Of a stretch of DNA of 64,000 nucleotides, positions 1 to 64,000 are shown piece after piece. Both the position numbers and the translations under genes were made by a program. The stretch lies in assembly GCF_002157895.1 (NCBI RefSeq), contig NZ_CP021377.1, forward strand, positions 992,001 through 1,056,000. The letters are read 5' to 3'. The first letter of the stretch is position 1. Each line of letters begins with the position of its first letter. Under the pieces are notes generated by a model. It was not told where the DNA came from. It saw only the letters and a list, made by a program, of their open reading frames with translations, and ran no database searches. The stretch comes from Oceanisphaera profunda (GTDB taxonomy: Bacteria; Pseudomonadota; Gammaproteobacteria; Enterobacterales; Aeromonadaceae).

Positions 1-2
1 AC

Positions 3-782
3 GTACAATGGAATGCCCTGCCTGCCACCTTGGCCGTGATGTTTTGGTGCTTTGTGGGGTTAGAGGCTTTCACCCATATGGGAGAGGAATTTAAACGCCC
101 CGAGCGAGACTTTCCACTCGCCCTATTATTGGGCGTATTACTGGCAGGCCTTATCTATTTAGCTTACGCGGTGGCGGTGGTTAAATTTGGTGTGTTTGGT
201 AATGAAGTCACCAACACCACCTCGTTTCCAACATTAATGGCCACCTTATTTGGCGAACCTGGTCGCTGGGCCGCCGCCATCGTCGGCTACTTAACCTGTT
301 TTGCCGGCCTAAATTTATACGTACAGGGTTTTTCTCGTCTGCTGTGGAGCATGGCTGATGAAGGTAAACTCCCCGCCTCATTAGCCAAACTTAATCGCAA
401 AGGCGTGCCATTTCGCGCCCTAATATGGGTAGTCACCGCCAGTGCACTGTGCGTATTAGTCGCCTGGTTGTTTAAGCTGCCTCTTGAAGCCTTAATGCGC
501 TACGCCAACGGCAACTTTATTTTGGTGTACCTACTCGCCATGGTCGCCGGCGTTAAACTGCTAAGCGGCAGCCACCGTTGGCTAGCCGCTCTTGCCAGCC
601 TGTTATGTTTAGGGGTGTTTGTGTCATTAGGGATAGAAGCCGGTTACGCCTTAGTACTCGGCGCAGCCTTTATTAGCTGGGGCCGGTGGAGCAAACGACA
701 AACCGCCAAACGAGTCCAGTTGCTTTCTGATGCGTCGGGCAGTCGACAGCAGATAACCATCTCAAACGAGACTAGTTCATAG
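3..782 (+). CDS. yjeH: L-methionine/branched-chain amino acid exporter, YjeH type (5' truncated)
   Basis: C-terminal part of an APC-superfamily inner-membrane transporter; the frame is open to the window edge, so the start lies outside. The segment LAVMFWCFVGLEAF followed by a HMGEEFKRPERDFP-like stretch is close to E. coli YjeH as I remember it, and the rest is a series of hydrophobic segments ending in a short basic, polar tail. YjeH exports L-methionine and branched-chain amino acids with a proton gradient. TTG at 30 is an internal codon, not the start. The neighbour downstream is a decayed secretin fragment, so context says nothing about regulation. Confidence 0.8.
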   Translation, partial: VQWNALPATLAVMFWCFVGLEAFTHMGEEFKRPERDFPLALLLGVLLAGLIYLAYAVAVVKFGVFGNEVTNTTSFPTLMATLFGEPGRWAAAIVGYLTCFAGLNLYVQGFSRLLWSMADEGKLPASLAKLNRKGVPFRALIWVVTASALCVLVAWLFKLPLEALMRYANGNFILVYLLAMVAGVKLLSGSHRWLAALASLLCLGVFVSLGIEAGYALVLGAAFISWGRWSKRQTAKRVQLLSDASGSRQQITISNETSS

Positions 783-910
783 TGATGGGTTCATAGCCGA
801 TAGTGAGGAATCGACTCGAGTGAATAAAGACGGTGAGGGGATGAACGAGGATTGCTCAGCGGCTCGGTGAGGCTGGGCCTTTTACTAATGTATACTGACC
901 ACTGCAGCTT

Positions 911-1110
911 ATTTTCAGTGGCCAGACATCTTGGTGCTGGGTGGCCTTATCCGTGAAAACAAAACCCAAGACAGTCAGGGGTGCCTGACCTTCACCACAC
1001 TCCGGTACTGGGCTGATTTTGGCAGTAGCGGCACCAATGTCAGACGCACCGAGCTGGTGATACTGATGGCCCCTACGGTAGTGAATTATCAGCAAGATGC
1101 ACGGGGCTGA
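911..1110 (+). pseudogene. Decayed secretin (GspD/MshL-like) C-terminal fragment
   Basis: Joining frames on the plus strand gives the C-terminal core of an outer-membrane secretin: SGQT, LVLGGLIRENKTQDSQG, VPDLHHTPVLG, then FGSSGTNVRRTELVILMAP and TVVNYQQDARG before a TGA. This is the order found at the end of type II secretion or MSHA-type secretins (GGLIREN, VP..IPVLG, RTELVVLITP). At least three frame changes and an in-frame TGA break it, and the rest of the gene is absent, so it cannot make a secretin. It looks more like GspD/MshL than PilQ. The 86-residue antisense ORF here is a shadow. Confidence 0.65.
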
Positions 1111-1216
1111 GCCCAAGTATTAAAACCTGCGTGGCAGATTTTCACGATAAAAACACGCAGCTATTGGTGCTGTATACAAATATTGGCGCCGCTCTTGACC
1201 GCCGAACACCAGCTAC

Positions 1217-1241
1217 AAAAAAGCCGCAACAGCGGCTTTTT
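1217..1241 (-). terminator. Bidirectional rho-independent terminator after frmB
   Basis: Stem AGCCGC/GCGGCT with loop AACA, flanked by an A run on the left and a T run on the right, so either strand gets a U tract. It lies 43 bp past the frmB stop and can also stop leftward-facing yjeH/secretin readthrough. Confidence 0.8.
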
Positions 1242-1283
1242 GATTAAACATTAACAATTAAGCATTTAACATTGCGCTAAGCG

Positions 1284-2117
1284 CTAGCCAAGGTGCTTGG
1301 CATGAAAACGCAGGTGGTCTTCTATGAAGCTGGCGATGAAGTAGTAGCTGTGATCGTACCCCGGCTGCATGCGCAGCGTTAAGTCGGCGTTGGCTTGCTT
1401 GGCCGCTTGTACTAACGCTTGCGGCTTTAGCTGCTCGGCCAAGAAGTTATCTGCCTCACCTTGGTCAACCAAAATTGGCAAAGTACTGCCTTTGCTCATC
1501 AGTAACAGACTGGCGTCATAATGGGCCCACATTTGGCGGTTTTCACCCAAATATGCGCTTAAGGCTTTTTCGCCCCATGGGCAGTCGCTCGGGTTACAAA
1601 TGGGCGAAAAGGCCGACACTGACACAAAGCGCTCAGGGTTGCGCAGTGCTAACACTAAGGCACCGTGGCCGCCCATAGAATGGCCACTGATGGCCCGCTT
1701 ACCAGACAACGGCAGCTCGGCTTCGACTAACGCCGGCAGCTCGTTCAGCACATAGTCGTACATCTGGTAATGCTGATTCCAGGGTGCTTGGGTGGCATTA
1801 ACATAAAAGCCCGCGCCTAAACCTAAGTCGTAAGCGGCATTTTCATCGTCCGCTACGCCCTCGCCTCTGGGGCTGGTGTCCGGAATAATCAGTGCTAACC
1901 CAAGCTCAGCGGCAATGCGCTGGGCGCCCGCTTTGCTGGAGAAGTTTTCATCAGAACAGGTTAAACCCGACAACCAATACACGGCCGGCACTGGGCCCGC
2001 TGCTGCTTGGGGTGGTAAAAACACCGAAAACTGCATGCTGCAGTTGAGCACATTTGAGTCGTGCTGGTAGCGAATTTGACGACCACCAAAACAGACTTGT
2101 TCTTGAACAATTTGCAT
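1284..2117 (-). CDS. frmB: S-formylglutathione hydrolase
   Basis: Hydrolyses S-formylglutathione to formate and glutathione, the second step of glutathione-dependent formaldehyde detoxification in the cytosol. It is an esterase-D-family alpha/beta hydrolase: oxyanion-side motif [12 protein letters not shown] near residue 49, nucleophile elbow GHSMGG with Ser about 147, acid DQGEAD and catalytic His in GYDHSYYF near the C-terminus. About 277 residues, normal for the family. I start at the ATG at 2117 (MQIVQEQ), preceded by GGAG; the longer frame to 2183 only adds residues encoded by an AT-rich intergenic repeat. It follows frmA on the same strand, 364 bp away, the gap being filled by repeats. 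Confidence 0.93.
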
Positions 2118-2481
2118 GGAAGCTCCAGCCCGCAAAGCGGGAATGTTGAGTTTTGAATGCTGAATGTTTAATTTAATAGCCAAACACTAAACCTATTTTT
2201 GACACGGAAAAGAGCAGAACTCACGGACACAGTTCACTGGCGACAAAAGATAAGAGACTTCTCATAGTAAGAGCCCTCCCTTTGATGGCTCGGGGGGTGG
2301 CCCTTACCATTTAAGTCTTTTCGGATCTGATCACTATTTTTCCGTGTTCTTCCGTGTATTCCGTGGCAAATGGGTTTAGTCACTAAAATCTAAACCGAGA
2401 TCCTGACTTTCGTCAGGAAGACGGCTTAAAGATAAACACCGCTCTTTGTTGAGCTTGGTGCTCGACGCTTAGCGCTAAAAA
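2118..2481. repeat. Repeat-filled gap between frmB and frmA
   Basis: No gene. From left to right: an AT-rich palindromic word built on AATGTTGA (about 2130-2175, family E); a family B element with ends TTTTTGACACGGAA and TTCCGTGGCAAA (about 2196-2370); a family D word with CCTGACtttcGTCAGG (about 2400-2435); and a family C block GAGCTTGGTGCTCGACGC next to the frmA stop (2450-2478). Confidence 0.75.
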
Positions 2482-4189
<1,708 letters not shown>

Positions 4190-4657
4190 TTACATCTGCG
4201 ACTGTAGGTAGTTCTGTAGTCCGATTTTGCCGATTAGGCCTACTTGCTGCTCTAACCAATGGGTGTGATCGTTTTCAGTATCATCTAACAGTACTTGTAG
4301 CATGTCGCGGGTTTGATAATCGCGTACTTGCTCACACAAGGCCATGACGTTGCGCAAATCAACGATCACCTTTAATTCTAAATCAAGATCGCTTTGCAGC
4401 ATGCTCGGCACGTCTTTACCAATGTTCAGCGGTGCACGTGCCACCATGTTAGGCGTGCCACCCAAGAACAGAATGCGCTGAATGATCAAAGAGGCATGGC
4501 CTTTTTCATCATCAAATTCATGATCGATACGCTCAAACAGCTTTTGAAAACCCCAGTCTTCATACATGCGAGAATGAATAAAATACTGATCCATTGAACT
4601 CAGCTCACCGGCTAACAAGTCGTTTAGCGCGTCTATTACCTTGGCATTACCTTTCAT
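4190..4657 (-). CDS. bfr: Bacterioferritin, ferroxidase-type subunit (heme ligand replaced)
   Basis: 24-mer iron-storage subunit of 155 residues, normal for Bfr. Aligned by eye to E. coli Bfr it keeps the whole di-iron ferroxidase centre: E18 (LLAGELSSMDQYF), E51 and H54 (DDEKGHAS), E94 (SDLDLEL), E127 and H130 (TENDHTHW). The heme-ligating Met52 is replaced by Lys (EKGH instead of EMKH), so it should oxidise iron but not bind heme by itself. It lies 12 bp downstream of a second bfr whose residues are the mirror image, which suggests a heteropolymeric shell as described for two-gene Bfr systems in Neisseria and Pseudomonas putida. No Bfd-like ferredoxin gene is nearby. Confidence 0.92.
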   Translation of the reverse strand: MKGNAKVIDALNDLLAGELSSMDQYFIHSRMYEDWGFQKLFERIDHEFDDEKGHASLIIQRILFLGGTPNMVARAPLNIGKDVPSMLQSDLDLELKVIVDLRNVMALCEQVRDYQTRDMLQVLLDDTENDHTHWLEQQVGLIGKIGLQNYLQSQM

Positions 4658-4669
4658 ATTCTTTTCCCC

Positions 4670-5134
4670 TTACATTTGCGATTGCAGGTAGTTTTCGAGC
4701 CCTACACTAACAATCAAATCCAGTTGGGTATCAATCCAGTCCAGATGCTCTTCTTCATATTCTTCAATTTCGCATAACAAAGCGCGCGATACATACTCTT
4801 GAATCGACTCGCAGTAAGCGATGGCGTCTTTTAAGACTGCCAATTGCCCTTCTGCTTGCAGCTTGTCGCATTGCAGCATTTCTTGGGTGTTTTCACCAAT
4901 ACGCAAGCGATTCAAATGCTGCAGATTCGGCAGCCCTTCTAGAAACAACACCCGCTCAATCAGCTTATCGGCTTGTTTCATGTCTTTAATAGACTTTTTG
5001 TATTCGCGCTCGTCTAGCTGGTGCAAGCCCCAGTTTTTGAACATGCGGGCATGCAAAAAATACTGATTAATGGAGGTGAGCTCTAGGCCCAGCACCTGAT
5101 TCAGGTACTCAATGACTTTTTTATCGCCTTTCAT
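4670..5134 (-). CDS. bfr: Bacterioferritin, heme-binding subunit with degenerate ferroxidase centre
   Basis: 154-residue Bfr subunit, first gene of the pair. It keeps the heme ligand Met52 (IKDMKQAD) and E18, E127 and H130, but E51 is Asp, H54 is Gln and E94 aligns with Ala, so the di-iron site should be inactive or weak. It would bring heme to a mixed 24-mer, for electron transfer during iron release, while its partner oxidises iron. RBS GAGGAGG lies 5-11 bp upstream of the ATG. The terminator is shared with the partner. The alignment was done by eye, so the E94 assignment is less certain than the others. Confidence 0.92.
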   Translation of the reverse strand: MKGDKKVIEYLNQVLGLELTSINQYFLHARMFKNWGLHQLDEREYKKSIKDMKQADKLIERVLFLEGLPNLQHLNRLRIGENTQEMLQCDKLQAEGQLAVLKDAIAYCESIQEYVSRALLCEIEEYEEEHLDWIDTQLDLIVSVGLENYLQSQM

Positions 5135-5485
5135 AACATCCTCCTCTTAAATTGTGGGCTAAGCATAGTCGTTAACCGCCAACTTTACAAACTTGAACTG
5201 TAGATAAGTATTTGATTTTACTTGGATAACGTAGTCGCAATGAGAATGAATTGAATTAGTAACTTCAGCGCCGAGCGCCCAGATAAAAACACCGATCTTG
5301 TAGAGGCCGTCTTTAGCCGGCCGGTTTTGTGTAACAAAACTAAAAAACAACCAAAACTGTCAGCCTTTGGTTAGAAAAACAATCCAAACCAGTGCCGCTA
5401 CGCGTCACCGGCCAGCTGAAGGCGGCCTCTACCAAAACCCGCTACGTGATGTGGCCTACACTCACTATTTGGTATGGGGGTCGCT
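5135..5485. repeat. Promoter region of bfr and family A inverted REP pair
   Basis: The first about 130 bp upstream of bfr are AT-rich and must hold its promoter; I see no convincing Fur box. A short family C word is at about 5266-5282. A family A palindrome, GTAGAGGCCGTCTTTAGCCG, begins at 5300 and its inverted partner ends in CTAC at 5432, forming a BIME-like pair upstream of the RAYT gene. Confidence 0.7.
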
Positions 5486-5940
5486 ATGCCATATAAAAAT
5501 GCAGTAGCAGGTAGAGCCTCTCTACCTGGTCAGGTTTATCACATCACTATGTGTACCCATCAGCGCCAGCCGTTTTTTGCTTGCTGGAAGACGGGACGGA
5601 TATTGGTCCACACCTTAAAAGATCTTCAACAGCAACAATTAGCCAATTCCTTGGCTTGGCTTGGGTAATCATGCCGGACCATTTACATTGGTTAATGCAA
5701 TTAGGTGAAAGCCATGACTTATCCTCGACTTTGCAGCTATGCAAAGGGCGTTCAGCCAGAGCAATTAATTTGCATTTGAATCGCCAAGGCAGGTTATGGC
5801 AAAAAGGTTTGAACGAAACAACCATTCGCAAGGATGAAGATTTACGAATGGTTGCAAGATATATAGTGGCAAACCCATTACGTGCACAGCTGGTGAAAAA
5901 ATTAGGAGATTACCCACTGTGGGATGCGGTATGGCTGTAA
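5486..5940 (+). pseudogene. REP-associated tyrosine transposase (RAYT), frameshifted
   Basis: Single-strand HUH transposase of the IS200-like RAYT family, which cleaves and mobilises REP palindromes headed by GTAG. N-terminal PGQVYHITMCTHQRQPFF, HUH motif MPDHLHW, KGRSAR, and the C-terminal LRMVARYIVANPLRA with the likely catalytic Tyr, ending GDYPLWDAVWL. The N- and C-terminal halves are in different frames. The break is at 5651-5665, where TTGGC TTGGC TTGGG is a tandem 5-bp repeat; removing one unit restores LAWVIMPDHLHW. So it is one slippage event away from intact, and all catalytic motifs remain. RBS-like GGGGG precedes the ATG; an in-frame ATG at 5474 is also possible. It is flanked by family A palindromes, its presumed substrates. 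Confidence 0.85.
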
Positions 5941-5974
5941 CTCACGTAGTCGCCTACCAACAACACCCGCTCTG

Positions 5975-6325
5975 GTAGAGGCCGCTTTAGCCGGCCGGTT
6001 TTGTGTAACAAAGCAAGAACACCCATAAACACGCAAACATAAAGCATCTGCGCACATGGTGGTGTTCGACGTCTTTCGTGCCGCTACGCGCCACCAGCCG
6101 GCTAAAGCGGCTTCGACAAAAATACCCGCTCTGGTAGAGGCCGCTTTAGCCAGCCGGTTTTGTGTAACAAAACAAGAACACCCATAAACACGCAAACATA
6201 AAGCATCTGCGTACATGGTGATGTTCGACGTTTTTCGTGCCGCTACGCGCCACCAGCCGGCTAAAGCGGCTTCTACAAAAATACCCGCTCTGGTAGAGGC
6301 CGCTTCAGCCGGCCGGTTTTGTGTA
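5975..6325. repeat. Tandem array of 159-bp REP-pair units
   Basis: GTAG-headed palindromes start at 5975, 6134 and 6293, exactly 159 bp apart. Each complete unit has a forward palindrome (GTAGAGGCCGCTTTAGCCGG), a spacer with TTTTGTGTAACAAA and CACGCAAACATAAAGCATCTG, and an inverted copy ending in CTAC or CGAC. Two units are complete and the third has only its left half. The array begins 34 bp after the RAYT stop. The 148-residue antisense ORF over it is a product of the repeat period (159 is divisible by 3). Confidence 0.85.
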
Positions 6326-6401
6326 ACAAAACAAGATCCCACAGACAATATTGGTTTTGAATGGGGCGTGGTTTGTTAATTTTTATGGTGCTATACAATC
6401 T

Positions 6402-6426
6402 AAAAAGCCGCGAGTTCGCGGCTTTT
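6402..6426 (-). terminator. Terminator after the lipoprotein gene
   Basis: AAAAGCCGCG / CGCGGCTTTT with loop AGTT, T run on the minus strand. It sits 42 bp past the stop of the gene ending at 6468, with a family C block (GAGCTTGGTGCTAGGCGC) between. Confidence 0.75.
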
Positions 6427-6467
6427 CTGTTGAGCTTGGTGCTAGGCGCTTGGTGCTCGGCGCTAGA

Positions 6468-7685
6468 TTATTTCACCCAAATTGGGTTGGAGTAGGCTTT
6501 GTTGCCTTGTACGTCTTCGACTATCCACTGCATCCAAGTGCGGTTGGGCGGTACGGGGACGCCGGTTCTAAACAACTTGGCACCGTTGATTTTCCAGCCC
6601 GCGACTTGTACGCCGTCTAACCAGATTTCGGCTTTAGCTAGGCCTACTTCGGAGCGAAACTCCACTTCGGTTTTACTAAAGGGTGCGGCTTCGCCACCAA
6701 AGTTAGTGGTTAACGGATACACTTCTGGACCGAAGCTGACGAAGCTGTGGCCACGGGCAGCGGCACGGGCGAAGTCGGCGGTGATGCTACCTTTGGGCGT
6801 GTATGCGTACACTTTACCGCTGTGTTGTTTGGCATTTTTCAGCAAAGGACCGGCGTTTAAGTACACGCGCTCGCCTCTGTCCCAACGCTGGCGCATCACT
6901 GTCATGTAGTTTTCAAAGTTGCCAGTGGTGGGCTTTAAGTCAAACAAACCCAATTCGGCTTGTGGGCTGGTGCTGGTGTAAAACTGCTTGTCGCTTTGTA
7001 GGCTGCCCAGTGAACCGGCGCTTAACCAAGCGCTAAACTCGGGATTTTTATCTGTGCTCTTGCCTACACTCTTGCCTGAATAGCTGCGGCGTAAATCGTC
7101 GGTCTCATAAAGCGCACTGAGTTCGTTTTGCAGTTGCGCCGAGGTCCAATGATTGCGCACCATGCGCGTCATATCGTTGTAGGTGGCCACGTTGGCATTA
7201 TTAATGGGCGCATTGCGATCTAACTGATAACCGGCGAACAGGGTTTCTTTCACTTGGTCTTGTAACTGAGTGGTGAGCTTAACACCTGGGTAGTTTTTAT
7301 TTACTTCATAGGTGCTCAGCACCTGCTGGCCATTCCAGTTACGCGTGACTTTAATCACCAGCTCATCATTGGTGTGTTTCACAATCTCGGTTTTTTCGAG
7401 CTTAAGCTCACCGGTACCAGGGGTGAAGTCTACGGATTTCACCAAATCTTTGGTGTATAAGCCATCTTCTACCATGGCTAAATCCACTAATGCGCCTTGG
7501 GATAACGCGAAGGCAAAGTAGGGAGTGGTGACGGTAATGTCGTCTGCGCCTTTGGCATCACCATTCACTATGCTGGTAGGGCCATGGGTCACATCGATTT
7601 TGGTAGCAATGTCAGCAGTTTTAGAGGAGCAAGCGGTTAACACCATGGCGGCCAGCAATGTGAGGCCCGTTTTATAAAAGCGCAT
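6468..7685 (-). CDS. Predicted lipoprotein of unknown function
   Basis: 405 residues with a lipoprotein signal: MRFYKTGLTLLAAMVLTACSS, lipobox LTAC at about residues 16-19, then Ser-Ser-Lys, which does not look like an inner-membrane retention signal. I do not recognise the body. It looks beta-rich in the first half (ITVTTPYFAFALSQGALVDL, LKLEKTEIVKHTNDELVIKV). The last about 120 residues (ARAAARGHSFVSFGPEV, AEIWLDGVQVAGW, WIVEDVQGNKAYSNPIWV) resemble the tail of CehA/McbA-type PHP metallohydrolases, but no metal-binding HxH motif is visible, so hydrolase activity is not supported. Single gene with its own terminator; a family E repeat lies upstream. Confidence 0.6.
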   Translation of the reverse strand: MRFYKTGLTLLAAMVLTACSSKTADIATKIDVTHGPTSIVNGDAKGADDITVTTPYFAFALSQGALVDLAMVEDGLYTKDLVKSVDFTPGTGELKLEKTEIVKHTNDELVIKVTRNWNGQQVLSTYEVNKNYPGVKLTTQLQDQVKETLFAGYQLDRNAPINNANVATYNDMTRMVRNHWTSAQLQNELSALYETDDLRRSYSGKSVGKSTDKNPEFSAWLSAGSLGSLQSDKQFYTSTSPQAELGLFDLKPTTGNFENYMTVMRQRWDRGERVYLNAGPLLKNAKQHSGKVYAYTPKGSITADFARAAARGHSFVSFGPEVYPLTTNFGGEAAPFSKTEVEFRSEVGLAKAEIWLDGVQVAGWKINGAKLFRTGVPVPPNRTWMQWIVEDVQGNKAYSNPIWVK

Positions 7686-8072
7686 GTTAAAAAACCCTAA
7701 GTGGAAGAAGGACCGTAAAGTAAGAATTTTGACAGGTATTACTCAGAACTCAAGCTTAGGCGTCAGCAGCACGGCTTAATGTTAGATGTTTAATCTTGAA
7801 TGAGCGTAGTTGAAACGGCACTTTGGTTTAAGAGACCTACAGCCAAGCCGGCCGGATAATAGCCTAAACCGCCTGTTCAGCCACTAATACCGAGATCGAG
7901 CCCGGTGTTTAGCCGCGAGTACAATATTCAAAATTAAACATTCAACAATAAAAAACGCGCGACCAATTAGGTCGTTGCCGTTGAACATCTTGCTAAACGC
8001 CGAGTACGGCAATGCGATCGACTAATAGCAGTCGATGGATAAGTCAGATTAATGAAGCGAGAACTAAGTAGG
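7686..8072. other. Intergenic region, repeats and a terminator
   Basis: 387 bp without a gene. The part next to the lipoprotein must hold its promoter. AT-rich family E words lie at about 7780-7800 (AATGTTAGATGTTTAAT) and 7926-7950 (ATTAAACATTCAAC), with a degenerate copy of the GAGATC-type family D sequence at about 7890. The terminator of the small gene is at 7951-7982. Confidence 0.55.
7951..7982 (-). terminator. Terminator of the small gene upstream of trpS terminator
   Basis: On the minus strand AACGGCAACGACC, loop TAATT, GGTCGCGCGTT followed by a T run; imperfect 11-bp stem. It is about 90 bp past the stop at 8073. Confidence 0.6.
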
Positions 8073-8285
8073 TTAGTGAGTGAGAAGGCGGCCTTGGGCA
8101 AGTTCGCGTTCGCGTTGGCATTCGGCCAAGTAGATGGCGGCGACGACGGCGGGACGGCTGTGATAATCATCAATCACTTTGGAGACCATAAGATCGAGCG
8201 TTTTATCATTTTTAGCCATACGAAATTTGCGTAACCAATAAAATTTATCGATTAAATCGCTTTCAAGGGGCTGGGTTTCAGTCAT
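8073..8285 (-). CDS. Small conserved-looking protein of unknown function
   Basis: 70 residues from the ATG at 8285: MTETQPLESDLIDKFYWLRK, then KMxK-like charged helices and a very basic C-terminus (AECQRERELAQGRLLTH). No membrane segment, no cysteine pair, no recognised motif; the composition suggests an all-helical soluble protein. It lies 56 bp downstream of the trpS stop, behind a terminator, so it probably has its own promoter or lives on readthrough. The frame could start at a TTG at 8303, but the ATG is preferred. Coding rather than chance because the residues are well balanced and it has its own terminator. Confidence 0.55.
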   Translation of the reverse strand: MTETQPLESDLIDKFYWLRKFRMAKNDKTLDLMVSKVIDDYHSRPAVVAAIYLAECQRERELAQGRLLTH

Positions 8286-8314
8286 CAAAGGGAATAGGTC
8301 CAATTAGGTGGTTT

Positions 8315-8336
8315 AAAAAGGGCCTATTGGCCCCTT
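8315..8336 (-). terminator. trpS terminator
   Basis: AAGGGGCC, loop AATA, GGCCCTTTTT on the minus strand, 6 bp past the trpS stop. Typical short GC stem with a U tract, ending the dam-side operon. Confidence 0.8.
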
Positions 8337-8341
8337 AAACA

Positions 8342-9373
8342 TTAGCGATTTCGGGGTACGAAACCAAGCACATCATATACATTTTCTAAGGTATTCGCAG
8401 CTTTCACTCGGGCCTTATCGGCTCCCAGCGACAATATTTTACTCAAACCGGCTTCGTCGGCGCGTAGCTCGTGAAAACGGGCTTGAATGGGTTCTAACAT
8501 CGCTAGTACCGCATCGGCGGTTTCGGTTTTAAGGTGGCCATACATCTTGCCTTCAAAGTGCTGCTCTAGCTCTTTAACACTGCGGCCAGTGGCACCGGAC
8601 ATTAAGGTTAGCAGGTTTGACACGCCGGGTTTATTTTCTACATCAAAACGCACTACGGCTGGCTCTTCTGAGTCGGTGACGGCGCGCTTTAGCTTCTTAG
8701 CGATCACTTTAGGGTCTTCTAGCAGGCCGATAAAATTATTCACGTTTTCGTCCGACTTAGACATCTTTTTCGTCGGCTCTTGTAAGCTCATGATGCGCGC
8801 GCCATCCACCGGAATAAACGGCTCGGGCACGGTAAATACTTCGCCATACAACTGGTTAAAACGATGGGCTACATCACGGGATAATTCCAGATGCTGCTTT
8901 TGATCGTTGCCCACCGGCACTTGGCTGGTTTGGTAGAGCAAGATATCGGCGGCCATCAGAGCCGGATAAGTGAATAAGCCAGCGTTGATGTTTTCTGCAT
9001 AACGGCTGGACTTGTCTTTAAACTGAGTCATGCGCGATAACTCGCCAAACTGAGTGTAGCAATTTAGCACCCACGCCAGCTGGGCGTGCTCAGGTACATG
9101 CGACTGAATAAAAATCGTGCTCTGCTCAGGATCCAGACCAATGGCCAAATATAAGGCCGCCGCATCTAAGCAAGCCGCACGCAGCGCTTTAGGGTCTTGG
9201 CGCACGGTAATGGCATGCAGGTCGACGATGCAATACAAGCAGTCATAGTCTTGCTGCATGGTCACCCATTGGCGAAGCGCCCCCATGTAATTGCCGATGG
9301 TGAGCTGGCCCGACGGTTGGGCACCGCTAAAGACGATGGGTTTGGCCGAGGCCTTAGCTTGCTGTTCAACCAT
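8342..9373 (-). CDS. trpS: Tryptophanyl-tRNA synthetase
   Basis: Charges tRNA-Trp with tryptophan. Class Ic synthetase of 343 residues: HIGH-equivalent TIGN in [16 protein letters not shown] (about residues 19-34), KMSKS signature [13 protein letters not shown] (about 197-209), and the VDLHAIT and MAADILLY segments typical of TrpRS. The start [17 protein letters not shown] has a few residues more than E. coli TrpS. It is the last gene of the conserved aroK-aroB-damX-dam-rpe-gph-trpS series; here 266 bp of repeats separate it from gph. Confidence 0.95.
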
Positions 9374-9639
9374 GATGCTGTTCCTTGTGGGAAAATTTTA
9401 ATTAAGTGTTTAATAAATATTAGATTTTGTGCGCAGCAAAGCTAAACCGTATCTCGCACTATTTACCTATGACACGGCCATCTACAAAAGACAGGCCCTT
9501 GTAGCCGGCCGTCTCTTTGGCAAAGAGAACTTCGCAGGGCCAGCGTAGCTGGCATTTTTAAAACCAAAACATAAAACCGTGGCGAATAAATTGCCACCTA
9601 CAAAAAACGGTGTCTGTTTTTTAGCTAGAAGCTCGGCGT
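9374..9639. repeat. Repeat-containing gap between trpS and gph
   Basis: A GTAG-headed palindrome of another class starts at 9501: GTAGCCGGCCGTCTCTTTGG, with GTCTCTTTGGCAAAGAGAAC forming a hairpin and AGGGCC...GGCC repeats to about 9553. A degenerate AT-rich family E word is at 9398-9420. No gene. Confidence 0.6.
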
Positions 9640-10329
9640 TTATTTCAATAAATCGAGCAGGCCTTCAATATTATCTAGCACCCAGTCGGGGTTACTGTCG
9701 GCGATATTGCGCCCGTAGTTATAACCGTACGTCACGCCCACCACGCGCATGCCGGCAGCCTTCGCGGCCAGCACGTCGTTTTCGGAGTCGCCAACCATGA
9801 TGCTGTGCTCCGGCGCAATATTAAGCGCCTGACACACATGCAGTAAAGGCGCGGGATCAGGCTTTTTTTGTGCCAAGCTGTCGCCGCCTAATACATGGGA
9901 GAAATATTCATCAAGACCTGCGCTGGCTAAAATGTCAGGAACAAAGCGATAGGGCTTATTGGTCACTAAAGCCAGCGTTTTGCCCGCAGCTTTAAGCTGG
10001 TTTAAGGTCTCGAACACGCCCGGATACAGCACGACTTTGTGCTTAGCTACGCTATCATAAGCCGCATCAAAGCTCGCACGGGCCGTTTGTTGCTCATGCT
10101 CACTCGGTGTGTGGCCAAGGGCGTCAGTCAGCGCGCGCTCCACTAGCTTATCAGCACCATTACCCACCCAGTGCTGCACCGCCTGCTTTGGGGCTTGAGC
10201 AAAGCCAAGTTCTACCAGCATCAAGTTTACCGCCTGCCAGAGCTGCGGCAGGCTGTCGATCAAGGTGCCGTCTAAATCAAACTGCACCAGCTGGATCTTA
10301 CTCAGCTTATTTACATCATTACTTAGCAT
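9640..10329 (-). CDS. gph: Phosphoglycolate phosphatase
   Basis: HAD-superfamily hydrolase that removes phosphate from 2-phosphoglycolate, a product of oxidative DNA end repair. Motif [13 protein letters not shown] near residue 14, motif II in [10 protein letters not shown], motif III and IV in KPDPAPLLH and [17 protein letters not shown]. About 229 residues, normal. I choose the ATG at 10329 ([13 protein letters not shown]), which overlaps the rpe stop by 11 bp, showing translational coupling; the frame to 10347 would reach further into rpe. Confidence 0.93.
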
Positions 10330-10996
10330 TGACGTGGGCCAACTCACGACGCATTTGATCGATCACCGCTTTATAGTCGGGCTGACTAAAAATAGCCGAG
10401 CCGGCTACAAACATATCGGCGCCCGCTTCGGCGATAGCACGAATGTTCTCAACTTTAACGCCACCGTCAATTTCTAGGCGAATTTGACGACCACTATCAT
10501 CAATCATGCGACGCACTTGGCGTAATTTATCGAGCGTACCGTCAATAAAGGACTGGCCGCCAAAGCCTGGATTGACCGACATCAGCAAAATCACGTCCAC
10601 TTTATCCATCACGTACTCTAAATAGCTCAGCGACGTGGCGGGGTTAAACACCAAGCCTGCCTGACAGCCCTGCTCTTTAATTAGGCCTAAAGTACGGTCG
10701 ATATGCTCAGAGGCTTCTGGGTGAAAGGTAATAATAGACGCGCCCGCCTTGGCAAACTGCGGCACTAGGCTGTCTACTGGTTTCACCATGAGATGCACAT
10801 CTATAGGAGCGGTAATGCCGTAATCGCGCAATGCTTGGCAGACCATGGGGCCTATGGTGAGGTTAGGCACGTAATGGTTGTCCATTACATCAAAGTGCAC
10901 CACATCGGCTCCAGCCTGGAGCACGCGGTCCACTTCTTCTCCTAAACGGGCAAAGTCAGCAGACAAGATAGAGGGGGCAATCAGGTAGTCGGTCAT
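10319..10996 (-). CDS. rpe: Ribulose-phosphate 3-epimerase
   Basis: Interconverts ribulose-5-phosphate and xylulose-5-phosphate in the pentose phosphate pathway. TIM barrel of 225 residues: [33 protein letters not shown] with metal ligands His and Asp, [31 protein letters not shown]. Start taken at 10996 ([11 protein letters not shown]), the position usual for Rpe; the frame stays open to 11188 through repeats, so the long N-terminus is false. In relatives it is directly behind dam; here 940 bp of repeats intervene, so it may have gained its own promoter. Confidence 0.95.
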
Positions 10997-11936
10997 AGGG
11001 GGTTCCATAGGCACAAAAAACCGTTCAATTCTAACCCAAATCAGCACAGAGCACCAAGCGCTGCCGCTATAAGGGCAATGTTGAATGGTTAATTTTGAGT
11101 GTTTAATGAAAACGAGAGTACAGTGCCGAGCCGTTTTTCGTGCCGCTGCGCGCCACCGGCCAGCTGAAGCGGCCTCTACCAACAACACCTAACCTGTAGA
11201 GGCCGCCTTTAGCCGGCCGGTTTTGTGTAACAAAACAAGAAATTTAATCAACAGATTAATATCACACATCCGAATTGCACCTGTATATGTACGGAGTTCG
11301 ACATTTTTCGTGCCGCTGTGCGCCACCAGCCGGCTGAAGCGGCTTCTACCAACAACACCTAACCTGTAGAGGCCGCCTTTAGCCGGCCGGTTTTGTGTAA
11401 CAAAACAAGAAATTTAATCAACAGGTTAATATCACGCATCCGAATTGCATCTGTATATGTACGAAGTGCCGCTGCGCGCCGCTCTTACCCATTAAGAGCT
11501 TTTTCAGTTCTGATCACTATTTGTTGTAGGTAAAGAGAGTGAGTTCCGTGGCAAATGGGCTTTAGTCACTAAGAGCTAGAGCCAGAGCATTTTTGCCACG
11601 GAAAAAGATCTGAACTCACGGACGCAATTCACAGGCGACAAGAGCCTATTAATAGTAAGAGCTCCCCTGCTGCAGGCTTGGGTGTTTGGCTCTTACAATT
11701 AGAAATCACTTTCAGATTTGATCACTATTTTTCCGTGAGTTCCGTGAGTTCCGTGGCAGATATGGTTTTAATCTTTTAGTTAAGAGCGAGATCCTGAATC
11801 GAGTTCAGGAAGACGGTTTAAGGGCAATCGCAGATCTAAAAAGCCGCAAGGTTCGCAGCTTTGGGGCTAGCTTGGTGCTGCTCTTAAGATCACTATTTTT
11901 CCGTGTTCTTCTGTGGGTTCCGTGGCAGATATGGTT
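10997..11936. repeat. 940-bp repeat block between dam and rpe
   Basis: No gene. Contents in order: a family C scrap and a family E word (11075-11105); an inverted family A palindrome ending in CTAC at 11179; two forward family A palindromes starting at 11196 and 11366, giving a 170-bp tandem unit with spacer TTTTGTGTAACAAA ... CCGAATTGCA ... CTGTATATGTACG; a family B element at about 11590-11759 with both ends; a family D palindrome at about 11790-11820; the terminator 11838-11862; and a half family B element (11885-11930) directly before the dam stop. Confidence 0.8.
11838..11862 (-). terminator. Terminator downstream of dam
   Basis: AAAAAGCCGC, loop AAGGTTC, GC(A)GCTTT: same hairpin as at 4122 and 6402 with one mismatch, T run on the minus strand. 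If active it cuts rpe-gph-trpS off from the aroK promoter. Confidence 0.65.
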
Positions 11937-12821
11937 TTAATCTGTTGGGTCTTGGTTTAGCTTGGCGCTCGGCGCTGGTTGCTCGGCGCTGTCTGCCACA
12001 TCATGCTCGGTAAACAATGCTAACAGTTCGTCGACGCGTTTGCGGTTGTGGGCGTGTCGGCTGATGGTGCGCTTGACTGAGATCACTTGTAGATCGGCAC
12101 CACGATACAGCTCTCGGGTGAGCTCGATATCGTGATTACTCACTAATACCGGCACGCCTTTAGCGGCGGTTTCACGGGCTAAGCGTGCCAGTATGGCTTG
12201 ATCGTCTAGCGTAAAGCCGTTGGCCGCATAGGTGGTAAAGCCGGTGGTCGATAAGGGCGCATAAGGCGGGTCGCAGTAAAACACTTGATCTGCTTGTGCT
12301 TGGGCAAATACCTCGGCGTAGCCTTTGCAAACGAAAGTCGCCTTCTGGGCTTTTTCGGCAAAAAACCACAGCTCACGCTCGGGAAAATACGGCTTTTTAT
12401 AGGCACCAAAGGGCACATTAAAACCGCCACTTTTGTTATAGCGGCACAAGCCGTTATAACCGTGACGATTTAAATATAAAAACAGTAAGGCGCGGCGAAA
12501 GCGGTCTTGCTCTTGATTAAAGGCGATACGATAGTCGTAGTAAGCCGCTTTATCGTTATTGGCAGGCACAAACAAGGCTGCGGCTTCGCGGATAAACACC
12601 TCAGGCTGACTTTTCAGCAGCTCATAGAGGTGAATTAAGTCCGCGTTAATGTCGGCCAGTAAGTAAGACTCAAAGTCTGAGTTTAAGAATACCGACCCTG
12701 CCCCCATAAAGGGCTCAACCAGTTGACGACCTTCGGGCAAGCGCGCATTAATGCTTTCTACGAGGCCGTATTTCCCACCTGCCCATTTTAAGAATGCCCG
12801 AGTTTTAGTCATTGTTGTCAT
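11937..12821 (-). CDS. dam: DNA adenine methyltransferase (GATC)
   Basis: N6-adenine methylase of the alpha group acting at GATC, guiding mismatch repair, replication timing and expression. AdoMet motif LVEPFMGAGSVFLN (about residue 34), catalytic DPPY in VFYCDPPYAPLSTTG (about 185), KWAGGK at the N-terminus, SNHD near 240. The last about 22 residues (ADSAEQPAPSAKLNQDPTD) are not Dam-like: the DNA under them is a family C repeat (GCTTGGCGCTCGGCGCTGG), so a repeat has been captured as coding sequence. Start at 12821; an ATG 9 bp on (MTKTRAFLKWAGG) is equally good. Normally directly behind damX; here 593 bp of repeats lie between. Confidence 0.95.
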   Translation of the reverse strand: MTTMTKTRAFLKWAGGKYGLVESINARLPEGRQLVEPFMGAGSVFLNSDFESYLLADINADLIHLYELLKSQPEVFIREAAALFVPANNDKAAYYDYRIAFNQEQDRFRRALLFLYLNRHGYNGLCRYNKSGGFNVPFGAYKKPYFPERELWFFAEKAQKATFVCKGYAEVFAQAQADQVFYCDPPYAPLSTTGFTTYAANGFTLDDQAILARLARETAAKGVPVLVSNHDIELTRELYRGADLQVISVKRTISRHAHNRKRVDELLALFTEHDVADSAEQPAPSAKLNQDPTD

Positions 12822-13414
12822 TAAAGCCGTACCAATAAAGGGCGCGCATTGTAACCATTAGCCGCTGTGTTGGCTATGGTTGCTATCCAGCCGCCAGCGG
12901 TAATGTTGAATTTTAAATGCTTAATGTTGCCTGATTACGTATGACCATCAACCATGATGTGCGCTGTTTTGGTTTGTTCTTTTCTCGTATCCATACCCTG
13001 CTGCGATATCAATACAAGCAGGGTGCAGCAAGGCTATTGCTTTGCGGTAGAGGCCGCTTTAGCTGGCCGGTTTTACTTTGTAAAACAAGAACATACAAAC
13101 CACATCAATGTTAAACAAGGTGTGTTTTGTAGGTGCCTTTGCCAACGCCGTGCGGTTTGAAGATCTTGGTGGCGCTCCGCGCCACCGGCCAGCTAAAGCG
13201 GCCTCTACGGTGCAACGTTGTGAAATTTGGCGTGGTTGTGGGTCTTGAACGTATAGCCAGCAGAATATTCGACTTACCTCCCCGTAACCTATTGAATTCA
13301 TTGATGCTGAATTTACTGAAACATAGCTGAGCTTTGTGGGTAATCAGGTAATGTTGAGTTAATACCTTGATTAACCATTCAACATTACTCATTCAACATT
13401 GCGTGAGCGCCTAA
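12822..13414. repeat. 593-bp repeat block between damX and dam
   Basis: No credible gene; the short frames here follow the repeats. Family E word at 12901-12930; a family A inverted pair with GTAG at 13047 and CTAC ending at 13208 (GTAGAGGCCGCTTTAGCTGG and its inverse); an AT-rich double palindrome ATTAACCATTCAACATT-type at about 13347-13403 next to the damX stop. Confidence 0.75.
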
Positions 13415-14830
13415 CTACCGCACAATTTCTTTTTGCACTTGTCCGAACGGTTTAGGCCAAGGTTTAGCGGCTTGTAATTCTGACGCCAGCCCGTTAATCG
13501 CATCGCGGGCATGCTTTGCCGATACATAGTCGCCTTGGACTAAGACAAACCAAGGTTGACCGTCAATGGTACGCGGATAAACCCAAGCCGGATTAAGTTT
13601 ATGCTGACTTACCAGCGCTTCTAATACCGACTTATTGCGCCCCGCCATTAGCTGCAAAGTGTAACGCTGACCAGATTTTTGCTGCAAGCTGGCAACACTG
13701 CCTAAATTAGCTTTGGCAGCCGCATTTTGGCTGGCTGCAGGCGCTTGTGCAGCAGGCTGCACAGCAGGAGCCTGAGGCGCTGCAGGCTTAGCAGGCGCCG
13801 TTTGTGCCGTCACCGGCGCACTAGGTTCGCGTTGCATCAGCTGGTTCACCACTTCATCTTCAATCACCACCCGCTCTTTATCGCTATCATCTGGCGTTTC
13901 GGTGTCAGACGCCGCTATGGTGGGTGATTCAGGCAGTGTCGGATTCGCCCACGGCTGTACCACGGCTTCGCCATTAGCATTGGTATTGTTAAGCGTATTA
14001 TTGGCATCCGCGGTAAGCGGCTGGCCGCTATTTGGGATACCCGAAGGCAGCGCGCTAAGATCGTCTTGCGGTGACTGAGCAAGCTCAGACTTGTCTGGCC
14101 CGCCGGTTAAACTCACGATCACTATCAGTAACAGCACCACTATCAGTACCGTGAGTAATGCTTTAACAGATTTTTGCTCTAGTAGCTGACGATAGTCTTG
14201 TATATTCATCTGTGGCTCCATCATGGCGATTGCTTGGCCCGGATAATGAATATCCTGAGCGGCGTCTTGGGGGGGCTGAAATTTCAAGGCTTGCCAAAGT
14301 TGCTGTTGGTCGTCGGCCGTTAAGGGCGGCACTTCCACTTCTAGCATTTGGCTTTGCATCACCTCATCAAGCTGCTGGCGCACTTGTGCGGCCCACTCGG
14401 CAGTGCCCAATAACAGCATAAAAGGCCGCACCGCTGCCGGCAAGGTCCCGTAGAGTTGCACCAGCTCTTGCAGTTGAATATCCGTCAACCAAGCGCCGTT
14501 GTCTACCACCAGTAAGCGTTTATGTAAGCTCTGTGCTAAGAGTCGCGTCATGGAGTCCACTAACGAGTCTTGGGCGTCAAAAATAGCCCCAGGAAACCAA
14601 TGGCTGAGTAGCGCTTCGCGAAAACGAATGTGGCTATCGAGTGTTTTCGCATCCAATATTACCGGATAACTGAGGCTGGCTTGCTCGATAAATAAGTTGG
14701 CTAGATGGGTCTTACCCGCGCCCTCTGGGCCCGTAAGCAAGATAAAATCGGTTTCAAGACGGGAAAGGTGACGCAGCCGCGCGAGCAGCTGCTGCTGAGA
14801 AGAAAAAGGTAAACTTACGGTGTCGGTCAC
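13415..14830 (-). CDS. damX: Cell-division protein DamX (AAA ATPase + SPOR domain)
   Basis: Inner-membrane protein that binds denuded septal peptidoglycan. 471 residues: N-terminal AAA-type ATPase with Walker [16 protein letters not shown] (about 33-47) and a Walker B-like LLVVDNGAW; one membrane segment [17 protein letters not shown] at about 225-241; a low-complexity Pro/Ala linker ([20 protein letters not shown]); C-terminal SPOR domain ([18 protein letters not shown] ... [19 protein letters not shown]). Its start overlaps the aroB stop by 4 bp (ATGA), so the two are translationally coupled. Confidence 0.92.
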
Positions 14831-15906
14831 ACCAAGGATTCCGACACCACCAAGCCTAGCTGTTGTTCACTAACGTCACTGACCACCTGCGCACTGCCAA
14901 TACCGAGCGGTAATATCAGGCGTAATTGGCCGGCCAATACCTTTTTATCGCGCATCATGTGCGGCAAGTATTGACTTAAACCCATGGTTTCGGGCCCGGT
15001 GATCGGCAGTTTGGCAGCCAGCAATAGTTGTTTAACGCGCTCAACTTGTTGGTCTGTCATTTCGCCGCGTAAGCGCGCCGTGTAACAGGCTTGCACCATG
15101 CCCACCGCCACCGCCTCACCGTGCAACCAATTGCCATAGCCCATTTCGGCTTCAATGGCGTGGCCAAAGGTGTGCCCAAGGTTAAGCAAGGCGCGCACAC
15201 CATGCTCACGCTCGTCACGGCCCACCATGTCGGCTTTGATTTCACAGCAACGGCGAATGGCGTAACTTAAGGCGCTGGGCTCTAGCTGTTGTAAGCGCGA
15301 CACATTTTGTTCGAGCCAGCTAAAGAAGTCCGCATCCCAAATAATGCCGTACTTAATGACTTCCGCCAAACCAGCGGCAAATTCCCGTTCGGGTAAGGTT
15401 TGTAAACACAAGGTGTCTATCAGCACTAGTTGTGGTTGATAGAAGGCACCAATCATGTTTTTACCCAAGGGATGGTTAACCGCGGTCTTGCCCCCTACTG
15501 AGGAGTCAACTTGCGCCAATAACGTGGTGGGCACCTGAATAAAAGGCACGCCACGTTGGTAACAAGCTGCGGCAAAGCCGGTTAAGTCACCAATCACACC
15601 GCCACCTAAGGCAATGAGCGTGGTGTCGCGGCCATGATTACCGGCCAGCAAAGCGCCCATCACCTGATTAAAGGTGTCTAAGCTCTTAAACTGTTCGCCA
15701 TCGGGCAGCACCAAAGACTCAACTTGCAGTGGCGCTAACGCCGCCAACAAGGTGTCTAGGTATAAGGGCGCCACCACTTCGTTGGTGATGACCATGACTT
15801 TGCTGCCACTAATGGCATTACGCAACAGTTCGCCTTGAGTGAGCAAATGCTCAGCAATGAGGATGGGGTAGCTGCGCTCACCCAAACTTACGGTTAACCT
15901 TTCCAT
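14827..15906 (-). CDS. aroB: 3-dehydroquinate synthase
   Basis: Second enzyme of the shikimate pathway, converting DAHP to 3-dehydroquinate with NAD+ and a divalent metal. 359 residues. NAD-binding and active-site segments: [82 protein letters not shown]. Lies 14 bp downstream of aroK and overlaps damX by 4 bp, so aroK-aroB-damX form one tight unit. Confidence 0.96.
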
Positions 15907-15920
15907 GGATCTCCTGTCCG

Positions 15921-16439
15921 TTACAGGCCGATCAGCTCGGCGATTTGATGGGCAACCAATTTGGCGCCTTGCTCGTCGGTGCGTACTACGTAGTCGGCAA
16001 TTTCTAGATATAACTCGTTACGTTCCGCAGCTAATCGGGTCAGCACGTCTTCGGGTGCTTCTTCGGTTTGCAGTAGCGGGCGACGTTTGTCTTTTTGTAC
16101 GCGAGCCAGTTGCTTCTCTACCGGTGTTTCTAAGTAGACCACAATGCCACGCGCCGACAGCCGGTTACGGCTTTCTTTGCTTTTGATGGAGCCACCGCCG
16201 GTCGCCAACACTATGCCCTGTAACTCACTCAGGTCGTTGATGACTTTTTCTTCACGATCGCGGAAGCCTTCTTCGCCTTCGACATCAAATACCCAGCTGA
16301 TATCGGCACCAGTACGGCGCTCAATCTCATGATCGGAGTCATAAAACTCCATATGCAGTTGCTGCGCTAGGTATTTACCGATGGTGCTCTTGCCCGCACC
16401 CATAGGCCCTACAAGGAAGATATTGCGTTTCTCAGCCAT
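15921..16439 (-). CDS. aroK: Shikimate kinase I
   Basis: Phosphorylates shikimate with ATP. 172 residues: P-loop [14 protein letters not shown] at about 9-22, shikimate-binding [11 protein letters not shown] and [17 protein letters not shown], lid KDKRRPLL. The start is the ATG at 16439 (MAEKRNIF); six extra residues to 16457 are not found in homologues. In related genomes pilQ lies immediately upstream; here the upstream 640 bp hold no gene, so the promoter must be in that stretch. Confidence 0.95.
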
Positions 16440-17079
16440 GTTACACGAAATTCTCACAAACGAATGCGCCCCACGAACACCGCAGGGTCGACGATGGACC
16501 TAACCTTAACTTTCTGAAATGGGACGCCGAATTATCGCAACTGAACCGGTCGCTGGCAAGCGACAACAGCCATTAGGGATCAAAGAGGTCTTGAGTCTGT
16601 CCTCATGCCTGGCGTCTCACTTCTCGTTTTAGGTCTCTTGGCGGGCTATTTAGCCGCTGTTGTTCAAGGCATACGAATACTAAAATTCAAATACTAGGGC
16701 GCACAATACGGGGCGCGGCCCAGATAATCAACTCGCGCTTACTACATTCATGCGCCGTGAATACCGCACCGTTTTCCATAAAGCTCGGATGTAGGTGCTG
16801 TTTTAACCGCGAAATGGCGCAGCACGCCATCCTAACGCCGAGTTCATCTCATGGCATGGTTTTGCAAATTCAAAAAATGGTGGTGCTTAAGATAAGAAAA
16901 GCTGACCGGTGGCGCGCAGCGGCACCAAAAACATCACTAGGAGTACAGCTGTCATACTGAGATTTGATATTCGCCTATTAATTAAATTTCTTGTTTTGTT
17001 ACACAAAACCGGCCGGCTGAAGTCGGCCTCTACATTCGTACTGAATATGAATACTGGCGTTGCTATGGGCTCGCGCTGA
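16440..17079. other. Gap where pilQ is expected; no gene
   Basis: 640 bp between pilP and aroK without a supportable ORF and without any recognisable secretin motif on the minus strand. About 16440-16700 looks like a leader/promoter region for aroK. A GTAG/CTAC-type palindrome remnant (TTTTAACCGCGAAATGGCGC) is near 16800-16822; another family A half starts in GACCGGTGGCGCGCAGCGGC at about 16902 and ends with CCGGCTGAAGTCGGCCTCTAC at 17033, 47 bp past the pilP stop. The missing pilQ is discussed among the findings. Confidence 0.6.
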
Positions 17080-17733
17080 TTAATACAAATGTAAGGTAAT
17101 GGCCCGAGGGTGATGGCAGCCCGCGTGCTTTGCATAGCTGGGGGTAAGCGTCACAGATTGCGCTGTGATGGCCGTTATCTTGCCCAGATCCTCGCCTAAA
17201 TCAGCTGCGACTCGATTATTCACTTTAGCAACCAACCGCTGACCAAGCGAGACTGGATAAATTTCCGCATCCGCCACTTGAATCAGCGCCGAAGCGGCCC
17301 CGCTACCCTGCTGCTCGTGAAATACCGCGCGCAAAACCAAATCAGGCAGTGGCGCTAATTCACAATTAGGCAGATGCTCATTGGCCTGCAGTTCAGCGTC
17401 GGTGGCGATATTTAGACTGGTGTTGATTTCACTGGCTGGGCGATTCGCCGCTAAAGATAACGGCTCCCAGAAAAAAGGATTACGCGCCGCATGAGCTTGA
17501 TAGACAAGCACTGGGTAAGCCGTTACCGGTAAAAAAGATGGCGGCCCATTTCCTTCTTGAGTTTTGGCTTGGGCTTTAGTCTGGGTAATATAGTCGACCA
17601 TGGGCTCGGGCTCATTGCAGGCACTTAACATCAAGCCTGCAACCATCAATAGCACCCAGTTCACGTAAGGTAAGCGAGGCAATCCGCTTAAGCCGAGTGT
17701 ACGGGCCAATATTTCAACGCTATCGTGCTTCAT
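17080..17733 (-). CDS. pilP: Type IV pilus alignment-complex lipoprotein PilP (divergent)
   Basis: PilP links the PilN/PilO inner-membrane pair to the PilQ secretin. 217 residues: N-terminal membrane/lipobox segment VLLMVAGLMLSACNE (lipobox LSAC, about residues 35-39), a linker with YPVLVYQAHAARNPFFWEP (the usual PilP region before the beta domain has RNPFxP), and a C-terminal beta domain (LVLRAVFHEQQGS, ALIQVADAEIYPVSLGQRL, GKITAITAQSVTL). Longer and more diverged than typical PilP (about 175). Start overlaps the pilO stop by 4 bp. The final IAL-type strand ends LHLY without the usual acidic tail. Confidence 0.78.
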   Translation of the reverse strand: MKHDSVEILARTLGLSGLPRLPYVNWVLLMVAGLMLSACNEPEPMVDYITQTKAQAKTQEGNGPPSFLPVTAYPVLVYQAHAARNPFFWEPLSLAANRPASEINTSLNIATDAELQANEHLPNCELAPLPDLVLRAVFHEQQGSGAASALIQVADAEIYPVSLGQRLVAKVNNRVAADLGEDLGKITAITAQSVTLTPSYAKHAGCHHPRAITLHLY

Positions 17734-18365
17734 GGTGAGCCACCTTCCTCCCGATTAGCATAGACATAAGCGGTCGCTAACACGCTCATATTCAACCGCT
17801 CATGCGCCGGATTAAACTCAACGCCACTATCAGCGACGGCAGGCTTAATGGTTGCTCGACGTATCTCTAAGCTATCAATCACCACCACACGGGGCAGCGC
17901 CGATACTTCTGCCGCAAACTGGCCTAATTGGTGATAATCCCCTTGTAAATGAAGTTGCAGCGGTAACTCGGTGGCAAGGGCTAACGGACGCTCGGCCTGC
18001 CATTGAAAACCGCTGAGCACTAGACCATGAGTTTTGGCCAAGGTACTGAGATCCTTAAGCAAGGTTGCTGCTTGTCGCTGATTGGGCAGTTGTTGCATGG
18101 CGCTCGCCACTTGCTGTTCTAACTCAAGTAACTGTTGCTGATAGGCCGGTAAACTGGCAGCTAATTGCGCTTTATGATGAAAAGTACGCTTTAACTCTGC
18201 CTCTTGTTGCAGTGCTTGCTGCCATTGCACCCAGTGTTCATTCAGATAAAAATAGCCGCCGCTTAAGCACAATAGCGCCGACACCAAGCCCAGTAACAGC
18301 CACTTAGCGCTGCTCGGCCACAGCGCAACTTGCTCTAACTCCAACTCATGTAAGGTCCAGCTCAT
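17730..18365 (-). CDS. pilO: Type IV pilus inner-membrane protein PilO
   Basis: 211 residues. One membrane segment LLLGLVSALLCLSGGYFYL (about 24-42), a coiled coil (QQALQQEAELKRTFHHKAQLAASLPAYQ and ELEQQVASAMQQLPNQRQ, about 50-100) and a ferredoxin-like C-terminal domain (FQWQAERPLALATELPLQLHL, YHQLGQFAAEVSALPRVVVI). This is the standard PilO plan, a partner of PilN and PilP. Overlaps pilN by 4 bp (ATGA). Confidence 0.85.
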   Translation of the reverse strand: MSWTLHELELEQVALWPSSAKWLLLGLVSALLCLSGGYFYLNEHWVQWQQALQQEAELKRTFHHKAQLAASLPAYQQQLLELEQQVASAMQQLPNQRQAATLLKDLSTLAKTHGLVLSGFQWQAERPLALATELPLQLHLQGDYHQLGQFAAEVSALPRVVVIDSLEIRRATIKPAVADSGVEFNPAHERLNMSVLATAYVYANREEGGSP

Positions 18366-19054
18366 GACTCCTCCTCTTCGATACTAGGCACTGTAGCAAC
18401 CCCACTTGCTGACCAAGTCGGCAGAGATGGCATGGCAGGAATCGTGGCACTGGACGGTATGGATATTGGGGGCTGTATAGCTATTGGAACAGTTACAGTT
18501 TCGGGAGCCGATATAGAGAGCTGCAATGAAAACTGCTTAGTCAGGGCTTGATCGGAAATCCGAGCATCACCAGGTAAGGCTTGGGCTTGCAGTCGCGGCT
18601 TACTCAGCCAAACAGCTTGCTCTATCTGTTGTACTAACAACGACAATTGATGGTAACTCTGGGCTTGTCCTTTTAGCTCCAGCGCTTGTTGCGCTAAATG
18701 GACGCTATCTAGCCTTACACCTGCAGGCAGCCAAGTGGGCAGCTGATTAAGCAGACGCACGGCTTGGCTGCGCCTTTGTTGAAATTGCCCAATTAAGTCG
18801 CTGCGCGCGCTCAATTGTTGGCTTTGTTGGCGCACTTGCTCTATATGACGCAAAGCCTCGTCGAGCTCAGCGCTTGCCTGCTGCAGCTGAGTATTACGCA
18901 GCTGCTGGGCTAGGGCTTGTTGCTTGATTTGGTGGGTCGTCACCAAGATGGCAGCCACGGTTAACACAGATACCAAGGCCAGCTGCCCGATAAAACGCTT
19001 TTTCTGTCGTGCTTGGTGCTGCGCCCGCCAGGGCAATAAATTTATATTAGACAT
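18362..19054 (-). CDS. pilN: Type IV pilus inner-membrane protein PilN
   Basis: 230 residues. The N-terminal SNINLLPWRAQHQARQKKR is the INLLPWR motif by which PilN docks into the cytoplasmic actin-like PilM. Then one membrane segment (ALVSVLTVAAILVTT, about 26-41), a coiled coil and a periplasmic domain with LPTWLPAGVRLDSVHLAQQALELKG. The C-terminal 40 residues are rich in Pro/Ile/Ser (PIAIQPPISIPSSATIPAMP), longer than in standard PilN. Overlaps pilM by 13 bp. Confidence 0.88.
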   Translation of the reverse strand: MSNINLLPWRAQHQARQKKRFIGQLALVSVLTVAAILVTTHQIKQQALAQQLRNTQLQQASAELDEALRHIEQVRQQSQQLSARSDLIGQFQQRRSQAVRLLNQLPTWLPAGVRLDSVHLAQQALELKGQAQSYHQLSLLVQQIEQAVWLSKPRLQAQALPGDARISDQALTKQFSLQLSISAPETVTVPIAIQPPISIPSSATIPAMPSLPTWSASGVATVPSIEEEES

Positions 19055-20121
19055 GGCGAACTCCGACGTAGCGCCAAGCCTAAAGCGGTACTAAACGCCG
19101 GCGCCTCCGAGTAATGATGAGGCTCACCGCCAAACATGACACTAAAATCCGGCAGCTGCACGGCTATGCCTAAGGTATGACTGAGGCGCGGCACTAATTG
19201 CGCAAGATCCGTATCACTGCCGCAGAGCAGCAGTTGCAAAGGCGACGTTTGGCCTGAGTTACTGCAAAAAAGCTGCAGCTGGCGTTGTGCTTGGCTGGTA
19301 ACCTGCGCCATATAGTGTTGATTGCTTAACGTGGCTGGTTCTGAGTCTGCGGCCAAGGGCTGTAAACGCTGATAAATAATCTCACCTTGGGATATCACCA
19401 TAAAAGTGAGACTTTCGGCGCTAAGCTCTAGCACGGCCACTCGCTGCTCGGGCGGTGGCGCTAATAAAAAGCACACCGCTCGCGCCAAGGCATGGCTGCC
19501 AATATCTACCACTTGTGCGCGCCAACCGACTTGGCGCAGGGCATCAACGCGGGCTTGCACATGCTCGGTACGAGCGGCACTGAGTAGTATTTTATCGCGA
19601 TCTGGATGCAGCTCACTGGGCCCGAGTATTTCGAAATCTAAGCTTATTTCAGCTAAGGGAAAGGGAATGTGTGCCGCCGCTTCTTGCTCCATATGATGCG
19701 CCAGCATTTCAACGGGCAAGCTATTAGGTACATGCACTATTTTAGTGGTCACGCTGCTGCCGCTTACGGCAGTGGCCACGTTGCGGGTGGGTACTTTAAG
19801 CATACGGCGCAACTGCTTAAGCGCGTCTACCACTTGCGCCATATTGTGTAATTGGTGATCTACAATAGCGCCGCTTGGCGTGGCCACACTGGCCATGGCC
19901 TGCAACTGATACGCCGTTGGCTGGTCGGCAATAGCAGGGAGGGCACGCAGCGCCACCGCATTAATACGCTCACACCCAAAATCGATACCGAGTAAGGTCT
20001 CGCTTAAAGGGTTTCTTTTAAATACGCTGCAGGCACTAAAAATCGTGCTCAGTTTAGAACTCAGCTTATTACTTAACTTTTTGCTTAACTCTTTGCTTAA
20101 ATTAGGGCTCAACATAGGCAT
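19042..20121 (-). CDS. pilM: Type IV pilus assembly ATPase-fold protein PilM
   Basis: Actin/FtsA-fold cytoplasmic protein that binds the PilN N-terminus. 359 residues: LLGIDFGCERINAVAL (phosphate 1 loop), DALKQLRRMLKVPTRNVATAVSGSSVTTKIVHVP, HHMEQEAAAHIPFPLAEISLDF, VVDIGSHALARA, LLLCGSDTDLAQLV. Before the PilM core lies an odd N-terminal stretch LSKELSKKLSNKLSSKLS, encoded by a 12-bp-period tandem repeat (about 20045-20107), predicted as one amphipathic helix. The ATG at 20121 is the only plausible start I see. First gene of pilMNOP, divergent from mrcA, as in other gammaproteobacteria. Confidence 0.9.
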   Translation of the reverse strand: MPMLSPNLSKELSKKLSNKLSSKLSTIFSACSVFKRNPLSETLLGIDFGCERINAVALRALPAIADQPTAYQLQAMASVATPSGAIVDHQLHNMAQVVDALKQLRRMLKVPTRNVATAVSGSSVTTKIVHVPNSLPVEMLAHHMEQEAAAHIPFPLAEISLDFEILGPSELHPDRDKILLSAARTEHVQARVDALRQVGWRAQVVDIGSHALARAVCFLLAPPPEQRVAVLELSAESLTFMVISQGEIIYQRLQPLAADSEPATLSNQHYMAQVTSQAQRQLQLFCSNSGQTSPLQLLLCGSDTDLAQLVPRLSHTLGIAVQLPDFSVMFGGEPHHYSEAPAFSTALGLALRRSSPCLI

Positions 20122-20276
20122 CCATGCAGTTGATGAGTCGCGGCTTAAGCATAGTCAGCATCGGTAAGTTGCGGGCGGGATTGAGTGTTTAAAAAACAAA
20201 GCGCTCGAATAAACACGCCGACACAGGATATACTTGCGGTCTAAATGAGCGATAAATAATTCTGGGTTACTACTTC
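20122..20276. promoter_or_regulatory. Divergent pilM / mrcA promoter region
   Basis: 155 bp between the divergent starts, so it must hold both promoters. A possible minus-10 for mrcA is TATACT in GGATATACTTGCGG (about 20228-20234). I cannot place the pilM promoter. Confidence 0.4.
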
Positions 20277-22655
20277 ATGCTTAAATGGCTAATTCGCCTC
20301 TTCATATTCGGTCTATTCTTAAGCTTTTGCGCCATAGCTGGCGTGTTTGTGCTTTATCAACAGGTAAAGCCTGAGTTGCCAGATGTATCCGAATTAAAAG
20401 ATATTCGTCTTGAAACGCCAATGCGTATCTTCAGTCAAGACGGTGAGCTGATCTCTCAATATGGCGAACAACGCCGTACGCCAATTGCGATTGAAGACAT
20501 GCCACCGATGTTGATTGATGCGGTATTAGCGACCGAAGATGCACGCTTTTATGAGCATCCAGGCATAGATGTGATTGGTATTAGTCGTGCGGCCGTCGTC
20601 TGGTTTACCACAGGTGAAAAACGCCAAGGTGCCAGTACTATTACCCAACAGGTAGCGCGAAACTTCTTTTTAACCCGGGAAAAAACCATTACCCGCAAAA
20701 TCAAAGAAATTTTCCTCGCCATGCACATCGAATCTTTGTTGAGCAAAGATGAAATTTTAGCGCTGTATTTAAATAAAATAGCGCTGGGTCATCGTTCTCA
20801 TGGCGTGGGTGCGGCGGCACAAGTGTATTACGGCAAAGAAGTGGCGGATCTGACTTTGGCAGAAGTGGCCATGATTGCCGGCTTGCCCCAAGGCCCCTCC
20901 GTATTAAACCCCATCAGCAACCCCACTCGCGCCGCAGAGCGCAGAGCCGTGGTGCTGGGCCGTATGCTAGATACTGGCAAAATTAGCCGCGTACAATATA
21001 ACGACGCAATGGCGGCACCGGTGGCGGCGCGCTACCACGGCGCCGAAATTACCCTCAGTGCACCTTATATCGCAGAAATGGCGCATCAATTCGCCTTAAG
21101 CATGTTTGGTGAAGATGCTTATACCAAAGGTTTAAAAGTCTATACCACAGTGCAATCAGAGGAGCAGCAAGCAGGCACTCAGGCACTGGTGGATGGTTTG
21201 CTGGCTTATGATTTACGCCACGGTTATCGCGGTGCCACTGAGCAATTATGGCAAGGTGCACCTTGGTCAAACGAACAAATCACTGAGCATTTAGCAAGCT
21301 TACCCAGCTATTGGCCATTAGAGCCGGCGGTGGTTACCGCAGTGGCGGCGCGCAGTGCCACCGTGCAAGTAAAGAATAAAGGTGAGCTGACCTTGGCGTG
21401 GGATGGCCTAAAATGGGCGCGTCCTTATATTGCTGACAACCGCCAAGGCCATGCCCTGCGCCAAGCCAAAGATGCCGTCGCGGTGGGAGATTTAATTTGG
21501 GTGCGCCCGCAAGGTGAGCAGTGGATGCTGGCGCAATTGCCAGAAATTAACGGCGCGCTTGCCGCCCTTGACCCCAATAATGGCGCTATTACCTCGCTGG
21601 TGGGTGGCTTTAACTTTACCTTAAATAAATTTAACCGAGCCCAACAAGCAGAGCGACAAATGGGTTCTAATATTAAACCCTTTATCTACTCTGCAGCACT
21701 GGATAATGGCTTTAGCCTAGCCAGCATGGTCAATGATGCGCCCATTAATCACTGGGATCCGGGTACCAGAAAAAGCTGGCGGCCACGTAACTCACCAAAC
21801 GTCTATGACGGCCCAATGCGCGTGCGCGAAGCGCTAGCCCGCTCTAAAAACGTGGTCTCTATTCGTCTATTGCAAGGCACGGGCATTCCGATAGCCCTGC
21901 AACGCCTCAACGACTTAGGCTTTGATACGGCGAATATTCCTGCCACCGACAGTTTAGCTTTGGGCTCGCCCTCTGCCACGCCTTTGCAAATGGCTACCGG
22001 CTACGCGGCGTTTGCCAATGGCGGTAAAAAAGTCACGCCATTTGTGGTGCAGCGCATTGAAGACAGCAACGGCATCATCTTGTATGAAGCCGAACCCATG
22101 GTCACACAGGTGATCAGCGAAGAGACCTCGTTTTTAATCAGCGAAGCGCTTAACTCCGCCATTTGGGGCGGGAGTAGCCGTGGTCGGCATTGGAACGGTA
22201 CCGGTTGGCGCGCAGGAAAAGCGTTAAACAGACAAGATATTGCCGGTAAAACTGGTACCACTAACGAATCTCGTGACGCTTGGTTTTCTGGCTTCACCCC
22301 AGATCGCGTAGCCAGTGCTTGGGTGGGCTTTGATGACTTTGGCCGCCCATTAGGCCGCACAGCTTACAACGCAAACCTTGATGGCAGCCAAGTAGCCGGC
22401 GGCGAGTTTGGCGCCAGTACCGCCCTGCCCATTTGGATTGGCTATATGAAGGCCGCACTCGCAGAATTTCCTGAGCGCGACCGACCTATGCCCAGCGGTT
22501 TGTATACCGCGACTATCGACCCTAACACGGGCTTGAAGACCACAGGCAAAGGGATAACTGAGTATTTTGTGCCCGGCACCGAGCCTAAATACTACAGCCG
22601 ACCAGAAACCAGCCAATCCTTTGGTGGCACCAGCGTTACGGATGATTTGTTTTAA
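20277..22655 (+). CDS. mrcA: Penicillin-binding protein 1A
   Basis: Bifunctional peptidoglycan glycosyltransferase/transpeptidase. 792 residues: N-terminal membrane anchor (LIRLFIFGLFLSFCAIAGVFVLY, 5-27); GT51 domain with AVLATEDARFYEHPGID (about 81-97), GASTITQQVARNFFL and the KIKEIFLAMHIE segment; OB-like insert; transpeptidase with SxxK in RQMGSNIKPFIY, SxN in ARSKNVVSI and KTGT in DIAGKTGTTNESRD. All catalytic motifs are present. Divergent from pilM, followed by a strong terminator. Confidence 0.96.
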   Translation: MLKWLIRLFIFGLFLSFCAIAGVFVLYQQVKPELPDVSELKDIRLETPMRIFSQDGELISQYGEQRRTPIAIEDMPPMLIDAVLATEDARFYEHPGIDVIGISRAAVVWFTTGEKRQGASTITQQVARNFFLTREKTITRKIKEIFLAMHIESLLSKDEILALYLNKIALGHRSHGVGAAAQVYYGKEVADLTLAEVAMIAGLPQGPSVLNPISNPTRAAERRAVVLGRMLDTGKISRVQYNDAMAAPVAARYHGAEITLSAPYIAEMAHQFALSMFGEDAYTKGLKVYTTVQSEEQQAGTQALVDGLLAYDLRHGYRGATEQLWQGAPWSNEQITEHLASLPSYWPLEPAVVTAVAARSATVQVKNKGELTLAWDGLKWARPYIADNRQGHALRQAKDAVAVGDLIWVRPQGEQWMLAQLPEINGALAALDPNNGAITSLVGGFNFTLNKFNRAQQAERQMGSNIKPFIYSAALDNGFSLASMVNDAPINHWDPGTRKSWRPRNSPNVYDGPMRVREALARSKNVVSIRLLQGTGIPIALQRLNDLGFDTANIPATDSLALGSPSATPLQMATGYAAFANGGKKVTPFVVQRIEDSNGIILYEAEPMVTQVISEETSFLISEALNSAIWGGSSRGRHWNGTGWRAGKALNRQDIAGKTGTTNESRDAWFSGFTPDRVASAWVGFDDFGRPLGRTAYNANLDGSQVAGGEFGASTALPIWIGYMKAALAEFPERDRPMPSGLYTATIDPNTGLKTTGKGITEYFVPGTEPKYYSRPETSQSFGGTSVTDDLF

Positions 22656-22930
22656 GTAATAGCGCCGAGCTCCCAGCACCAAGCGCTAAGCTAAATAAAA
22701 ATCCACGCCAAGGCGTGGATTTTTGTTTTGGGTACAGTGCAACTAGAAAAACGCACCACCGCCAACATATTGCACCAATGTAGTCGCGTACTTTAGCCGC
22801 GAAATCCTGCGCAGCAGGATCTTATGCACAAACCTACCCCTTTGCGATGAATGGGGTTTAGATTCGTTAATATATGAAAGATCAAAGCAAAGAGGTTGCT
22901 TCGCCGCATTGCACCGCTCAAAGCAGCGCC
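22656..22930. other. mrcA-oxyR convergent gap: family C and family A repeats
   Basis: A family C block (GCGCCGAGCTCCCAGCACCA) starts within 10 bp of the mrcA stop, then the terminator. A GTAG-headed palindrome of the CGCG class runs from 22780 to about 22821 (GTAGTCGCGTACTTTAGCCG, then GAAATCCTGCGCAGCAGGAT). The same unit recurs at 32796 and, inverted, at 25944-25984. Confidence 0.65.
22697..22725 (+). terminator. mrcA terminator
   Basis: AAAAATCCACGCC, loop AA, GGCGTGGATTTTT: a 13-bp perfect stem with T run, 42 bp past the stop. Confidence 0.9.
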
Positions 22931-23827
22931 TTACTTAACCACAATATCAACGCTGGTTTTAATCAGTTTCGCCATTTCGTTAAAACAAGGCCGGCGCACT
23001 GAATGATTACGGTGTAATAAGCTGATAGCTCGGCTGGGCTCGGGGTCCACCACCGGAATATAACTGACGCCGCTGTCTGTCAGCAGCGGATTAATCGCTA
23101 ATTTAGGCATTAAGGTTAGGCCAGAGCCGGCGGCCACCATGTTGCGTAAGGTTTCAAGACTGGTGGCTTTAAAGTGCTGATCTTCGCCAATACCGGCGGC
23201 GAAGCAAAACCCCAGGGCTTGATCCCGCAAGCAATGGCCATCTTCCAGCATTAATAGCTTCTCGCCTGTTAGCTCGCTTAAGGCCACTTGGCGACGGTTA
23301 GCCCAAGCATGGTCGTGGGGCACAGCCAGTAACATGGGCTCGTGATACAGAGCTAAGCTGCCAAAGTTTTCCATGTTATCGAGTTGCGCCAAAATCAAAC
23401 AATCGAGCTCGCCATCGGCTAATTGCTTGAGCAGGGTATGGGTCTGCGCTTCATATAAATACAGCTGTAACTCAGGAAAGTGCTGTTTAAGGGCTGGAAT
23501 AATATACGGTAATAAGTAAGGGCCTACGGTGGGGATCAAGCCGATGTGCAGCTCACCGGACATGGGATCGGTAAAGGTGCGCGCTATGTCTGTTAGCTCT
23601 TTAGTTTCTGCCAATATGCGCTTCGCCTGAGCGGTAATAGCGTCGCCAGCAGGGGTAAATAATACCGAACGCGAGGTACGCTCAATCAGTATCACCCCTA
23701 ACTCTTCTTCTAATTTTCGTAACTGACCGCTCAAGGTCGGTTGACTAACAAAGCACTTCTCGGCGGCCTTACGAAAGTGGCGCTCTTGGGACAGCGCCAC
23801 TAAATATTCCAAATCCCGTAAATTCAT
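22931..23827 (-). CDS. oxyR: Hydrogen-peroxide sensor regulator OxyR
   Basis: LysR-type activator oxidised by H2O2 to a disulfide form. N-terminal winged helix MNLRDLEYLVALSQERHFRKAAEKCFVSQPTLSGQLRKLEEELG; the redox pair lies in LEDGHCLRDQALGFC (Cys199 and Cys208 of E. coli OxyR), followed by ATSLETLRNMVAAGSGLTLMP. About 298 residues. Start at 23827 (MNLRDLEY); the 22 residues further upstream to 23893 come from a family E repeat. It stands in a peroxide-defence group with the oxidoreductase and the Prx-Grx fusion upstream. Confidence 0.95.
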   Translation of the reverse strand: MNLRDLEYLVALSQERHFRKAAEKCFVSQPTLSGQLRKLEEELGVILIERTSRSVLFTPAGDAITAQAKRILAETKELTDIARTFTDPMSGELHIGLIPTVGPYLLPYIIPALKQHFPELQLYLYEAQTHTLLKQLADGELDCLILAQLDNMENFGSLALYHEPMLLAVPHDHAWANRRQVALSELTGEKLLMLEDGHCLRDQALGFCFAAGIGEDQHFKATSLETLRNMVAAGSGLTLMPKLAINPLLTDSGVSYIPVVDPEPSRAISLLHRNHSVRRPCFNEMAKLIKTSVDIVVK

Positions 23828-24077
23828 ATAGATCCTTAAAGCAGCGCCGCTGCGGCAATGTTGAATTTTAAATGTTGAATGCTTAATTAACATATAAACA
23901 TTACATCTAGCCTCTATCAGTCACGGTTTTGAACACTGAAATAATGTCTTTTTTGAATGTCGCTGCGCGCCATCCTAACAGGCCGTATAGCAGCTAAAGC
24001 AAGCTGCTACAAAGATGTTACTGTCTTTTTAATTCAACATTAAAAATTAACCATTCAACATTGCGCTCGGCGCTGCC
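23828..24077. repeat. Repeats between the oxidoreductase gene and oxyR
   Basis: Family E words at 23858-23890 and 24030-24062 (CATTAAAAATTAACCATTCA, both palindromic) and a GTAG-type palindrome read on the minus strand, ending in CTAC at 24010 (GTAGCAGCTTGCTTTAGCTG). The oxyR promoter must be in here. Confidence 0.65.
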
Positions 24078-25553
24078 CTAATCCCCTACTCCGCATTCCA
24101 TGCAGCGGTCTTCGATGGCGGAGCCTAGTTTTAAGTTGGCGTTTAAATCGCGCAGCGCGGTTCTTAAGCCTTCTTCTACGACCGGATGATAAAACGGCAT
24201 GGTCAGCATTTGGGCCACCGTCATTTCACTTTGATGGGCCCAGGCTAATAAGTGTGCCAAGTGTTCTGCCTCTGGCGCTATCATCTCAGCACCCAAAAAG
24301 CGGCCGGTAACGAGTTCACCGTATACACGCAGCAAACCTTGATTGCGGCGCATCACTCGGCTGCGACCTTGATCTTCAAAGCTCGCTTCACCAACGGCAA
24401 AGCAAGTACCAGATTCAGAGCTATGTTGGCCGCCCTGTTGAGAACGCAGCTCTAATGCCTGATAGCTTTCGCCGACCATGGCGATTTGCGGCGAGGTAAA
24501 GACGATAGACAAAGTGCTGTGTCTGAATCCTGGCAACACCTGTGGAAAGCGCGCCGCATTATCGCCAGCAATGCGCCCCTGATCGTTAGCCTCGTGCAAC
24601 AGCGGCAGTAAATTGCTGGCATCCCCTGCGAGAAAAATATGCGCCATGCTGGTTTGCATGGTGTGTGCATCTACTACCGGCGTGCCCTTTTCATCCAGCG
24701 CTAAGTCCAGCGCCTCCAACCCCAGTTTATCCACATTAGGCCGGCGACCGGTGGCGGCAATCACATAATCCACCAATATAGCTTCATTAACGCCTTCGGG
24801 ATCAGTAAATTCAATTTCAACCTGCTCCCCTACCCTATGCATGCGTTGCACTTTGGCATCCGTGTCTAAATAGAACTCGGCACTGAATAATGTTTGGGCG
24901 TAGTCCATCACCTTTTCATCGGTAAAGGGTCCTAACTTTCCGCCTCGGCCCAGCATCCACACTTTAACACCTAAGCGATGCAGCGCTTGCCCAAGCTCTA
25001 AGCCAATCACACCGGGGCCAAATAAGGCCACCGACTTAGGTAAGTCGTCCCAAGCAAACACATCATCGTTGATCACCAGTCGATCGCCCAATTGCTGCCA
25101 ATCGTTGGGATAGGTTGCTCGCGAGCCGGTGGCAATTACGATACTGGTCGCCGTAACTTGAGTGTGTTCATCCACCATTAAGGTATTGGTATCGACAAAA
25201 CGGGCACAGCCGCTGAGCTTATTTTCAGCTGGAATTGAGTCGATGGAGTCGATAACCAAACTGACGAAGCGATCCCGCTCGCTCTTCACCCGCTGCATCA
25301 CCGCTTTGCCATCTATGGTGAGCTTGCCCGGCTGAACACCAAAGCCGGTGGCTTGGCGCACTGCATGGGCGCTGTCGGCGGCGGCAATCAATAACTTAGA
25401 GGGCATACAGCCCACTCGCGCACAGGTAGTGCCGAGCGGGCCAGATTCAATAAGCAGCACCTTTTTACCTTGCTTACTGGCGGTACGCCAAGCGGCTAAA
25501 CCCGCAGTACCACTGCCAATAATGGCGACATCGACTTGCAGCTGTTTGCTCAT
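24078..25553 (-). CDS. Dihydrolipoamide dehydrogenase-like flavoprotein
   Basis: Pyridine-nucleotide disulfide oxidoreductase, 491 residues. FAD motif VAIIGSGTAGLAAWRTA at the N-terminus, redox disulfide in TTCARVGCMPSKLLIAA (lipoamide dehydrogenases have CLNVGC), NAD motif ALFGPGVIGLELGQAL, second FAD motif FLAGDASNLLPLLHEA, dimerisation domain with FYHPVVEEGL giving the His-Glu base (HP..EE). The C-terminus has an extra CMECGVGD pair. It is not in a pyruvate dehydrogenase operon but sits between oxyR and the Prx-Grx fusion, an arrangement I recall from Vibrio, so a role in peroxide-linked thiol reduction is plausible but not shown. Confidence 0.85.
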   Translation of the reverse strand: MSKQLQVDVAIIGSGTAGLAAWRTASKQGKKVLLIESGPLGTTCARVGCMPSKLLIAAADSAHAVRQATGFGVQPGKLTIDGKAVMQRVKSERDRFVSLVIDSIDSIPAENKLSGCARFVDTNTLMVDEHTQVTATSIVIATGSRATYPNDWQQLGDRLVINDDVFAWDDLPKSVALFGPGVIGLELGQALHRLGVKVWMLGRGGKLGPFTDEKVMDYAQTLFSAEFYLDTDAKVQRMHRVGEQVEIEFTDPEGVNEAILVDYVIAATGRRPNVDKLGLEALDLALDEKGTPVVDAHTMQTSMAHIFLAGDASNLLPLLHEANDQGRIAGDNAARFPQVLPGFRHSTLSIVFTSPQIAMVGESYQALELRSQQGGQHSSESGTCFAVGEASFEDQGRSRVMRRNQGLLRVYGELVTGRFLGAEMIAPEAEHLAHLLAWAHQSEMTVAQMLTMPFYHPVVEEGLRTALRDLNANLKLGSAIEDRCMECGVGD

Positions 25554-26108
25554 ACGGACTCCTAAGAGAGAGGACTATGTAAAAACAATCTTGCTAGGTT
25601 AGTCTAAATCCTCAACTGAAACAGCTAGCCGCGTCTTAAATTAATAACAGCGCCGAGCTGACAGAGCAAATCTAAAGAACCACTGACAAGAGCTATTTTT
25701 GCCACGGAATCCACGGAACAGGTCACAAGCGACAAGAATTAACAGCACTAAGCGCCGAGCTAACATATACACCCAGCCCTTTGTTGAGCTTGGTGCTTAG
25801 CGCTTGGTGCTCGGCACCGTTTTTGCTTGCCCCCTTCACCCCTTACGCTTCACCCTTCACCGACTGTCGTCAGGATGACTGCTAAGAACAGCACCAAGCG
25901 CCGAGCTAACATATACAGTTCATTGTTGAGGTTGGTGCATAAGAACCTACTGCGTAGGTTTTCGCGGTTAAAACGCGCGACTACATTCTTGCACTATGCC
26001 GATAACGGCGCTGCTGTTGGCTAAACAAAAAAGCAGCGCCGACGGGTATCGGCGCTGCTGATGGTATTGAAATAGGTTAAATCGTTAAACTACACGACAG
26101 AGCAAGCG
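25554..26108. repeat. 555-bp repeat block between the Prx-Grx gene and the oxidoreductase
   Basis: No gene. A left half of a family B element (TTTTTGCCACGGAATCCACG, about 25695-25730); three family C blocks at about 25743-25760, 25785-25825 and 25890-25936; a family F word (CCCTTCACCCCTTACGCTTC, about 25831-25860); a short family D piece GTCGTCAGGATGAC (25867); an inverted GTAG palindrome (25944-25984, ending in CTAC); then the terminator of the upstream gene. Confidence 0.75.
26026..26059 (-). terminator. Terminator of the Prx-Grx gene
   Basis: AGCAGCGCCGA, loop CGGGTA, TCGGCGCTGCT: perfect 11-bp stem followed on the minus strand by six Ts. It lies 50 bp past the stop. Confidence 0.9.
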
Positions 26109-26837
26109 TTAAGCGAAATATGCGGTTAGCTCTTCGCTGCCGCCGATATGACGGCCATCGATAAAGATCTGCGGTACCGTGCTATGACCGGATACGGCTT
26201 TTAAGGTAGTGCTGCTGACGCCTTTGCCTAATACCACTTCTTCAAAGCGCATGTTTTTATCGGACAACATTTGCTTAGCACGCAAGCAGAACGGGCAACC
26301 GGGCTTACTGAATACAGTAATGGCCGAGGGCTTAAGCGCTGCAGGGTTAAGGTAAGCCAGCATGGTGTCGGCGTCGGACACCTCAAACGGGTCACCTGGC
26401 TTATTAGGCTCGATAAACATTTTGTCGATAATGCCGTCTTTCACCAGCATAGAGTAGCGCCATGAACGCTTACCAAAACCTAAGTCTTGTTTGTCCACTA
26501 ACATGCCCATGCCGTCGGTAAACTCACCATTGCCATCTGGCAGCACACGAATATGCTCGGCTTCTTGGTCTGCTAACCAAGCGTTCATCACGAAAGTGTC
26601 ATTCACACTTAAACATACGATATCGTCAACGCCGTTTTCGGCTAATACCGCAGCTAACTCGTTATAACGTGGTAAGTGAGTGGAAGAACAAGTGGGCGTA
26701 AAGGCACCGGGCAGTGAAAACACCGCGACGGTTTTACCTTTAAAAATATCGTCAGTGCTCACGTCCACCCACTGCTCGCCTTGGCGAGTTCTAAATGTAA
26801 CCTGAGGAACAGCCTGACCGGTTTTATCTTCTAACAT
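26109..26837 (-). CDS. Peroxiredoxin-5/glutaredoxin hybrid peroxidase
   Basis: GSH-dependent peroxidase. 242 residues: N-terminal Prx5 domain with the peroxidatic Cys in [13 protein letters not shown] (about Cys 49), [11 protein letters not shown] and [10 protein letters not shown]-terminal glutaredoxin from about residue 170 with CPFC ([16 protein letters not shown]) and [15 protein letters not shown]. The fused glutaredoxin recycles the peroxidase with glutathione; this fusion is known from Haemophilus, Vibrio and others. A 37-bp OxyR-type operator about 86-122 bp upstream of the start implies peroxide induction. RBS AAGGGG lies about 7 bp upstream of the ATG. Confidence 0.95.
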
Positions 26838-26922
26838 AACTTACCCCTTAATGAGTGTGCTTTGTTTTAAGTGTGTTTTGCTTCAATGGGGTCAGTATGC
26901 CCAAATGGGTGGCGTAAGTTAA

Positions 26923-26959
26923 ACCGTTAGTTCCTATTGCACCGATAGGTAAAACCTAT
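26923..26959 (-). promoter_or_regulatory. OxyR operator (37-bp, four-element)
   Basis: Read on the minus strand the site begins ATAGGTTTTACCTAT, an exact match to ATAGnTnnnAnCTAT, then seven spacer bases, then ATAGGA (5 of 6) and AACGGT (weaker fourth element). This is the E. coli OxyR consensus geometry of four ATAGnt elements at the published spacing. It lies 86 bp from the start of the Prx-Grx gene, and oxyR itself is 3 kb away. A minus-10 candidate CATACT lies between it and the start (about 26896-26901). Confidence 0.8.
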
Positions 26960-27438
26960 CAACTTCAGAAACCAAGCGAAACAAAAGACTAACGACGCTG
27001 CGATCGGTTCTAGTCTCGTCCCCATGTGCAGCAACGATATGCAGCTGGAACGGTCGACGTTCGACGCTCCGCATTCAGTTTTTCCCGAAAGGCTTAGTTC
27101 AGCCGCAAAGCGGCCTAATATCAATTGACCGCGCCGGGATGAACAATACAAAACAGACATCGCAAAGCAATATATTTGCTGTATCGGATCCGGCGCTGCC
27201 GAATTTCGGCGCTCAAAGCGCGTGGCAACCACACAAACCGAGACCTTGAAATTTCGTCATCGGGCTTGCCCCAGTATCTCGCTCTTTTTTAAGTCTCAAC
27301 AGCAAACCGAGATCCTGACGTGCGTCAGGATGACGGCCTAAAGATTAAGAACAGCGCTAAGCGCCTACCACCAAGCGCGAGCTAACAGATAAACAAAGTT
27401 CCTTGTTGAGCTTGGTGACTGGCGCTCGGCGCTGTGCG
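26960..27438. other. Intergenic region, mostly unassigned
   Basis: About 480 bp without a credible gene; the 101-residue antisense frame here has no protein-like character. The region 26985-27240 holds broken palindromic pieces (CGGCGCTGCCGAATTTCGGC at about 27191) that do not match the main families well. From 27300 there is a family D unit (CCTGACGTGCGTCAGG) followed by a pair of family C blocks (27352-27380 and 27405-27432) next to the dusA stop. Confidence 0.5.
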
Positions 27439-28425
27439 TTAATCGATATAACAAAATTCAGGTACCTTGGACATGGCAGCTTCTACCACTTCTGGGCCGG
27501 CACCGGGTTTGTGGGCGTTTTCACTTAAATGTCGACGCCAAGCGCGGGCACCCGGTAAGCCTTGAAATATTCCCAAGGTATGGCGTGTCACATTGCCAAG
27601 ATAAGTATTTTGGCTCAATTGTTGCTCTATATAGGGCAATAATTGGCGGATCACCTCATGGCGGCTCGGCACTTCATAGCGGTCACCAAACAGCTCGCCA
27701 TCCACTTGTGCCAAAATATAGGGGTTTTGATAGACCTCACGGCCCAGCATAACGCCATCGAGTTGTGCCAAGTGCAGCTTGGCGTCATCCAGCGTTTTAA
27801 TGCCGCCATTTATCGCTATGGTGAGATTAGGGTAATCACGCTTAAGCTGATAAACGCGCTCATAATCCAGCGGCGGCACATCGCGATTTTGCTTAGGGCT
27901 TAAGCCTTTTAGCCAGGCTTTGCGCGCATGTACGATTAGCGCATCCACGCCCACTTCGGCTAAGCCATCGACCAGCGTACAAAGAAACTCATAGCTATCC
28001 TGCTCATCAATACCGATGCGGGTTTTCACCGTTACTGGAATGGCCACCGCCGCCTTCATGGCCGCTATGCTGTCGGCCACACGTTGAGGCTCTGCCATTA
28101 AACACGCGCCAAACATGCCGTTTTGCACTCGATCTGACGGGCAACCGACGTTAAGGTTAATTTCACCGTAGCCGCGCTGTTCGGCCAATACCGCACAGGC
28201 CGCTAAGGCACTTGGGTCGCTGCCGCCCAACTGCAAGACCAACGGATGCTCTGGTTCACTAAAGCTAAGATAATCACCTTTGCCATACAAAATCGCGCCG
28301 GTAGTGACCATTTCCGTATACAGCTGCGCATGGCGGCTCATCAGCCGATGAAAGTAACGGCAATGGCGGTCAGTCCAATCGAGCATCGGAGCGACGGAGA
28401 AGCGAGCACTAGGATAATGAGTCAT
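27439..28425 (-). CDS. dusA: tRNA-dihydrouridine(20/20a) synthase DusA
   Basis: FMN/NADPH enzyme reducing uridines 20 and 20a in the tRNA D-loop. About 328 residues: [17 protein letters not shown] near residue 8, [35 protein letters not shown] with the catalytic Cys, [27 protein letters not shown] (the DusA signature), [25 protein letters not shown]. Start at 28425 ([10 protein letters not shown]); the frame to 28479 adds unlikely residues. Divergent from zur, as often seen. Confidence 0.94.
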
Positions 28426-28557
28426 ATAATTGAAGTCTTTTTGTACACAAAGGCCGCCATTATACCCAAGGTGGTGCACTACCCAAAGCTTGTTTAGATG
28501 AAGCTAAAGATGAGTGTGGTAAGATGCGCGCTGTGATCAGTGAGGGTGCTATCAAAT

Positions 28558-28998
28558 ATGTCTATTCCACATCAGCTTGAGCGTGCGGATTTGCTGTGTA
28601 AACAGCGCGGTGTGCGCTTTACTCCGACTCGCCGTAATGTGTTTATGCTTATCGCTGAATATCCAGGTGCGGTGAGCGCTTATGACTTATTAGATAGGCT
28701 AAAAGAGCGAGAGCCCAACGCTAAGCCGCCCACTGTATATCGGGCCTTGGATTTTTTGTTAGCTCAGGGGTTTGTGCATAAGGTAGAGTCGTTAAATGCC
28801 TTCTTGTTTTGCGAGCATTTTGACGAGCATCACCCCATGCAATTGCTGATCTGTAATCAATGTGGCTTGGTGATTGAGCTGCACGATGATGCCATTAACC
28901 AAGCCTTTGAACAGCAGGCGCAATTGAATGGTTTTACGATTACCAATCAGTCCATTGAAGCCCACGGCCAATGCCGACAGTGCCAAGCTGTGGAATAG
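28558..28998 (+). CDS. zur: Zinc uptake regulator Zur (Fur family)
   Basis: Zn-dependent repressor of zinc uptake genes. 146 residues from the ATG at 28558 (MSIPHQLERADLLCKQRGVRFTPTR). Winged helix with AEYPGAVSAYDLLDRLK and PPTVYRALDFLLAQGFVHKVES, regulatory site FLFCEHFDEHHPMQLLICNQCG and a second CxxC, CRQCQ, at the C-terminus, giving the structural zinc. KPPTVYRALDFL rather than ATVYRVL fits Zur over Fur. A GTG at 28540 is in frame but lacks support. Divergent from dusA; I could not see a convincing Zur box in the 132-bp gap. Confidence 0.93.
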   Translation: MSIPHQLERADLLCKQRGVRFTPTRRNVFMLIAEYPGAVSAYDLLDRLKEREPNAKPPTVYRALDFLLAQGFVHKVESLNAFLFCEHFDEHHPMQLLICNQCGLVIELHDDAINQAFEQQAQLNGFTITNQSIEAHGQCRQCQAVE

Positions 28999-29060
28999 CG
29001 ATGTTGAATGGTAAATTTTTAATGTCTAATTAAACATTCACCATTCAAAATTCAACATTG
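28999..29060. repeat. AT-rich palindrome between convergent zur and alr
   Basis: A family E palindrome: GATGTTGAATGGTAAATTTT then ATGTCTAATTAAACATTCAC and ATTCAAAATTCAACATTGCG, so AATGTTGAAT pairs with ATTCAACATT across an AT-rich centre. It lies between two convergent stops where a bidirectional terminator is expected, and no GC hairpin is seen there; its T-rich arms could do that job. Confidence 0.65.
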
Positions 29061-29070
29061 CGCGCAGTGC

Positions 29071-30159
29071 TTAATCCACGTATTCCCAACGCGGGCGGGC
29101 GGTTAAGCGGGTCACCAGTTCATAGGCAATGGTGCCTACGTGGCGCGCCACTTCTTCTGCGGCCAAGCCCTCTCCCCACAGCAAGACTTCATCTCCCACC
29201 TGCTCATTGCCCTCTGGGCCAAGATCAACGGTGGCCATATCCATGGCTACGCGCCCCACTAAGGGCACGCGACGGCCATTAATCAGCACAGGCGTGCCAG
29301 CTGGTGCCATGCGCGGATACCCATCCCCGTAGCCCACGGCTATGACGCCGATGCGGGTATCTCTGGGGCTCACCCAACTGCCGGCATAGCCCACCGGCTC
29401 GCCGGCTTTATGCTCGCGCACCGCAATTAAGCTACTGGTAAAGTTCATGGCAGGACGCAGGCCGACGTCTGTGCCTTGCTGGTCGCTAAAGGGCGTAATG
29501 CCATAAAGCATAATGCCGGGGCGAATAAAATCCGCGTGTGCTTCAGGAAACGCCATGACACCGGCCGAGTTACAGAGCGCGCTGTGTTTCACCTTGCCAG
29601 CAGTGGCTTGCTTAAAACGTGTAATGGCCGCTTCGGTAACGGCGCGCTGTTCGGGCTCATCGGCGCGGGCAAAGTGAGTCAGGGCATTCACCGGCTGTAT
29701 CACTTGCTTGATGGCGCTTAACCGCGCCAATATTGCTTCGGCTTGCTCTGGTGTAAAACCGATGCGATGCATACCGGAATCGATTTTAAGCCACACCGTA
29801 ATGGGTGCGGCTAAGGGCGTGCGTTCCAGCAACGCCAGTTGCTCGGTTTGATGAATACAGACTTGGAAATTATGGCGGGCAGAATATTGCAGTTGGTCGG
29901 CGTTTAAAAAGCCCGACAGCAATAAAATAGGTTGGGTGATGCCACCAGCACGGAGCTTTTGCGCTTCTTCAAAGCGCGCCACGGCAAATAAGTCGGCCTC
30001 GTTTTTTAACGCAGTAGCCACGCTCAAGTCCCCGTGACCGTAGGCATTCGCTTTCACTACTGCCATCACTTTAGCCGTGGGGGCCAGTTGTTTAGCTCGG
30101 CGAAAATTATGCTGTACTGCGGCTAAACTGATGCGAGCAATAGCTCCGTGTGCATCCAT
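29071..30159 (-). CDS. alr: Alanine racemase
   Basis: PLP enzyme interconverting L- and D-alanine for peptidoglycan. 362 residues. PLP-binding Lys in AVVKANAYGHGDLSVA (about residue 34), WLKIDSGMHRIGF, LCNSAGVMAFPEAHADFIRPGIMLYG, and the catalytic Tyr in GEPVGYAGSW (about 257). Lies 9 bp downstream of dnaB, the usual arrangement. Confidence 0.95.
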   Translation of the reverse strand: MDAHGAIARISLAAVQHNFRRAKQLAPTAKVMAVVKANAYGHGDLSVATALKNEADLFAVARFEEAQKLRAGGITQPILLLSGFLNADQLQYSARHNFQVCIHQTEQLALLERTPLAAPITVWLKIDSGMHRIGFTPEQAEAILARLSAIKQVIQPVNALTHFARADEPEQRAVTEAAITRFKQATAGKVKHSALCNSAGVMAFPEAHADFIRPGIMLYGITPFSDQQGTDVGLRPAMNFTSSLIAVREHKAGEPVGYAGSWVSPRDTRIGVIAVGYGDGYPRMAPAGTPVLINGRRVPLVGRVAMDMATVDLGPEGNEQVGDEVLLWGEGLAAEEVARHVGTIAYELVTRLTARPRWEYVD

Positions 30160-30168
30160 TCCTGCTCC

Positions 30169-31563
30169 TTAATATTCATCATCAAACGCCGGCCCCGCGT
30201 AGTTATCAAAGCGTGAATATTGCCCCTGAAACGTGAGCCGAACTCTGCCTATAGGTCCATTTCGTTGCTTGCCGATAATAATTTCGGCGATACCTTTCTC
30301 TACGCTATCGTCGTGATAAACCTCATCGCGATAGATGAACATAATCAAATCCGCATCTTGCTCAATGGAGCCAGATTCACGCAGATCCGAGTTGATCGGC
30401 CGTTTATCGGCGCGCTGCTCTAGGCTTCGGTTTAACTGCGACAATGCCACTACCGGCACTTCCAGCTCTTTGGCCAAGGATTTCAGCGAGCGGGATATTT
30501 CGGCAATTTCCAGCGTCCGATTTTCTGATAAGCCCGGCACCGACATCAACTGCAAATAATCGATCATGATCATGCTAATGCCGCCGTGCTCGCGGGCAAT
30601 ACGTCGCGCCCGCGCTCGTACTTCGGTGGGCGTTAAGCCAGAAGAGTCATCAATATAAAGCTGACCTTTTTCCAGCAACATGCCCATGGTGGAAGACAAT
30701 CTTGCCCAATCTTCATCATCTAACTGACCAGTACGGATCTTAGTTTGATCAATGCGCCCTAACGAGGCGAGCATCCGCATAATAATCTGCTCAGAGGGCA
30801 TTTCCAAGGAGAATATTAGCACAGGTTTATCACTTGTCAGTGCAGCGTGCTCACAAAGGTTCATTGCGAAAGTCGTTTTACCCATAGAAGGTCGAGCGGC
30901 CACGATAATCAGATCGGAAGACTGAAAACCCGCGGTCATTTTATCCAGATCTTTATAACCCGAAGACACACCGGTAATGCCCTGATGCGGATTTTTATAG
31001 AGCTCTTCTATTTTACCGACGGTTTTTTCCAGCAAGCTGCGCAGCGGCTGAGGCCCTTCATTGGCATTGGTGCGGCTTTCGGCAATTTTAAAAACTTTGG
31101 TTTCTGCCAGATCAATCAGCTCACCCGCATTACGGCCTTGAGGATCAAAGCCCGCCTCGGCAATATCATTGGCCACGGCTATCATTTCTCGCACCAAGGC
31201 CCGCTCACGCACAATCTCTGCATAAGCCCCTATGTTGGCGGCGCTGGGGGTATTTTTGGCGATTTCGACTAAATAAGAAAAGCCACCGACCGTATCCAGA
31301 GATTCGTGACGCTCCAGCTCTTCTTGCACCGTGATCAAGTCGATGGGGTTGTTCAGCATGCTCAGCCGTTGCATGGCTTGAAAAATTAGCCGGTGCGGTC
31401 GACTGTAAAAATCTGGCTCAGAGACTTTTTCCGACACTCGATCCCAAGCATTGTTATCCAGCAATAAGCCACCCAGCACAGATTGTTCTGCTTCAAAGGA
31501 ATGGGGCGGCATTTTTAGCTGGGCCACAGCCTGATCGATTTTAGTGACGGTTTTCTCGCTCAT
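30169..31563 (-). CDS. dnaB: Replicative DNA helicase DnaB
   Basis: Hexameric 5'-3' helicase of the replisome. 464 residues: N-terminal domain (PPHSFEAEQSVLGGLLLDN ... FYSRPHRLIFQAM), linker, RecA-fold C-terminal domain with Walker A AARPSMGKTTFAMN (about 217-230), Walker B MIMIDYLQLM (about 330), and SQLNRSLEQRADKRP plus DLRESGSIEQDADLIMFIYR. No intein. In relatives rplI often lies upstream; here an unrelated membrane protein is divergent at 31782. Confidence 0.96.
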   Translation of the reverse strand: MSEKTVTKIDQAVAQLKMPPHSFEAEQSVLGGLLLDNNAWDRVSEKVSEPDFYSRPHRLIFQAMQRLSMLNNPIDLITVQEELERHESLDTVGGFSYLVEIAKNTPSAANIGAYAEIVRERALVREMIAVANDIAEAGFDPQGRNAGELIDLAETKVFKIAESRTNANEGPQPLRSLLEKTVGKIEELYKNPHQGITGVSSGYKDLDKMTAGFQSSDLIIVAARPSMGKTTFAMNLCEHAALTSDKPVLIFSLEMPSEQIIMRMLASLGRIDQTKIRTGQLDDEDWARLSSTMGMLLEKGQLYIDDSSGLTPTEVRARARRIAREHGGISMIMIDYLQLMSVPGLSENRTLEIAEISRSLKSLAKELEVPVVALSQLNRSLEQRADKRPINSDLRESGSIEQDADLIMFIYRDEVYHDDSVEKGIAEIIIGKQRNGPIGRVRLTFQGQYSRFDNYAGPAFDDEY

Positions 31564-31781
31564 GAAGTTCTCTCTGCTATTACCTATGACCAGGGCGTGA
31601 GTAGGTCAGTCATAAGCGGTTATTGTACTGTGATAGCCGACCATTAACACTGTTCGATTATCTGCACCTCAACCACTATTCGGTGTTATTCTATTTGGTT
31701 AATGCGTGATCACTTGATCACCCGTTGACATAACATGTCCCTGCTTTAGGATGTGCTTGTCTGTCATTCAAGGAAGTTAAC
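31564..31781. promoter_or_regulatory. Divergent promoter region dnaB / Tim44-like gene
   Basis: 218 bp with no repeats of the main families. It contains GATCACTTGATCACC and TTGACATAACATGTCCCTGC; TTGACA at about 31727 could be a minus-35 for the rightward gene but the minus-10 is not clear. RBS AAGGAAGTTAAC precedes the ATG at 31782. Confidence 0.4.
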
Positions 31782-32645
31782 ATGCGCAAATTGCTTACGT
31801 TATTTACACTTATTTTTGCGATTGGCATTACTGCCACCGCATTTGATGCCGAAGCCCGTAAAATGGGCGGCGGTCGCTCTTTTGGTAAGTCTTATAAAAC
31901 AGCTCCTGCTCAACCCGCTAAACAAAACACCGCTAACCAAGCCGGTCAAACTCAAACGCCGAAGAAATCAGGCGGCATGATGGGTGGTCTGTTAGGCGGC
32001 TTGTTGGCCGGTGGCTTGCTGGCTGCTTTGTTCAGCTCAGGTGCCTTTGAAGGCTTTAAGATGATGGACTTCTTGCTGATGGCAGGTCTGGCATTTGTAG
32101 CCTTTAAGATCTTTAGCACCTTACGCAAAGGAAAAGCGCAAACGGCGCGCCCCGCGTTCGGCGGCCCCCAGCAGTTTGAAGCCCCCAAGCCGTTTGCAGC
32201 TACACCTGCTGCAGATACCAATACTGCTAGCAGCGGTTTCGCACCTAGCGATGTGCCGTTTAACCTGCCCCCAGGTTTTGATATGCAGGCGTTTTTGCAA
32301 GGCTCACGGGAGCATTACCGCACCTTGCAAGAGGCGTGGAATACCAATAACTTAGAAAAGATCCGCGAATACGTGTCTCCGGAGCTGTTTGCTGATTTAA
32401 GCCAAGAGCGTGCTACCTTAACTGGCGACCAACACACAGAAGTGATGTTTGTGGACGCCGAGCTGGTACGTGCTGACCATACCTCTTATCACGCCCAAGT
32501 GAGCTTGAAGTTTAGCGGTCGCTATCGCGACAGCCAAGAAGCCATAGAGCAAGATATTAAAGAAGTGTGGCACTTAGAGCGCGACCTAACCACCGATAAC
32601 GCCCCTTGGTTAATCGTCGGCTTAGAAGACGAAGCATCAGCTTAA
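31782..32645 (+). CDS. Tim44-like domain membrane protein
   Basis: 287 residues. N-terminal signal/anchor (MRKLLTLFTLIFAIGITATAF), Gly/Gln/Lys-rich linker with MGGGRSFG, two hydrophobic segments in the Gly-rich MMGGLLGGLLAGGLLAALF and MDFLLMAGLAFVAFKIF (about 66-110), a Pro/Ala linker, and a C-terminal NTF2-like Tim44 domain (MQAFLQGSREHYRTLQEAWNTNNLEKIREYV ... EVWHLERDL). The family is widespread in proteobacteria, often predicted to act in the envelope; the function is not established. Single gene with its own terminator. Confidence 0.85.
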   Translation: MRKLLTLFTLIFAIGITATAFDAEARKMGGGRSFGKSYKTAPAQPAKQNTANQAGQTQTPKKSGGMMGGLLGGLLAGGLLAALFSSGAFEGFKMMDFLLMAGLAFVAFKIFSTLRKGKAQTARPAFGGPQQFEAPKPFAATPAADTNTASSGFAPSDVPFNLPPGFDMQAFLQGSREHYRTLQEAWNTNNLEKIREYVSPELFADLSQERATLTGDQHTEVMFVDAELVRADHTSYHAQVSLKFSGRYRDSQEAIEQDIKEVWHLERDLTTDNAPWLIVGLEDEASA

Positions 32646-32664
32646 GTTAGCTATATGATTAGAT

Positions 32665-32688
32665 AAGGCGCCTCAGGGCGCCTTTTTT
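32665..32688 (+). terminator. Terminator after the Tim44-like gene
   Basis: AAGGCGCC, loop TCAG, GGCGCCTTTTTT: strong 8-bp stem with six Ts, about 20 bp past the stop. Confidence 0.9.
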
Positions 32689-33273
32689 GTGTCTGAGGTT
32701 TATGCGCAATGGTGAAGGGTGAATGGTGAATGGTGAATGGTGAATTAAATTTACTATTACACCCAACCCCACCGCCACCAACATATTCCACGAATGTAGT
32801 CGCGTGCTTTAGCCGCGAAATCCTGCGCAGCAGGATCTGGTGCAGCAATGCTATTGCTTTGCGATGCCTGTTTGGTCTTGTTCCACCCTTTGCCAGAGCA
32901 TGGGTAGAAAAGCTAAAAATGATATGGCGGCACATTTAATATCGGAGCAAAGATATTGCTGCGCAATATTGCACCGCTCAAAGCCGCATCTACAGAAAGC
33001 CATACCTTAGGCAAGGAGCTGAATGCGGGTTTATGTTGAGGTCTTGACCTTGTAGAGCCAGTCTCTTCGGTAAAGAGACTGAGGGCTACGAGTTCGACGT
33101 CTTTTGTAGGCGTAAATTTATTCGCATTACGCCGCAGGCGTAAATCTTTAAACTCGGCCAGCTGCGCTGGTCCAGCGAATACTCTCTGTATAAAATAATT
33201 GCGACTACAAGAGCATAAACAATTCACAAACCCCAAACGCAAAAAAACCTGCTCGAGGCAGGCTTCTTTAATG
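32689..33273. repeat. 585-bp repeat block left of the tRNA cluster
   Basis: No gene. Five near-tandem 7-bp words of the type GGTGAAT at about 32709-32747 (family F); a GTAG palindrome at 32796-32841 (GTAGTCGCGTGCTTTAGCCG); a palindrome with GTAG at 33052 and CTAC ending at 33089 (GTAGAGCCAGTCTCTTCGGT, GAGGGCTAC); another GTAG unit at 33106-33143 (GTAGGCGTAAATTTATTCGC). A short hairpin CCTGCTCGAGGCAGG at 33248-33262, on the minus strand 12 bp after the last tRNA-Arg and followed by a T run, is its likely terminator. Confidence 0.7.
33247..33267 (-). terminator. Terminator of the tRNA cluster
   Basis: CCTGCTCGAGGCAGG-type hairpin (GCCTGC / GCAGGC with a CTCGA centre); the minus strand continues with a run of Ts (the plus strand reads AAAAAAACC before it). 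It directly follows the last tRNA-Arg. Confidence 0.75.
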
Positions 33274-33350
33274 TGGTGCACCCTGGAGGATTCGAACCTC
33301 CGACCGCTCGGTTCGTAGCCGAGTACTCTATCCAGCTGAGCTAAGGGTGC
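33274..33350 (-). tRNA. tRNA-Arg(ACG), copy 1
   Basis: 77 nt including encoded CCA. Acceptor GCACCCT / AGGGTGC, D-arm GCTCAGCTGGATAGAGT, anticodon loop CTACGAA giving ACG (read as ICG after A34 deamination), T-arm GGAGGTTCGAATCCTCC. Identical in the body to the copy at 33536. Confidence 0.97.
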
Positions 33351-33403
33351 GGTTAAAACTGTAAATTTTGTTTTTGTTCTTTACTTCAATCTGTACATTT
33401 AGA

Positions 33404-33480
33404 TGGTGCACCTTGGAGGATTCGAACCTCCGACCGCTCGGTTCGTAGCCGAGTACTCTATCCAGCTGAGCTAAAGGTGC
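33404..33480 (-). tRNA. tRNA-Arg(ACG), copy 2
   Basis: Same as its neighbours except for one base pair of the acceptor stem: GCACCTT / AAGGTGC instead of GCACCCT / AGGGTGC, a compensated C-G to T-A change, so the stem is intact. CCA is encoded. Confidence 0.97.
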
Positions 33481-33505
33481 AGCTTTAAAATGTCTTACTC
33501 TTTTA

Positions 33506-33530
33506 TAACCAACACCACATGTGTTGGTTA
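33506..33530. other. Perfect hairpin between tRNA-Arg copies 2 and 3
   Basis: TAACCAACAC, loop CACAT, GTGTTGGTTA: perfect 10-bp inverted repeat in the 55-bp spacer. No U tract of terminator quality; could be an RNase processing signal in the polycistronic tRNA precursor. Confidence 0.55.
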
Positions 33531-33535
33531 CGATA

Positions 33536-33612
33536 TGGTGCACCCTGGAGGATTCGAACCTCCGACCGCTCGGTTCGTAGCCGAGTACTCTATCCAGCTG
33601 AGCTAAGGGTGC
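33536..33612 (-). tRNA. tRNA-Arg(ACG), copy 3
   Basis: 77 nt with encoded CCA, anticodon loop CTACGAA, acceptor GCACCCT / AGGGTGC. First tRNA-Arg in the transcript, 6 bp after tRNA-Ser. Confidence 0.97.
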
Positions 33613-33618
33613 GAAATA

Positions 33619-33708
33619 TGGCGGTGAGGGAGGGATTCGAACCCTCGATGCGGATTAACGCATACTCCCTTAGCAGGGGAGCGCCTTCAGCCACTCGGCC
33701 ACCTCACC
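33619..33708 (-). tRNA. tRNA-Ser(GCT)
   Basis: 90 nt with encoded CCA and the long variable arm of class II tRNAs. Acceptor GGTGAGG / CCTCACC, anticodon loop CTGCTAA giving GCT, variable arm TATGCGTTAATCCGCAT. The order csrA, tRNA-Ser(GCT), tRNA-Arg(ACG) copies is that of the E. coli serV-argV region. Confidence 0.97.
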
Positions 33709-33854
33709 GGTTTATGTGGCGTATATTACCGTCACACGAAAATATGTCAAACCCTTTTCTCACCTGTTTTGTTCGTTTGCACAGTCTTTGTGCGCTTTGC
33801 ACTAAAAGTCGTCATTTTGAACAAAAACCACCCCAGAATTACTTAACGAGTGAC

Positions 33855-34046
33855 TTAATAATTCTCATCTGCTGCGTTGCCTTTCTCGGCTTGAATACGC
33901 ATATAAATCTCTTCACGGTGCACAGATACTTCTTTAGGTGCATTAACACCAATGCGAACCTGATTACCCTTTACACCCAATACGGTGACCGTTACTTCAT
34001 CACCTATCATCAGGGTTTCGCCTACTCGTCTGGTCAATATCAGCAT
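33855..34046 (-). CDS. csrA: Carbon storage regulator CsrA
   Basis: 63-residue RNA-binding dimer controlling translation of metabolism and motility mRNAs by binding GGA motifs. [48 protein letters not shown] contains the RNA-contacting L4, R6, R7 and R44 positions. The tail GNAADENY is specific to the organism. Lies between alaS and the tRNAs, as in enteric bacteria. Confidence 0.97.
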
Positions 34047-34159
34047 CTGGTGCTCCTGTGGCTGCTATGTATTAGAAATAATTGTTATTTATTATCCGCT
34101 AAAGGGGTGCAAAAACCTAGTCTACTTTGTTAACAATTGCGGCTAATCGTTACAAAATC

Positions 34160-34185
34160 AAGAGGCCTGTCAATGACAGGCCTCT
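34160..34185 (-). terminator. Hairpin downstream of alaS
   Basis: AGAGGCCTGTC, loop AAT, GACAGGCCTCT: perfect 11-bp stem, about 105 bp past the alaS stop and 114 bp before csrA. The U tract is weak (TTATATT / TTGATTTT), so it may be a partial terminator. Confidence 0.65.
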
Positions 34186-34290
34186 TATATTCACAAATCA
34201 AGTGCTAATCACAGTTCAAGCGCTCGATTGTAACATCACGCTATGGCTGATAGTTATAGCTCAGGTTAGCGCTTAGCGGTAGGTTTTAGC

Positions 34291-37283
<2,993 letters not shown>

Positions 37284-37751
37284 TCAGTCTGGCTCGGTTT
37301 CTAGCGCGTAGCGCACTTGTTCGGAATTAAAACCCCGACTTTGTAAGTAACGTACTCGTTTAGCCTTCTCTTTAATGTCATCAATGTCGCGGCCGCGAAA
37401 GCGCGACTGATAACAAGCTAATGCCAGCTCAAACCAATCGGTCTCATCTTCTTCCAGCGCCAGTTCGATAATATGTTCGTCCACCCCCTTACGCTTTAGC
37501 TCCATGCGAATGCGCATAGGGCCGTGCTTTTTAAACACATGTTGGCGCACTTGAATGCGGGCAAAGCGCTCATCACACAGCCATTGCTGCTCCACTAATT
37601 TATCGAGGGCAGTTTCAATGAGCTCGGGATCAAATTGGCGTAAACGCAGCTTTTGTGCGAGTTCGAGACGGCTGTGATCACGGCGCGACAACAGCCCTAA
37701 GGCGCTATGCCACAAGGCTTCTGGGGTCAGTTTTTTGGGGTCTTTAATCAT
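37284..37751 (-). CDS. recX: Regulatory protein RecX
   Basis: Inhibitor/modulator of RecA filaments. 155 residues from the ATG at 37751 (MIKDPKKLTPEALW): three-helix repeats typical of RecX (ALGLLSRRDHSRLELAQKLRLRQFD, WLCDERFARIQVRQHVFKKHGPMRIRMELKRKGV, RYLQSRGFNSEQVRYAL). The longer frame to 37805 is a repeat-derived extension. It follows recA on the same strand, but 424 bp with a terminator and repeats lie between, unlike the usual close recA-recX spacing. Confidence 0.92.
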   Translation of the reverse strand: MIKDPKKLTPEALWHSALGLLSRRDHSRLELAQKLRLRQFDPELIETALDKLVEQQWLCDERFARIQVRQHVFKKHGPMRIRMELKRKGVDEHIIELALEEDETDWFELALACYQSRFRGRDIDDIKEKAKRVRYLQSRGFNSEQVRYALETEPD

Positions 37752-38122
37752 AGTGAAATTGTAAGGGGTGAAGCGTAAAGAGTGAAGAGCACCCAAGCTA
37801 AACAAAGGGCGGTGTTGATGTTTATGCCGTCATCCTGACGAAAGTCAGGATCTCGCTTTAGATCTTAATGACTAAAGCCCATTTTCCACGGAACGCACGG
37901 AAAAGTGAAGGAAAAATAGTGATCAAATCTGAAAGGTAAAAAGCGTTAAATGGTAAGAGCAAAACAACCCGCCTTCGGTAGGTGAGCCCTTACCATTAAA
38001 TATCTTAGTCAGTTGTCACCCGTGACTGCGTCCGTAAGTTCAGATTTGCTTCCGTGGCAAAGAAATCTTTAAGCTCTGGGGTTGGTTTAACCCTTCACTC
38101 TTTACGCTAATTTAAAGCACAT
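37752..38122. repeat. Repeat block between recA and recX
   Basis: Family F words near the recX start (GGGGTGAAGCGTAAAGAGTG) and again at 38090-38110; a family D palindrome CCTGACGAAAGTCAGG at 37833-37848; a family B element at about 37882-38063 with ends TTTTCCACGGAA and TTCCGTGGCAAA and an interior TAAGAGC...GAGCCCTTACCATTAA stem. No gene. Confidence 0.7.
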
Positions 38123-38148
38123 AAAAAAGGCCGGGAGTACCCGGCCTT
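38123..38148 (-). terminator. recA terminator
   Basis: AAGGCCGGG, loop AGTA or GTAC, CCCGGCCTT with a run of six Ts on the minus strand, 28 bp past the recA stop. Confidence 0.9.
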
Positions 38149-38175
38149 GATTTTTAGACATCGTTATAAATAGCG

Positions 38176-39246
38176 TTAGAAGTCTTCTTTTTCGCCTTCA
38201 GGCAATTTGTTGCCTAAAGCGCCGGGCGCATCTTCTACTTTCACTTTTTCTTCGCCGGCTTTCAGCAGCAGCAAGTCGCGCAGCTTTTTCTCAATCTCAT
38301 CAGAGATGTGCTTATGCTCTAACAAGTACTTAATAGAGTTGGCTTTACCTTGGCCAATTTTCTCGCCTTGGTAGCTGTACCAAGCACCGGCTTTGTCTAC
38401 AAACTTGTGCTTAACGCCGAGCTCAATTAGCTCGCCTTGCTTAGAAATACCTTCGCCGTAAATAATCTGGAACTCGGCTTGTCTAAAGGGCGGCGCTACT
38501 TTGTTTTTCACGACTTTAACGCGGGTTTCGTTACCCACTATTTCATCGCCCTCTTTCACCGCACCAATACGACGAATATCGAGGCGCACTGAGGCATAGA
38601 ACTTCAAAGCGTTACCGCCAGAAGTGGTTTCTGGGCTACCGAACATCACGCCAATTTTCATACGAATTTGGTTGATGAAAATCACCAAGCAGTTGGCCGC
38701 TTTAATGTTACCGGTCAATTTACGCAGCGCTTGAGACATCAAACGGGCTTGCAGGCCTACGTGTGAGTCACCCATTTCGCCTTCAATTTCGGCACGCGGT
38801 GTGAGTGCTGCCACCGAGTCAATAATGATCACGTCAACTGCACCGGAGCGCACTAACATGTCACAGATTTCTAATGCTTGCTCGCCGGTATCGGGCTGAG
38901 AAATAAGTAACTCATCCACGTTAACACCCAGCTTAGCCGCATAGAGCGGGTCTAGCGCATGCTCAGCATCCACGAAAGCACACACTTTGCCTTCACGCTG
39001 TGCTTCGGCAATCACTTGCAAAGTTAGCGTGGTTTTACCGGAGGATTCTGGTCCGTAAATTTCAACCACTCGCCCCATGGGCAAGCCGCCAATACCCAGC
39101 GCGATATCAAGTGATAAAGAACCTGTAGACACTGAGTCTATGTTCAACGCTTTGTTGTCACCCAAGCGCATAATGGAGCCTTTACCAAATTGCTTTTCAA
39201 TTTGACCAAGGGCTGCGGCTAAGGCTTTTTCTTTATTTGGATCCAT
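38176..39246 (-). CDS. recA: Recombinase RecA
   Basis: Forms the ssDNA filament for strand exchange and activates LexA cleavage. 356 residues: Walker [11 protein letters not shown] (about 66-75), Walker [14 protein letters not shown]1/L2 loops ([44 protein letters not shown]), acidic C-terminal tail EGEKEDF. A LexA box lies 51 bp upstream of the start codon. Confidence 0.98.
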
Positions 39247-39296
39247 GATTGCTCCGCTGGGTAAGCTAATGCGTCTAAAAATTTATACGCTGATTA

Positions 39297-39316
39297 TACT
39301 GGTTATTCGTACAGTA
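39297..39316 (-). promoter_or_regulatory. LexA (SOS) box of recA
   Basis: Read on the minus strand: TACTGTACGAATAACCAGTA, against the gammaproteobacterial TACTGTN10ACAGTA; only one core base differs (CCAG for ACAG). Located 51-70 bp before the recA ATG, where the promoter should be. Confidence 0.85.
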
Positions 39317-39524
39317 TCAAGTGTGCATCTAGGTGGCAGTCCGCGACTCGAAGATAGCAGTGTAAGACGTAGTTTACGAAACATGACTCGATTAAGCTAA
39401 CAGCTACGAATCGGACTCATAAGGCCTTTAGATTAGACTAAGTGCCGCACTTTATTAAGCCACTCTCATTAAGCCACTCTCGATAAACACGGAATACTAA
39501 ACAAGGAACGCTAGATTGTTGGCA

Positions 39525-40019
39525 CTAGAGCAGTGCTAAACAATCTTGCAATGCCGCTACGACGGTTTGCTGGCGCACCGCGTGCCTGTCACCGGCCAAC
39601 TGCAACAAGCGCGTATATAGCTTATCTTCATCTGCTAAGTAGCAAGCTAACCATACAGTGCCGACCGGCTTTTCTGGACTACCACCGCCAGGGCCCGCCA
39701 CGCCACTCACCGCCACGCCCAAATTGTCACCATTTTGCGCACAAGCGCCTTTAGCCATGGCAATCACCACCGCCTTACTGACCGCGCCCTGGTGCTCAAT
39801 CACTTTGGCATCCACGCCCAGCATCTCAGTTTTAGCGGCATTAGAATAGGTAACAAAACCCCGTTCAAACCACGCCGAGCTGCCGGCAATGTCGGTGATC
39901 GCACCAGCAATACCACCACCGGTACAAGACTCAGCAGTAGTAATAGTTAAACCCCGCGCCAATAAGGCATCGCCTAATGCTTGCGCCAGCTGCAGTGTAT
40001 CTAGCTGTACTTGCTCCAT
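39525..40019 (-). CDS. pncC: Nicotinamide-nucleotide amidase (CinA C-terminal domain protein)
   Basis: Deamidates NMN to nicotinate mononucleotide in pyridine nucleotide recycling. 164 residues, the single-domain PncC form: ALLARGLTITTAESCTGGGIAGAITDIAGSSAWFERGFVTYSNAAK with catalytic Ser in AESCTGG, GAVSKAVVIAMAKGA, VAVSGVAGPGGGSPEKPVGTVW. Upstream of recA as usual. The 278-bp gap to recA contains a 14-bp tandem duplication ATTAAGCCACTCTC (39454-39482). Confidence 0.92.
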   Translation of the reverse strand: MEQVQLDTLQLAQALGDALLARGLTITTAESCTGGGIAGAITDIAGSSAWFERGFVTYSNAAKTEMLGVDAKVIEHQGAVSKAVVIAMAKGACAQNGDNLGVAVSGVAGPGGGSPEKPVGTVWLACYLADEDKLYTRLLQLAGDRHAVRQQTVVAALQDCLALL

Positions 40020-40226
40020 AAATGCCTCCTTGTTTACAAGGCCTAGAGATTTCTTGCCACGGAAAAATAATATTGATAGTAATAGCTGAAACAGACCACG
40101 CCGATATTTACATATTGCACGAATGTAGAGGCCGCTTTAGCCGGCCGGTTTTGCAAAGCAAAACAAAAACCATCTCGATTTTAAACACGGCGCTGTTTAA
40201 TGATCTCTCAGTGCCGCTGCGCTGCC
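40020..40226. repeat. Repeats between the TSUP gene and pncC
   Basis: Left end of a family B element (TTCTTGCCACGGAAAAATAA, about 40049-40070) and a family A palindrome with GTAG at 40125 (GTAGAGGCCGCTTTAGCCGG) followed by TTTTGCAAAGCAAAACAAAA; the inverted partner is missing. No gene. Confidence 0.65.
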
Positions 40227-40961
40227 TTAAGCCGCCAAGCCACCCAAGATGCCTTGTATCAAGACCACGATGGCAGAAATAGCAGACACCAATAAAATGG
40301 CGGGTCTGGCACTTTCCACGCTCACCACTCGCTCCAAATGGCGGGATAACCAAAAACCGATGATAACCCCCGGCAGCATTTTTACAATCAAGGAGAAGCC
40401 CAGCACGCTCGCCCCTCCTTGCCACCACAGCATCAGCAGTGAAAGAGGCGTGCCGACTAAAAAGAAAGCGGCAATTTCGTTACGCGCCGTAAGCCGCGCT
40501 TCATGTTGATACAAGAGCGCAATCGGCGGGCCGCCCACAGACGTAGCCGTGCCTAACACGCCGGATAAAAAGCCCGCCACCGTTAAACTTACACCATTGA
40601 GCGGCAGCGAATAACGACGCAGACTCAACCACACCGCCAATAATAAAGCCGAACCAAAAAATAGGCTGAGCTGCCACGACGCTATGCTCACCAATAACAG
40701 CGCCCCGCACCAAGAGCCCGGCAGGCGCGCCACAATTGCCGGCAATATGCGGCGAAAATTAAGACTGTGGCGCTGTTTAAACACCACCACCACAGATAAT
40801 AACCACCCCAACATCAACACAGGTCCTGGCACATAGGCGGGATCAATCAAGTACAACAAGGGCGCGGCCAACAGGCCAAAACCAATGCCCACCCAGGCCT
40901 GCACTATGATGCTAATGGTGACGATTAATAGCGCCAGCAATTCTAATGATGAATACAGCAC
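40227..40961 (-). CDS. Sulfite/sulfonate-type exporter family (TSUP/TauE) permease
   Basis: About 244 residues with 7-8 hydrophobic segments: ELLALLIVTISIIVQAWVGIGFGLLAAPLLYLI at the N-terminus (GxGxGxxxxP signature of the family), then VLMLGWLLSVVVVF, and the second repeat VAGFLSGVLGTATSVGGPPIALLYQ with the typical GxxGTxTSVGGPPIxL motif. The TSUP family exports small anions, mostly sulfur-containing ones; the substrate here is unknown. I start at GTG 40961, with AGGA 7 bp upstream; the frame is open to 41138, but that part is hydrophilic, repeat-derived and contains AT-rich DNA. It faces the same way as the unknown pair upstream but a terminator separates them. Confidence 0.78.
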   Translation of the reverse strand: MLYSSLELLALLIVTISIIVQAWVGIGFGLLAAPLLYLIDPAYVPGPVLMLGWLLSVVVVFKQRHSLNFRRILPAIVARLPGSWCGALLLVSIASWQLSLFFGSALLLAVWLSLRRYSLPLNGVSLTVAGFLSGVLGTATSVGGPPIALLYQHEARLTARNEIAAFFLVGTPLSLLMLWWQGGASVLGFSLIVKMLPGVIIGFWLSRHLERVVSVESARPAILLVSAISAIVVLIQGILGGLAA

Positions 40962-41069
40962 GCATTTATCCTGCCGTAAAAAATGCCATTCTAGCATGAA
41001 AGAAACAGCGCCGAGCGAACCCGTAGCTCGGGCCTCTTGAACGCTTAATTTTTTAATATGAATAAAAAA

Positions 41070-41100
41070 ACCGAGCCACTGACATAGGTCAATGCTCGGT
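41070..41100 (-). terminator. Terminator of the 41-43.6 kb operon
   Basis: ACCGAGC / GCTCGGT outer stem with an inner TGAC-ATAG-GTCA stem; the minus strand continues in seven Ts. 89 bp past the stop at 41190. It separates the unknown pair from the TSUP gene. Confidence 0.85.
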
Positions 41101-41189
41101 CTTAAATAAGGTAAATAGCTGAAACACCAAACGAACAAAAGCGGTGGCTGTCTTTAAGCTAAACGCTCAGCGCTGGATGCCGGCCGTTG

Positions 41190-41939
41190 CTATACACTGC
41201 CCGCCCCTTGGCGAGAGCGTTCACTGTTTTCGACTAAGATACCGGCACCTAGGCGATTAATATCATTCCATAACGCATCATCAATTTCGATGCCGTGGTC
41301 GATAATGTACTCCTTGTTATCGGCCAATTGCTCGGGGCTCATATAAAGCGCGTTTCGGTTACCCTTAGAGCTCTGTAACGATGCAGATAAGTCCACTCGC
41401 GAGCTGCACACTATGGTGAGCGCCTGAGTCTCATCCGGATTAGTCACCAAGCTGGTCGTCGCCTCACTGAAACTGGGATAGCGCTCTCCTGCTTTAATCC
41501 CCGCCGCATATTCTTTCACCGTCTTGCTGCCGTTTTGCCAATAGGCGGTCACACTAATGCCCCGTCTCCCGCAGTCGGTAAGCGCCTTAAGCGCAAACAT
41601 ACGGTTATGGCAGTTATGCACGGTAATAGTGGCAATACCGCTTTCTAAGGCTTTGGCGTGCGCCAAATCAATCGAGGAGGCAATGCAGTTAAGCGCGCTA
41701 CGGCCATTGCTGTCGATAATGGCTGAAGTACTGTCTTCATACACCACAGTACTGAGCGGCTTATCAAAATCCAGACCAATATAAGGCAAGGCGCGCTTTA
41801 GCTCTGCCAGGCCGTTAAGGCCGTGTTTTTCTAGCCATAACACCATATTAGCTGCATCTTCATAGTTACCCACAAAGTAGCCTGAAGCCTCAAAACAACG
41901 GCGCAACGCCGCTTTTAGTTCGTTCATTGACACTTGCAT
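41190..41939 (-). CDS. Ldh_2-like protein of unknown function (DUF3726-type)
   Basis: 249 residues, no signal peptide or membrane segment. N-terminal helix-rich part (MNELKAALRRCFEASGYFVGNYEDAANMVLWLEKHGLNGL) resembles the start of type-2 malate/L-lactate dehydrogenases, and SIDLAHAKALESGIATITVHNCHNRMFALKALTDCGRRGISVTAYW resembles the middle, with the expected His-containing NSSHFG-like segment changed to NCHNR. I think this is the family listed as DUF3726, but from memory only. A cofactor-dependent dehydrogenase role is inference. Its start overlaps by 1 bp the stop of the 548-residue gene, so the two are made together. Confidence 0.6.
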   Translation of the reverse strand: MQVSMNELKAALRRCFEASGYFVGNYEDAANMVLWLEKHGLNGLAELKRALPYIGLDFDKPLSTVVYEDSTSAIIDSNGRSALNCIASSIDLAHAKALESGIATITVHNCHNRMFALKALTDCGRRGISVTAYWQNGSKTVKEYAAGIKAGERYPSFSEATTSLVTNPDETQALTIVCSSRVDLSASLQSSKGNRNALYMSPEQLADNKEYIIDHGIEIDDALWNDINRLGAGILVENSERSRQGAGSV

Positions 41940-43585
41940 CAGTCAATTCCTCCCACTACGGGCGCCAGCGGCATAAACCAATCATCGTTATAAACGTGGC
42001 CAATATCTTCTAGCAGCGGAGCACCTTGAAACATGGTGTTGCGTACCCACAACTTAGAGCGGGGATCGAACTTACTCACGCCAAAAAAGGATAATTTGCA
42101 GCGCAGCAGGTGCATGGGCAGTACATCTTTGGCCAACAGGTTGGCTTGAATATCACCGTACACACAGCGGTCCATACTTTGAATGCGCCGCACGATACCG
42201 CGCAGCTTGGGTCGCGCCACCATAAAGCGGGCAGTGGTGTGCTCTGGATGTTCTTTAATGTATTGGCACAACAACTGGTAGCACTTATATACCGCGTAGC
42301 CTACGCCCAGTGGCATTTGCTTTTCTCGCCCTTGATCCAGCGCGCACTCACCGAGGCGGGGCTCCATTTTATCTTCTGAGCGATACCAGAAAATATCTCG
42401 TGAACCGACGGCATTAAAGTCTATTTTCAATGCCCAGTCATAACGGCGCTCGATCACTTCTTTGAGCTTTTGCAGTGGCATCAAAGAGTCCAGATCAAGA
42501 AACTCTTCCACGCAGTAATAGTCATCCAAGCCATCCACCAGCTGCGGATAAAGCTCCAACAGTATCGACACCAGCAGCTCTTGCCCTTGCAGTGAGCAGT
42601 GCTGCTCGCTCCACGCCAAGAAGTCATTCCAGTCGTGCAACGAGGCACCCGCTTGCTCGCGCAACGCCGAGAGATCGTCAATTACCCGCACATTGTTATT
42701 GGTCTGCCAAGGATCTTCGGTGAAAGTCTCCGCCATGTGCTGAGCACTGCGCGCCAATAGCGCATCCAATTGCTGGCGTATGCGGTCGTCGATAAAGCCT
42801 AAGCTTCGCACCAAGGCCAGCGCCAGCTCGCGCATTTCTATCCATTGGTTAATGAGCATGGGGTGATTAATCAGATAGGGGGCCATGCCAAGACCGGTGG
42901 AGTTGCCGATACCGAAATAGCGCTTGATATGCGGCTGCATGGGATTATATTGCTGCGGATTACGTTGTTGGGCAATGTGCTCAACTTGTAACAAGCTGAA
43001 GTTTCTCAACATTAAGCAGGCAAACATTTCGGCGGCAAAAGGCCGGGCAAAGTCGGGATACCGAGTGCTGACTTTATCCCAGTCGGCCATGCCCAGCTTG
43101 CCACTGCCGTATACAGCTGTGGTGCGATACAAGTAACCCACCTTGGCGATTTTGGCTATATCGGGCTGCTCGCCCTTGCTTAATTGATCGACCACATAAT
43201 CAAAGTTGCGCGCACTGCGATTAGCACGAGACAACACAAACACGCGCGCATCCACGCGGCCCGCTTCCTGCAACGGCACATTTTGGCGTAAAAAGGCTAA
43301 GTAATCGTCTTCTACGCGCCCTGCTACCAGTGCCATGGTGAGATCCCATTTACTGGCAACCACGCGGTCGTTGCGCTCTGCTGAGCTTAAGTAATCAGAG
43401 AAAATAACGAAGCTGAACAGCCCCTGCGCGGTGTTGATTTCATAAATAACGGTGCCGTAACCCTCGGCACACAGATCCAAGCGAGCAGTATTGATTTGCC
43501 AGCGCTCAAGCATGATGCGGCGCACTAAAATGCGCATAAAACTCAATCGGCTCTGGTGCATAGCGCCCAGTCGTTCCAAGTCCAT
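41939..43585 (-). CDS. Conserved protein of unknown function, partner of the Ldh_2-like protein
   Basis: 548 residues from the first ATG in frame; soluble, Leu/Arg-rich and mainly helical, no signal peptide, no motif I recognise. Notable segments: MRILVRRIMLERWQI, FVIFSDYLSSAERNDRVVASKWD, VFVLSRANRSARNFDYVVDQL, YFGIGNSTGLGMAPYLINHP, FNAVGSRDIFWYRSEDKMEPR. The reading frame remains protein-like upstream of this ATG (SNQSLPAGPNALPLRPVDQV) with no start codon, while a well-placed ATG at 43659 with GAGGG before it is one frame off; one more G in the run at 43622-43625 would join them. So the true start may be 43659. Confidence 0.65.
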   Translation of the reverse strand: MDLERLGAMHQSRLSFMRILVRRIMLERWQINTARLDLCAEGYGTVIYEINTAQGLFSFVIFSDYLSSAERNDRVVASKWDLTMALVAGRVEDDYLAFLRQNVPLQEAGRVDARVFVLSRANRSARNFDYVVDQLSKGEQPDIAKIAKVGYLYRTTAVYGSGKLGMADWDKVSTRYPDFARPFAAEMFACLMLRNFSLLQVEHIAQQRNPQQYNPMQPHIKRYFGIGNSTGLGMAPYLINHPMLINQWIEMRELALALVRSLGFIDDRIRQQLDALLARSAQHMAETFTEDPWQTNNNVRVIDDLSALREQAGASLHDWNDFLAWSEQHCSLQGQELLVSILLELYPQLVDGLDDYYCVEEFLDLDSLMPLQKLKEVIERRYDWALKIDFNAVGSRDIFWYRSEDKMEPRLGECALDQGREKQMPLGVGYAVYKCYQLLCQYIKEHPEHTTARFMVARPKLRGIVRRIQSMDRCVYGDIQANLLAKDVLPMHLLRCKLSFFGVSKFDPRSKLWVRNTMFQGAPLLEDIGHVYNDDWFMPLAPVVGGID

Positions 43586-44348
43586 TACTTGGTCAACGGG
43601 TCGCAGTGGCAGAGCGTTAGGCCCCGCAGGGAGGCTTTGATTGCTGCTAACCTCATCATGTTTCTACCCTCGATAATGACTAAATATCCTTATTGCGCTA
43701 TTTACCGAGCTGTAGCCCAACATAACGCAGGGTCAGAAAGATCAAACATTATTCCGTTATTCATTGAATTAGGGATGCGACTTTCTACCTCATGGCTCAC
43801 ATCATGGTGCCTTTCAATAAAATCCAACAAGTTAAATGCTTATATCGTTTGATAAGAAAAGTTTATCAGAATGCCAGCAAAGCGTATTAATACTGATGGC
43901 AATCTAAATAACTGACTTTATGGTTAGAAAAATAATGAGCAAAATGAGAGGTCGCGCAGGTTTATTAACAAGCAGTGAAGGGTAAATAGTGAAAGGTGAA
44001 GAGGACGACATGAAACAAAGACCACACATAATCATCCGTATTTGAAGGATTGGTGTGTATAAGCTAGTCCCCTTTGCTCTTCACCCTTTACACTTCGCAA
44101 GTTTAAAGCAGATACCGGAGCAAGTCCGGCAAGACGGCAGAAGAGACAACACCCAAACCAGTCTGCATATTCAGTCTCAGTCCTTACCATTAAAGATCCC
44201 TTTCAGCTCTGATCACTATTTTCCCGTGCTTCTCATTAATAAAGAGGCGTGTTCTTCCGTGGCAAAAGGTGTTTAGTGTCGGTGTGATATTTCAAACCGT
44301 TCCGCCTTCGGCGAAATGCGAGAGCAAGCGTTCGCCTACAAACACCCC
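43586..44348. other. 763-bp gap with promoter, family F and B pieces and a GTAG palindrome
   Basis: The first 75 bp are probably the true 5' end of the gene ending at 41939. 43660-43960 is unique AT-rich sequence, probably its promoter region. Family F words lie at 43973-44005 (GTGAAGGGTAAATAGTGAAAG) in shortened form and 44078-44100; the right half of a family B element is at about 44185-44270 (GATCACTATTTTCCCGTG, CTTCCGTGGCAAAAGG); a GTAG palindrome on the minus strand runs 44299-44339 (GTAGGCGAACGCTTGCTCTC, arms GGCGAA/TTCGCC). No other gene. Confidence 0.6.
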
Positions 44349-45236
44349 TCAGTCTTGGCTGGCCAGAATAAAATCGACCAGCGCCTGGGCGGGCGGGGTT
44401 AACGACTTATTATTCAGCCGAATTATACCGATGCGCCGCGTGATCACCGGCGTGTGCAACGGAATAAAAGTGAGCTTGGTATTATCTTTGGGAAAGGCAT
44501 ACCAAGGCAGCGTGGTGACGCCAAAGCCCGCCTCTAGCATGGCCACCAACGACATCATATTAGAGATATAATACTGAGAATGCGCCAATAGCGACTCGGC
44601 CTCACTGCCCTCAAGCAATCGAGAAGTACCATTACTGATTAACCGATATTCCCGCAATGCCTGCCAATGTAACTCGCTGTGGCTGGCCAACGGGTGATCG
44701 CTAGGGCACACCACCCCTAATCTGTCTTCCCACACCGGCGTAAAATGCTTTTCACTTTCTCTTTGCTCATCAAACAGGCTGGCAATACCAAAATCCACCT
44801 GCTGGTTTTCGACCATTTTCAACACTGCATCCGAGTTATCGTCAAACACACTCACGTGCAAATCGTTGCTACCGATGAAATTAAGCAACAATTCAGGCAA
44901 AAATCGACAGGCAATGGAGGGCACAGACGCCAAGCGCAAATGTCCGGTTTTATGCTCGGCCAGCAAGGTCATGTCTTCGGCAATGCGATCGTGATGGGCG
45001 AGCAACTCTTTTGCCTTTGGCAAAAAATGTTGTCCAAACGGCGTCAGCTCAGTTTTAGCGGCACGACTATTATGCTTTTCAAACAAGGCTTCGCTTAACT
45101 TATTTTCTAAGTCACGAATCGACAACGAAATAGCAGGCTGGGTGCGATGCGCCTTTTCTGCCGCTAAATGAAAGCCTTTTAGCTCGGCTACCCAAACAAA
45201 GTGACGCAGTTGAGCAATCTTGAATTCTGGCAGCAC
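44349..45236 (-). CDS. LysR-family regulator of the divergent catabolic genes
   Basis: 295 residues. N-terminal winged helix (FKIAQLRHFVWVAELKGFHLAAEKAHRTQPAISLSIRDLENKL) and an effector domain of periplasmic-binding fold (VSVFDDNSDAVLKMVENQQVDFGIASL, ISNMMSLVAMLEAGFGVTTLPWYAF). It is divergent from the aldehyde dehydrogenase with 94 bp between starts, the classical layout for a LysR regulator that controls the neighbouring operon. The effector cannot be told from the sequence. Confidence 0.9.
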   Translation of the reverse strand: MLPEFKIAQLRHFVWVAELKGFHLAAEKAHRTQPAISLSIRDLENKLSEALFEKHNSRAAKTELTPFGQHFLPKAKELLAHHDRIAEDMTLLAEHKTGHLRLASVPSIACRFLPELLLNFIGSNDLHVSVFDDNSDAVLKMVENQQVDFGIASLFDEQRESEKHFTPVWEDRLGVVCPSDHPLASHSELHWQALREYRLISNGTSRLLEGSEAESLLAHSQYYISNMMSLVAMLEAGFGVTTLPWYAFPKDNTKLTFIPLHTPVITRRIGIIRLNNKSLTPPAQALVDFILASQD

Positions 45237-45330
45237 GATAAGAATTCCTTATCAGTTAATATTATTAATTAATTTTTATTATTAAAACACAGCTTCTATG
45301 ATGATACCAATCAAGCAAAGGAGATCACTC
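45237..45330. promoter_or_regulatory. Divergent promoter/operator region, LysR gene / aldehyde dehydrogenase
   Basis: Very AT-rich (CTTATCAGTTAATATTATTA, ATTAATTTTTATTATTAAAA), with the palindrome ATTAATTAAT at about 45265-45274 and several overlapping T-N11-A matches, as expected of LysR-type sites. The AT-richness makes the exact site unclear. AAGGAG lies 8 bp before the ATG at 45331. Confidence 0.5.
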
Positions 45331-46773
45331 ATGTCTAATTCAGTATTTCGTAACTACATCGCCGGTGAATGGGTTGAAGGCCCAAGTGCTATTGCTAACA
45401 TCAGCCCGTCTGATCTGAGCGATGTTATCGGTCATTACGCCCAAGCCGATGCCGCTCAGGCCAAAGCCGCCATCGCTGCCGCCGTTAACGGCCAGTTAGA
45501 ATGGCAGAAAAGTGGCCTAGAGCAGCGCTACGCCGTACTGATGGCCATTGGTGACGAGCTTATCGCCCGTAAAGACGAGCTGGGTAGACTGCTGGCCCGT
45601 GAAGAAGGCAAAACCTTAGCCGAAGGCGCCGGTGAAGTGTATCGCTCTGGTCAGTTCTTTCATTACTACGCCGCCGAAGTGCTGCGCCAAATGGGTGAAA
45701 CCGCAGACTCAGTCCGCCCAGGTGTAGACATTGAAACCCGCCGCGAGCCCGTGGGCGTGGTGGGAATTATCACACCGTGGAACTTCCCGACTGCCACCGG
45801 CGCGTGGAAAATTGCCCCAGCACTGGCCTTCGGTAATGCGGTGGTGTGGAAACCCGCCAACCAAGTGCCTGCTTCCGCTTGGGCATTGACCGAGATTATC
45901 TCGCGCCAGCAGCTACCCGCCGGCACGTTCAACCTAGTAATGGGCCCTGGCGCCGAAGTGGGAGATGTGTTAATCCACTCTCGTGACATTAATGCCCTGA
46001 CCTTTACCGGTTCACTGGAAACTGGCCGCAAGGTGGCCGTGGCCACGGCCGGTAACTTAGTAAAATGCCAGCTGGAAATGGGCAGTAAAAACGCATTAGT
46101 GGTATTGGACGATGCGGACTTAGATAACGCCGTTGAGTGTGCGGTAGGTGGTGCTTACGGCGGCACCGGTCAGAAATGTACTGCTTCTTCTCGCCTGATT
46201 GTTACCGAAGGCATTCACGACCGCTTTGTGGCCGCCGTGATTGAGCGCATGAAAAAGCTAGTAGTCGGTAATCCGCTAAAAGAAGGCGTACACATTGGTG
46301 CCGTAGCCGATGCCCGCCAAATGGAATCTAACCTGAAATACCTGGAGCTGGCCAAAGCTGAAGGCGGCAACTTGGTATACGGCGGCGAGGTGATCACCGC
46401 AGAAACCGAAGGCTACTACATGCAGCCAGCGCTGTTTATCGACACCACCAACGACATGACCATTAACCGCGAAGAAGCCTTTGCGCCCATTGCCTGTGTA
46501 ATCAAGGTCAAAGACTACGCTGAAGCGCTGGCCACCTTAAATGACACCAACTTTGGCTTAACCGGCGGCATTTGCACCGAATCATTAAAGTATGCCACCG
46601 ACTTTAAACGCAACGCCAAAACTGGCTGCGTGATGGTGAACTTGCCCACTGCAGGCACCGATTACCATGTGCCATTTGGCGGGCGTAAAGACTCTAGCTT
46701 CGGCCCTCGTGAACAGGGTACTTATGCCAAAGAGTTTTACACCGTCGTCAAAACCACCTACATCCGCGCTTAA
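45331..46773 (+). CDS. NAD(P)+-dependent aldehyde dehydrogenase
   Basis: 480 residues; oxidises an aldehyde to the acid. EPVGVVGIITPWNFPTATGAWKIAPALAFGNAVVWKPA (cofactor site, catalytic Asn in PWNFP), LTFTGSLETGRKVA, catalytic Glu in QLEMGSKNALVVLDDADLD and Cys in GGTGQKCTASSRLIV (about Cys 284), FAPIACVIKV. It resembles semialdehyde dehydrogenases acting on charged short aldehydes such as alpha-ketoglutaric semialdehyde, but the substrate is not certain. Start at 45331 (MSNSVFRNYIAG), decided by AAGGAG; the frame to 45298 is longer. First gene of the LysR-divergent operon; the next starts 13 bp on. Confidence 0.9.
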   Translation: MSNSVFRNYIAGEWVEGPSAIANISPSDLSDVIGHYAQADAAQAKAAIAAAVNGQLEWQKSGLEQRYAVLMAIGDELIARKDELGRLLAREEGKTLAEGAGEVYRSGQFFHYYAAEVLRQMGETADSVRPGVDIETRREPVGVVGIITPWNFPTATGAWKIAPALAFGNAVVWKPANQVPASAWALTEIISRQQLPAGTFNLVMGPGAEVGDVLIHSRDINALTFTGSLETGRKVAVATAGNLVKCQLEMGSKNALVVLDDADLDNAVECAVGGAYGGTGQKCTASSRLIVTEGIHDRFVAAVIERMKKLVVGNPLKEGVHIGAVADARQMESNLKYLELAKAEGGNLVYGGEVITAETEGYYMQPALFIDTTNDMTINREEAFAPIACVIKVKDYAEALATLNDTNFGLTGGICTESLKYATDFKRNAKTGCVMVNLPTAGTDYHVPFGGRKDSSFGPREQGTYAKEFYTVVKTTYIRA

Positions 46774-46786
46774 CGGAGACAGGGCT

Positions 46787-47797
46787 ATGAGCCGAACATT
46801 ACATAACGACATGATAGTGATTGACGGGTTGCAGTATTCCAACTGGAGCCGAGAAATCTTCGAGCAACTGCACCAAGGCGGCGTGACCATGGTGCACGCC
46901 ACCATCGTCTATCACGAACAGATCCGCGAAACCCTGATGCGCGTTGCCGAGTGGAACCGTCAGTTTGAACTACACGGCGACCTTATTATGCCGGTGCGCA
47001 GCAGTGATGATATTCGCCGCGCCAAGGCCGAAGGCAAAGTCGGCATTATGTTTGGGGCGCAAAACTGCTCCCCGATAGAAGACGATATTGGCATGGTGGA
47101 GGTCATGCGTGATCTCAATCTGATGATCATGCAGCTCACCTACAATAACCAGAGCTTACTGGCCTGCGGTTGCTACGAAGCGGTAGATAGCGGCGTCACG
47201 CGCTTTGGTCGCCAAGTGATCAAAGAAATGAATCGGGTGGGCATGGTTATCGACATGAGCCACAGCGCCGAGCGCAGCACGTTAGAGGCTATCGAAATTT
47301 CTGAGCGCCCTATCGTTATCTCGCACGCTAACCCGTTAAGCTTTCACGATGCTAAGCGCAACAAGTCAGATACTGTGCTGAAAGCACTGGCCGAATCCGG
47401 TGGTTTGTTAGGCTTTAGCGCCTATCCTTTCCACCTGAAAAATGGCCCCGATTGCACGCTGGACGAATACTGCGACATGATTGCCCGCACTGCAGATCTC
47501 ATGGGCGTAGACCGCTTGGGCATCGGCACCGATTTATGCCAAAACCAGCCGCTGTCGGTGCTGGAATGGATGCGCAATGGTCGCTGGTCTAAGGCCATGG
47601 ATTATGGCGAAGGCTCTAAGGCTAATGCCGATTGGCCACGACCATTATCTTGGTTTCGTGACAGCCGCGACTTCCCCAACCTCACCAAGGGCTTGTTAGC
47701 CCGAGGCTTTAGCCAACAAGACACGGCAAAAATAATGGGCCAAAACTGGCTGACCTTCCTAGATACCGCCCTGCAGCCACAAACTGCTGCTCAATAA
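46787..47797 (+). CDS. Peptidase family M19 (membrane/renal dipeptidase-like) hydrolase
   Basis: 336 residues, no signal peptide. TIM-barrel metal-dependent hydrolase: MIVIDGLQYSNW instead of the usual DGHND/DxHxD metal site, KVGIMFGAQNCSPIEDDI (usual EGG), EMNRVGMVIDMSHSAERSTLEAI (His ligand), PIVISHANP (His ligand), DRLGIGTDLCQNQP. The first His-x-Asp pair is replaced by GLQY, so the di-zinc site is altered and it may not be a dipeptidase. Related M19 proteins occur near methylated-amine catabolism in pseudomonads. Start at 46787 with GGAGACAGGG upstream, in a tight operon. Confidence 0.85.
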   Translation: MSRTLHNDMIVIDGLQYSNWSREIFEQLHQGGVTMVHATIVYHEQIRETLMRVAEWNRQFELHGDLIMPVRSSDDIRRAKAEGKVGIMFGAQNCSPIEDDIGMVEVMRDLNLMIMQLTYNNQSLLACGCYEAVDSGVTRFGRQVIKEMNRVGMVIDMSHSAERSTLEAIEISERPIVISHANPLSFHDAKRNKSDTVLKALAESGGLLGFSAYPFHLKNGPDCTLDEYCDMIARTADLMGVDRLGIGTDLCQNQPLSVLEWMRNGRWSKAMDYGEGSKANADWPRPLSWFRDSRDFPNLTKGLLARGFSQQDTAKIMGQNWLTFLDTALQPQTAAQ

Positions 47798-47802
47798 GAA
47801 TA

Positions 47803-47823
47803 ACGGGGAGCCTAGCTCCCCGT
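47803..47823 (+). other. Intercistronic hairpin
   Basis: ACGGGGAG, loop CCTAG, CTCCCCGT: perfect 8-bp stem 5 bp past the M19 gene, without U tract. Probably protects or attenuates the message before the BCCT gene. Confidence 0.65.
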
Positions 47824-47848
47824 GTAATGTTCCATAATGGAGGCGAAC

Positions 47849-49423
47849 ATGAGCAATAAAACAGAGGCGGAACTGGCCATGGATACCCATTCAACAAATA
47901 ATACCCCCCAAAAAACCACTTTTTTTACCGGACTGGACTTACCGGTCTTTCTGCTCAGTGGCGGCGCCCTTATGCTGTTCGTCATCATGGCGCTCTACGA
48001 CATTCAATTGGTATCGAGCTGGGTAGACAATGCCTTTGCCGTATCAACCAAACTGTTTGGCGCTTACTGGCAGGTATTACTGTTACTGACCTTTTTAATC
48101 GCGATAGCCATGGCAGTAGGCAAAGGCGGCAACGTGCGCCTAGGCGGATTAGCGGTGCCGGAGATGTCTACTTTTCAGTGGATGTCGATCATCATGTGTA
48201 CCTTGCTGGCTGGCGGCGGTGTGTTTTGGGCCGCAGCAGAGCCACTGGCGCACTTTCTTTCTCCTCCCCCTTTGTATGCCGATGAAACCGATGGCATGAA
48301 CAAGGCCATTAACGCGCTGGCACAAAGCTTTATGCACTGGGGATTTTTAGCCTGGGCTATTCTGGGCAGCTTAACCGGCATCGTCTTTACCCACTTACAT
48401 TACGACAAAGGCTTGCCGCTTAAACCTCGCACCTTGTTATATCCGGTGTTTGGTGACTGGGTCATGAAAAGCTGGCTAGGCACCTTGGTCGATGCTTGCT
48501 GCGTATTAGCGGTAGTGGCGGGCACCGTAGGCCCCATCGGCTTCTTAGGCTTACAAATCAGCTTTGGCCTAGAAAAACTGTTTGGCATTCCCGATACCTA
48601 TATGACTCAGGTGATGATCCTCGTCGGTTTGATTGCCATCTATACCTTATCTGCGGTGAGTGGCGTGAATCGCGGCATTAAGATACTCAGTAATTTAAAC
48701 GTGGTGCTGGCCGCATTTTTAATGCTGTTTATTCTATTGTTTGGCCCTACAGCCTTTATCATTGATGCCTATATCGGTGCCTTTGGTGTGTATATCAGTG
48801 ATTTCTTCCCGATGGCGACCTTTAGGGCCGATCCTGCCTGGTTAGATTGGTGGACGGTATTCTTCTGGGGTTGGTTTTTAGGCTATGGCCCGTTAATGGC
48901 GATGTTTGTGGCGCGTATTTCACGGGGGCGCACCGTGCGTCAGGTGATTTTATTAATCGCCATCGTCGCGCCTATCATCACCTGCTTCTGGTTCACCATC
49001 ATGGGCGGCAGTGGTATTGCGTTCGAGTTAGCCAATCCGGGCAGTGTGTCTGAAGCCTTCTCGGGGTTTAACTTACCCGCCGCATTACTGGCCATCACCG
49101 AACAGCTGCCACTGGGCACCATCATCTCGGTGTTGTTTTTAATCCTCACAACCATCTTTGTTGCCACCACCGGTGACTCCATGACCTATGCGGTATCCAT
49201 GGTTATGACCGGAACGGATCACCCTCATTCAGGAGTACGAGTGTTCTGGGGCGTGATGATGGGGGTAGTGGCGGCTATTTTAATTTCCATTGGCTCCGGA
49301 GGAATATCAGCGCTGCAATCCTTTATTGTGGTCACCGCAGTACCTGTCTCTTTTGTGTTGCTGCCCACGCTATGGACGGCACCGAAGATCATTAAGCAAA
49401 TGGCGATTGAACAAAACTTGTAA
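47849..49423 (+). CDS. BCCT-family (betaine/carnitine/choline) transporter
   Basis: 524 residues, about 12 membrane segments. LAGGGVFWAAAEPLAHF, SFMHWGFLAWAILG, the family segment WWTVFFWGWFLGYGPLMAMFVARISRGRTVRQVI with Trp-rich substrate region (aromatic cage), TTGDSMTYAVSMVMTGTD. In the choline/betaine members the box is Met/Trp-rich; here YGPLMAMFVARISRGRT fits the family signature. It imports quaternary amines or similar zwitterions with Na+ or H+. Start at 47849, RBS GGAGG. Its place in the operon suggests the pathway substrate is a betaine-like or other zwitterionic compound. Confidence 0.92.
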   Translation: MSNKTEAELAMDTHSTNNTPQKTTFFTGLDLPVFLLSGGALMLFVIMALYDIQLVSSWVDNAFAVSTKLFGAYWQVLLLLTFLIAIAMAVGKGGNVRLGGLAVPEMSTFQWMSIIMCTLLAGGGVFWAAAEPLAHFLSPPPLYADETDGMNKAINALAQSFMHWGFLAWAILGSLTGIVFTHLHYDKGLPLKPRTLLYPVFGDWVMKSWLGTLVDACCVLAVVAGTVGPIGFLGLQISFGLEKLFGIPDTYMTQVMILVGLIAIYTLSAVSGVNRGIKILSNLNVVLAAFLMLFILLFGPTAFIIDAYIGAFGVYISDFFPMATFRADPAWLDWWTVFFWGWFLGYGPLMAMFVARISRGRTVRQVILLIAIVAPIITCFWFTIMGGSGIAFELANPGSVSEAFSGFNLPAALLAITEQLPLGTIISVLFLILTTIFVATTGDSMTYAVSMVMTGTDHPHSGVRVFWGVMMGVVAAILISIGSGGISALQSFIVVTAVPVSFVLLPTLWTAPKIIKQMAIEQNL

Positions 49424-49455
49424 GACGTACTCGTTAAGCGATTTTTAATCTAACT

Positions 49456-49480
49456 GAGCGGCACTAGCCGCTCTTTTTTT
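49456..49480 (+). terminator. Terminator between the BCCT gene and ridA-like gene
   Basis: GAGCGGC, loop ACTA, GCCGCTC, seven Ts; 33 bp after the BCCT stop. It should separate the operon from the RidA gene in part. Confidence 0.85.
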
Positions 49481-49505
49481 CTGTATTTACCAAAAGGAAT
49501 ACCTC

Positions 49506-49880
49506 ATGAAAACAGCCGTGAAAACCGATCTGTTCGCCTCTAAGGCGCCGCTAGAATGGGCAGTGATGGCCAATGGTCAGTTTTATACCGCACAAATTCC
49601 CATTGATGCCGAAGGTAAGGTGGTTGCCGGCGGCATTGAAGCCCAAGCCCGCCAAACCATGGACAACTTTAAACACACCATAGAAGCGGCGGGCTTAACC
49701 ATGGCGCACGTCACTCAGGTGCTGATCTACGTCACCGCCCGCGAGCAACTGCCGATATTCAACAAGGTGTATGCGGAATACTTTGACGCCCCCTACCCCA
49801 ACCGTGCCGCCATGATAGTGGTGGGATTGGCCCGAGAAGAAATGCTCTGCGAGATCGTGGCTTACGCCGCACAAGGCTAG
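49506..49880 (+). CDS. RidA-family imine/enamine deaminase
   Basis: 124 residues, full length for RidA. It hydrolyses reactive 2-aminoacrylate-type enamines or imines. ANGQFYTAQIPIDAEGKVVAGGIEAQARQTMDNFKHTIEAAGLTMAHVTQVLIYVT, catalytic Arg in PYPNRAAMIVVGL (Arg105 in E. coli RidA), Glu in MLCEIVAYA. Members coded with catabolic genes often clear a pathway imine. RBS AAGGA lies about 8 bp upstream of the ATG. It follows the BCCT gene behind a terminator, so it may be on a separate transcript. Confidence 0.9.
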   Translation: MKTAVKTDLFASKAPLEWAVMANGQFYTAQIPIDAEGKVVAGGIEAQARQTMDNFKHTIEAAGLTMAHVTQVLIYVTAREQLPIFNKVYAEYFDAPYPNRAAMIVVGLAREEMLCEIVAYAAQG

Positions 49881-50028
49881 CTCAGGCCTAATTAAACCCA
49901 ACTTAAAGGCCTAATTTAAGCCTAACTCAAGCTTAATTCTGCCTAATATTTGCTCTTACGGCCAAGAGCGACACCAACTGTCGCATCTACTTGTATGCTA
50001 CAAGTTACCTTGGTTTTAGGAGCTTTTT

Positions 50029-52122
50029 ATGTCTGCACTCAACCCGATTCCTGAATTTTTGCGTAAGAAAAGCCGGCCCAAGCACACCTCCGAGCCCTGC
50101 TATGCGCCGCTGCCCATGCTATGGGCGCTGCGTCTGTTGCTGCTCGGCGGGGGCGTAAAAATAGGCTTAAGCAAACGCCGCCATGACTTAGATGACTTTT
50201 TACAAACGCTGGCCCCCGAACAAGAGGCAAGTGAGCTCACTCCCACTGAGGTAATGTCGTTGTTAAGCGCCGCCTTGGGCAAGCTAGAGAGCACCCGCAT
50301 TGATATTCCGGCGCCGCTCGACACTAACTTGCAGCAACTGGGCGTCAGCCTTGGCCTCAACGAGTTGCAGCAAGAAATAGTGGCATTTTTAGTCTTGATA
50401 GAACAAGACAATGTGCTCAGCCAAGCCATGGGCTTATTTTATTCCAATACGGTGGGTACCCAGCAATTGGTGAACCTATTAGCCATCGCATTAGTACAAC
50501 CCCGCCGCCAAGTGAGCTTAGCGCTGGCCGCCAGCAGCCCCCTGCTCAGCTGTGGTTTAGTGGAAATCGCCTACCACGGCCAAGGTCTGGCACTAATGAC
50601 CGGCTTAGAGGACGTACTGCTTTATGAGCAAGACGGACCTTTAAGCTTATTGCAGGCATTTTCTAACCACAATCTGCCCACCTTATTAACCCTCGACGAC
50701 TTTGCACATTTACAGCCCTTTATTGACCAACTCACCCGCTACTTATCCCGCAATATTCAAAGACCGCACAGCGGCATGAACATATTGCTTTATGGCGCAC
50801 CGGGCACCGGTAAAACCGAGCTAACGCGCGCGTTGGCGGCGCATTTAGGTTGCGTGTTACATGAAGTGAAATTTGCCAATCTGCAAGGTGAAGCGCTAAA
50901 CGGCCGTGAGCGTTTCGCTCGCTACCAGCTCTGCCAACAAGTGCTGCGCACCAATGCGAATAGCCTAGTGCTGTTTGATGAAGTAGAGGATGTATTTAAT
51001 GAGCGCATCAGCCAAGGCCAAAAGGCTTGGGTGAATCGACTACTCGAAGACAACCCCCGCCCCGCGTTTTGGCTAACCAATGATATTTCCGAGTTAGACG
51101 CTGCCTTTATTCGCCGTTTTGATTTGGTATTAGCCATGCCGGAGCTTACTGCCGAAGCGAGACTTAATATCGCCAAGCGCTTACTCAATAAACTCAATGT
51201 CAGCGAGCCTTGGTTACAACAACTGGCCAAGCAGCCCCATTTACAACCGGCTCACTTAGCGCGAGCCGCTAAAGTGGTGCAAAAACTGGGTTATCGCAAA
51301 GCAGAAAAAGTAGAGGCGGCCATGGAAGACTTATTAGCAAACTTATACCAAGCCTTGGGTTTTCATTGGCAGCGTTTAAGTCAGCCAAAAATACAGTCGT
51401 TATTTAATCCCGCGCTGTGTGCCAGTGATACGGCATTAGCGCCCATGATCAAGGGCTTAGCGCGCAGTGGCATGGGCCGTTTGTGCCTATATGGCCCACC
51501 GGGTACGGGTAAAACCGCCTTGGCTCGTCATTTGGCCGTGACTCTAGATAAACCGCTGCTTGCCAAAAAAGCCTCCGACTTATTAGATGCCTTTGTCGGC
51601 GGTACCGAGAAAAATCTGGCGGCTGCCTTTGATGAGGCCACCGAGAGCGGCGCTATTTTGTTAATCGACGAAGCAGACAGTTTATTGGCCACGCGTGCCG
51701 GTGCGGTGCGTAATTGGGAAGTAAGCCAAGTGAATGAGTTATTGGTTCAAATGGAGCAATATAACGGTATTCTGGTGATGGCTACTAACTTTATGAGCCA
51801 TTTAGACGCGGCCGCCTTACGGCGCTTTGATTTTAAAATTCGTTTTAATTACTTTAGTCCTGAGCAAGCATGGATGTATTTTAATACCCAGCTTGGACTG
51901 GCGGTAGGAACTGATTTTTATGAGCAAGAAGTGGCACATTTATATTCGGCATTATGCAAACTCAGTCAATTAACGCCCGGGGATTTTGCCGCCGTAGCCC
52001 GACGCCATCAAGTGATGGGTGAGAAGATCAGCCCAGAGAGCTTACTGGCAGGCTTGCAGCAAGAGCACAGCCTAAAAACCGCCGACCAAAGTAAGCCCAT
52101 TGGCTTTATGGCCAATCAGTAA
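50029..52122 (+). CDS. Double AAA+ ATPase of unknown function
   Basis: 697 residues, soluble. About 230 N-terminal residues of helical unknown domain; first AAA+ module with Walker A YGAPGTGKTELTRAL (about 257-271), Walker B LVLFDEVEDVF (about 313), Arg finger in AAFIRRFDLV; second module with Walker A YGPPGTGKTALARHL (about 488-502), Walker B ILLIDEADSLL (about 543), Arg finger in AAALRRFDFK. All main motifs look intact in both, so both should hydrolyse ATP. It resembles classical AAA (Cdc48/FtsH-type) rather than Clp. Upstream gap holds short repeats of GCCTAA(T/C)T. The next gene is a WYL regulator; whether they work together is unknown. Confidence 0.8.
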   Translation: MSALNPIPEFLRKKSRPKHTSEPCYAPLPMLWALRLLLLGGGVKIGLSKRRHDLDDFLQTLAPEQEASELTPTEVMSLLSAALGKLESTRIDIPAPLDTNLQQLGVSLGLNELQQEIVAFLVLIEQDNVLSQAMGLFYSNTVGTQQLVNLLAIALVQPRRQVSLALAASSPLLSCGLVEIAYHGQGLALMTGLEDVLLYEQDGPLSLLQAFSNHNLPTLLTLDDFAHLQPFIDQLTRYLSRNIQRPHSGMNILLYGAPGTGKTELTRALAAHLGCVLHEVKFANLQGEALNGRERFARYQLCQQVLRTNANSLVLFDEVEDVFNERISQGQKAWVNRLLEDNPRPAFWLTNDISELDAAFIRRFDLVLAMPELTAEARLNIAKRLLNKLNVSEPWLQQLAKQPHLQPAHLARAAKVVQKLGYRKAEKVEAAMEDLLANLYQALGFHWQRLSQPKIQSLFNPALCASDTALAPMIKGLARSGMGRLCLYGPPGTGKTALARHLAVTLDKPLLAKKASDLLDAFVGGTEKNLAAAFDEATESGAILLIDEADSLLATRAGAVRNWEVSQVNELLVQMEQYNGILVMATNFMSHLDAAALRRFDFKIRFNYFSPEQAWMYFNTQLGLAVGTDFYEQEVAHLYSALCKLSQLTPGDFAAVARRHQVMGEKISPESLLAGLQQEHSLKTADQSKPIGFMANQ

Positions 52123-52436
52123 TAAAGAATTCAAAAAACCTAAAATTATTTAGCCACGGAAGAACACAGAAAAATAAAGATCAGATCTGGAAGAAAATTT
52201 TATAATAAAAGCTGAGGTTAGGCACCGTAGAAGCCGCTTTAGCTGGCTGATGCCGCGCAGCGGTATTATAAATATTCAAACTACGCCATATTTATAAATA
52301 AACGTCCACATTCAATATGCCGTAGCTGTTATATTTTAGTTTTGTTACACAAAACCGGCCAGCTTAAGCGGCCTCTACGAGGATGTTTTCTTACAGTTCG
52401 GCGCTTACTTTACACCTCCCTCCACCAAGGAACACC
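52123..52436. repeat. Repeats between the AAA+ and WYL genes
   Basis: Left half of a family B element (ATTTAGCCACGGAAGAACAC, about 52149-52195); then a family A inverted pair with GTAG at 52227 and CTAC ending at 52379, its inverse arm containing TTTTGTTACACAAAACCGGC. RBS AAGGA precedes the ATG at 52437. Confidence 0.7.
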
Positions 52437-53474
52437 ATGGCAACGCAACACGACACGCTTATTCGATATATCACTATGTTACAGCTGATCCCACGGGCAC
52501 CGCAGTTTAAGGCCACCACCACACTGCGCGACTTGCTGGCCGATCGCGGCTTTCACGTTGATCTGCGATCCATTCAGCGGGATCTCGATAAGATGTCGTT
52601 GCACTTTCCGCTGCTGTGCAACAAAAACGAGCGCCCTTATCGCTGGTCATTTGATCCCAGTTACAAGAGTAATTTGCCAGCGCTCGACACCGCCACCGCG
52701 CTAACTTTAGTGCTGGCAGAAGAATATTTAAAAAGCCTATTGCCGCAAATTGCCATCGACCGCCTCAGCCCGCAGTTTGATGGCGCACGAAAGTTTCTCG
52801 ATGGTCTACATGAAAACGGTTACGCCAGCTGGTCTCGCCAAGTGCGCGCCATTCCTAATGGTAAAGCCTTATTACCCGCCGCCATCTTGCCGCACATTTG
52901 GCAAGGTGTCAGCGACGCGCTATTAGAGCGCCAAACCATAGCGGTGCAGTATTTAAGTCGCCAGCAAGGCGAGGTGCGAGCCTTTACCCTGCATCCACAG
53001 GGGCTGGTAGTACGCCATAGTGTCAGCTATTTATTGGCCACCGTGAATGACTATGAAGATATTCGCCAATTTGCCCTGCATCGTATTCAAGAGCTAAAAC
53101 CTAGCCCCGCCGCCTATCGCAGCCACCCCGACTTTAGTGTTGAGGCTTACATCGCCAAAGGCGCTTTCGGTTATCCGCTAGGCCAACAACACGTCGAATT
53201 AGTCGCCAAAATAGACAAGGCCATGGCCTGGTTATTAGCAGAAACGCCCATCAGTCAGCAACAACACTTATCTGCAGCTGACGAGCAAGGTTGGATAACC
53301 CTCACCGCCACCGTACCGAACGATCAACAAACCCAATGGTGGATAATGGGCTTCGGCGCCCGCATCCAAGTACTCGCACCCAGCAGCTGGCGTGAGGCCA
53401 TTATCGAACAAGCGCAGAAGATGATGGAGCAGTATGGGGCAGCGCCAAGCGTCCTGCACCAAGCGCCGAGCTAG
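52437..53474 (+). CDS. WYL-domain (YafY-type) transcriptional regulator
   Basis: 345 residues: N-terminal HTH (LIRYITMLQLIPRAPQFKATTTLRDLLADRGFHVDLRSIQRDLDKMSLHFPL), WYL domain (QTIAVQYLSRQQGEVRAFTLHPQGLVVRHSVSYLLATVNDYEDIRQFALHRIQEL; the WYL triad reads as SYL here) and a C-terminal WCX domain. Such regulators bind ligands or ssDNA and often control stress or defence genes. I start at 52437 (MATQHDTL), with AAGGA; the frame to 52383 begins in a family A repeat. The C-terminal PSVLHQAPS is encoded by a family C repeat (AGCGTCCTGCACCAAGCGCC) that also provides the stop codon. Confidence 0.85.
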   Translation: MATQHDTLIRYITMLQLIPRAPQFKATTTLRDLLADRGFHVDLRSIQRDLDKMSLHFPLLCNKNERPYRWSFDPSYKSNLPALDTATALTLVLAEEYLKSLLPQIAIDRLSPQFDGARKFLDGLHENGYASWSRQVRAIPNGKALLPAAILPHIWQGVSDALLERQTIAVQYLSRQQGEVRAFTLHPQGLVVRHSVSYLLATVNDYEDIRQFALHRIQELKPSPAAYRSHPDFSVEAYIAKGAFGYPLGQQHVELVAKIDKAMAWLLAETPISQQQHLSAADEQGWITLTATVPNDQQTQWWIMGFGARIQVLAPSSWREAIIEQAQKMMEQYGAAPSVLHQAPS

Positions 53475-54241
53475 ACCCAAAACGCTGCTCATCTTTAAGC
53501 CGTCATCCTGACGAAAGTCAGGATCTCGTTCTTAGCCAAGGGATTAAACCCTTTTTGCAACGGAACCCACAGAATCCACGGAAAAATAAAGATCAGTTCT
53601 GAAAGAGATCTTATTGGTACCTGATTACCCACAAAGCTCAGCCATGTTTCAGAGAATCCAGCACCAATTAATTCAATAGGTTACAGGTAGGCACCGCCTC
53701 TTCGGTGAAGAATATGAGGCTCAATTTGGTATTTTGACCTTGTAGGGGCCCGTCTCTTCGGCGAAGAGGACTTCGGCCCGGTCTGGTGTTTTGGTTTAAA
53801 TCTAAACATCAGTAACAGCCAGCAGAGCTGGCCTGCCGAAGTCCTCTTTATTAAAGAGACGGGGCAGCTACAAAGAACAAACCGAAACAGGGTGCGTTAT
53901 GGCTGAGGTTCATACGCAATCAGGTATTGGTTATAACCCGTTCCGCCTTCGGCGAAATGCGAGAACAAGTGTTCGCCTACAAAAGCCTAGCCCTTACCAT
54001 CAATCGCTCTTTCAGATCTGATCCCTATTTTTTTGTGAGTTTCGTGTTCTTCCGTTGCCAATGGGCTTTAGTCACTAAGACCTAAAGCGAGATCCTGACG
54101 TGCGTCAGGATGACGGCTTAAACATAAACACCGTCTGTTGTTGAGCTCGGCGCTTGGTTCTGCAGTGATCACTATTGTTCCGACCCTTTTCCGTGTTCTC
54201 GTCACAAAGAAGCGTGGCAAATGGGTTTTAGTCACTAACAT
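53475..54241. repeat. 770-bp repeat block left of mutS
   Basis: No gene. A family D palindrome at 53503-53530; left half of family B (53548-53600); GTAG palindrome starting 53742 (GTAGGGGCCCGTCTCTTCGG) and an inverted relative ending in CTAC at 53871; an inverted GTAG unit 53939-53980 (GTAGGCGAACACTTGTTCTC), nearly identical to 44299-44339; family B right halves at about 53995-54065 and 54165-54230; family D at about 54090-54120; family C at about 54144. Confidence 0.75.
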
Positions 54242-54457
54242 CTAAAGCGAGATCCTGACGTGCGTCAGGATGACGGCATAAACATACCCCCCCCCTTTTT
54301 TGTTCAGCTCGGCGCTGCACTCAAGTCCATATGCCTTCAAACTCGGTTGCTGGTACAATGCGGCCTCAAGTTTTGGCACGTCTAATTTCTTAAGTAACGC
54401 TGCCTTACACTTGGCTTCATCATCAGTTTCATAAAGATATAAGGCATTGATTTTCAT
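54242..54457 (-). CDS. Possible small protein divergent from mutS
   Basis: 71 residues: [47 protein letters not shown] has the look of a real acidic-basic helical protein, with plausible codon use. From about residue 47 on ([24 protein letters not shown]) the sequence comes from family C and D repeats, so the original C-terminus seems replaced. The start ATG and the mutS ATG share the palindrome CATATG, with GGAGGAG 14 bp upstream inside mutS. Could be a truncated gene or chance; I cannot name it. Confidence 0.3.
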
Positions 54458-57118
54458 ATGAATCAAGACAACTCCTCCCATACGCCCATGATGGTGCAAT
54501 ACCTTGGCCTTAAGGCTCAGCATCCCGATGTATTGATGTTTTATCGCATGGGCGATTTTTATGAGCTGTTTTATGACGATGCCAAGAAAGCCTCGCGTTT
54601 ACTGGATATTTCACTGACCCAGCGCGGTAAGTCTGGTGGCAATGCCATTCCTATGGCGGGCGTGCCCCATCATGCGGCGGAGAACTATTTAGCCCGCTTG
54701 GTGCAAATGGGTGAGTCGGTGGCTATTTGTGAGCAAATTGGCGATCCGGGCATGACTAAAGGGCCGATGGAGCGCCAAGTGGTGCGCATTATTACGCCGG
54801 GCACCTTGTCTGATGAAGCACTGTTGGTGGAGCGCCAAGATAACTGTTTGGCGGCCATTTTTCATGATGGTCAGCAGTTTGGCTACGCCATGCTGGATGT
54901 AAGCACCGGGCGCTTTGTATTGAATCAATTTGCCACTGAAGAAGCGCTCACCGCCGAGCTGCAACGCACGCAGCCTGCCGAGTTGTTATACCCCGAAGCC
55001 TTTGCTTATTTTGCGGCTATTGAAGCCCGTAAAAGCTTACGCCGTCGGCCTGAGTGGGAATTTGATTTAGATACGGCGCGCACTCTGTTGTGCCAGCAGT
55101 TTGGTACCCGTGACTTAATTGGCTTTGGTGTGGAGCAAGCGACTACGGCGCTCAGTGCTGCCGGTTGCGTGCTGCAATACGTGAAAGATACCCAGCGCAC
55201 TGCCCTGCCGCACATTAATAGTATTAGTCTTGAGCGCAGCCAAGATATGGTGGTGATGGATGCGGCTACCCGTCGCAACCTAGAGCTAACGCTAAATTTA
55301 TCAGGCACGGTGGAAAACACCCTCGCCGAAGTGTTGGATAATACCGCCACCCCCATGGGCAGCCGCTTACTGAAGCGCTGGATCCACCAGCCGAGTCGTA
55401 ATCTGGCAGCATTAACTCGTCGTCAAGACAGTATCGCCCTGCTGATGGACCAAGGCCGATATGAGGATTTACGCGCGCCACTGCGCCAAGTGGGTGACAT
55501 GGAGCGCGGCTTGGCGCGCCTCGCGCTGCGCTCGGCGCGGCCGCGAGACTTAAGTCGCTTGCGCAGTGCGCTGCAGGCATTGCCGGAAATTCAGCAACAA
55601 CTAGCAGACGCCAATGGCGCTAGCTTAACTGAGCTGGCCGCCACTATTAGTCAGTATCCGGAATTGGCTGAATTATTAGAGCAAGCAGTGGTGAACACAC
55701 CACCGGTGCTTATTCGTGATGGTGGGGTGATCCGCGATGGCTTTAATGCCGAGCTGGATGAGTTGCGGGAATTGGCAGCCGGCGCGCATCGTTACTTAGA
55801 AGCACTGGAAGCGCGAGAAAAAGCCGCCACCGGTATTTCGACGCTTAAAGTGGCGTATAACCGAGTGCACGGTTTTTATATTGAGGTGAGTCGGGCCAGT
55901 GCCGACCAAGTGCCGTTACATTATGTGCGCCGCCAAACGCTCAAAAATAATGAGCGTTATATTATTCCTGAGCTTAAAGAGTACGAAGACAAAGTATTAA
56001 ACGCTCAAGGCAAAGGCTTAGCGCTAGAAAAGAAATTATACGAGGCACTGCTGGATCGTTTGTTAGAGCATCTGCAGCCATTACAGCGCAGTGCCGGGGC
56101 TTTGGCCGAGCTGGATGTATTTGCCAATTTGGCCGAGCGCGCCGACAACCTCGATTACTGTCGCCCTACTTTGACCGAAGATGAGCTGATTGATATCGAA
56201 GCCGGTCGTCATCCGGTGGTAGAGCAGGTAATGAGCGAGCCTTTTATTGCCAACCCTCTTAACATGTCTGAGCAGCGCAAAATGTTGCTGATCACTGGCC
56301 CCAACATGGGCGGTAAGTCGACTTATATGCGCCAAACTGCGCTGATCGTGTTGATGGCTTATATGGGTTCGTTTGTACCGGCAGCCAGCGCGCGCATCGG
56401 CAAAATTGACCGTATCTTTACCCGCATCGGCGCCTCTGATGACTTAGCCTCCGGCCGCTCTACCTTTATGGTGGAAATGACCGAAACTGCCAATATTTTA
56501 AATAATGCCAGCCGCCACAGCTTGGTGTTGATGGATGAAATTGGCCGCGGCACCAGCACTTATGATGGTTTGGCATTAGCGTGGGCCTGTGCGGATGCGC
56601 TGGCCAATCAGCTACATGCCTATACTTTATTTGCTACCCACTACTTTGAGCTTACCGAGCTGGCTGGCCTGTGGTCGGCGGTGGCCAACGTACATTTAGA
56701 TGCACTTGAGCATGACGACACCATCGCCTTTATGCACTCAGTGCAAGAGGGTGCCGCCAGTCGCTCGTATGGCTTACAAGTAGCAGCCTTGGCCGGCGTG
56801 CCCAAACCGGTATTGGCGCTGGCGCGCACTAAACTGGGTGAGCTGGAAACCGGTCAGTTACTAGCGGCCTCTGAGCAGGCGAAGCAGTCTGAAACAGCTA
56901 AACTGCCTGAGCAGAATAAAAAGCCGCGTAAGTCAAAAGCACCTATCGGCAGAGAAGATCGCCAAGAGGTTCAAGGCTCATTGCCCCTATTTGACGAACA
57001 AGCTGATACACCGCTTAATGCCGCTCTGTTGCTTTTAGATGAGATTGAGCCCGACGAGCTAACCCCGCGCCAAGCGCTGGAATTGATGTATCAGTTGAAG
57101 CAAAGGCGTAAGGCGTAA
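54458..57118 (+). CDS. mutS: DNA mismatch repair protein MutS
   Basis: Recognises mispairs; works with MutL and GATC methylation by Dam. 886 residues: mismatch-binding [19 protein letters not shown] (the FxE motif Phe-Tyr-Glu near residue 36), connector and core, clamp, ATPase with Walker [17 protein letters not shown] (about 614), Walker [17 protein letters not shown] (about 690), [11 protein letters not shown]-terminal region with a Lys/Pro linker and the tetramerisation part ([39 protein letters not shown]). The stop codon lies in three tandem AAGGCGT units (57103-57123), a 7-bp period that would alter the tail on slippage. Confidence 0.96.
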
Positions 57119-57151
57119 GGCGTAAGGAAATATTAAACCAAGCCATAAAAC

Positions 57152-57192
57152 AAAAAGCCAGCACCGGACTCTGTGTCCGATGCTGGCTTTTT
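57152..57192. terminator. Bidirectional terminator between mutS and rpoS
   Basis: AAAAGCCAGCACCGGAC, loop TCTG, a long imperfect complement TGTCCGATGCTGGCTTTTT: one mismatch in about 16 bp, A and T runs on the two sides, between convergent genes. Confidence 0.9.
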
Positions 57193-57211
57193 GGTATGCG
57201 TGGCGCTTACA

Positions 57212-58183
57212 TTAGTTGTCGTAAAAAAGGGTGTCTACACACAGGCCTTGCTGGGTGACGATTTCTTTTAAACGGCGCAGCGCTTCTACTTGAATTTGGC
57301 GTACTCGCTCGCGCGTTAAGCCAATTTCTTGCCCCACATGCTCCAGCGTAGAGGCTTCATAACCCAGCAAACCAAAACGACGGGCTAACACTTCACGTTG
57401 TTTCGGATTAAGCTCCTCCAGCCAACGCACTAAGCTGCTATTCATATCGCTATCTTGCAACTCGGTTTCGGGGTTAGTGTCGTTTTCGTCGGCGATAACA
57501 TCTAATAATGCTTTGTCACCATCGCCACCGATGGGCGTGTCCACTGAGCTGACTTTTTCATTCAGCTTAAGCATGCGTGATACATCACTGACGGGTTTAT
57601 CGAGGGCTTGGGCTATTTCTTCGGCGGTGGGTTCATGATCCAGACGTTGGGCGAGCTCGCGGGCGGTACGCAAATAAACATTGAGCTCTTTCACCACATG
57701 AATAGGCAGGCGTATGGTACGGGTCTGGTTCATAATGGCGCGTTCTATGGTTTGGCGGATCCACCAAGTGGCATAGGTGGAGAAGCGAAAGCCGCGCTCG
57801 GGATCAAACTTTTCTACCGCGCGAATTAAGCCGAGGTTGCCCTCTTCAATCAAGTCTAATAAAGCCAGCCCGCGATTGTTATAACGGCGAGAAATTTTAA
57901 CCACTAAGCGTAAGTTTGATTCAATCATGCGCTTGCGCGCAATTAAGTCTCCGCGTAAAGAGCGTCGAGCATACAAGACTTCTTCTTCTGCGGTTAATAA
58001 CGGAGAAAATCCGATTTCACCTAGATACAGCTGAGTCACGTCTAGCGTACGGCTGCTGGCTACACTCGCTTTTTCTTCCGCGTCTACTGTTTCAACGCTA
58101 TCTTGCTCGGGGCTGATCGTTGCATCCATTGCCTGATCCGCATCCGTGTTCTTTTTTGGGGTTGTTGCTTTGCTCGCATTCAT
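57212..58183 (-). CDS. rpoS: RNA polymerase sigma factor RpoS
   Basis: Stationary-phase/general stress sigma factor. 323 residues: region 1.2 ([27 protein letters not shown]), region 2 ([66 protein letters not shown]), region 3 ([20 protein letters not shown]), region 4 ([29 protein letters not shown]). The N-terminal 45 residues are acidic and poorly conserved, as usual. It lies 42 bp downstream of nlpD; in E. coli the main rpoS promoter lies inside nlpD. Confidence 0.97.
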
Positions 58184-58225
58184 GGCAGTTCTCCCTTTAT
58201 CCGGGTACTACCTGTGTCCCGGATG

Positions 58226-59221
58226 TTATCTTTTTGGCAGATAGGTCATCGGATTAACCGATGAACCCTGATGTCGGATCTCAAAATGTAACCGTACATC
58301 AGTCGTGTCACTACTTCCCATATCCGCTATGTGCTGCCCAGAGCTCACGGTTTGCTGCTCTTTAACTTTAAGCACCTCGTTGTGAGCGTAGGCAGACAAA
58401 TAATCATCATTGTGTTTGATGATGATCAGGTTGCCGTATCCACGTAGCGCGTTCCCTGCGTATACAACCTTGCCAGCTGCGGCAGCGTTAATAGCCTGCC
58501 CCCTGCTGCCTCTAATATCTATGCCCTTATTGCCGGTCTCTGCCAACGAGAAGCCCGAGATAATGGGTCCTGTGGTTGGCCAGTGCCATTTAATAGGTGC
58601 GTTATTAGCGGCGCTTTTTTGTGCAGCAGTTCCAGCGTAAACTTTTCCGGGAGCGGCTGCAACTGGCTTTGTGGATTTTATAACCGGTTGATTTTTAGGC
58701 ACGGCTGCAGACTGGGTTTGTGTCACTCTTATCTTGCCAGCAGGTACTGCTGTTGTGCGCGCTACTTGTGACTTCTGTGAAGTGGATCCGCGAAGCAGCG
58801 TCAGGCTTTGACCGACATAGATGCGATAAGGCGGTTTTAAACCGTTCAACGTCGCCAGATCCGCCACTCTGTGATTCGCGTTGCGCGCTATGCTATTGAG
58901 CGTGTCACCTCGGCGCACAATATATTGCGCCCGCGCGGCACCCGGCACATCTAGGCGCAGCGTTTGGCCAGGGTAAATAGCATAAGGGGGGGCAATGCGA
59001 TTATGGCGCGCTAGGCTTGGCACATCGGAGCCCGCCTGCCACGCAATGGAATACAGAGTGTCGCCTTTGGCCACCACATAATGGCTGCCGTTGGCTTTGA
59101 TTTGTCCCCGAGCATTAACACCATATACAGGAGCGGGGCGTGAGGCAGAGCAAGCACTCAGCAAGGTTATCAACACAAGGTTGACACACCATAGCGTGAA
59201 ATAGCGGCTCTGCCGGCGCAT
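58226..59221 (-). CDS. nlpD: Murein hydrolase activator NlpD (two LysM domains)
   Basis: Outer-membrane lipoprotein activating an amidase during septation. 331 residues from the ATG at 59221: lipobox LLSACS at about residue 20-25; two LysM domains (HYVVAKGDTLYSIAWQAGSDVPSLARHNRI and QYIVRRGDTLNSIARNANHRVADLATLNGL); Lys/Pro/Ala linker; C-terminal LytM (M23) domain (GPIISGFSLAETGNKGIDIRGSRGQAINAAAAGKVVYAG ... HFEIRHQGSSVNPMTYL). The metal-binding HxxxD is NKGID, so it is an activator, not an enzyme. Most NlpD I recall have one LysM; the second is notable. Start overlaps the yqaA stop by one base (TGATG). Confidence 0.93.
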   Translation of the reverse strand: MRRQSRYFTLWCVNLVLITLLSACSASRPAPVYGVNARGQIKANGSHYVVAKGDTLYSIAWQAGSDVPSLARHNRIAPPYAIYPGQTLRLDVPGAARAQYIVRRGDTLNSIARNANHRVADLATLNGLKPPYRIYVGQSLTLLRGSTSQKSQVARTTAVPAGKIRVTQTQSAAVPKNQPVIKSTKPVAAAPGKVYAGTAAQKSAANNAPIKWHWPTTGPIISGFSLAETGNKGIDIRGSRGQAINAAAAGKVVYAGNALRGYGNLIIIKHNDDYLSAYAHNEVLKVKEQQTVSSGQHIADMGSSDTTDVRLHFEIRHQGSSVNPMTYLPKR

Positions 59222-59802
59222 CAGTTTCTCAACAACAAATAAGCGATAACAGCGGCGGCCACACACAACCAACCCAAGATATCGATATAGCGGATAAGCT
59301 TGGCTTCCATGGGCGGCCCACCCCACTTCATGAGTCCCGCCACCATAAAGAAACGCAAGCCTCGGCCTACCAGTGACACTAGCACGAAGGGCAAGAACAT
59401 CATGCTCAGCATGCCGGCGGTGACGGTAAACACCTTATAAGGAATGGGCGTGAAGCTGGCGATAAAAATCACCCAAATGCCCCACTCACTAAACCACGCT
59501 TTAGCTATCTCAATTTTGCCCTCATAGCCCATGGAGGCAATAAAAGGCGCCACGACCGGATCCCAAAGCGCATAACCCAGCAGATAGCCAAAGGCGGCAC
59601 CCAGCACCGAGAAAAAGGTGGCCAGCCCCGCGTAATACCAAGCGCGCTGCGGTTTAGCCAGCGTCATGGGTGCCAGCATCACATCCACAGGTATCGGCCA
59701 AAAAATGGACTCAACAAAGCTATTTAAGGATAAATAAACCGGTGCGTGGCGATGCAAAGCCCAAATCATCACCTGTTGATACAACCGAGAAAAAATTTTC
59801 AC
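59221..59802 (-). CDS. yqaA: YqaA family inner-membrane protein (DedA/SNARE-associated)
   Basis: 193 residues with 4-5 membrane segments: [29 protein letters not shown], the E..FPIPxD-type DedA motif, [47 protein letters not shown] (the FxPIPYKxxTxxAG motif of the family), [17 protein letters not shown]. DedA-like proteins affect undecaprenyl phosphate or lipid recycling; the function of YqaA is unsettled. Overlaps pcm by 4 bp and nlpD by one. Confidence 0.92.
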
Positions 59803-60431
59803 TCAAGATCGCCTTTCACTAACGGGACAAAGCGCACCGGCTCTAATTCGGTACGGATAAATTGATTGCCATGGCGCTGATACAGCCATAACGATTGTTG
59901 GGTTTGGCCAACGGGGATCACCATACGCCCGCCATCGGCTAGTTGTGATAATAAGGCTTGGGGCGTTTCTTGCGCCGCCGCCGTGACCATAATGGCATCG
60001 AACGGTGCCTTACTTGCCCAGCCTTGCCAGCCGTCACCGTGTTTGGTGGACACATTATACAAATCGAGGCGCTGTAAGCGACGTCGCGCTTGATACTGCA
60101 ACGACTTAATGCGCTCTAAAGTACAGACCTGATCCACCAACTGCGCCAATACCGCCGTCTGAAAACCAGAGCCGGTGCCCACTTCCAACACGCGTTTAGG
60201 GTTGGGCTCTTGCTCAAGCAACACTTCGGTCATGCGCGCCACTATATACGGCTGGGAGATAGTCTGGCCAAAGCCTATCGGCAAGGCACTGTTATCCCAC
60301 GCCTTGTGCGACATAGCTTCGTCTACAAACTGCTCTCTGGGCAAGCAAGCAATGGCTTGCAGTACGCGTTCGTTGGTAATTCCCTGTTGTTGCAGCAAAT
60401 GATAAAGCCGCTGTCCTGCTAACGTAAGCAC
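59799..60431 (-). CDS. pcm: Protein-L-isoaspartate O-methyltransferase
   Basis: Repairs isoaspartyl residues in aged proteins using AdoMet. 210 residues: [42 protein letters not shown] (PIGxxQTISQP signature), [19 protein letters not shown] (AdoMet motif), [43 protein letters not shown]. Downstream of surE by 4 bp, the standard surE-pcm-(nlpD)-rpoS order. Confidence 0.96.
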
Positions 60432-60435
60432 CCTG

Positions 60436-61182
60436 TTACTCCACTTCTTTGATCCAGCTGGCTAATGCCGCCATCTTGCTGTGGGCCGTCATATCGATAG
60501 TGAGCGGCGTAATGGAGACATAGCCTCTTTCTACCGCATCAAAGTCGGTACCTTCGCCCGCATCATGAATGGCTCCCGGTGGTCCTATCCAATAAATGGG
60601 TCGGCCACGCGGATCATATTCTTTTAAGACCGGATCACAACGGTGACGATTACCCAAACGAGTCACTTTGATACCTTGAATTTCACTCAAGGGCAAGTCG
60701 GGCACATTCACATTTAGTATTTGATTAGTGGCCAGTGGCGCTCTTAATAAGCCTTGTACTAACAGGCAGGCGTAATGGGCGGCCGTGTCAAAGTGGCGGT
60801 CACCGCATAAGGAGATGGCCAAAGAGGGCAAGCCGAGGTGGCGGCCTTCGGTGGCGGCCGCAACCGTGCCAGAGTAGAGCACATCGTCGCCTAAATTGGC
60901 ACCGTGGTTAATACCTGCCACCACTAAGTCTGGGTCGGGATCCAGCAAGCAGTTTACCGCCCAATGCACGCAGTCTGTGGGTGTGCCCTTCACGGAATAG
61001 AATCCGCTGTCGTCGAGTTTATCGACCCGCAGCGGCACTTCTAGCGTCAAAGAATGACTGGCACCGCTGCGATTACGGTCCGGGGCTACCGTCACTACTT
61101 CGGCAAATTCAGATAAGGCGCGACTCAAGGTGCGAATGCCAAGCGCATTCACCCCATCGTCATTACTCACTAATATCTTCAT
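60436..61182 (-). CDS. surE: 5'/3'-nucleotidase SurE
   Basis: Metal-dependent survival protein hydrolysing nucleotides and exopolyphosphate. 248 residues: [23 protein letters not shown] with the metal-binding DD (8,9), [56 protein letters not shown]. Its start overlaps the truD stop by 20 bp. Confidence 0.96.
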
Positions 61183-62227
61183 GCAGCTCGGCTTCCTTTA
61201 CCAGTTCACGCACCACACTGGTGGCATAGCTGCCAGCGGGTAACCAAAATGACAGACTTAAGCGATCGCCATTAAACTGCCAGCTCATCTCTTGGGGTTT
61301 AAGTAACAGCGGGCGACGCTCTTGTTTTAAGCCTTGATTCTCTAGCCCGTCGCATAAGTCTTTTTGCTCACTCAGCGCTGCCAGTTCTAACTCGGCGGCG
61401 GCCTCAATACTTGGTAAACGACCGCGGCCCCACATGGGTGCGCTCAAGCGTACATCGCCTGAGTCAAAACGCGCTTGCAAGGCATCATCCAGTGGATTGT
61501 CGTCATTAATGGTGAAAAAAGACTGGGTGCCCGCCAGCATTAAACAGTCGCCGGCCATTAATTGTTCACCTAAACCGGCACTTAAGCGCTGGCTGGCGGC
61601 CAAGTTAAATAAATAGCTGCGCGCCGCGGATAAATACATGGAGCGTTTATTGCGGTCTTTAATCTTGCGGCCATTAAACATGGCCCGCGCTTGATCTAAA
61701 TTGCCAAAGTGATGGCCAAAGCGTTGGTCGCCATAATAGTTAGGCACGCCGCGCGCTTGAATTGCGATTAAGCGGTGTTCAAATTCTTCTGGATCGCTAA
61801 CGACTAATTCATTTACGACTAGCTCAAACCAGTTACCTTTTAGGGCACCGATTTTTAGCTTCTTATTGTGGCGCGCGCGGGCCAAGATTTGTACGTCGCC
61901 ATTTTCTAGGCTAGAAAAATCTGGCTCCGCCTTACCGGGCAAATGCACGCCAAACCACTGCTCGGTCACCGCATGGCGATCTTTCAACCCCGCCCAGGTG
62001 ACTTCACGCTGAGTGACCCCAGCTACGCGAGCTAATTCGCGCGCTATCCACTGAGTATTTTGACCGCGTTTGCGAATATAGAGCAAGATATGCTCGCCTT
62101 CGCCGCAGGGTGCAAAGCCTAGATCTTCGCGCACTTTAAAATCTTCGGGCACGGTTTTTAAGCGGCCCGTAGCCGTAGGTTCACCGTGCAGATAATGCCA
62201 TTCGCCTATCCCAGAAGTCGCTGTCAT
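61163..62227 (-). CDS. truD: tRNA pseudouridine(13) synthase TruD
   Basis: Makes pseudouridine 13 in tRNA-Glu. 354 residues: [38 protein letters not shown], catalytic Asp in [23 protein letters not shown] (about Asp 82), [26 protein letters not shown], and [12 protein letters not shown]. Overlaps ispF by 4 bp and surE by 20. Confidence 0.95.
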
Positions 62228-62700
62228 AGTTGCACCAGCAGCACCACGGCTTCTGCCGCTATGCCTTCTTTACGGCCCACAAAACCCAGCTGTTCGGTGG
62301 TGGTGGCCTTCACATTGATAAGGCTCACCGGCACTTGCAAATCGGCGGCGATATTAGCCACCATCGCATCGATAAACGGCGACAACTTAGGGGCTTGAGC
62401 CAGTACGGTAATGTCTGCATTGGCTAAGGCGTAGCCGGCGGCAGCCACTTTATTGACCACATCGCGCAGCAAGATGCGGCTATCGACGCCTTTATAGGCA
62501 GCGTCGGTATCGGGAAAATGGCGGCCAATATCACCGGCACCAATGGCGCCTAATAGCGCATCCGTGAGTGCGTGTAAAATGACGTCGCCGTCAGAGTGGG
62601 CCAATAAGCCTTGCTCATAAGGCACGGCCACGCCGGCCAGAATACAGGGGCCTTCGCCACCAAATTTATGCACGTCAAAACCGTGTCCAATTCGCATCAT
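62224..62700 (-). CDS. ispF: 2-C-methyl-D-erythritol 2,4-cyclodiphosphate synthase
   Basis: MEP pathway enzyme for isoprenoid precursors. 158 residues: [12 protein letters not shown] with the zinc ligands (Asp8, His10), [42 protein letters not shown], VDIxxx-type [44 protein letters not shown]. It normally follows ispD directly; here a 233-bp gap with a family B element separates them. Confidence 0.96.
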
Positions 62701-62933
62701 GATTGTGATCTCTGTTGTCAGTTAAATACTGTCGTCTTACGCGGTACGCCACACGTTAAGGCAAGTTCAAAAGCTATTTTTGCCACGGAATACACGGAAA
62801 AAAACCGGAACAATTAAGATGAGATAAGAACGAAAACCTCTAGGTGTTAAGATCTTATAAACCATAAGCTATTTTGTCCTTTGAGCTAGCTCTTCGTCCG
62901 TGTGCTTCCGTGTATTCCGTGGCAAAGAAATCT
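62701..62933. repeat. Family B element between ispD and ispF
   Basis: A complete family B element at about 62776-62926, ends TATTTTTGCCACGGAATACA and GTGTATTCCGTGGCAAAGAA, about 20 bp inverted termini. The right end stops 7 bp before the ispD stop codon. ispD-ispF are usually adjacent or overlapping in gammaproteobacteria, so this is a clear insertion in an operon. Confidence 0.8.
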
Positions 62934-63662
62934 TTAGCTCTTCTCTAAAAAAAAGCTCGCTAGTGCTAAGTCTTCGGGGCGGGTGATCTTAATATTGTCG
63001 GCGCGCCCAGCTACTAATTTGGGATTAAAGCCCGCCCACTCCATAGCTGAGGCTTCATCGGTAATGGTGATGCCCGCGGCCAGCGCGCCCGATAAGGCTT
63101 GGCGCAGGGTGTCAGTCGCAAAGCATTGCGGCGTCAGTGCGTGCCACAGTTCATCCCGCGATACGCTGTTAGCAATGGCCCCTTGGCCATCGCCGCGCTT
63201 CATGGTGTCGCGCACTTGGCTGGCTAAAATTGCGCCTTGAGCTTGGCGACCGGCGCCCATAACCGCATCTAGGTCGGCAGAATGTAAACAAGGGCGCGCC
63301 GCATCGTGTACCAATACCCAGTCGGTGTTCACATGCGCCAGTGCATTAAGCACCGTATCGGCCCGCTCAGCTCCGCCTAGCACTTGCTGAATACGCGGGT
63401 GTTGCGCCAAGGGTAACTGCTCAAACCAAGTATCGTGCTCTGCTGTGGCCACGATAATAGCGCCAATGGCGGGATGTTTAAGCAAACGCGTCAGGGTTTG
63501 TTCAAGTACTGTGCTGTCCGCCAACGTTAAATATTGCTTAGGCCTGTCGGCGGCCATGCGGCTACCAATGCCGGCTGCGGGCACGATGGCAGTATAAATA
63601 CCAAGATCAGCTACGGCATTAATTAAGGCATTAGTAGTCACACGGAGATCAGTTGCGCTCAT
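62934..63662 (-). CDS. ispD: 2-C-methyl-D-erythritol 4-phosphate cytidylyltransferase
   Basis: MEP pathway step forming CDP-ME. 242 residues: AIVPAAGIGSRMAADRPKQYLTLADSTVLEQTL (CTP-binding loop with R and K), GGAERADTVLNAL, VLVHDAARPCLHSADLDAV, DTMKRGDGQGAIANSVSRDELWHALTPQCF, TDEASAMEWAG, DNIKITRPEDLALA. The N-terminal 18 residues before the core (MSATDLRVTTNALINAVA) are longer than in most homologues; no better start is seen. Its ATG overlaps the ftsB stop by 4 bp (63659-63662). Confidence 0.95.
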   Translation of the reverse strand: MSATDLRVTTNALINAVADLGIYTAIVPAAGIGSRMAADRPKQYLTLADSTVLEQTLTRLLKHPAIGAIIVATAEHDTWFEQLPLAQHPRIQQVLGGAERADTVLNALAHVNTDWVLVHDAARPCLHSADLDAVMGAGRQAQGAILASQVRDTMKRGDGQGAIANSVSRDELWHALTPQCFATDTLRQALSGALAAGITITDEASAMEWAGFNPKLVAGRADNIKITRPEDLALASFFLEKS

Positions 63663-63946
63663 GGGCTAGGTTTATCAGCAAGCAACAGTCGATAAAAGGT
63701 TTCGCCGGGTTTAATCATCCCCAGATCGTTACGCGCCAGCTCTTCCACTGCCGCCAGTCCTTTATTGAGATCTTCAATTTCCCGATACAATAAAGCGTTA
63801 CGGGTCACCAATTGTTCGTTATCGTCCATTTGACGAGTCACGTAGCTTTGAGCTTCATTGTATTCCGCCAAGCCATTTTTGCCCCGCCACAGATCATATT
63901 GCAGGGTACATAACACGGCGAGCAGTATTAGGGTTAGAATGCGCAT
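63659..63946 (-). CDS. ftsB: Cell division protein FtsB
   Basis: Small bitopic divisome protein forming the FtsQLB complex. 95 residues: N-terminal membrane segment (RILTLILLAVLCTLQYDLW, 2-20), leucine/Asn coiled coil (YVTRQMDDNEQLVTRNALLYREIEDLNKG) and the conserved EELARNDLGMIKPGETFYRLL. Normal length. First gene seen of the ftsB-ispD-ispF-truD-surE-pcm-yqaA-nlpD run. The next gene upstream (often eno) would lie beyond the window. Confidence 0.95.
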   Translation of the reverse strand: MRILTLILLAVLCTLQYDLWRGKNGLAEYNEAQSYVTRQMDDNEQLVTRNALLYREIEDLNKGLAAVEELARNDLGMIKPGETFYRLLLADKPSP

Positions 63947-64000
63947 GCTTCCTCCACGAATAGGCGGCTAGTTTCCCATATTCGGGCGCCGAACAAAAGA

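Follow-up and report, generated by a model that had tools for sequence, protein, structure and literature searches.

The seven genes at positions 41190-49880 of the window (the whole analysed stretch of 64,000 nt of Oceanisphaera profunda DNA) are predicted to be a gammaproteobacterial, RidA-type version of a catabolic cluster for homarine (N-methylpicolinate), a reading to which we assign a probability of about 0.68. The initial annotation left the cluster unassigned and held that its substrate may be new. This is probably wrong, as the cluster is linked in some alphaproteobacteria to genes from the clade of N-methylglutamate dehydrogenase (Mgd), and Mgd is said in PMC13390433 to take part in homarine catabolism; together these two points make homarine the best assignment. 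In the window organism, where no Mgd was found, this tie to homarine is missing.

An ORF check and Pfam typing confirmed all seven genes with their positions and strands, and bore out the gene types first proposed (LysR, ALDH, M19, BCCT, RidA and an unknown protein of 548 residues). The minus strand carries a DUF3726 protein of 249 aa (41190-41939), the 548-residue protein, here called U548 (41939-43585), and a LysR-family regulator (44349-45236; PF00126 and PF03466). An A+T-rich gap (45237-45297), presumably the control region, separates the LysR gene from the divergent aldehyde dehydrogenase (ALDH) gene (45298-46773), which is followed on the plus strand by genes for an M19-like protein (46787-47797), a BCCT transporter (47837-49423) and a RidA-family imine/enamine deaminase (49506-49880). 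For the M19-like gene the probable start is 46787 (336 aa), while the mechanical ORF opens at 46667. The leftward pair was said to end in its own terminator, and folding of 41040-41192 on the minus strand indeed gave a long hairpin and an accompanying T run (41101-41064), about 90 bases past the DUF3726 stop (-18.8 kcal/mol for the hairpin alone), of which a simple terminator scan caught just a weak piece. Since this strong hairpin stands between, we rejected a TauE permease gene as a member of the leftward unit; the TauE gene is a conserved neighbour at 10 loci, and its co-transcription with the pair is not supported. For the proposed rightward operon the order and strand of ALDH, M19, BCCT and RidA hold. 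Between BCCT and RidA there is another strong hairpin of terminator type with a T run after it (49456-49473, plus strand), hence RidA is not necessarily on the same transcript as BCCT. A further hairpin with a 9-bp stem (47803-47823) was found between the M19-like and BCCT genes. A mobile island was rejected by composition, as the G+C contents of its two parts (49.9 and 51.7%) are close to that of the window (50.5%).

The gene set is shared by many marine bacteria and by some from soil, beyond chance. Among 141 loci with any U548 match, the window's own included, we counted 112 that had a U548 relative and enough flanking DNA; dropped before the counts were L126 and L127 (Sinorhizobium/Neorhizobium-type), U548 matches below 150 bits and loci with less than 5 kb on either side. 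Eighty loci are the best 80 of 575 confirmed relatives and therefore lean towards close kin, and several loci share one genome (L142 with L143, L135 with L157) or are near-copies. Near U548 in the 112 loci we found the M19-like gene 108 times, DUF3726 100, ALDH 88, LysR 85 and BCCT 73 times, so the co-occurrence on which the initial annotation was to be judged extends across many genera. At loci outside the window's class the proteins share 57-64% (ALDH), 52-66% (M19-like) and, where the cluster BCCT is present, 58-60% identity with those of the window; the BCCT of L135 and L136 is a different one (29-33%). Of 385 genomes from the class to which genome G255 belongs, 53 carry U548, as do 29 of 398 genomes of the phylum sample, and two U548-bearing genomes (L177 and L178) measure 1.2 and 1.3 Mb, with 31 and 28% GC in their 20-kb loci. 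The homarine cluster is said to be widespread in environmental bacteria, small marine alphaproteobacterial genomes included, and the distribution of U548 in our genome surveys agrees with this. A literature search for the five-gene combination gave no match.

Searches of Pfam, NCBIfam and PADLOC gave no family for the U548 protein, and its profile had three PDB matches, none of them significant (E 0.49-0.89). Two alignments show good conservation, numerous charged and aromatic positions being invariant, and we regard the protein as a candidate ring-attacking component and, being without known family or solved structure, as a possibly new protein. Its partner was initially described as Ldh_2-like. 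It is instead a DUF3726 protein (PF12525, 85.3 bits, cut-off 22.1); the Ldh_2 match stays at 29.4 bits, below the Pfam cut-off of 38.8, and covers 130 of 333 profile positions, and a malate/lactate dehydrogenase was rejected on these grounds. For DUF3726 no NCBIfam family was matched and a literature search found nothing. The start of the DUF3726 gene overlaps the U548 stop (TGATG), and the two are fused in Mesorhizobium L044.

The M19-like protein matches PF01244 from profile position 29 (272.9 bits, cut-off 26) and has no NCBIfam family. The binuclear metal site of M19 enzymes is formed by an HxD motif, a bridging Glu, two His and an Asp. Like the renal-type dipeptidases of the family (PDB 3id7, 1itq), the window protein has the two His, Arg-Asn and Asp motifs, and the ligand-type His, His and Asp are 100% conserved in our 124-row alignment. 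The HxD and the bridging Glu of those enzymes are replaced: where two annotated dipeptidases (L193, L195) read HND and EGAE, the window reads LQYSN and AQNC, with Q at both replaced places in 100% of the 124 rows where filled. The best PDB match, the "amidohydrolase" 2i5g, shows the same losses, and the window protein belongs to the 2i5g subgroup. Since three of the five metal ligands customary in the family are absent, the suggestion that this enzyme hydrolyses an amide or ring is unsafe. The lack of HxD and bridging Glu in the "M19" proteins of the cluster is possibly a new observation.

The ALDH has its catalytic Cys and Glu in all of 106 aligned rows. Its nearest NCBIfam models are 2-oxoglutarate semialdehyde (2,5-dioxovalerate) dehydrogenases, all under cut-off, the best at 470.7 bits against an equivalog cut-off of 770. 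The transporter matches PF02028 at full length (512.5 bits, 1-484 of 485). In BCCT carriers the Trp residues of TM8 serve in binding of quaternary amines; the cluster BCCT lacks this classic motif as seen in two solved carriers, and has F and Y where these carry W (WGWFLGYGP; 96% of 88 rows). Across loci the carrier alternates between BCCT, a glycine-betaine-type ABC system and a branched-chain-type ABC system, and in Sinorhizobium a divergent trio stands with another carrier and an aminotransferase.

The RidA protein (PF01042, Ribonuc_L-PSP; 73.5 bits) has the Arg of PYPNR in 100% of 67 aligned rows. This Arg is a conserved residue of the RidA active site, and we predict an imine deaminase from family and residue. 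None of the 112 loci combines RidA with a ketimine-reductase-like Ldh or with genes of Mgd/Sox type: 66 have RidA alone, 25 Ldh/Sox alone and 21 neither. This exclusivity is possibly new. The state changed eight times on one quick tree with long branches, which was also built without matches below 450 residues and two duplicate rows, and L058 and L054 show a swap at the same site. It should be noted that the two states are also split by taxonomy, with a median p of 0.06 in an independent-pair sign test, and that BCCT and LysR, too, accompany Ldh less often than they accompany RidA, so lineage may account for some of the pattern. Two Ldh proteins tested from the 21 loci with Ldh, both from RidA-less loci, have delta1-piperideine-2-carboxylate reductase (1wtj, 2cwf, 2cwh) as best PDB match, whereas a genome search found no full-length Ldh_2 protein in the window organism.

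The link to Mgd comes from alphaproteobacterial relatives. In Ruegeria TM1040, L171 and L172 the cluster lies beside soxB-D-A-G-like genes and an AraC-type regulator; L170 has the four sox-like genes, the regulator not being in the DNA examined, and Shinella L042 has soxB, D and A with a GlxA-type regulator. In R. pomeroyi the AraC-type tmaR adjoins mgdABCD (PMC13390433). In a SoxB tree of 22 rows, two of which (L140, L177) are distant FAD proteins at 21-23%, TM1040, L042 and L170-L172 fall with the GmaS-linked L173, L187 and L188, set off from the sarcosine-oxidase side by a branch with support 1.0. A separate clade holds L066, L098 and L113, and L102 lies on the sarcosine-oxidase side, so the cluster-linked SoxB proteins are not all of Mgd type. 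Within one family an MgdA-like gene is present in 52 of 54 carriers against 42 of 66 non-carriers, and for close-type MgdA the association is modest (24/54 against 12/66, p 0.0025, the genomes not being independent). All 19 carriers outside the window's class have an MgdA-like protein at 66-90% identity. Genome searches found neither Mgd nor GmaS in the window genome, and among the gammaproteobacterial carriers (n=16) 13 besides the window genome showed no Mgd tie; G101 and G189 have SoxB-like proteins at 52-56% on the sarcosine-oxidase side of the tree. Hence the exit in the window organism is probably hydrolytic, possibly a new point.

From gene content, conservation, linkage and residue changes in the sequences we infer the substrate, the order of steps and the release of formate and methylamine as follows. 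LysR would control the two divergent units, and BCCT would import the zwitterion, which is flat and quaternary. The pyridinium ring may be attacked and opened by U548, DUF3726 and the M19-like protein, ring C6 leaving as a one-carbon unit, probably formate via an N-formyl group. The ALDH would oxidise a five-carbon glutamate-semialdehyde-like aldehyde, and the remainder would be an N-methyl ketimine/enamine of 2-oxoglutarate. In the window RidA would hydrolyse this to 2-oxoglutarate and presumably methylamine. Elsewhere its place would be taken by a ketimine reductase of DpkA type (Ldh_2), giving N-methylglutamate, which Mgd would oxidise to glutamate. The import of a zwitterion, oxidation of an aldehyde and imine step in the pathway first proposed fit this evidence; its M19 hydrolysis is the unsafe part. 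By atom count, homarine + 4 H2O = N-methylglutamate + formate + 2[H]. A single ALDH linked to NAD would thus be enough to balance this without O2, and the cluster holds no oxygenase.

A bacterial homarine pathway has reportedly been described by Ferrer-Gonzalez et al. (2026, Nat Microbiol 11:1531). The likeness would lie in conservation among environmental bacteria and in the Mgd tie; the window version has RidA and BCCT and lacks Ldh and Mgd. The operon is reportedly named homABCDER, for which a literature search gave no match; the six letters would fit the LysR and five enzyme genes of TM1040 besides BCCT. The trigonelline tgn pathway likewise degrades an N-methylpyridinium carboxylate with an ALDH and an amide hydrolase after ring opening, but uses a two-component flavin monooxygenase, and none is present in the window cluster.

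Degradation of another N-methylated or heterocyclic zwitterion (trigonelline, a methylated proline or pipecolate betaine, or an N-methyl lactam), also via an N-methyl amino acid, appears improbable. The Mgd link by itself says just that an N-methyl amino acid is likely, and the alternating carriers and the Sinorhizobium trio with its aminotransferase would suit such a substrate, whereas the identities of ALDH, M19-like protein and BCCT outside the class suggest one substrate, and the role reported for Mgd (PMC13390433) is in homarine catabolism. An ordinary accessory cluster for glycine betaine or choline is very unlikely. It would draw on the 2i5g match, the AraC neighbour in TM1040 that matches GbdR best (under cut-off), the sox-like genes near the cluster in relatives and Pseudomonas MPC6, where the cluster has close by a second ALDH and the alpha subunit of a ring-hydroxylating dioxygenase. 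Against this, the Pfam and NCBIfam scans of neighbouring window genes turned up neither a betaine monooxygenase nor a dimethylglycine demethylase, the BCCT motif is unlike that of the two solved carriers, and the sox-like genes of TM1040, L042 and L170-L172 group with the Mgd linked to GmaS rather than with the type linked to PurU. A glycine betaine or carnitine cluster was rejected on the same evidence.

Within the homarine reading we tentatively speculate that U548, DUF3726 and the M19-like protein with its remodelled metal site form a new dearomatising system for hydrolytic opening of N-methylpyridinium rings, with interchangeable exits for the ketimine, either RidA (2-oxoglutarate and methylamine) or reduction followed by Mgd. 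If so, RidA would serve this pathway specifically instead of acting as a general housekeeping detoxifier, and the small end gene of the cluster would set whether homarine feeds methylamine release or internal capture of one-carbon units and nitrogen, with consequences for how nitrogen and methylamine are budgeted in the sea. Homarine is common in marine algae. Diatoms contain it as an osmolyte, and R. pomeroyi drew it down to at most 2% of its start within 10 h (PMC12817926). That U548 and DUF3726 instead form a chaperone or regulatory complex, with the M19-like protein alone opening the ring, seems quite doubtful to us. No cofactor motif was recognised in them and DUF3726 is variable (20-30% identity between lineages), but the conserved charged and aromatic residues of U548 and the overlap and fusion of the two genes speak for a catalytic part, and in the two small alphaproteobacterial genomes L177 and L178 U548, DUF3726 and the M19-like gene are the sole cluster genes standing together.

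The gene set at 41190..49880, which the initial annotation had regarded as unassigned, is now best filed as a RidA-type variant of the pathway for homarine (N-methylpicolinate), whose operon we take to be named homABCDER. All seven genes described there are present where they were placed, with the Pfam types DUF3726, none for the 548-residue protein (U548), LysR, ALDH, M19, BCCT and RidA. The U548 and DUF3726 genes overlap at TGATG, and the M19-like gene starts at 46787, 13 bp past the ALDH end. The terminator proposed after this leftward pair is real, as a hairpin with a folding energy of -18.8 kcal/mol and a T run lies at 41101-41064, and a second terminator-like hairpin separates BCCT and RidA. 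Between the M19-like and BCCT genes lies a perfect 9-bp inverted repeat (47803-47823) that lacks a coding-strand T run, possibly an mRNA processing or stability element. The genome around the window is one contig of 3.51 Mb.

Nine U548 proteins were searched against species genomes, which confirmed at least 575 relatives. In the DNA fetched for the best 80 of these 575, where some contigs were cut, we detected genes for M19-like (75), DUF3726 (75), ALDH (69), BCCT (66), LysR (65) and RidA (51) proteins. The closest named U548 relative among the matches listed was from the gammaproteobacterial MAG L046 (88%), where the window's TauE-cinA-recA flank recurs. Carriers of U548 made up 29 of 398 genomes in the phylum sample, 17 of 148 in the order sample and 53 of 385 in the sample of the class of genome G255. 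Among 112 loci flanked by 5 kb or more of DNA on both sides, M19 was seen in 108, DUF3726 in 100, ALDH in 88, LysR in 85, BCCT in 73, RidA in 66, Ldh_2 in 21 and Sox/Mgd-like genes in 10. In Mesorhizobium a single 814-aa protein comprises U548 and DUF3726. Two loci from the class of G255 (L177 and L178; genomes of 1.20 and 1.32 Mb) keep M19-like, U548 and DUF3726 together without other cluster genes, and a SoxA-like gene is found some 8-9 kb away; by their small genomes and the 31 and 28% GC of the 20-kb loci these appear SAR11-like.

None of the 112 loci had both RidA and Ldh/Sox; RidA was alone in 66, Ldh or Sox alone in 25, and neither was found in 21. The same exclusivity holds for the 88 ALDH-bearing loci (0 both, 65 RidA only, 17 Ldh/Sox only, 6 neither), and ALDH itself shows no avoidance of Ldh (15/21 Ldh loci) or Sox (8/10). 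Lineage accounts for part of the split, since BCCT and LysR are rarer with Ldh (7/21 and 10/21) than with RidA (62/66 and 65/66). A quick tree built from 111 U548 proteins required 8 changes between RidA and Ldh/Sox, a figure that rises to 21 when "neither" is counted as a state of its own; so far as this tree goes, it is clear that the exchange recurs. Independent pairs on the tree gave 0 in the same direction and a mean of 4.7 opposite (median p 0.06); once relatedness is corrected the exclusivity is hence of borderline significance. The clearest swap is a supported sister pair, with RidA directly 3' of BCCT in Endozoicomonas L058 and Ldh at that place in Marinomonas L054. Further, genome G436 has two copies, one with Ldh and no M19-like gene nearby (L142), the other with RidA (L143). 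Both tested Ldh proteins had delta1-piperideine-2-carboxylate reductase as best PDB match. RidA-type and Ldh-type proteins act on imines, hence the two look like alternatives for one intermediate.

The Ruegeria TM1040 cluster (LysR, ALDH, M19-like, BCCT, U548, DUF3726 and Ldh) is adjoined by an AraC-type regulator and soxB-D-A-G-like genes. This arrangement was found again in L171 and L172, and in L170 sox-like genes lie behind Ldh and a different BCCT. In R. pomeroyi the AraC-type regulator gene tmaR is reported to adjoin mgdABCD, which encodes N-methylglutamate dehydrogenase (Mgd), and Mgd is reported to participate in homarine catabolism (PMC13390433). When 22 SoxB sequences were placed on a tree, the cluster-linked genes of TM1040, L170-L172 and Shinella grouped with the GmaS-linked L173, L187 and L188; it should be noted that the GmaS name is our own assignment, the L173 protein being a type III glutamate-ammonia ligase in NCBIfam. 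This side also includes L169 and L181, and the sarcosine-oxidase side holds the PurU-linked L174 and L175; the branch between the two sides has a support of 1.0, inner branches 0.35 to 1.0. As L066, L098 and L113 form a separate SoxB clade and the L102 gene falls on the sarcosine-oxidase side, the partnership of the cluster with Sox-type oxidases may have more than one origin.

An MgdA-like gene (E <=1e-150) was detected in 52/54 carriers versus 42/66 non-carriers in the family of G255 (Fisher p 1e-5, relatedness not corrected), and close-type MgdA in 24/54 versus 12/66 (p 0.0025). Outside the window's class, each of the 19 carriers has an MgdA-like gene (66-90% identity). Within that class it was absent at E <=1e-40 from 14 of 16 carriers, the window genome included, and the remaining two gave a match of 52-56%. 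The best GmaS match in the window genome reached 39% over 258 residues, GlnA-like by our own reading, and the same genome yielded no full-length Ldh_2 protein.

In the pathway we propose, BCCT would import the substrate, U548, DUF3726 and the M19-like protein would open the ring, C6 would leave as a one-carbon unit and the five-carbon aldehyde would be oxidised. The N-methyl ketimine would then be hydrolysed by RidA in the window type, or reduced and passed to Mgd in the alpha type. Our own atom balance is homarine + 4 H2O = N-methylglutamate + formate + 2[H], so an oxygenase is in principle dispensable, though one may still be used. Possible novelties are the repeated swapping of RidA and ketimine reductase, a pathway exit lacking both Mgd and GmaS, an M19-like protein that has been remodelled, and the U548-DUF3726 pair, which lacks a family assignment.

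Compared with two annotated dipeptidases (L193 and L195), the M19-like protein of the window has LQYSN for HND and AQNC for EGAE; the HxD residues and the bridging Glu act as metal ligands in M19 enzymes. Among 124 aligned M19-like rows Q occupies both sites in 100% of the filled rows, with His, His, Arg-Asn and Asp kept. These losses are common to the nearest solved relative, 2i5g, and to the Sinorhizobium paralogue. The window protein may hold a single metal or work in another way, and the label "peptidase" is not safe. The BCCT TM8 motif is W-G-W-F-L-G-Y-G-P. Its F and Y, present in 96% of 88 rows, stand where the two structurally solved carriers used for comparison have W. The ALDH Cys and Glu are kept in 100% of 106 rows and the RidA Arg in 100% of 67.

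Divergent trios of U548 (29-30%), DUF3726-like and M19-like genes were seen on Sinorhizobium meliloti pSymB (L126 9923-13369) and in Neorhizobium (L127 9944-13340), beside an IclR regulator and an ABC transporter, with an aminotransferase and two RidA genes in L126 or one RidA gene in L127; these probably serve similar chemistry on a different substrate. In a MarineAlpha5 MAG (L108 8926-12343) the trio has its M19-like gene inverted, lacks the cluster ALDH and adjoins Xsc-like and other osmolyte-type genes, named by eye. Pseudomonas sp. MPC6 (L040 1-19632) carries the cluster on a plasmid typed as conjugative, between genes for an IS6 transposase and for a ring-hydroxylating dioxygenase alpha subunit, with a second BCCT and two mandelate-racemase-type genes farther out.

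Past the terminator of the leftward pair, a TauE/SafE permease gene lies on the minus strand (40227-41138, likely start 40997 or 40961). Among 140 other loci, 10 also have a TauE gene behind DUF3726, with Neptunomonas, Amphritea, Marinobacterium, Oceanospirillum, Pseudomonas, the MAG L046 and L165 represented; the permease may serve in product export, or its position may be due to chance. On the plus strand a double AAA+ ATPase (50029-52122), with IetA- and TRIP13-like PADLOC matches, is followed by a WYL-type regulator (52383-53474), possibly as a defence or stress unit; in 20 other genomes of the genus, full-length AAA+ relatives (68%) were found in 2 and partial ones in 3.
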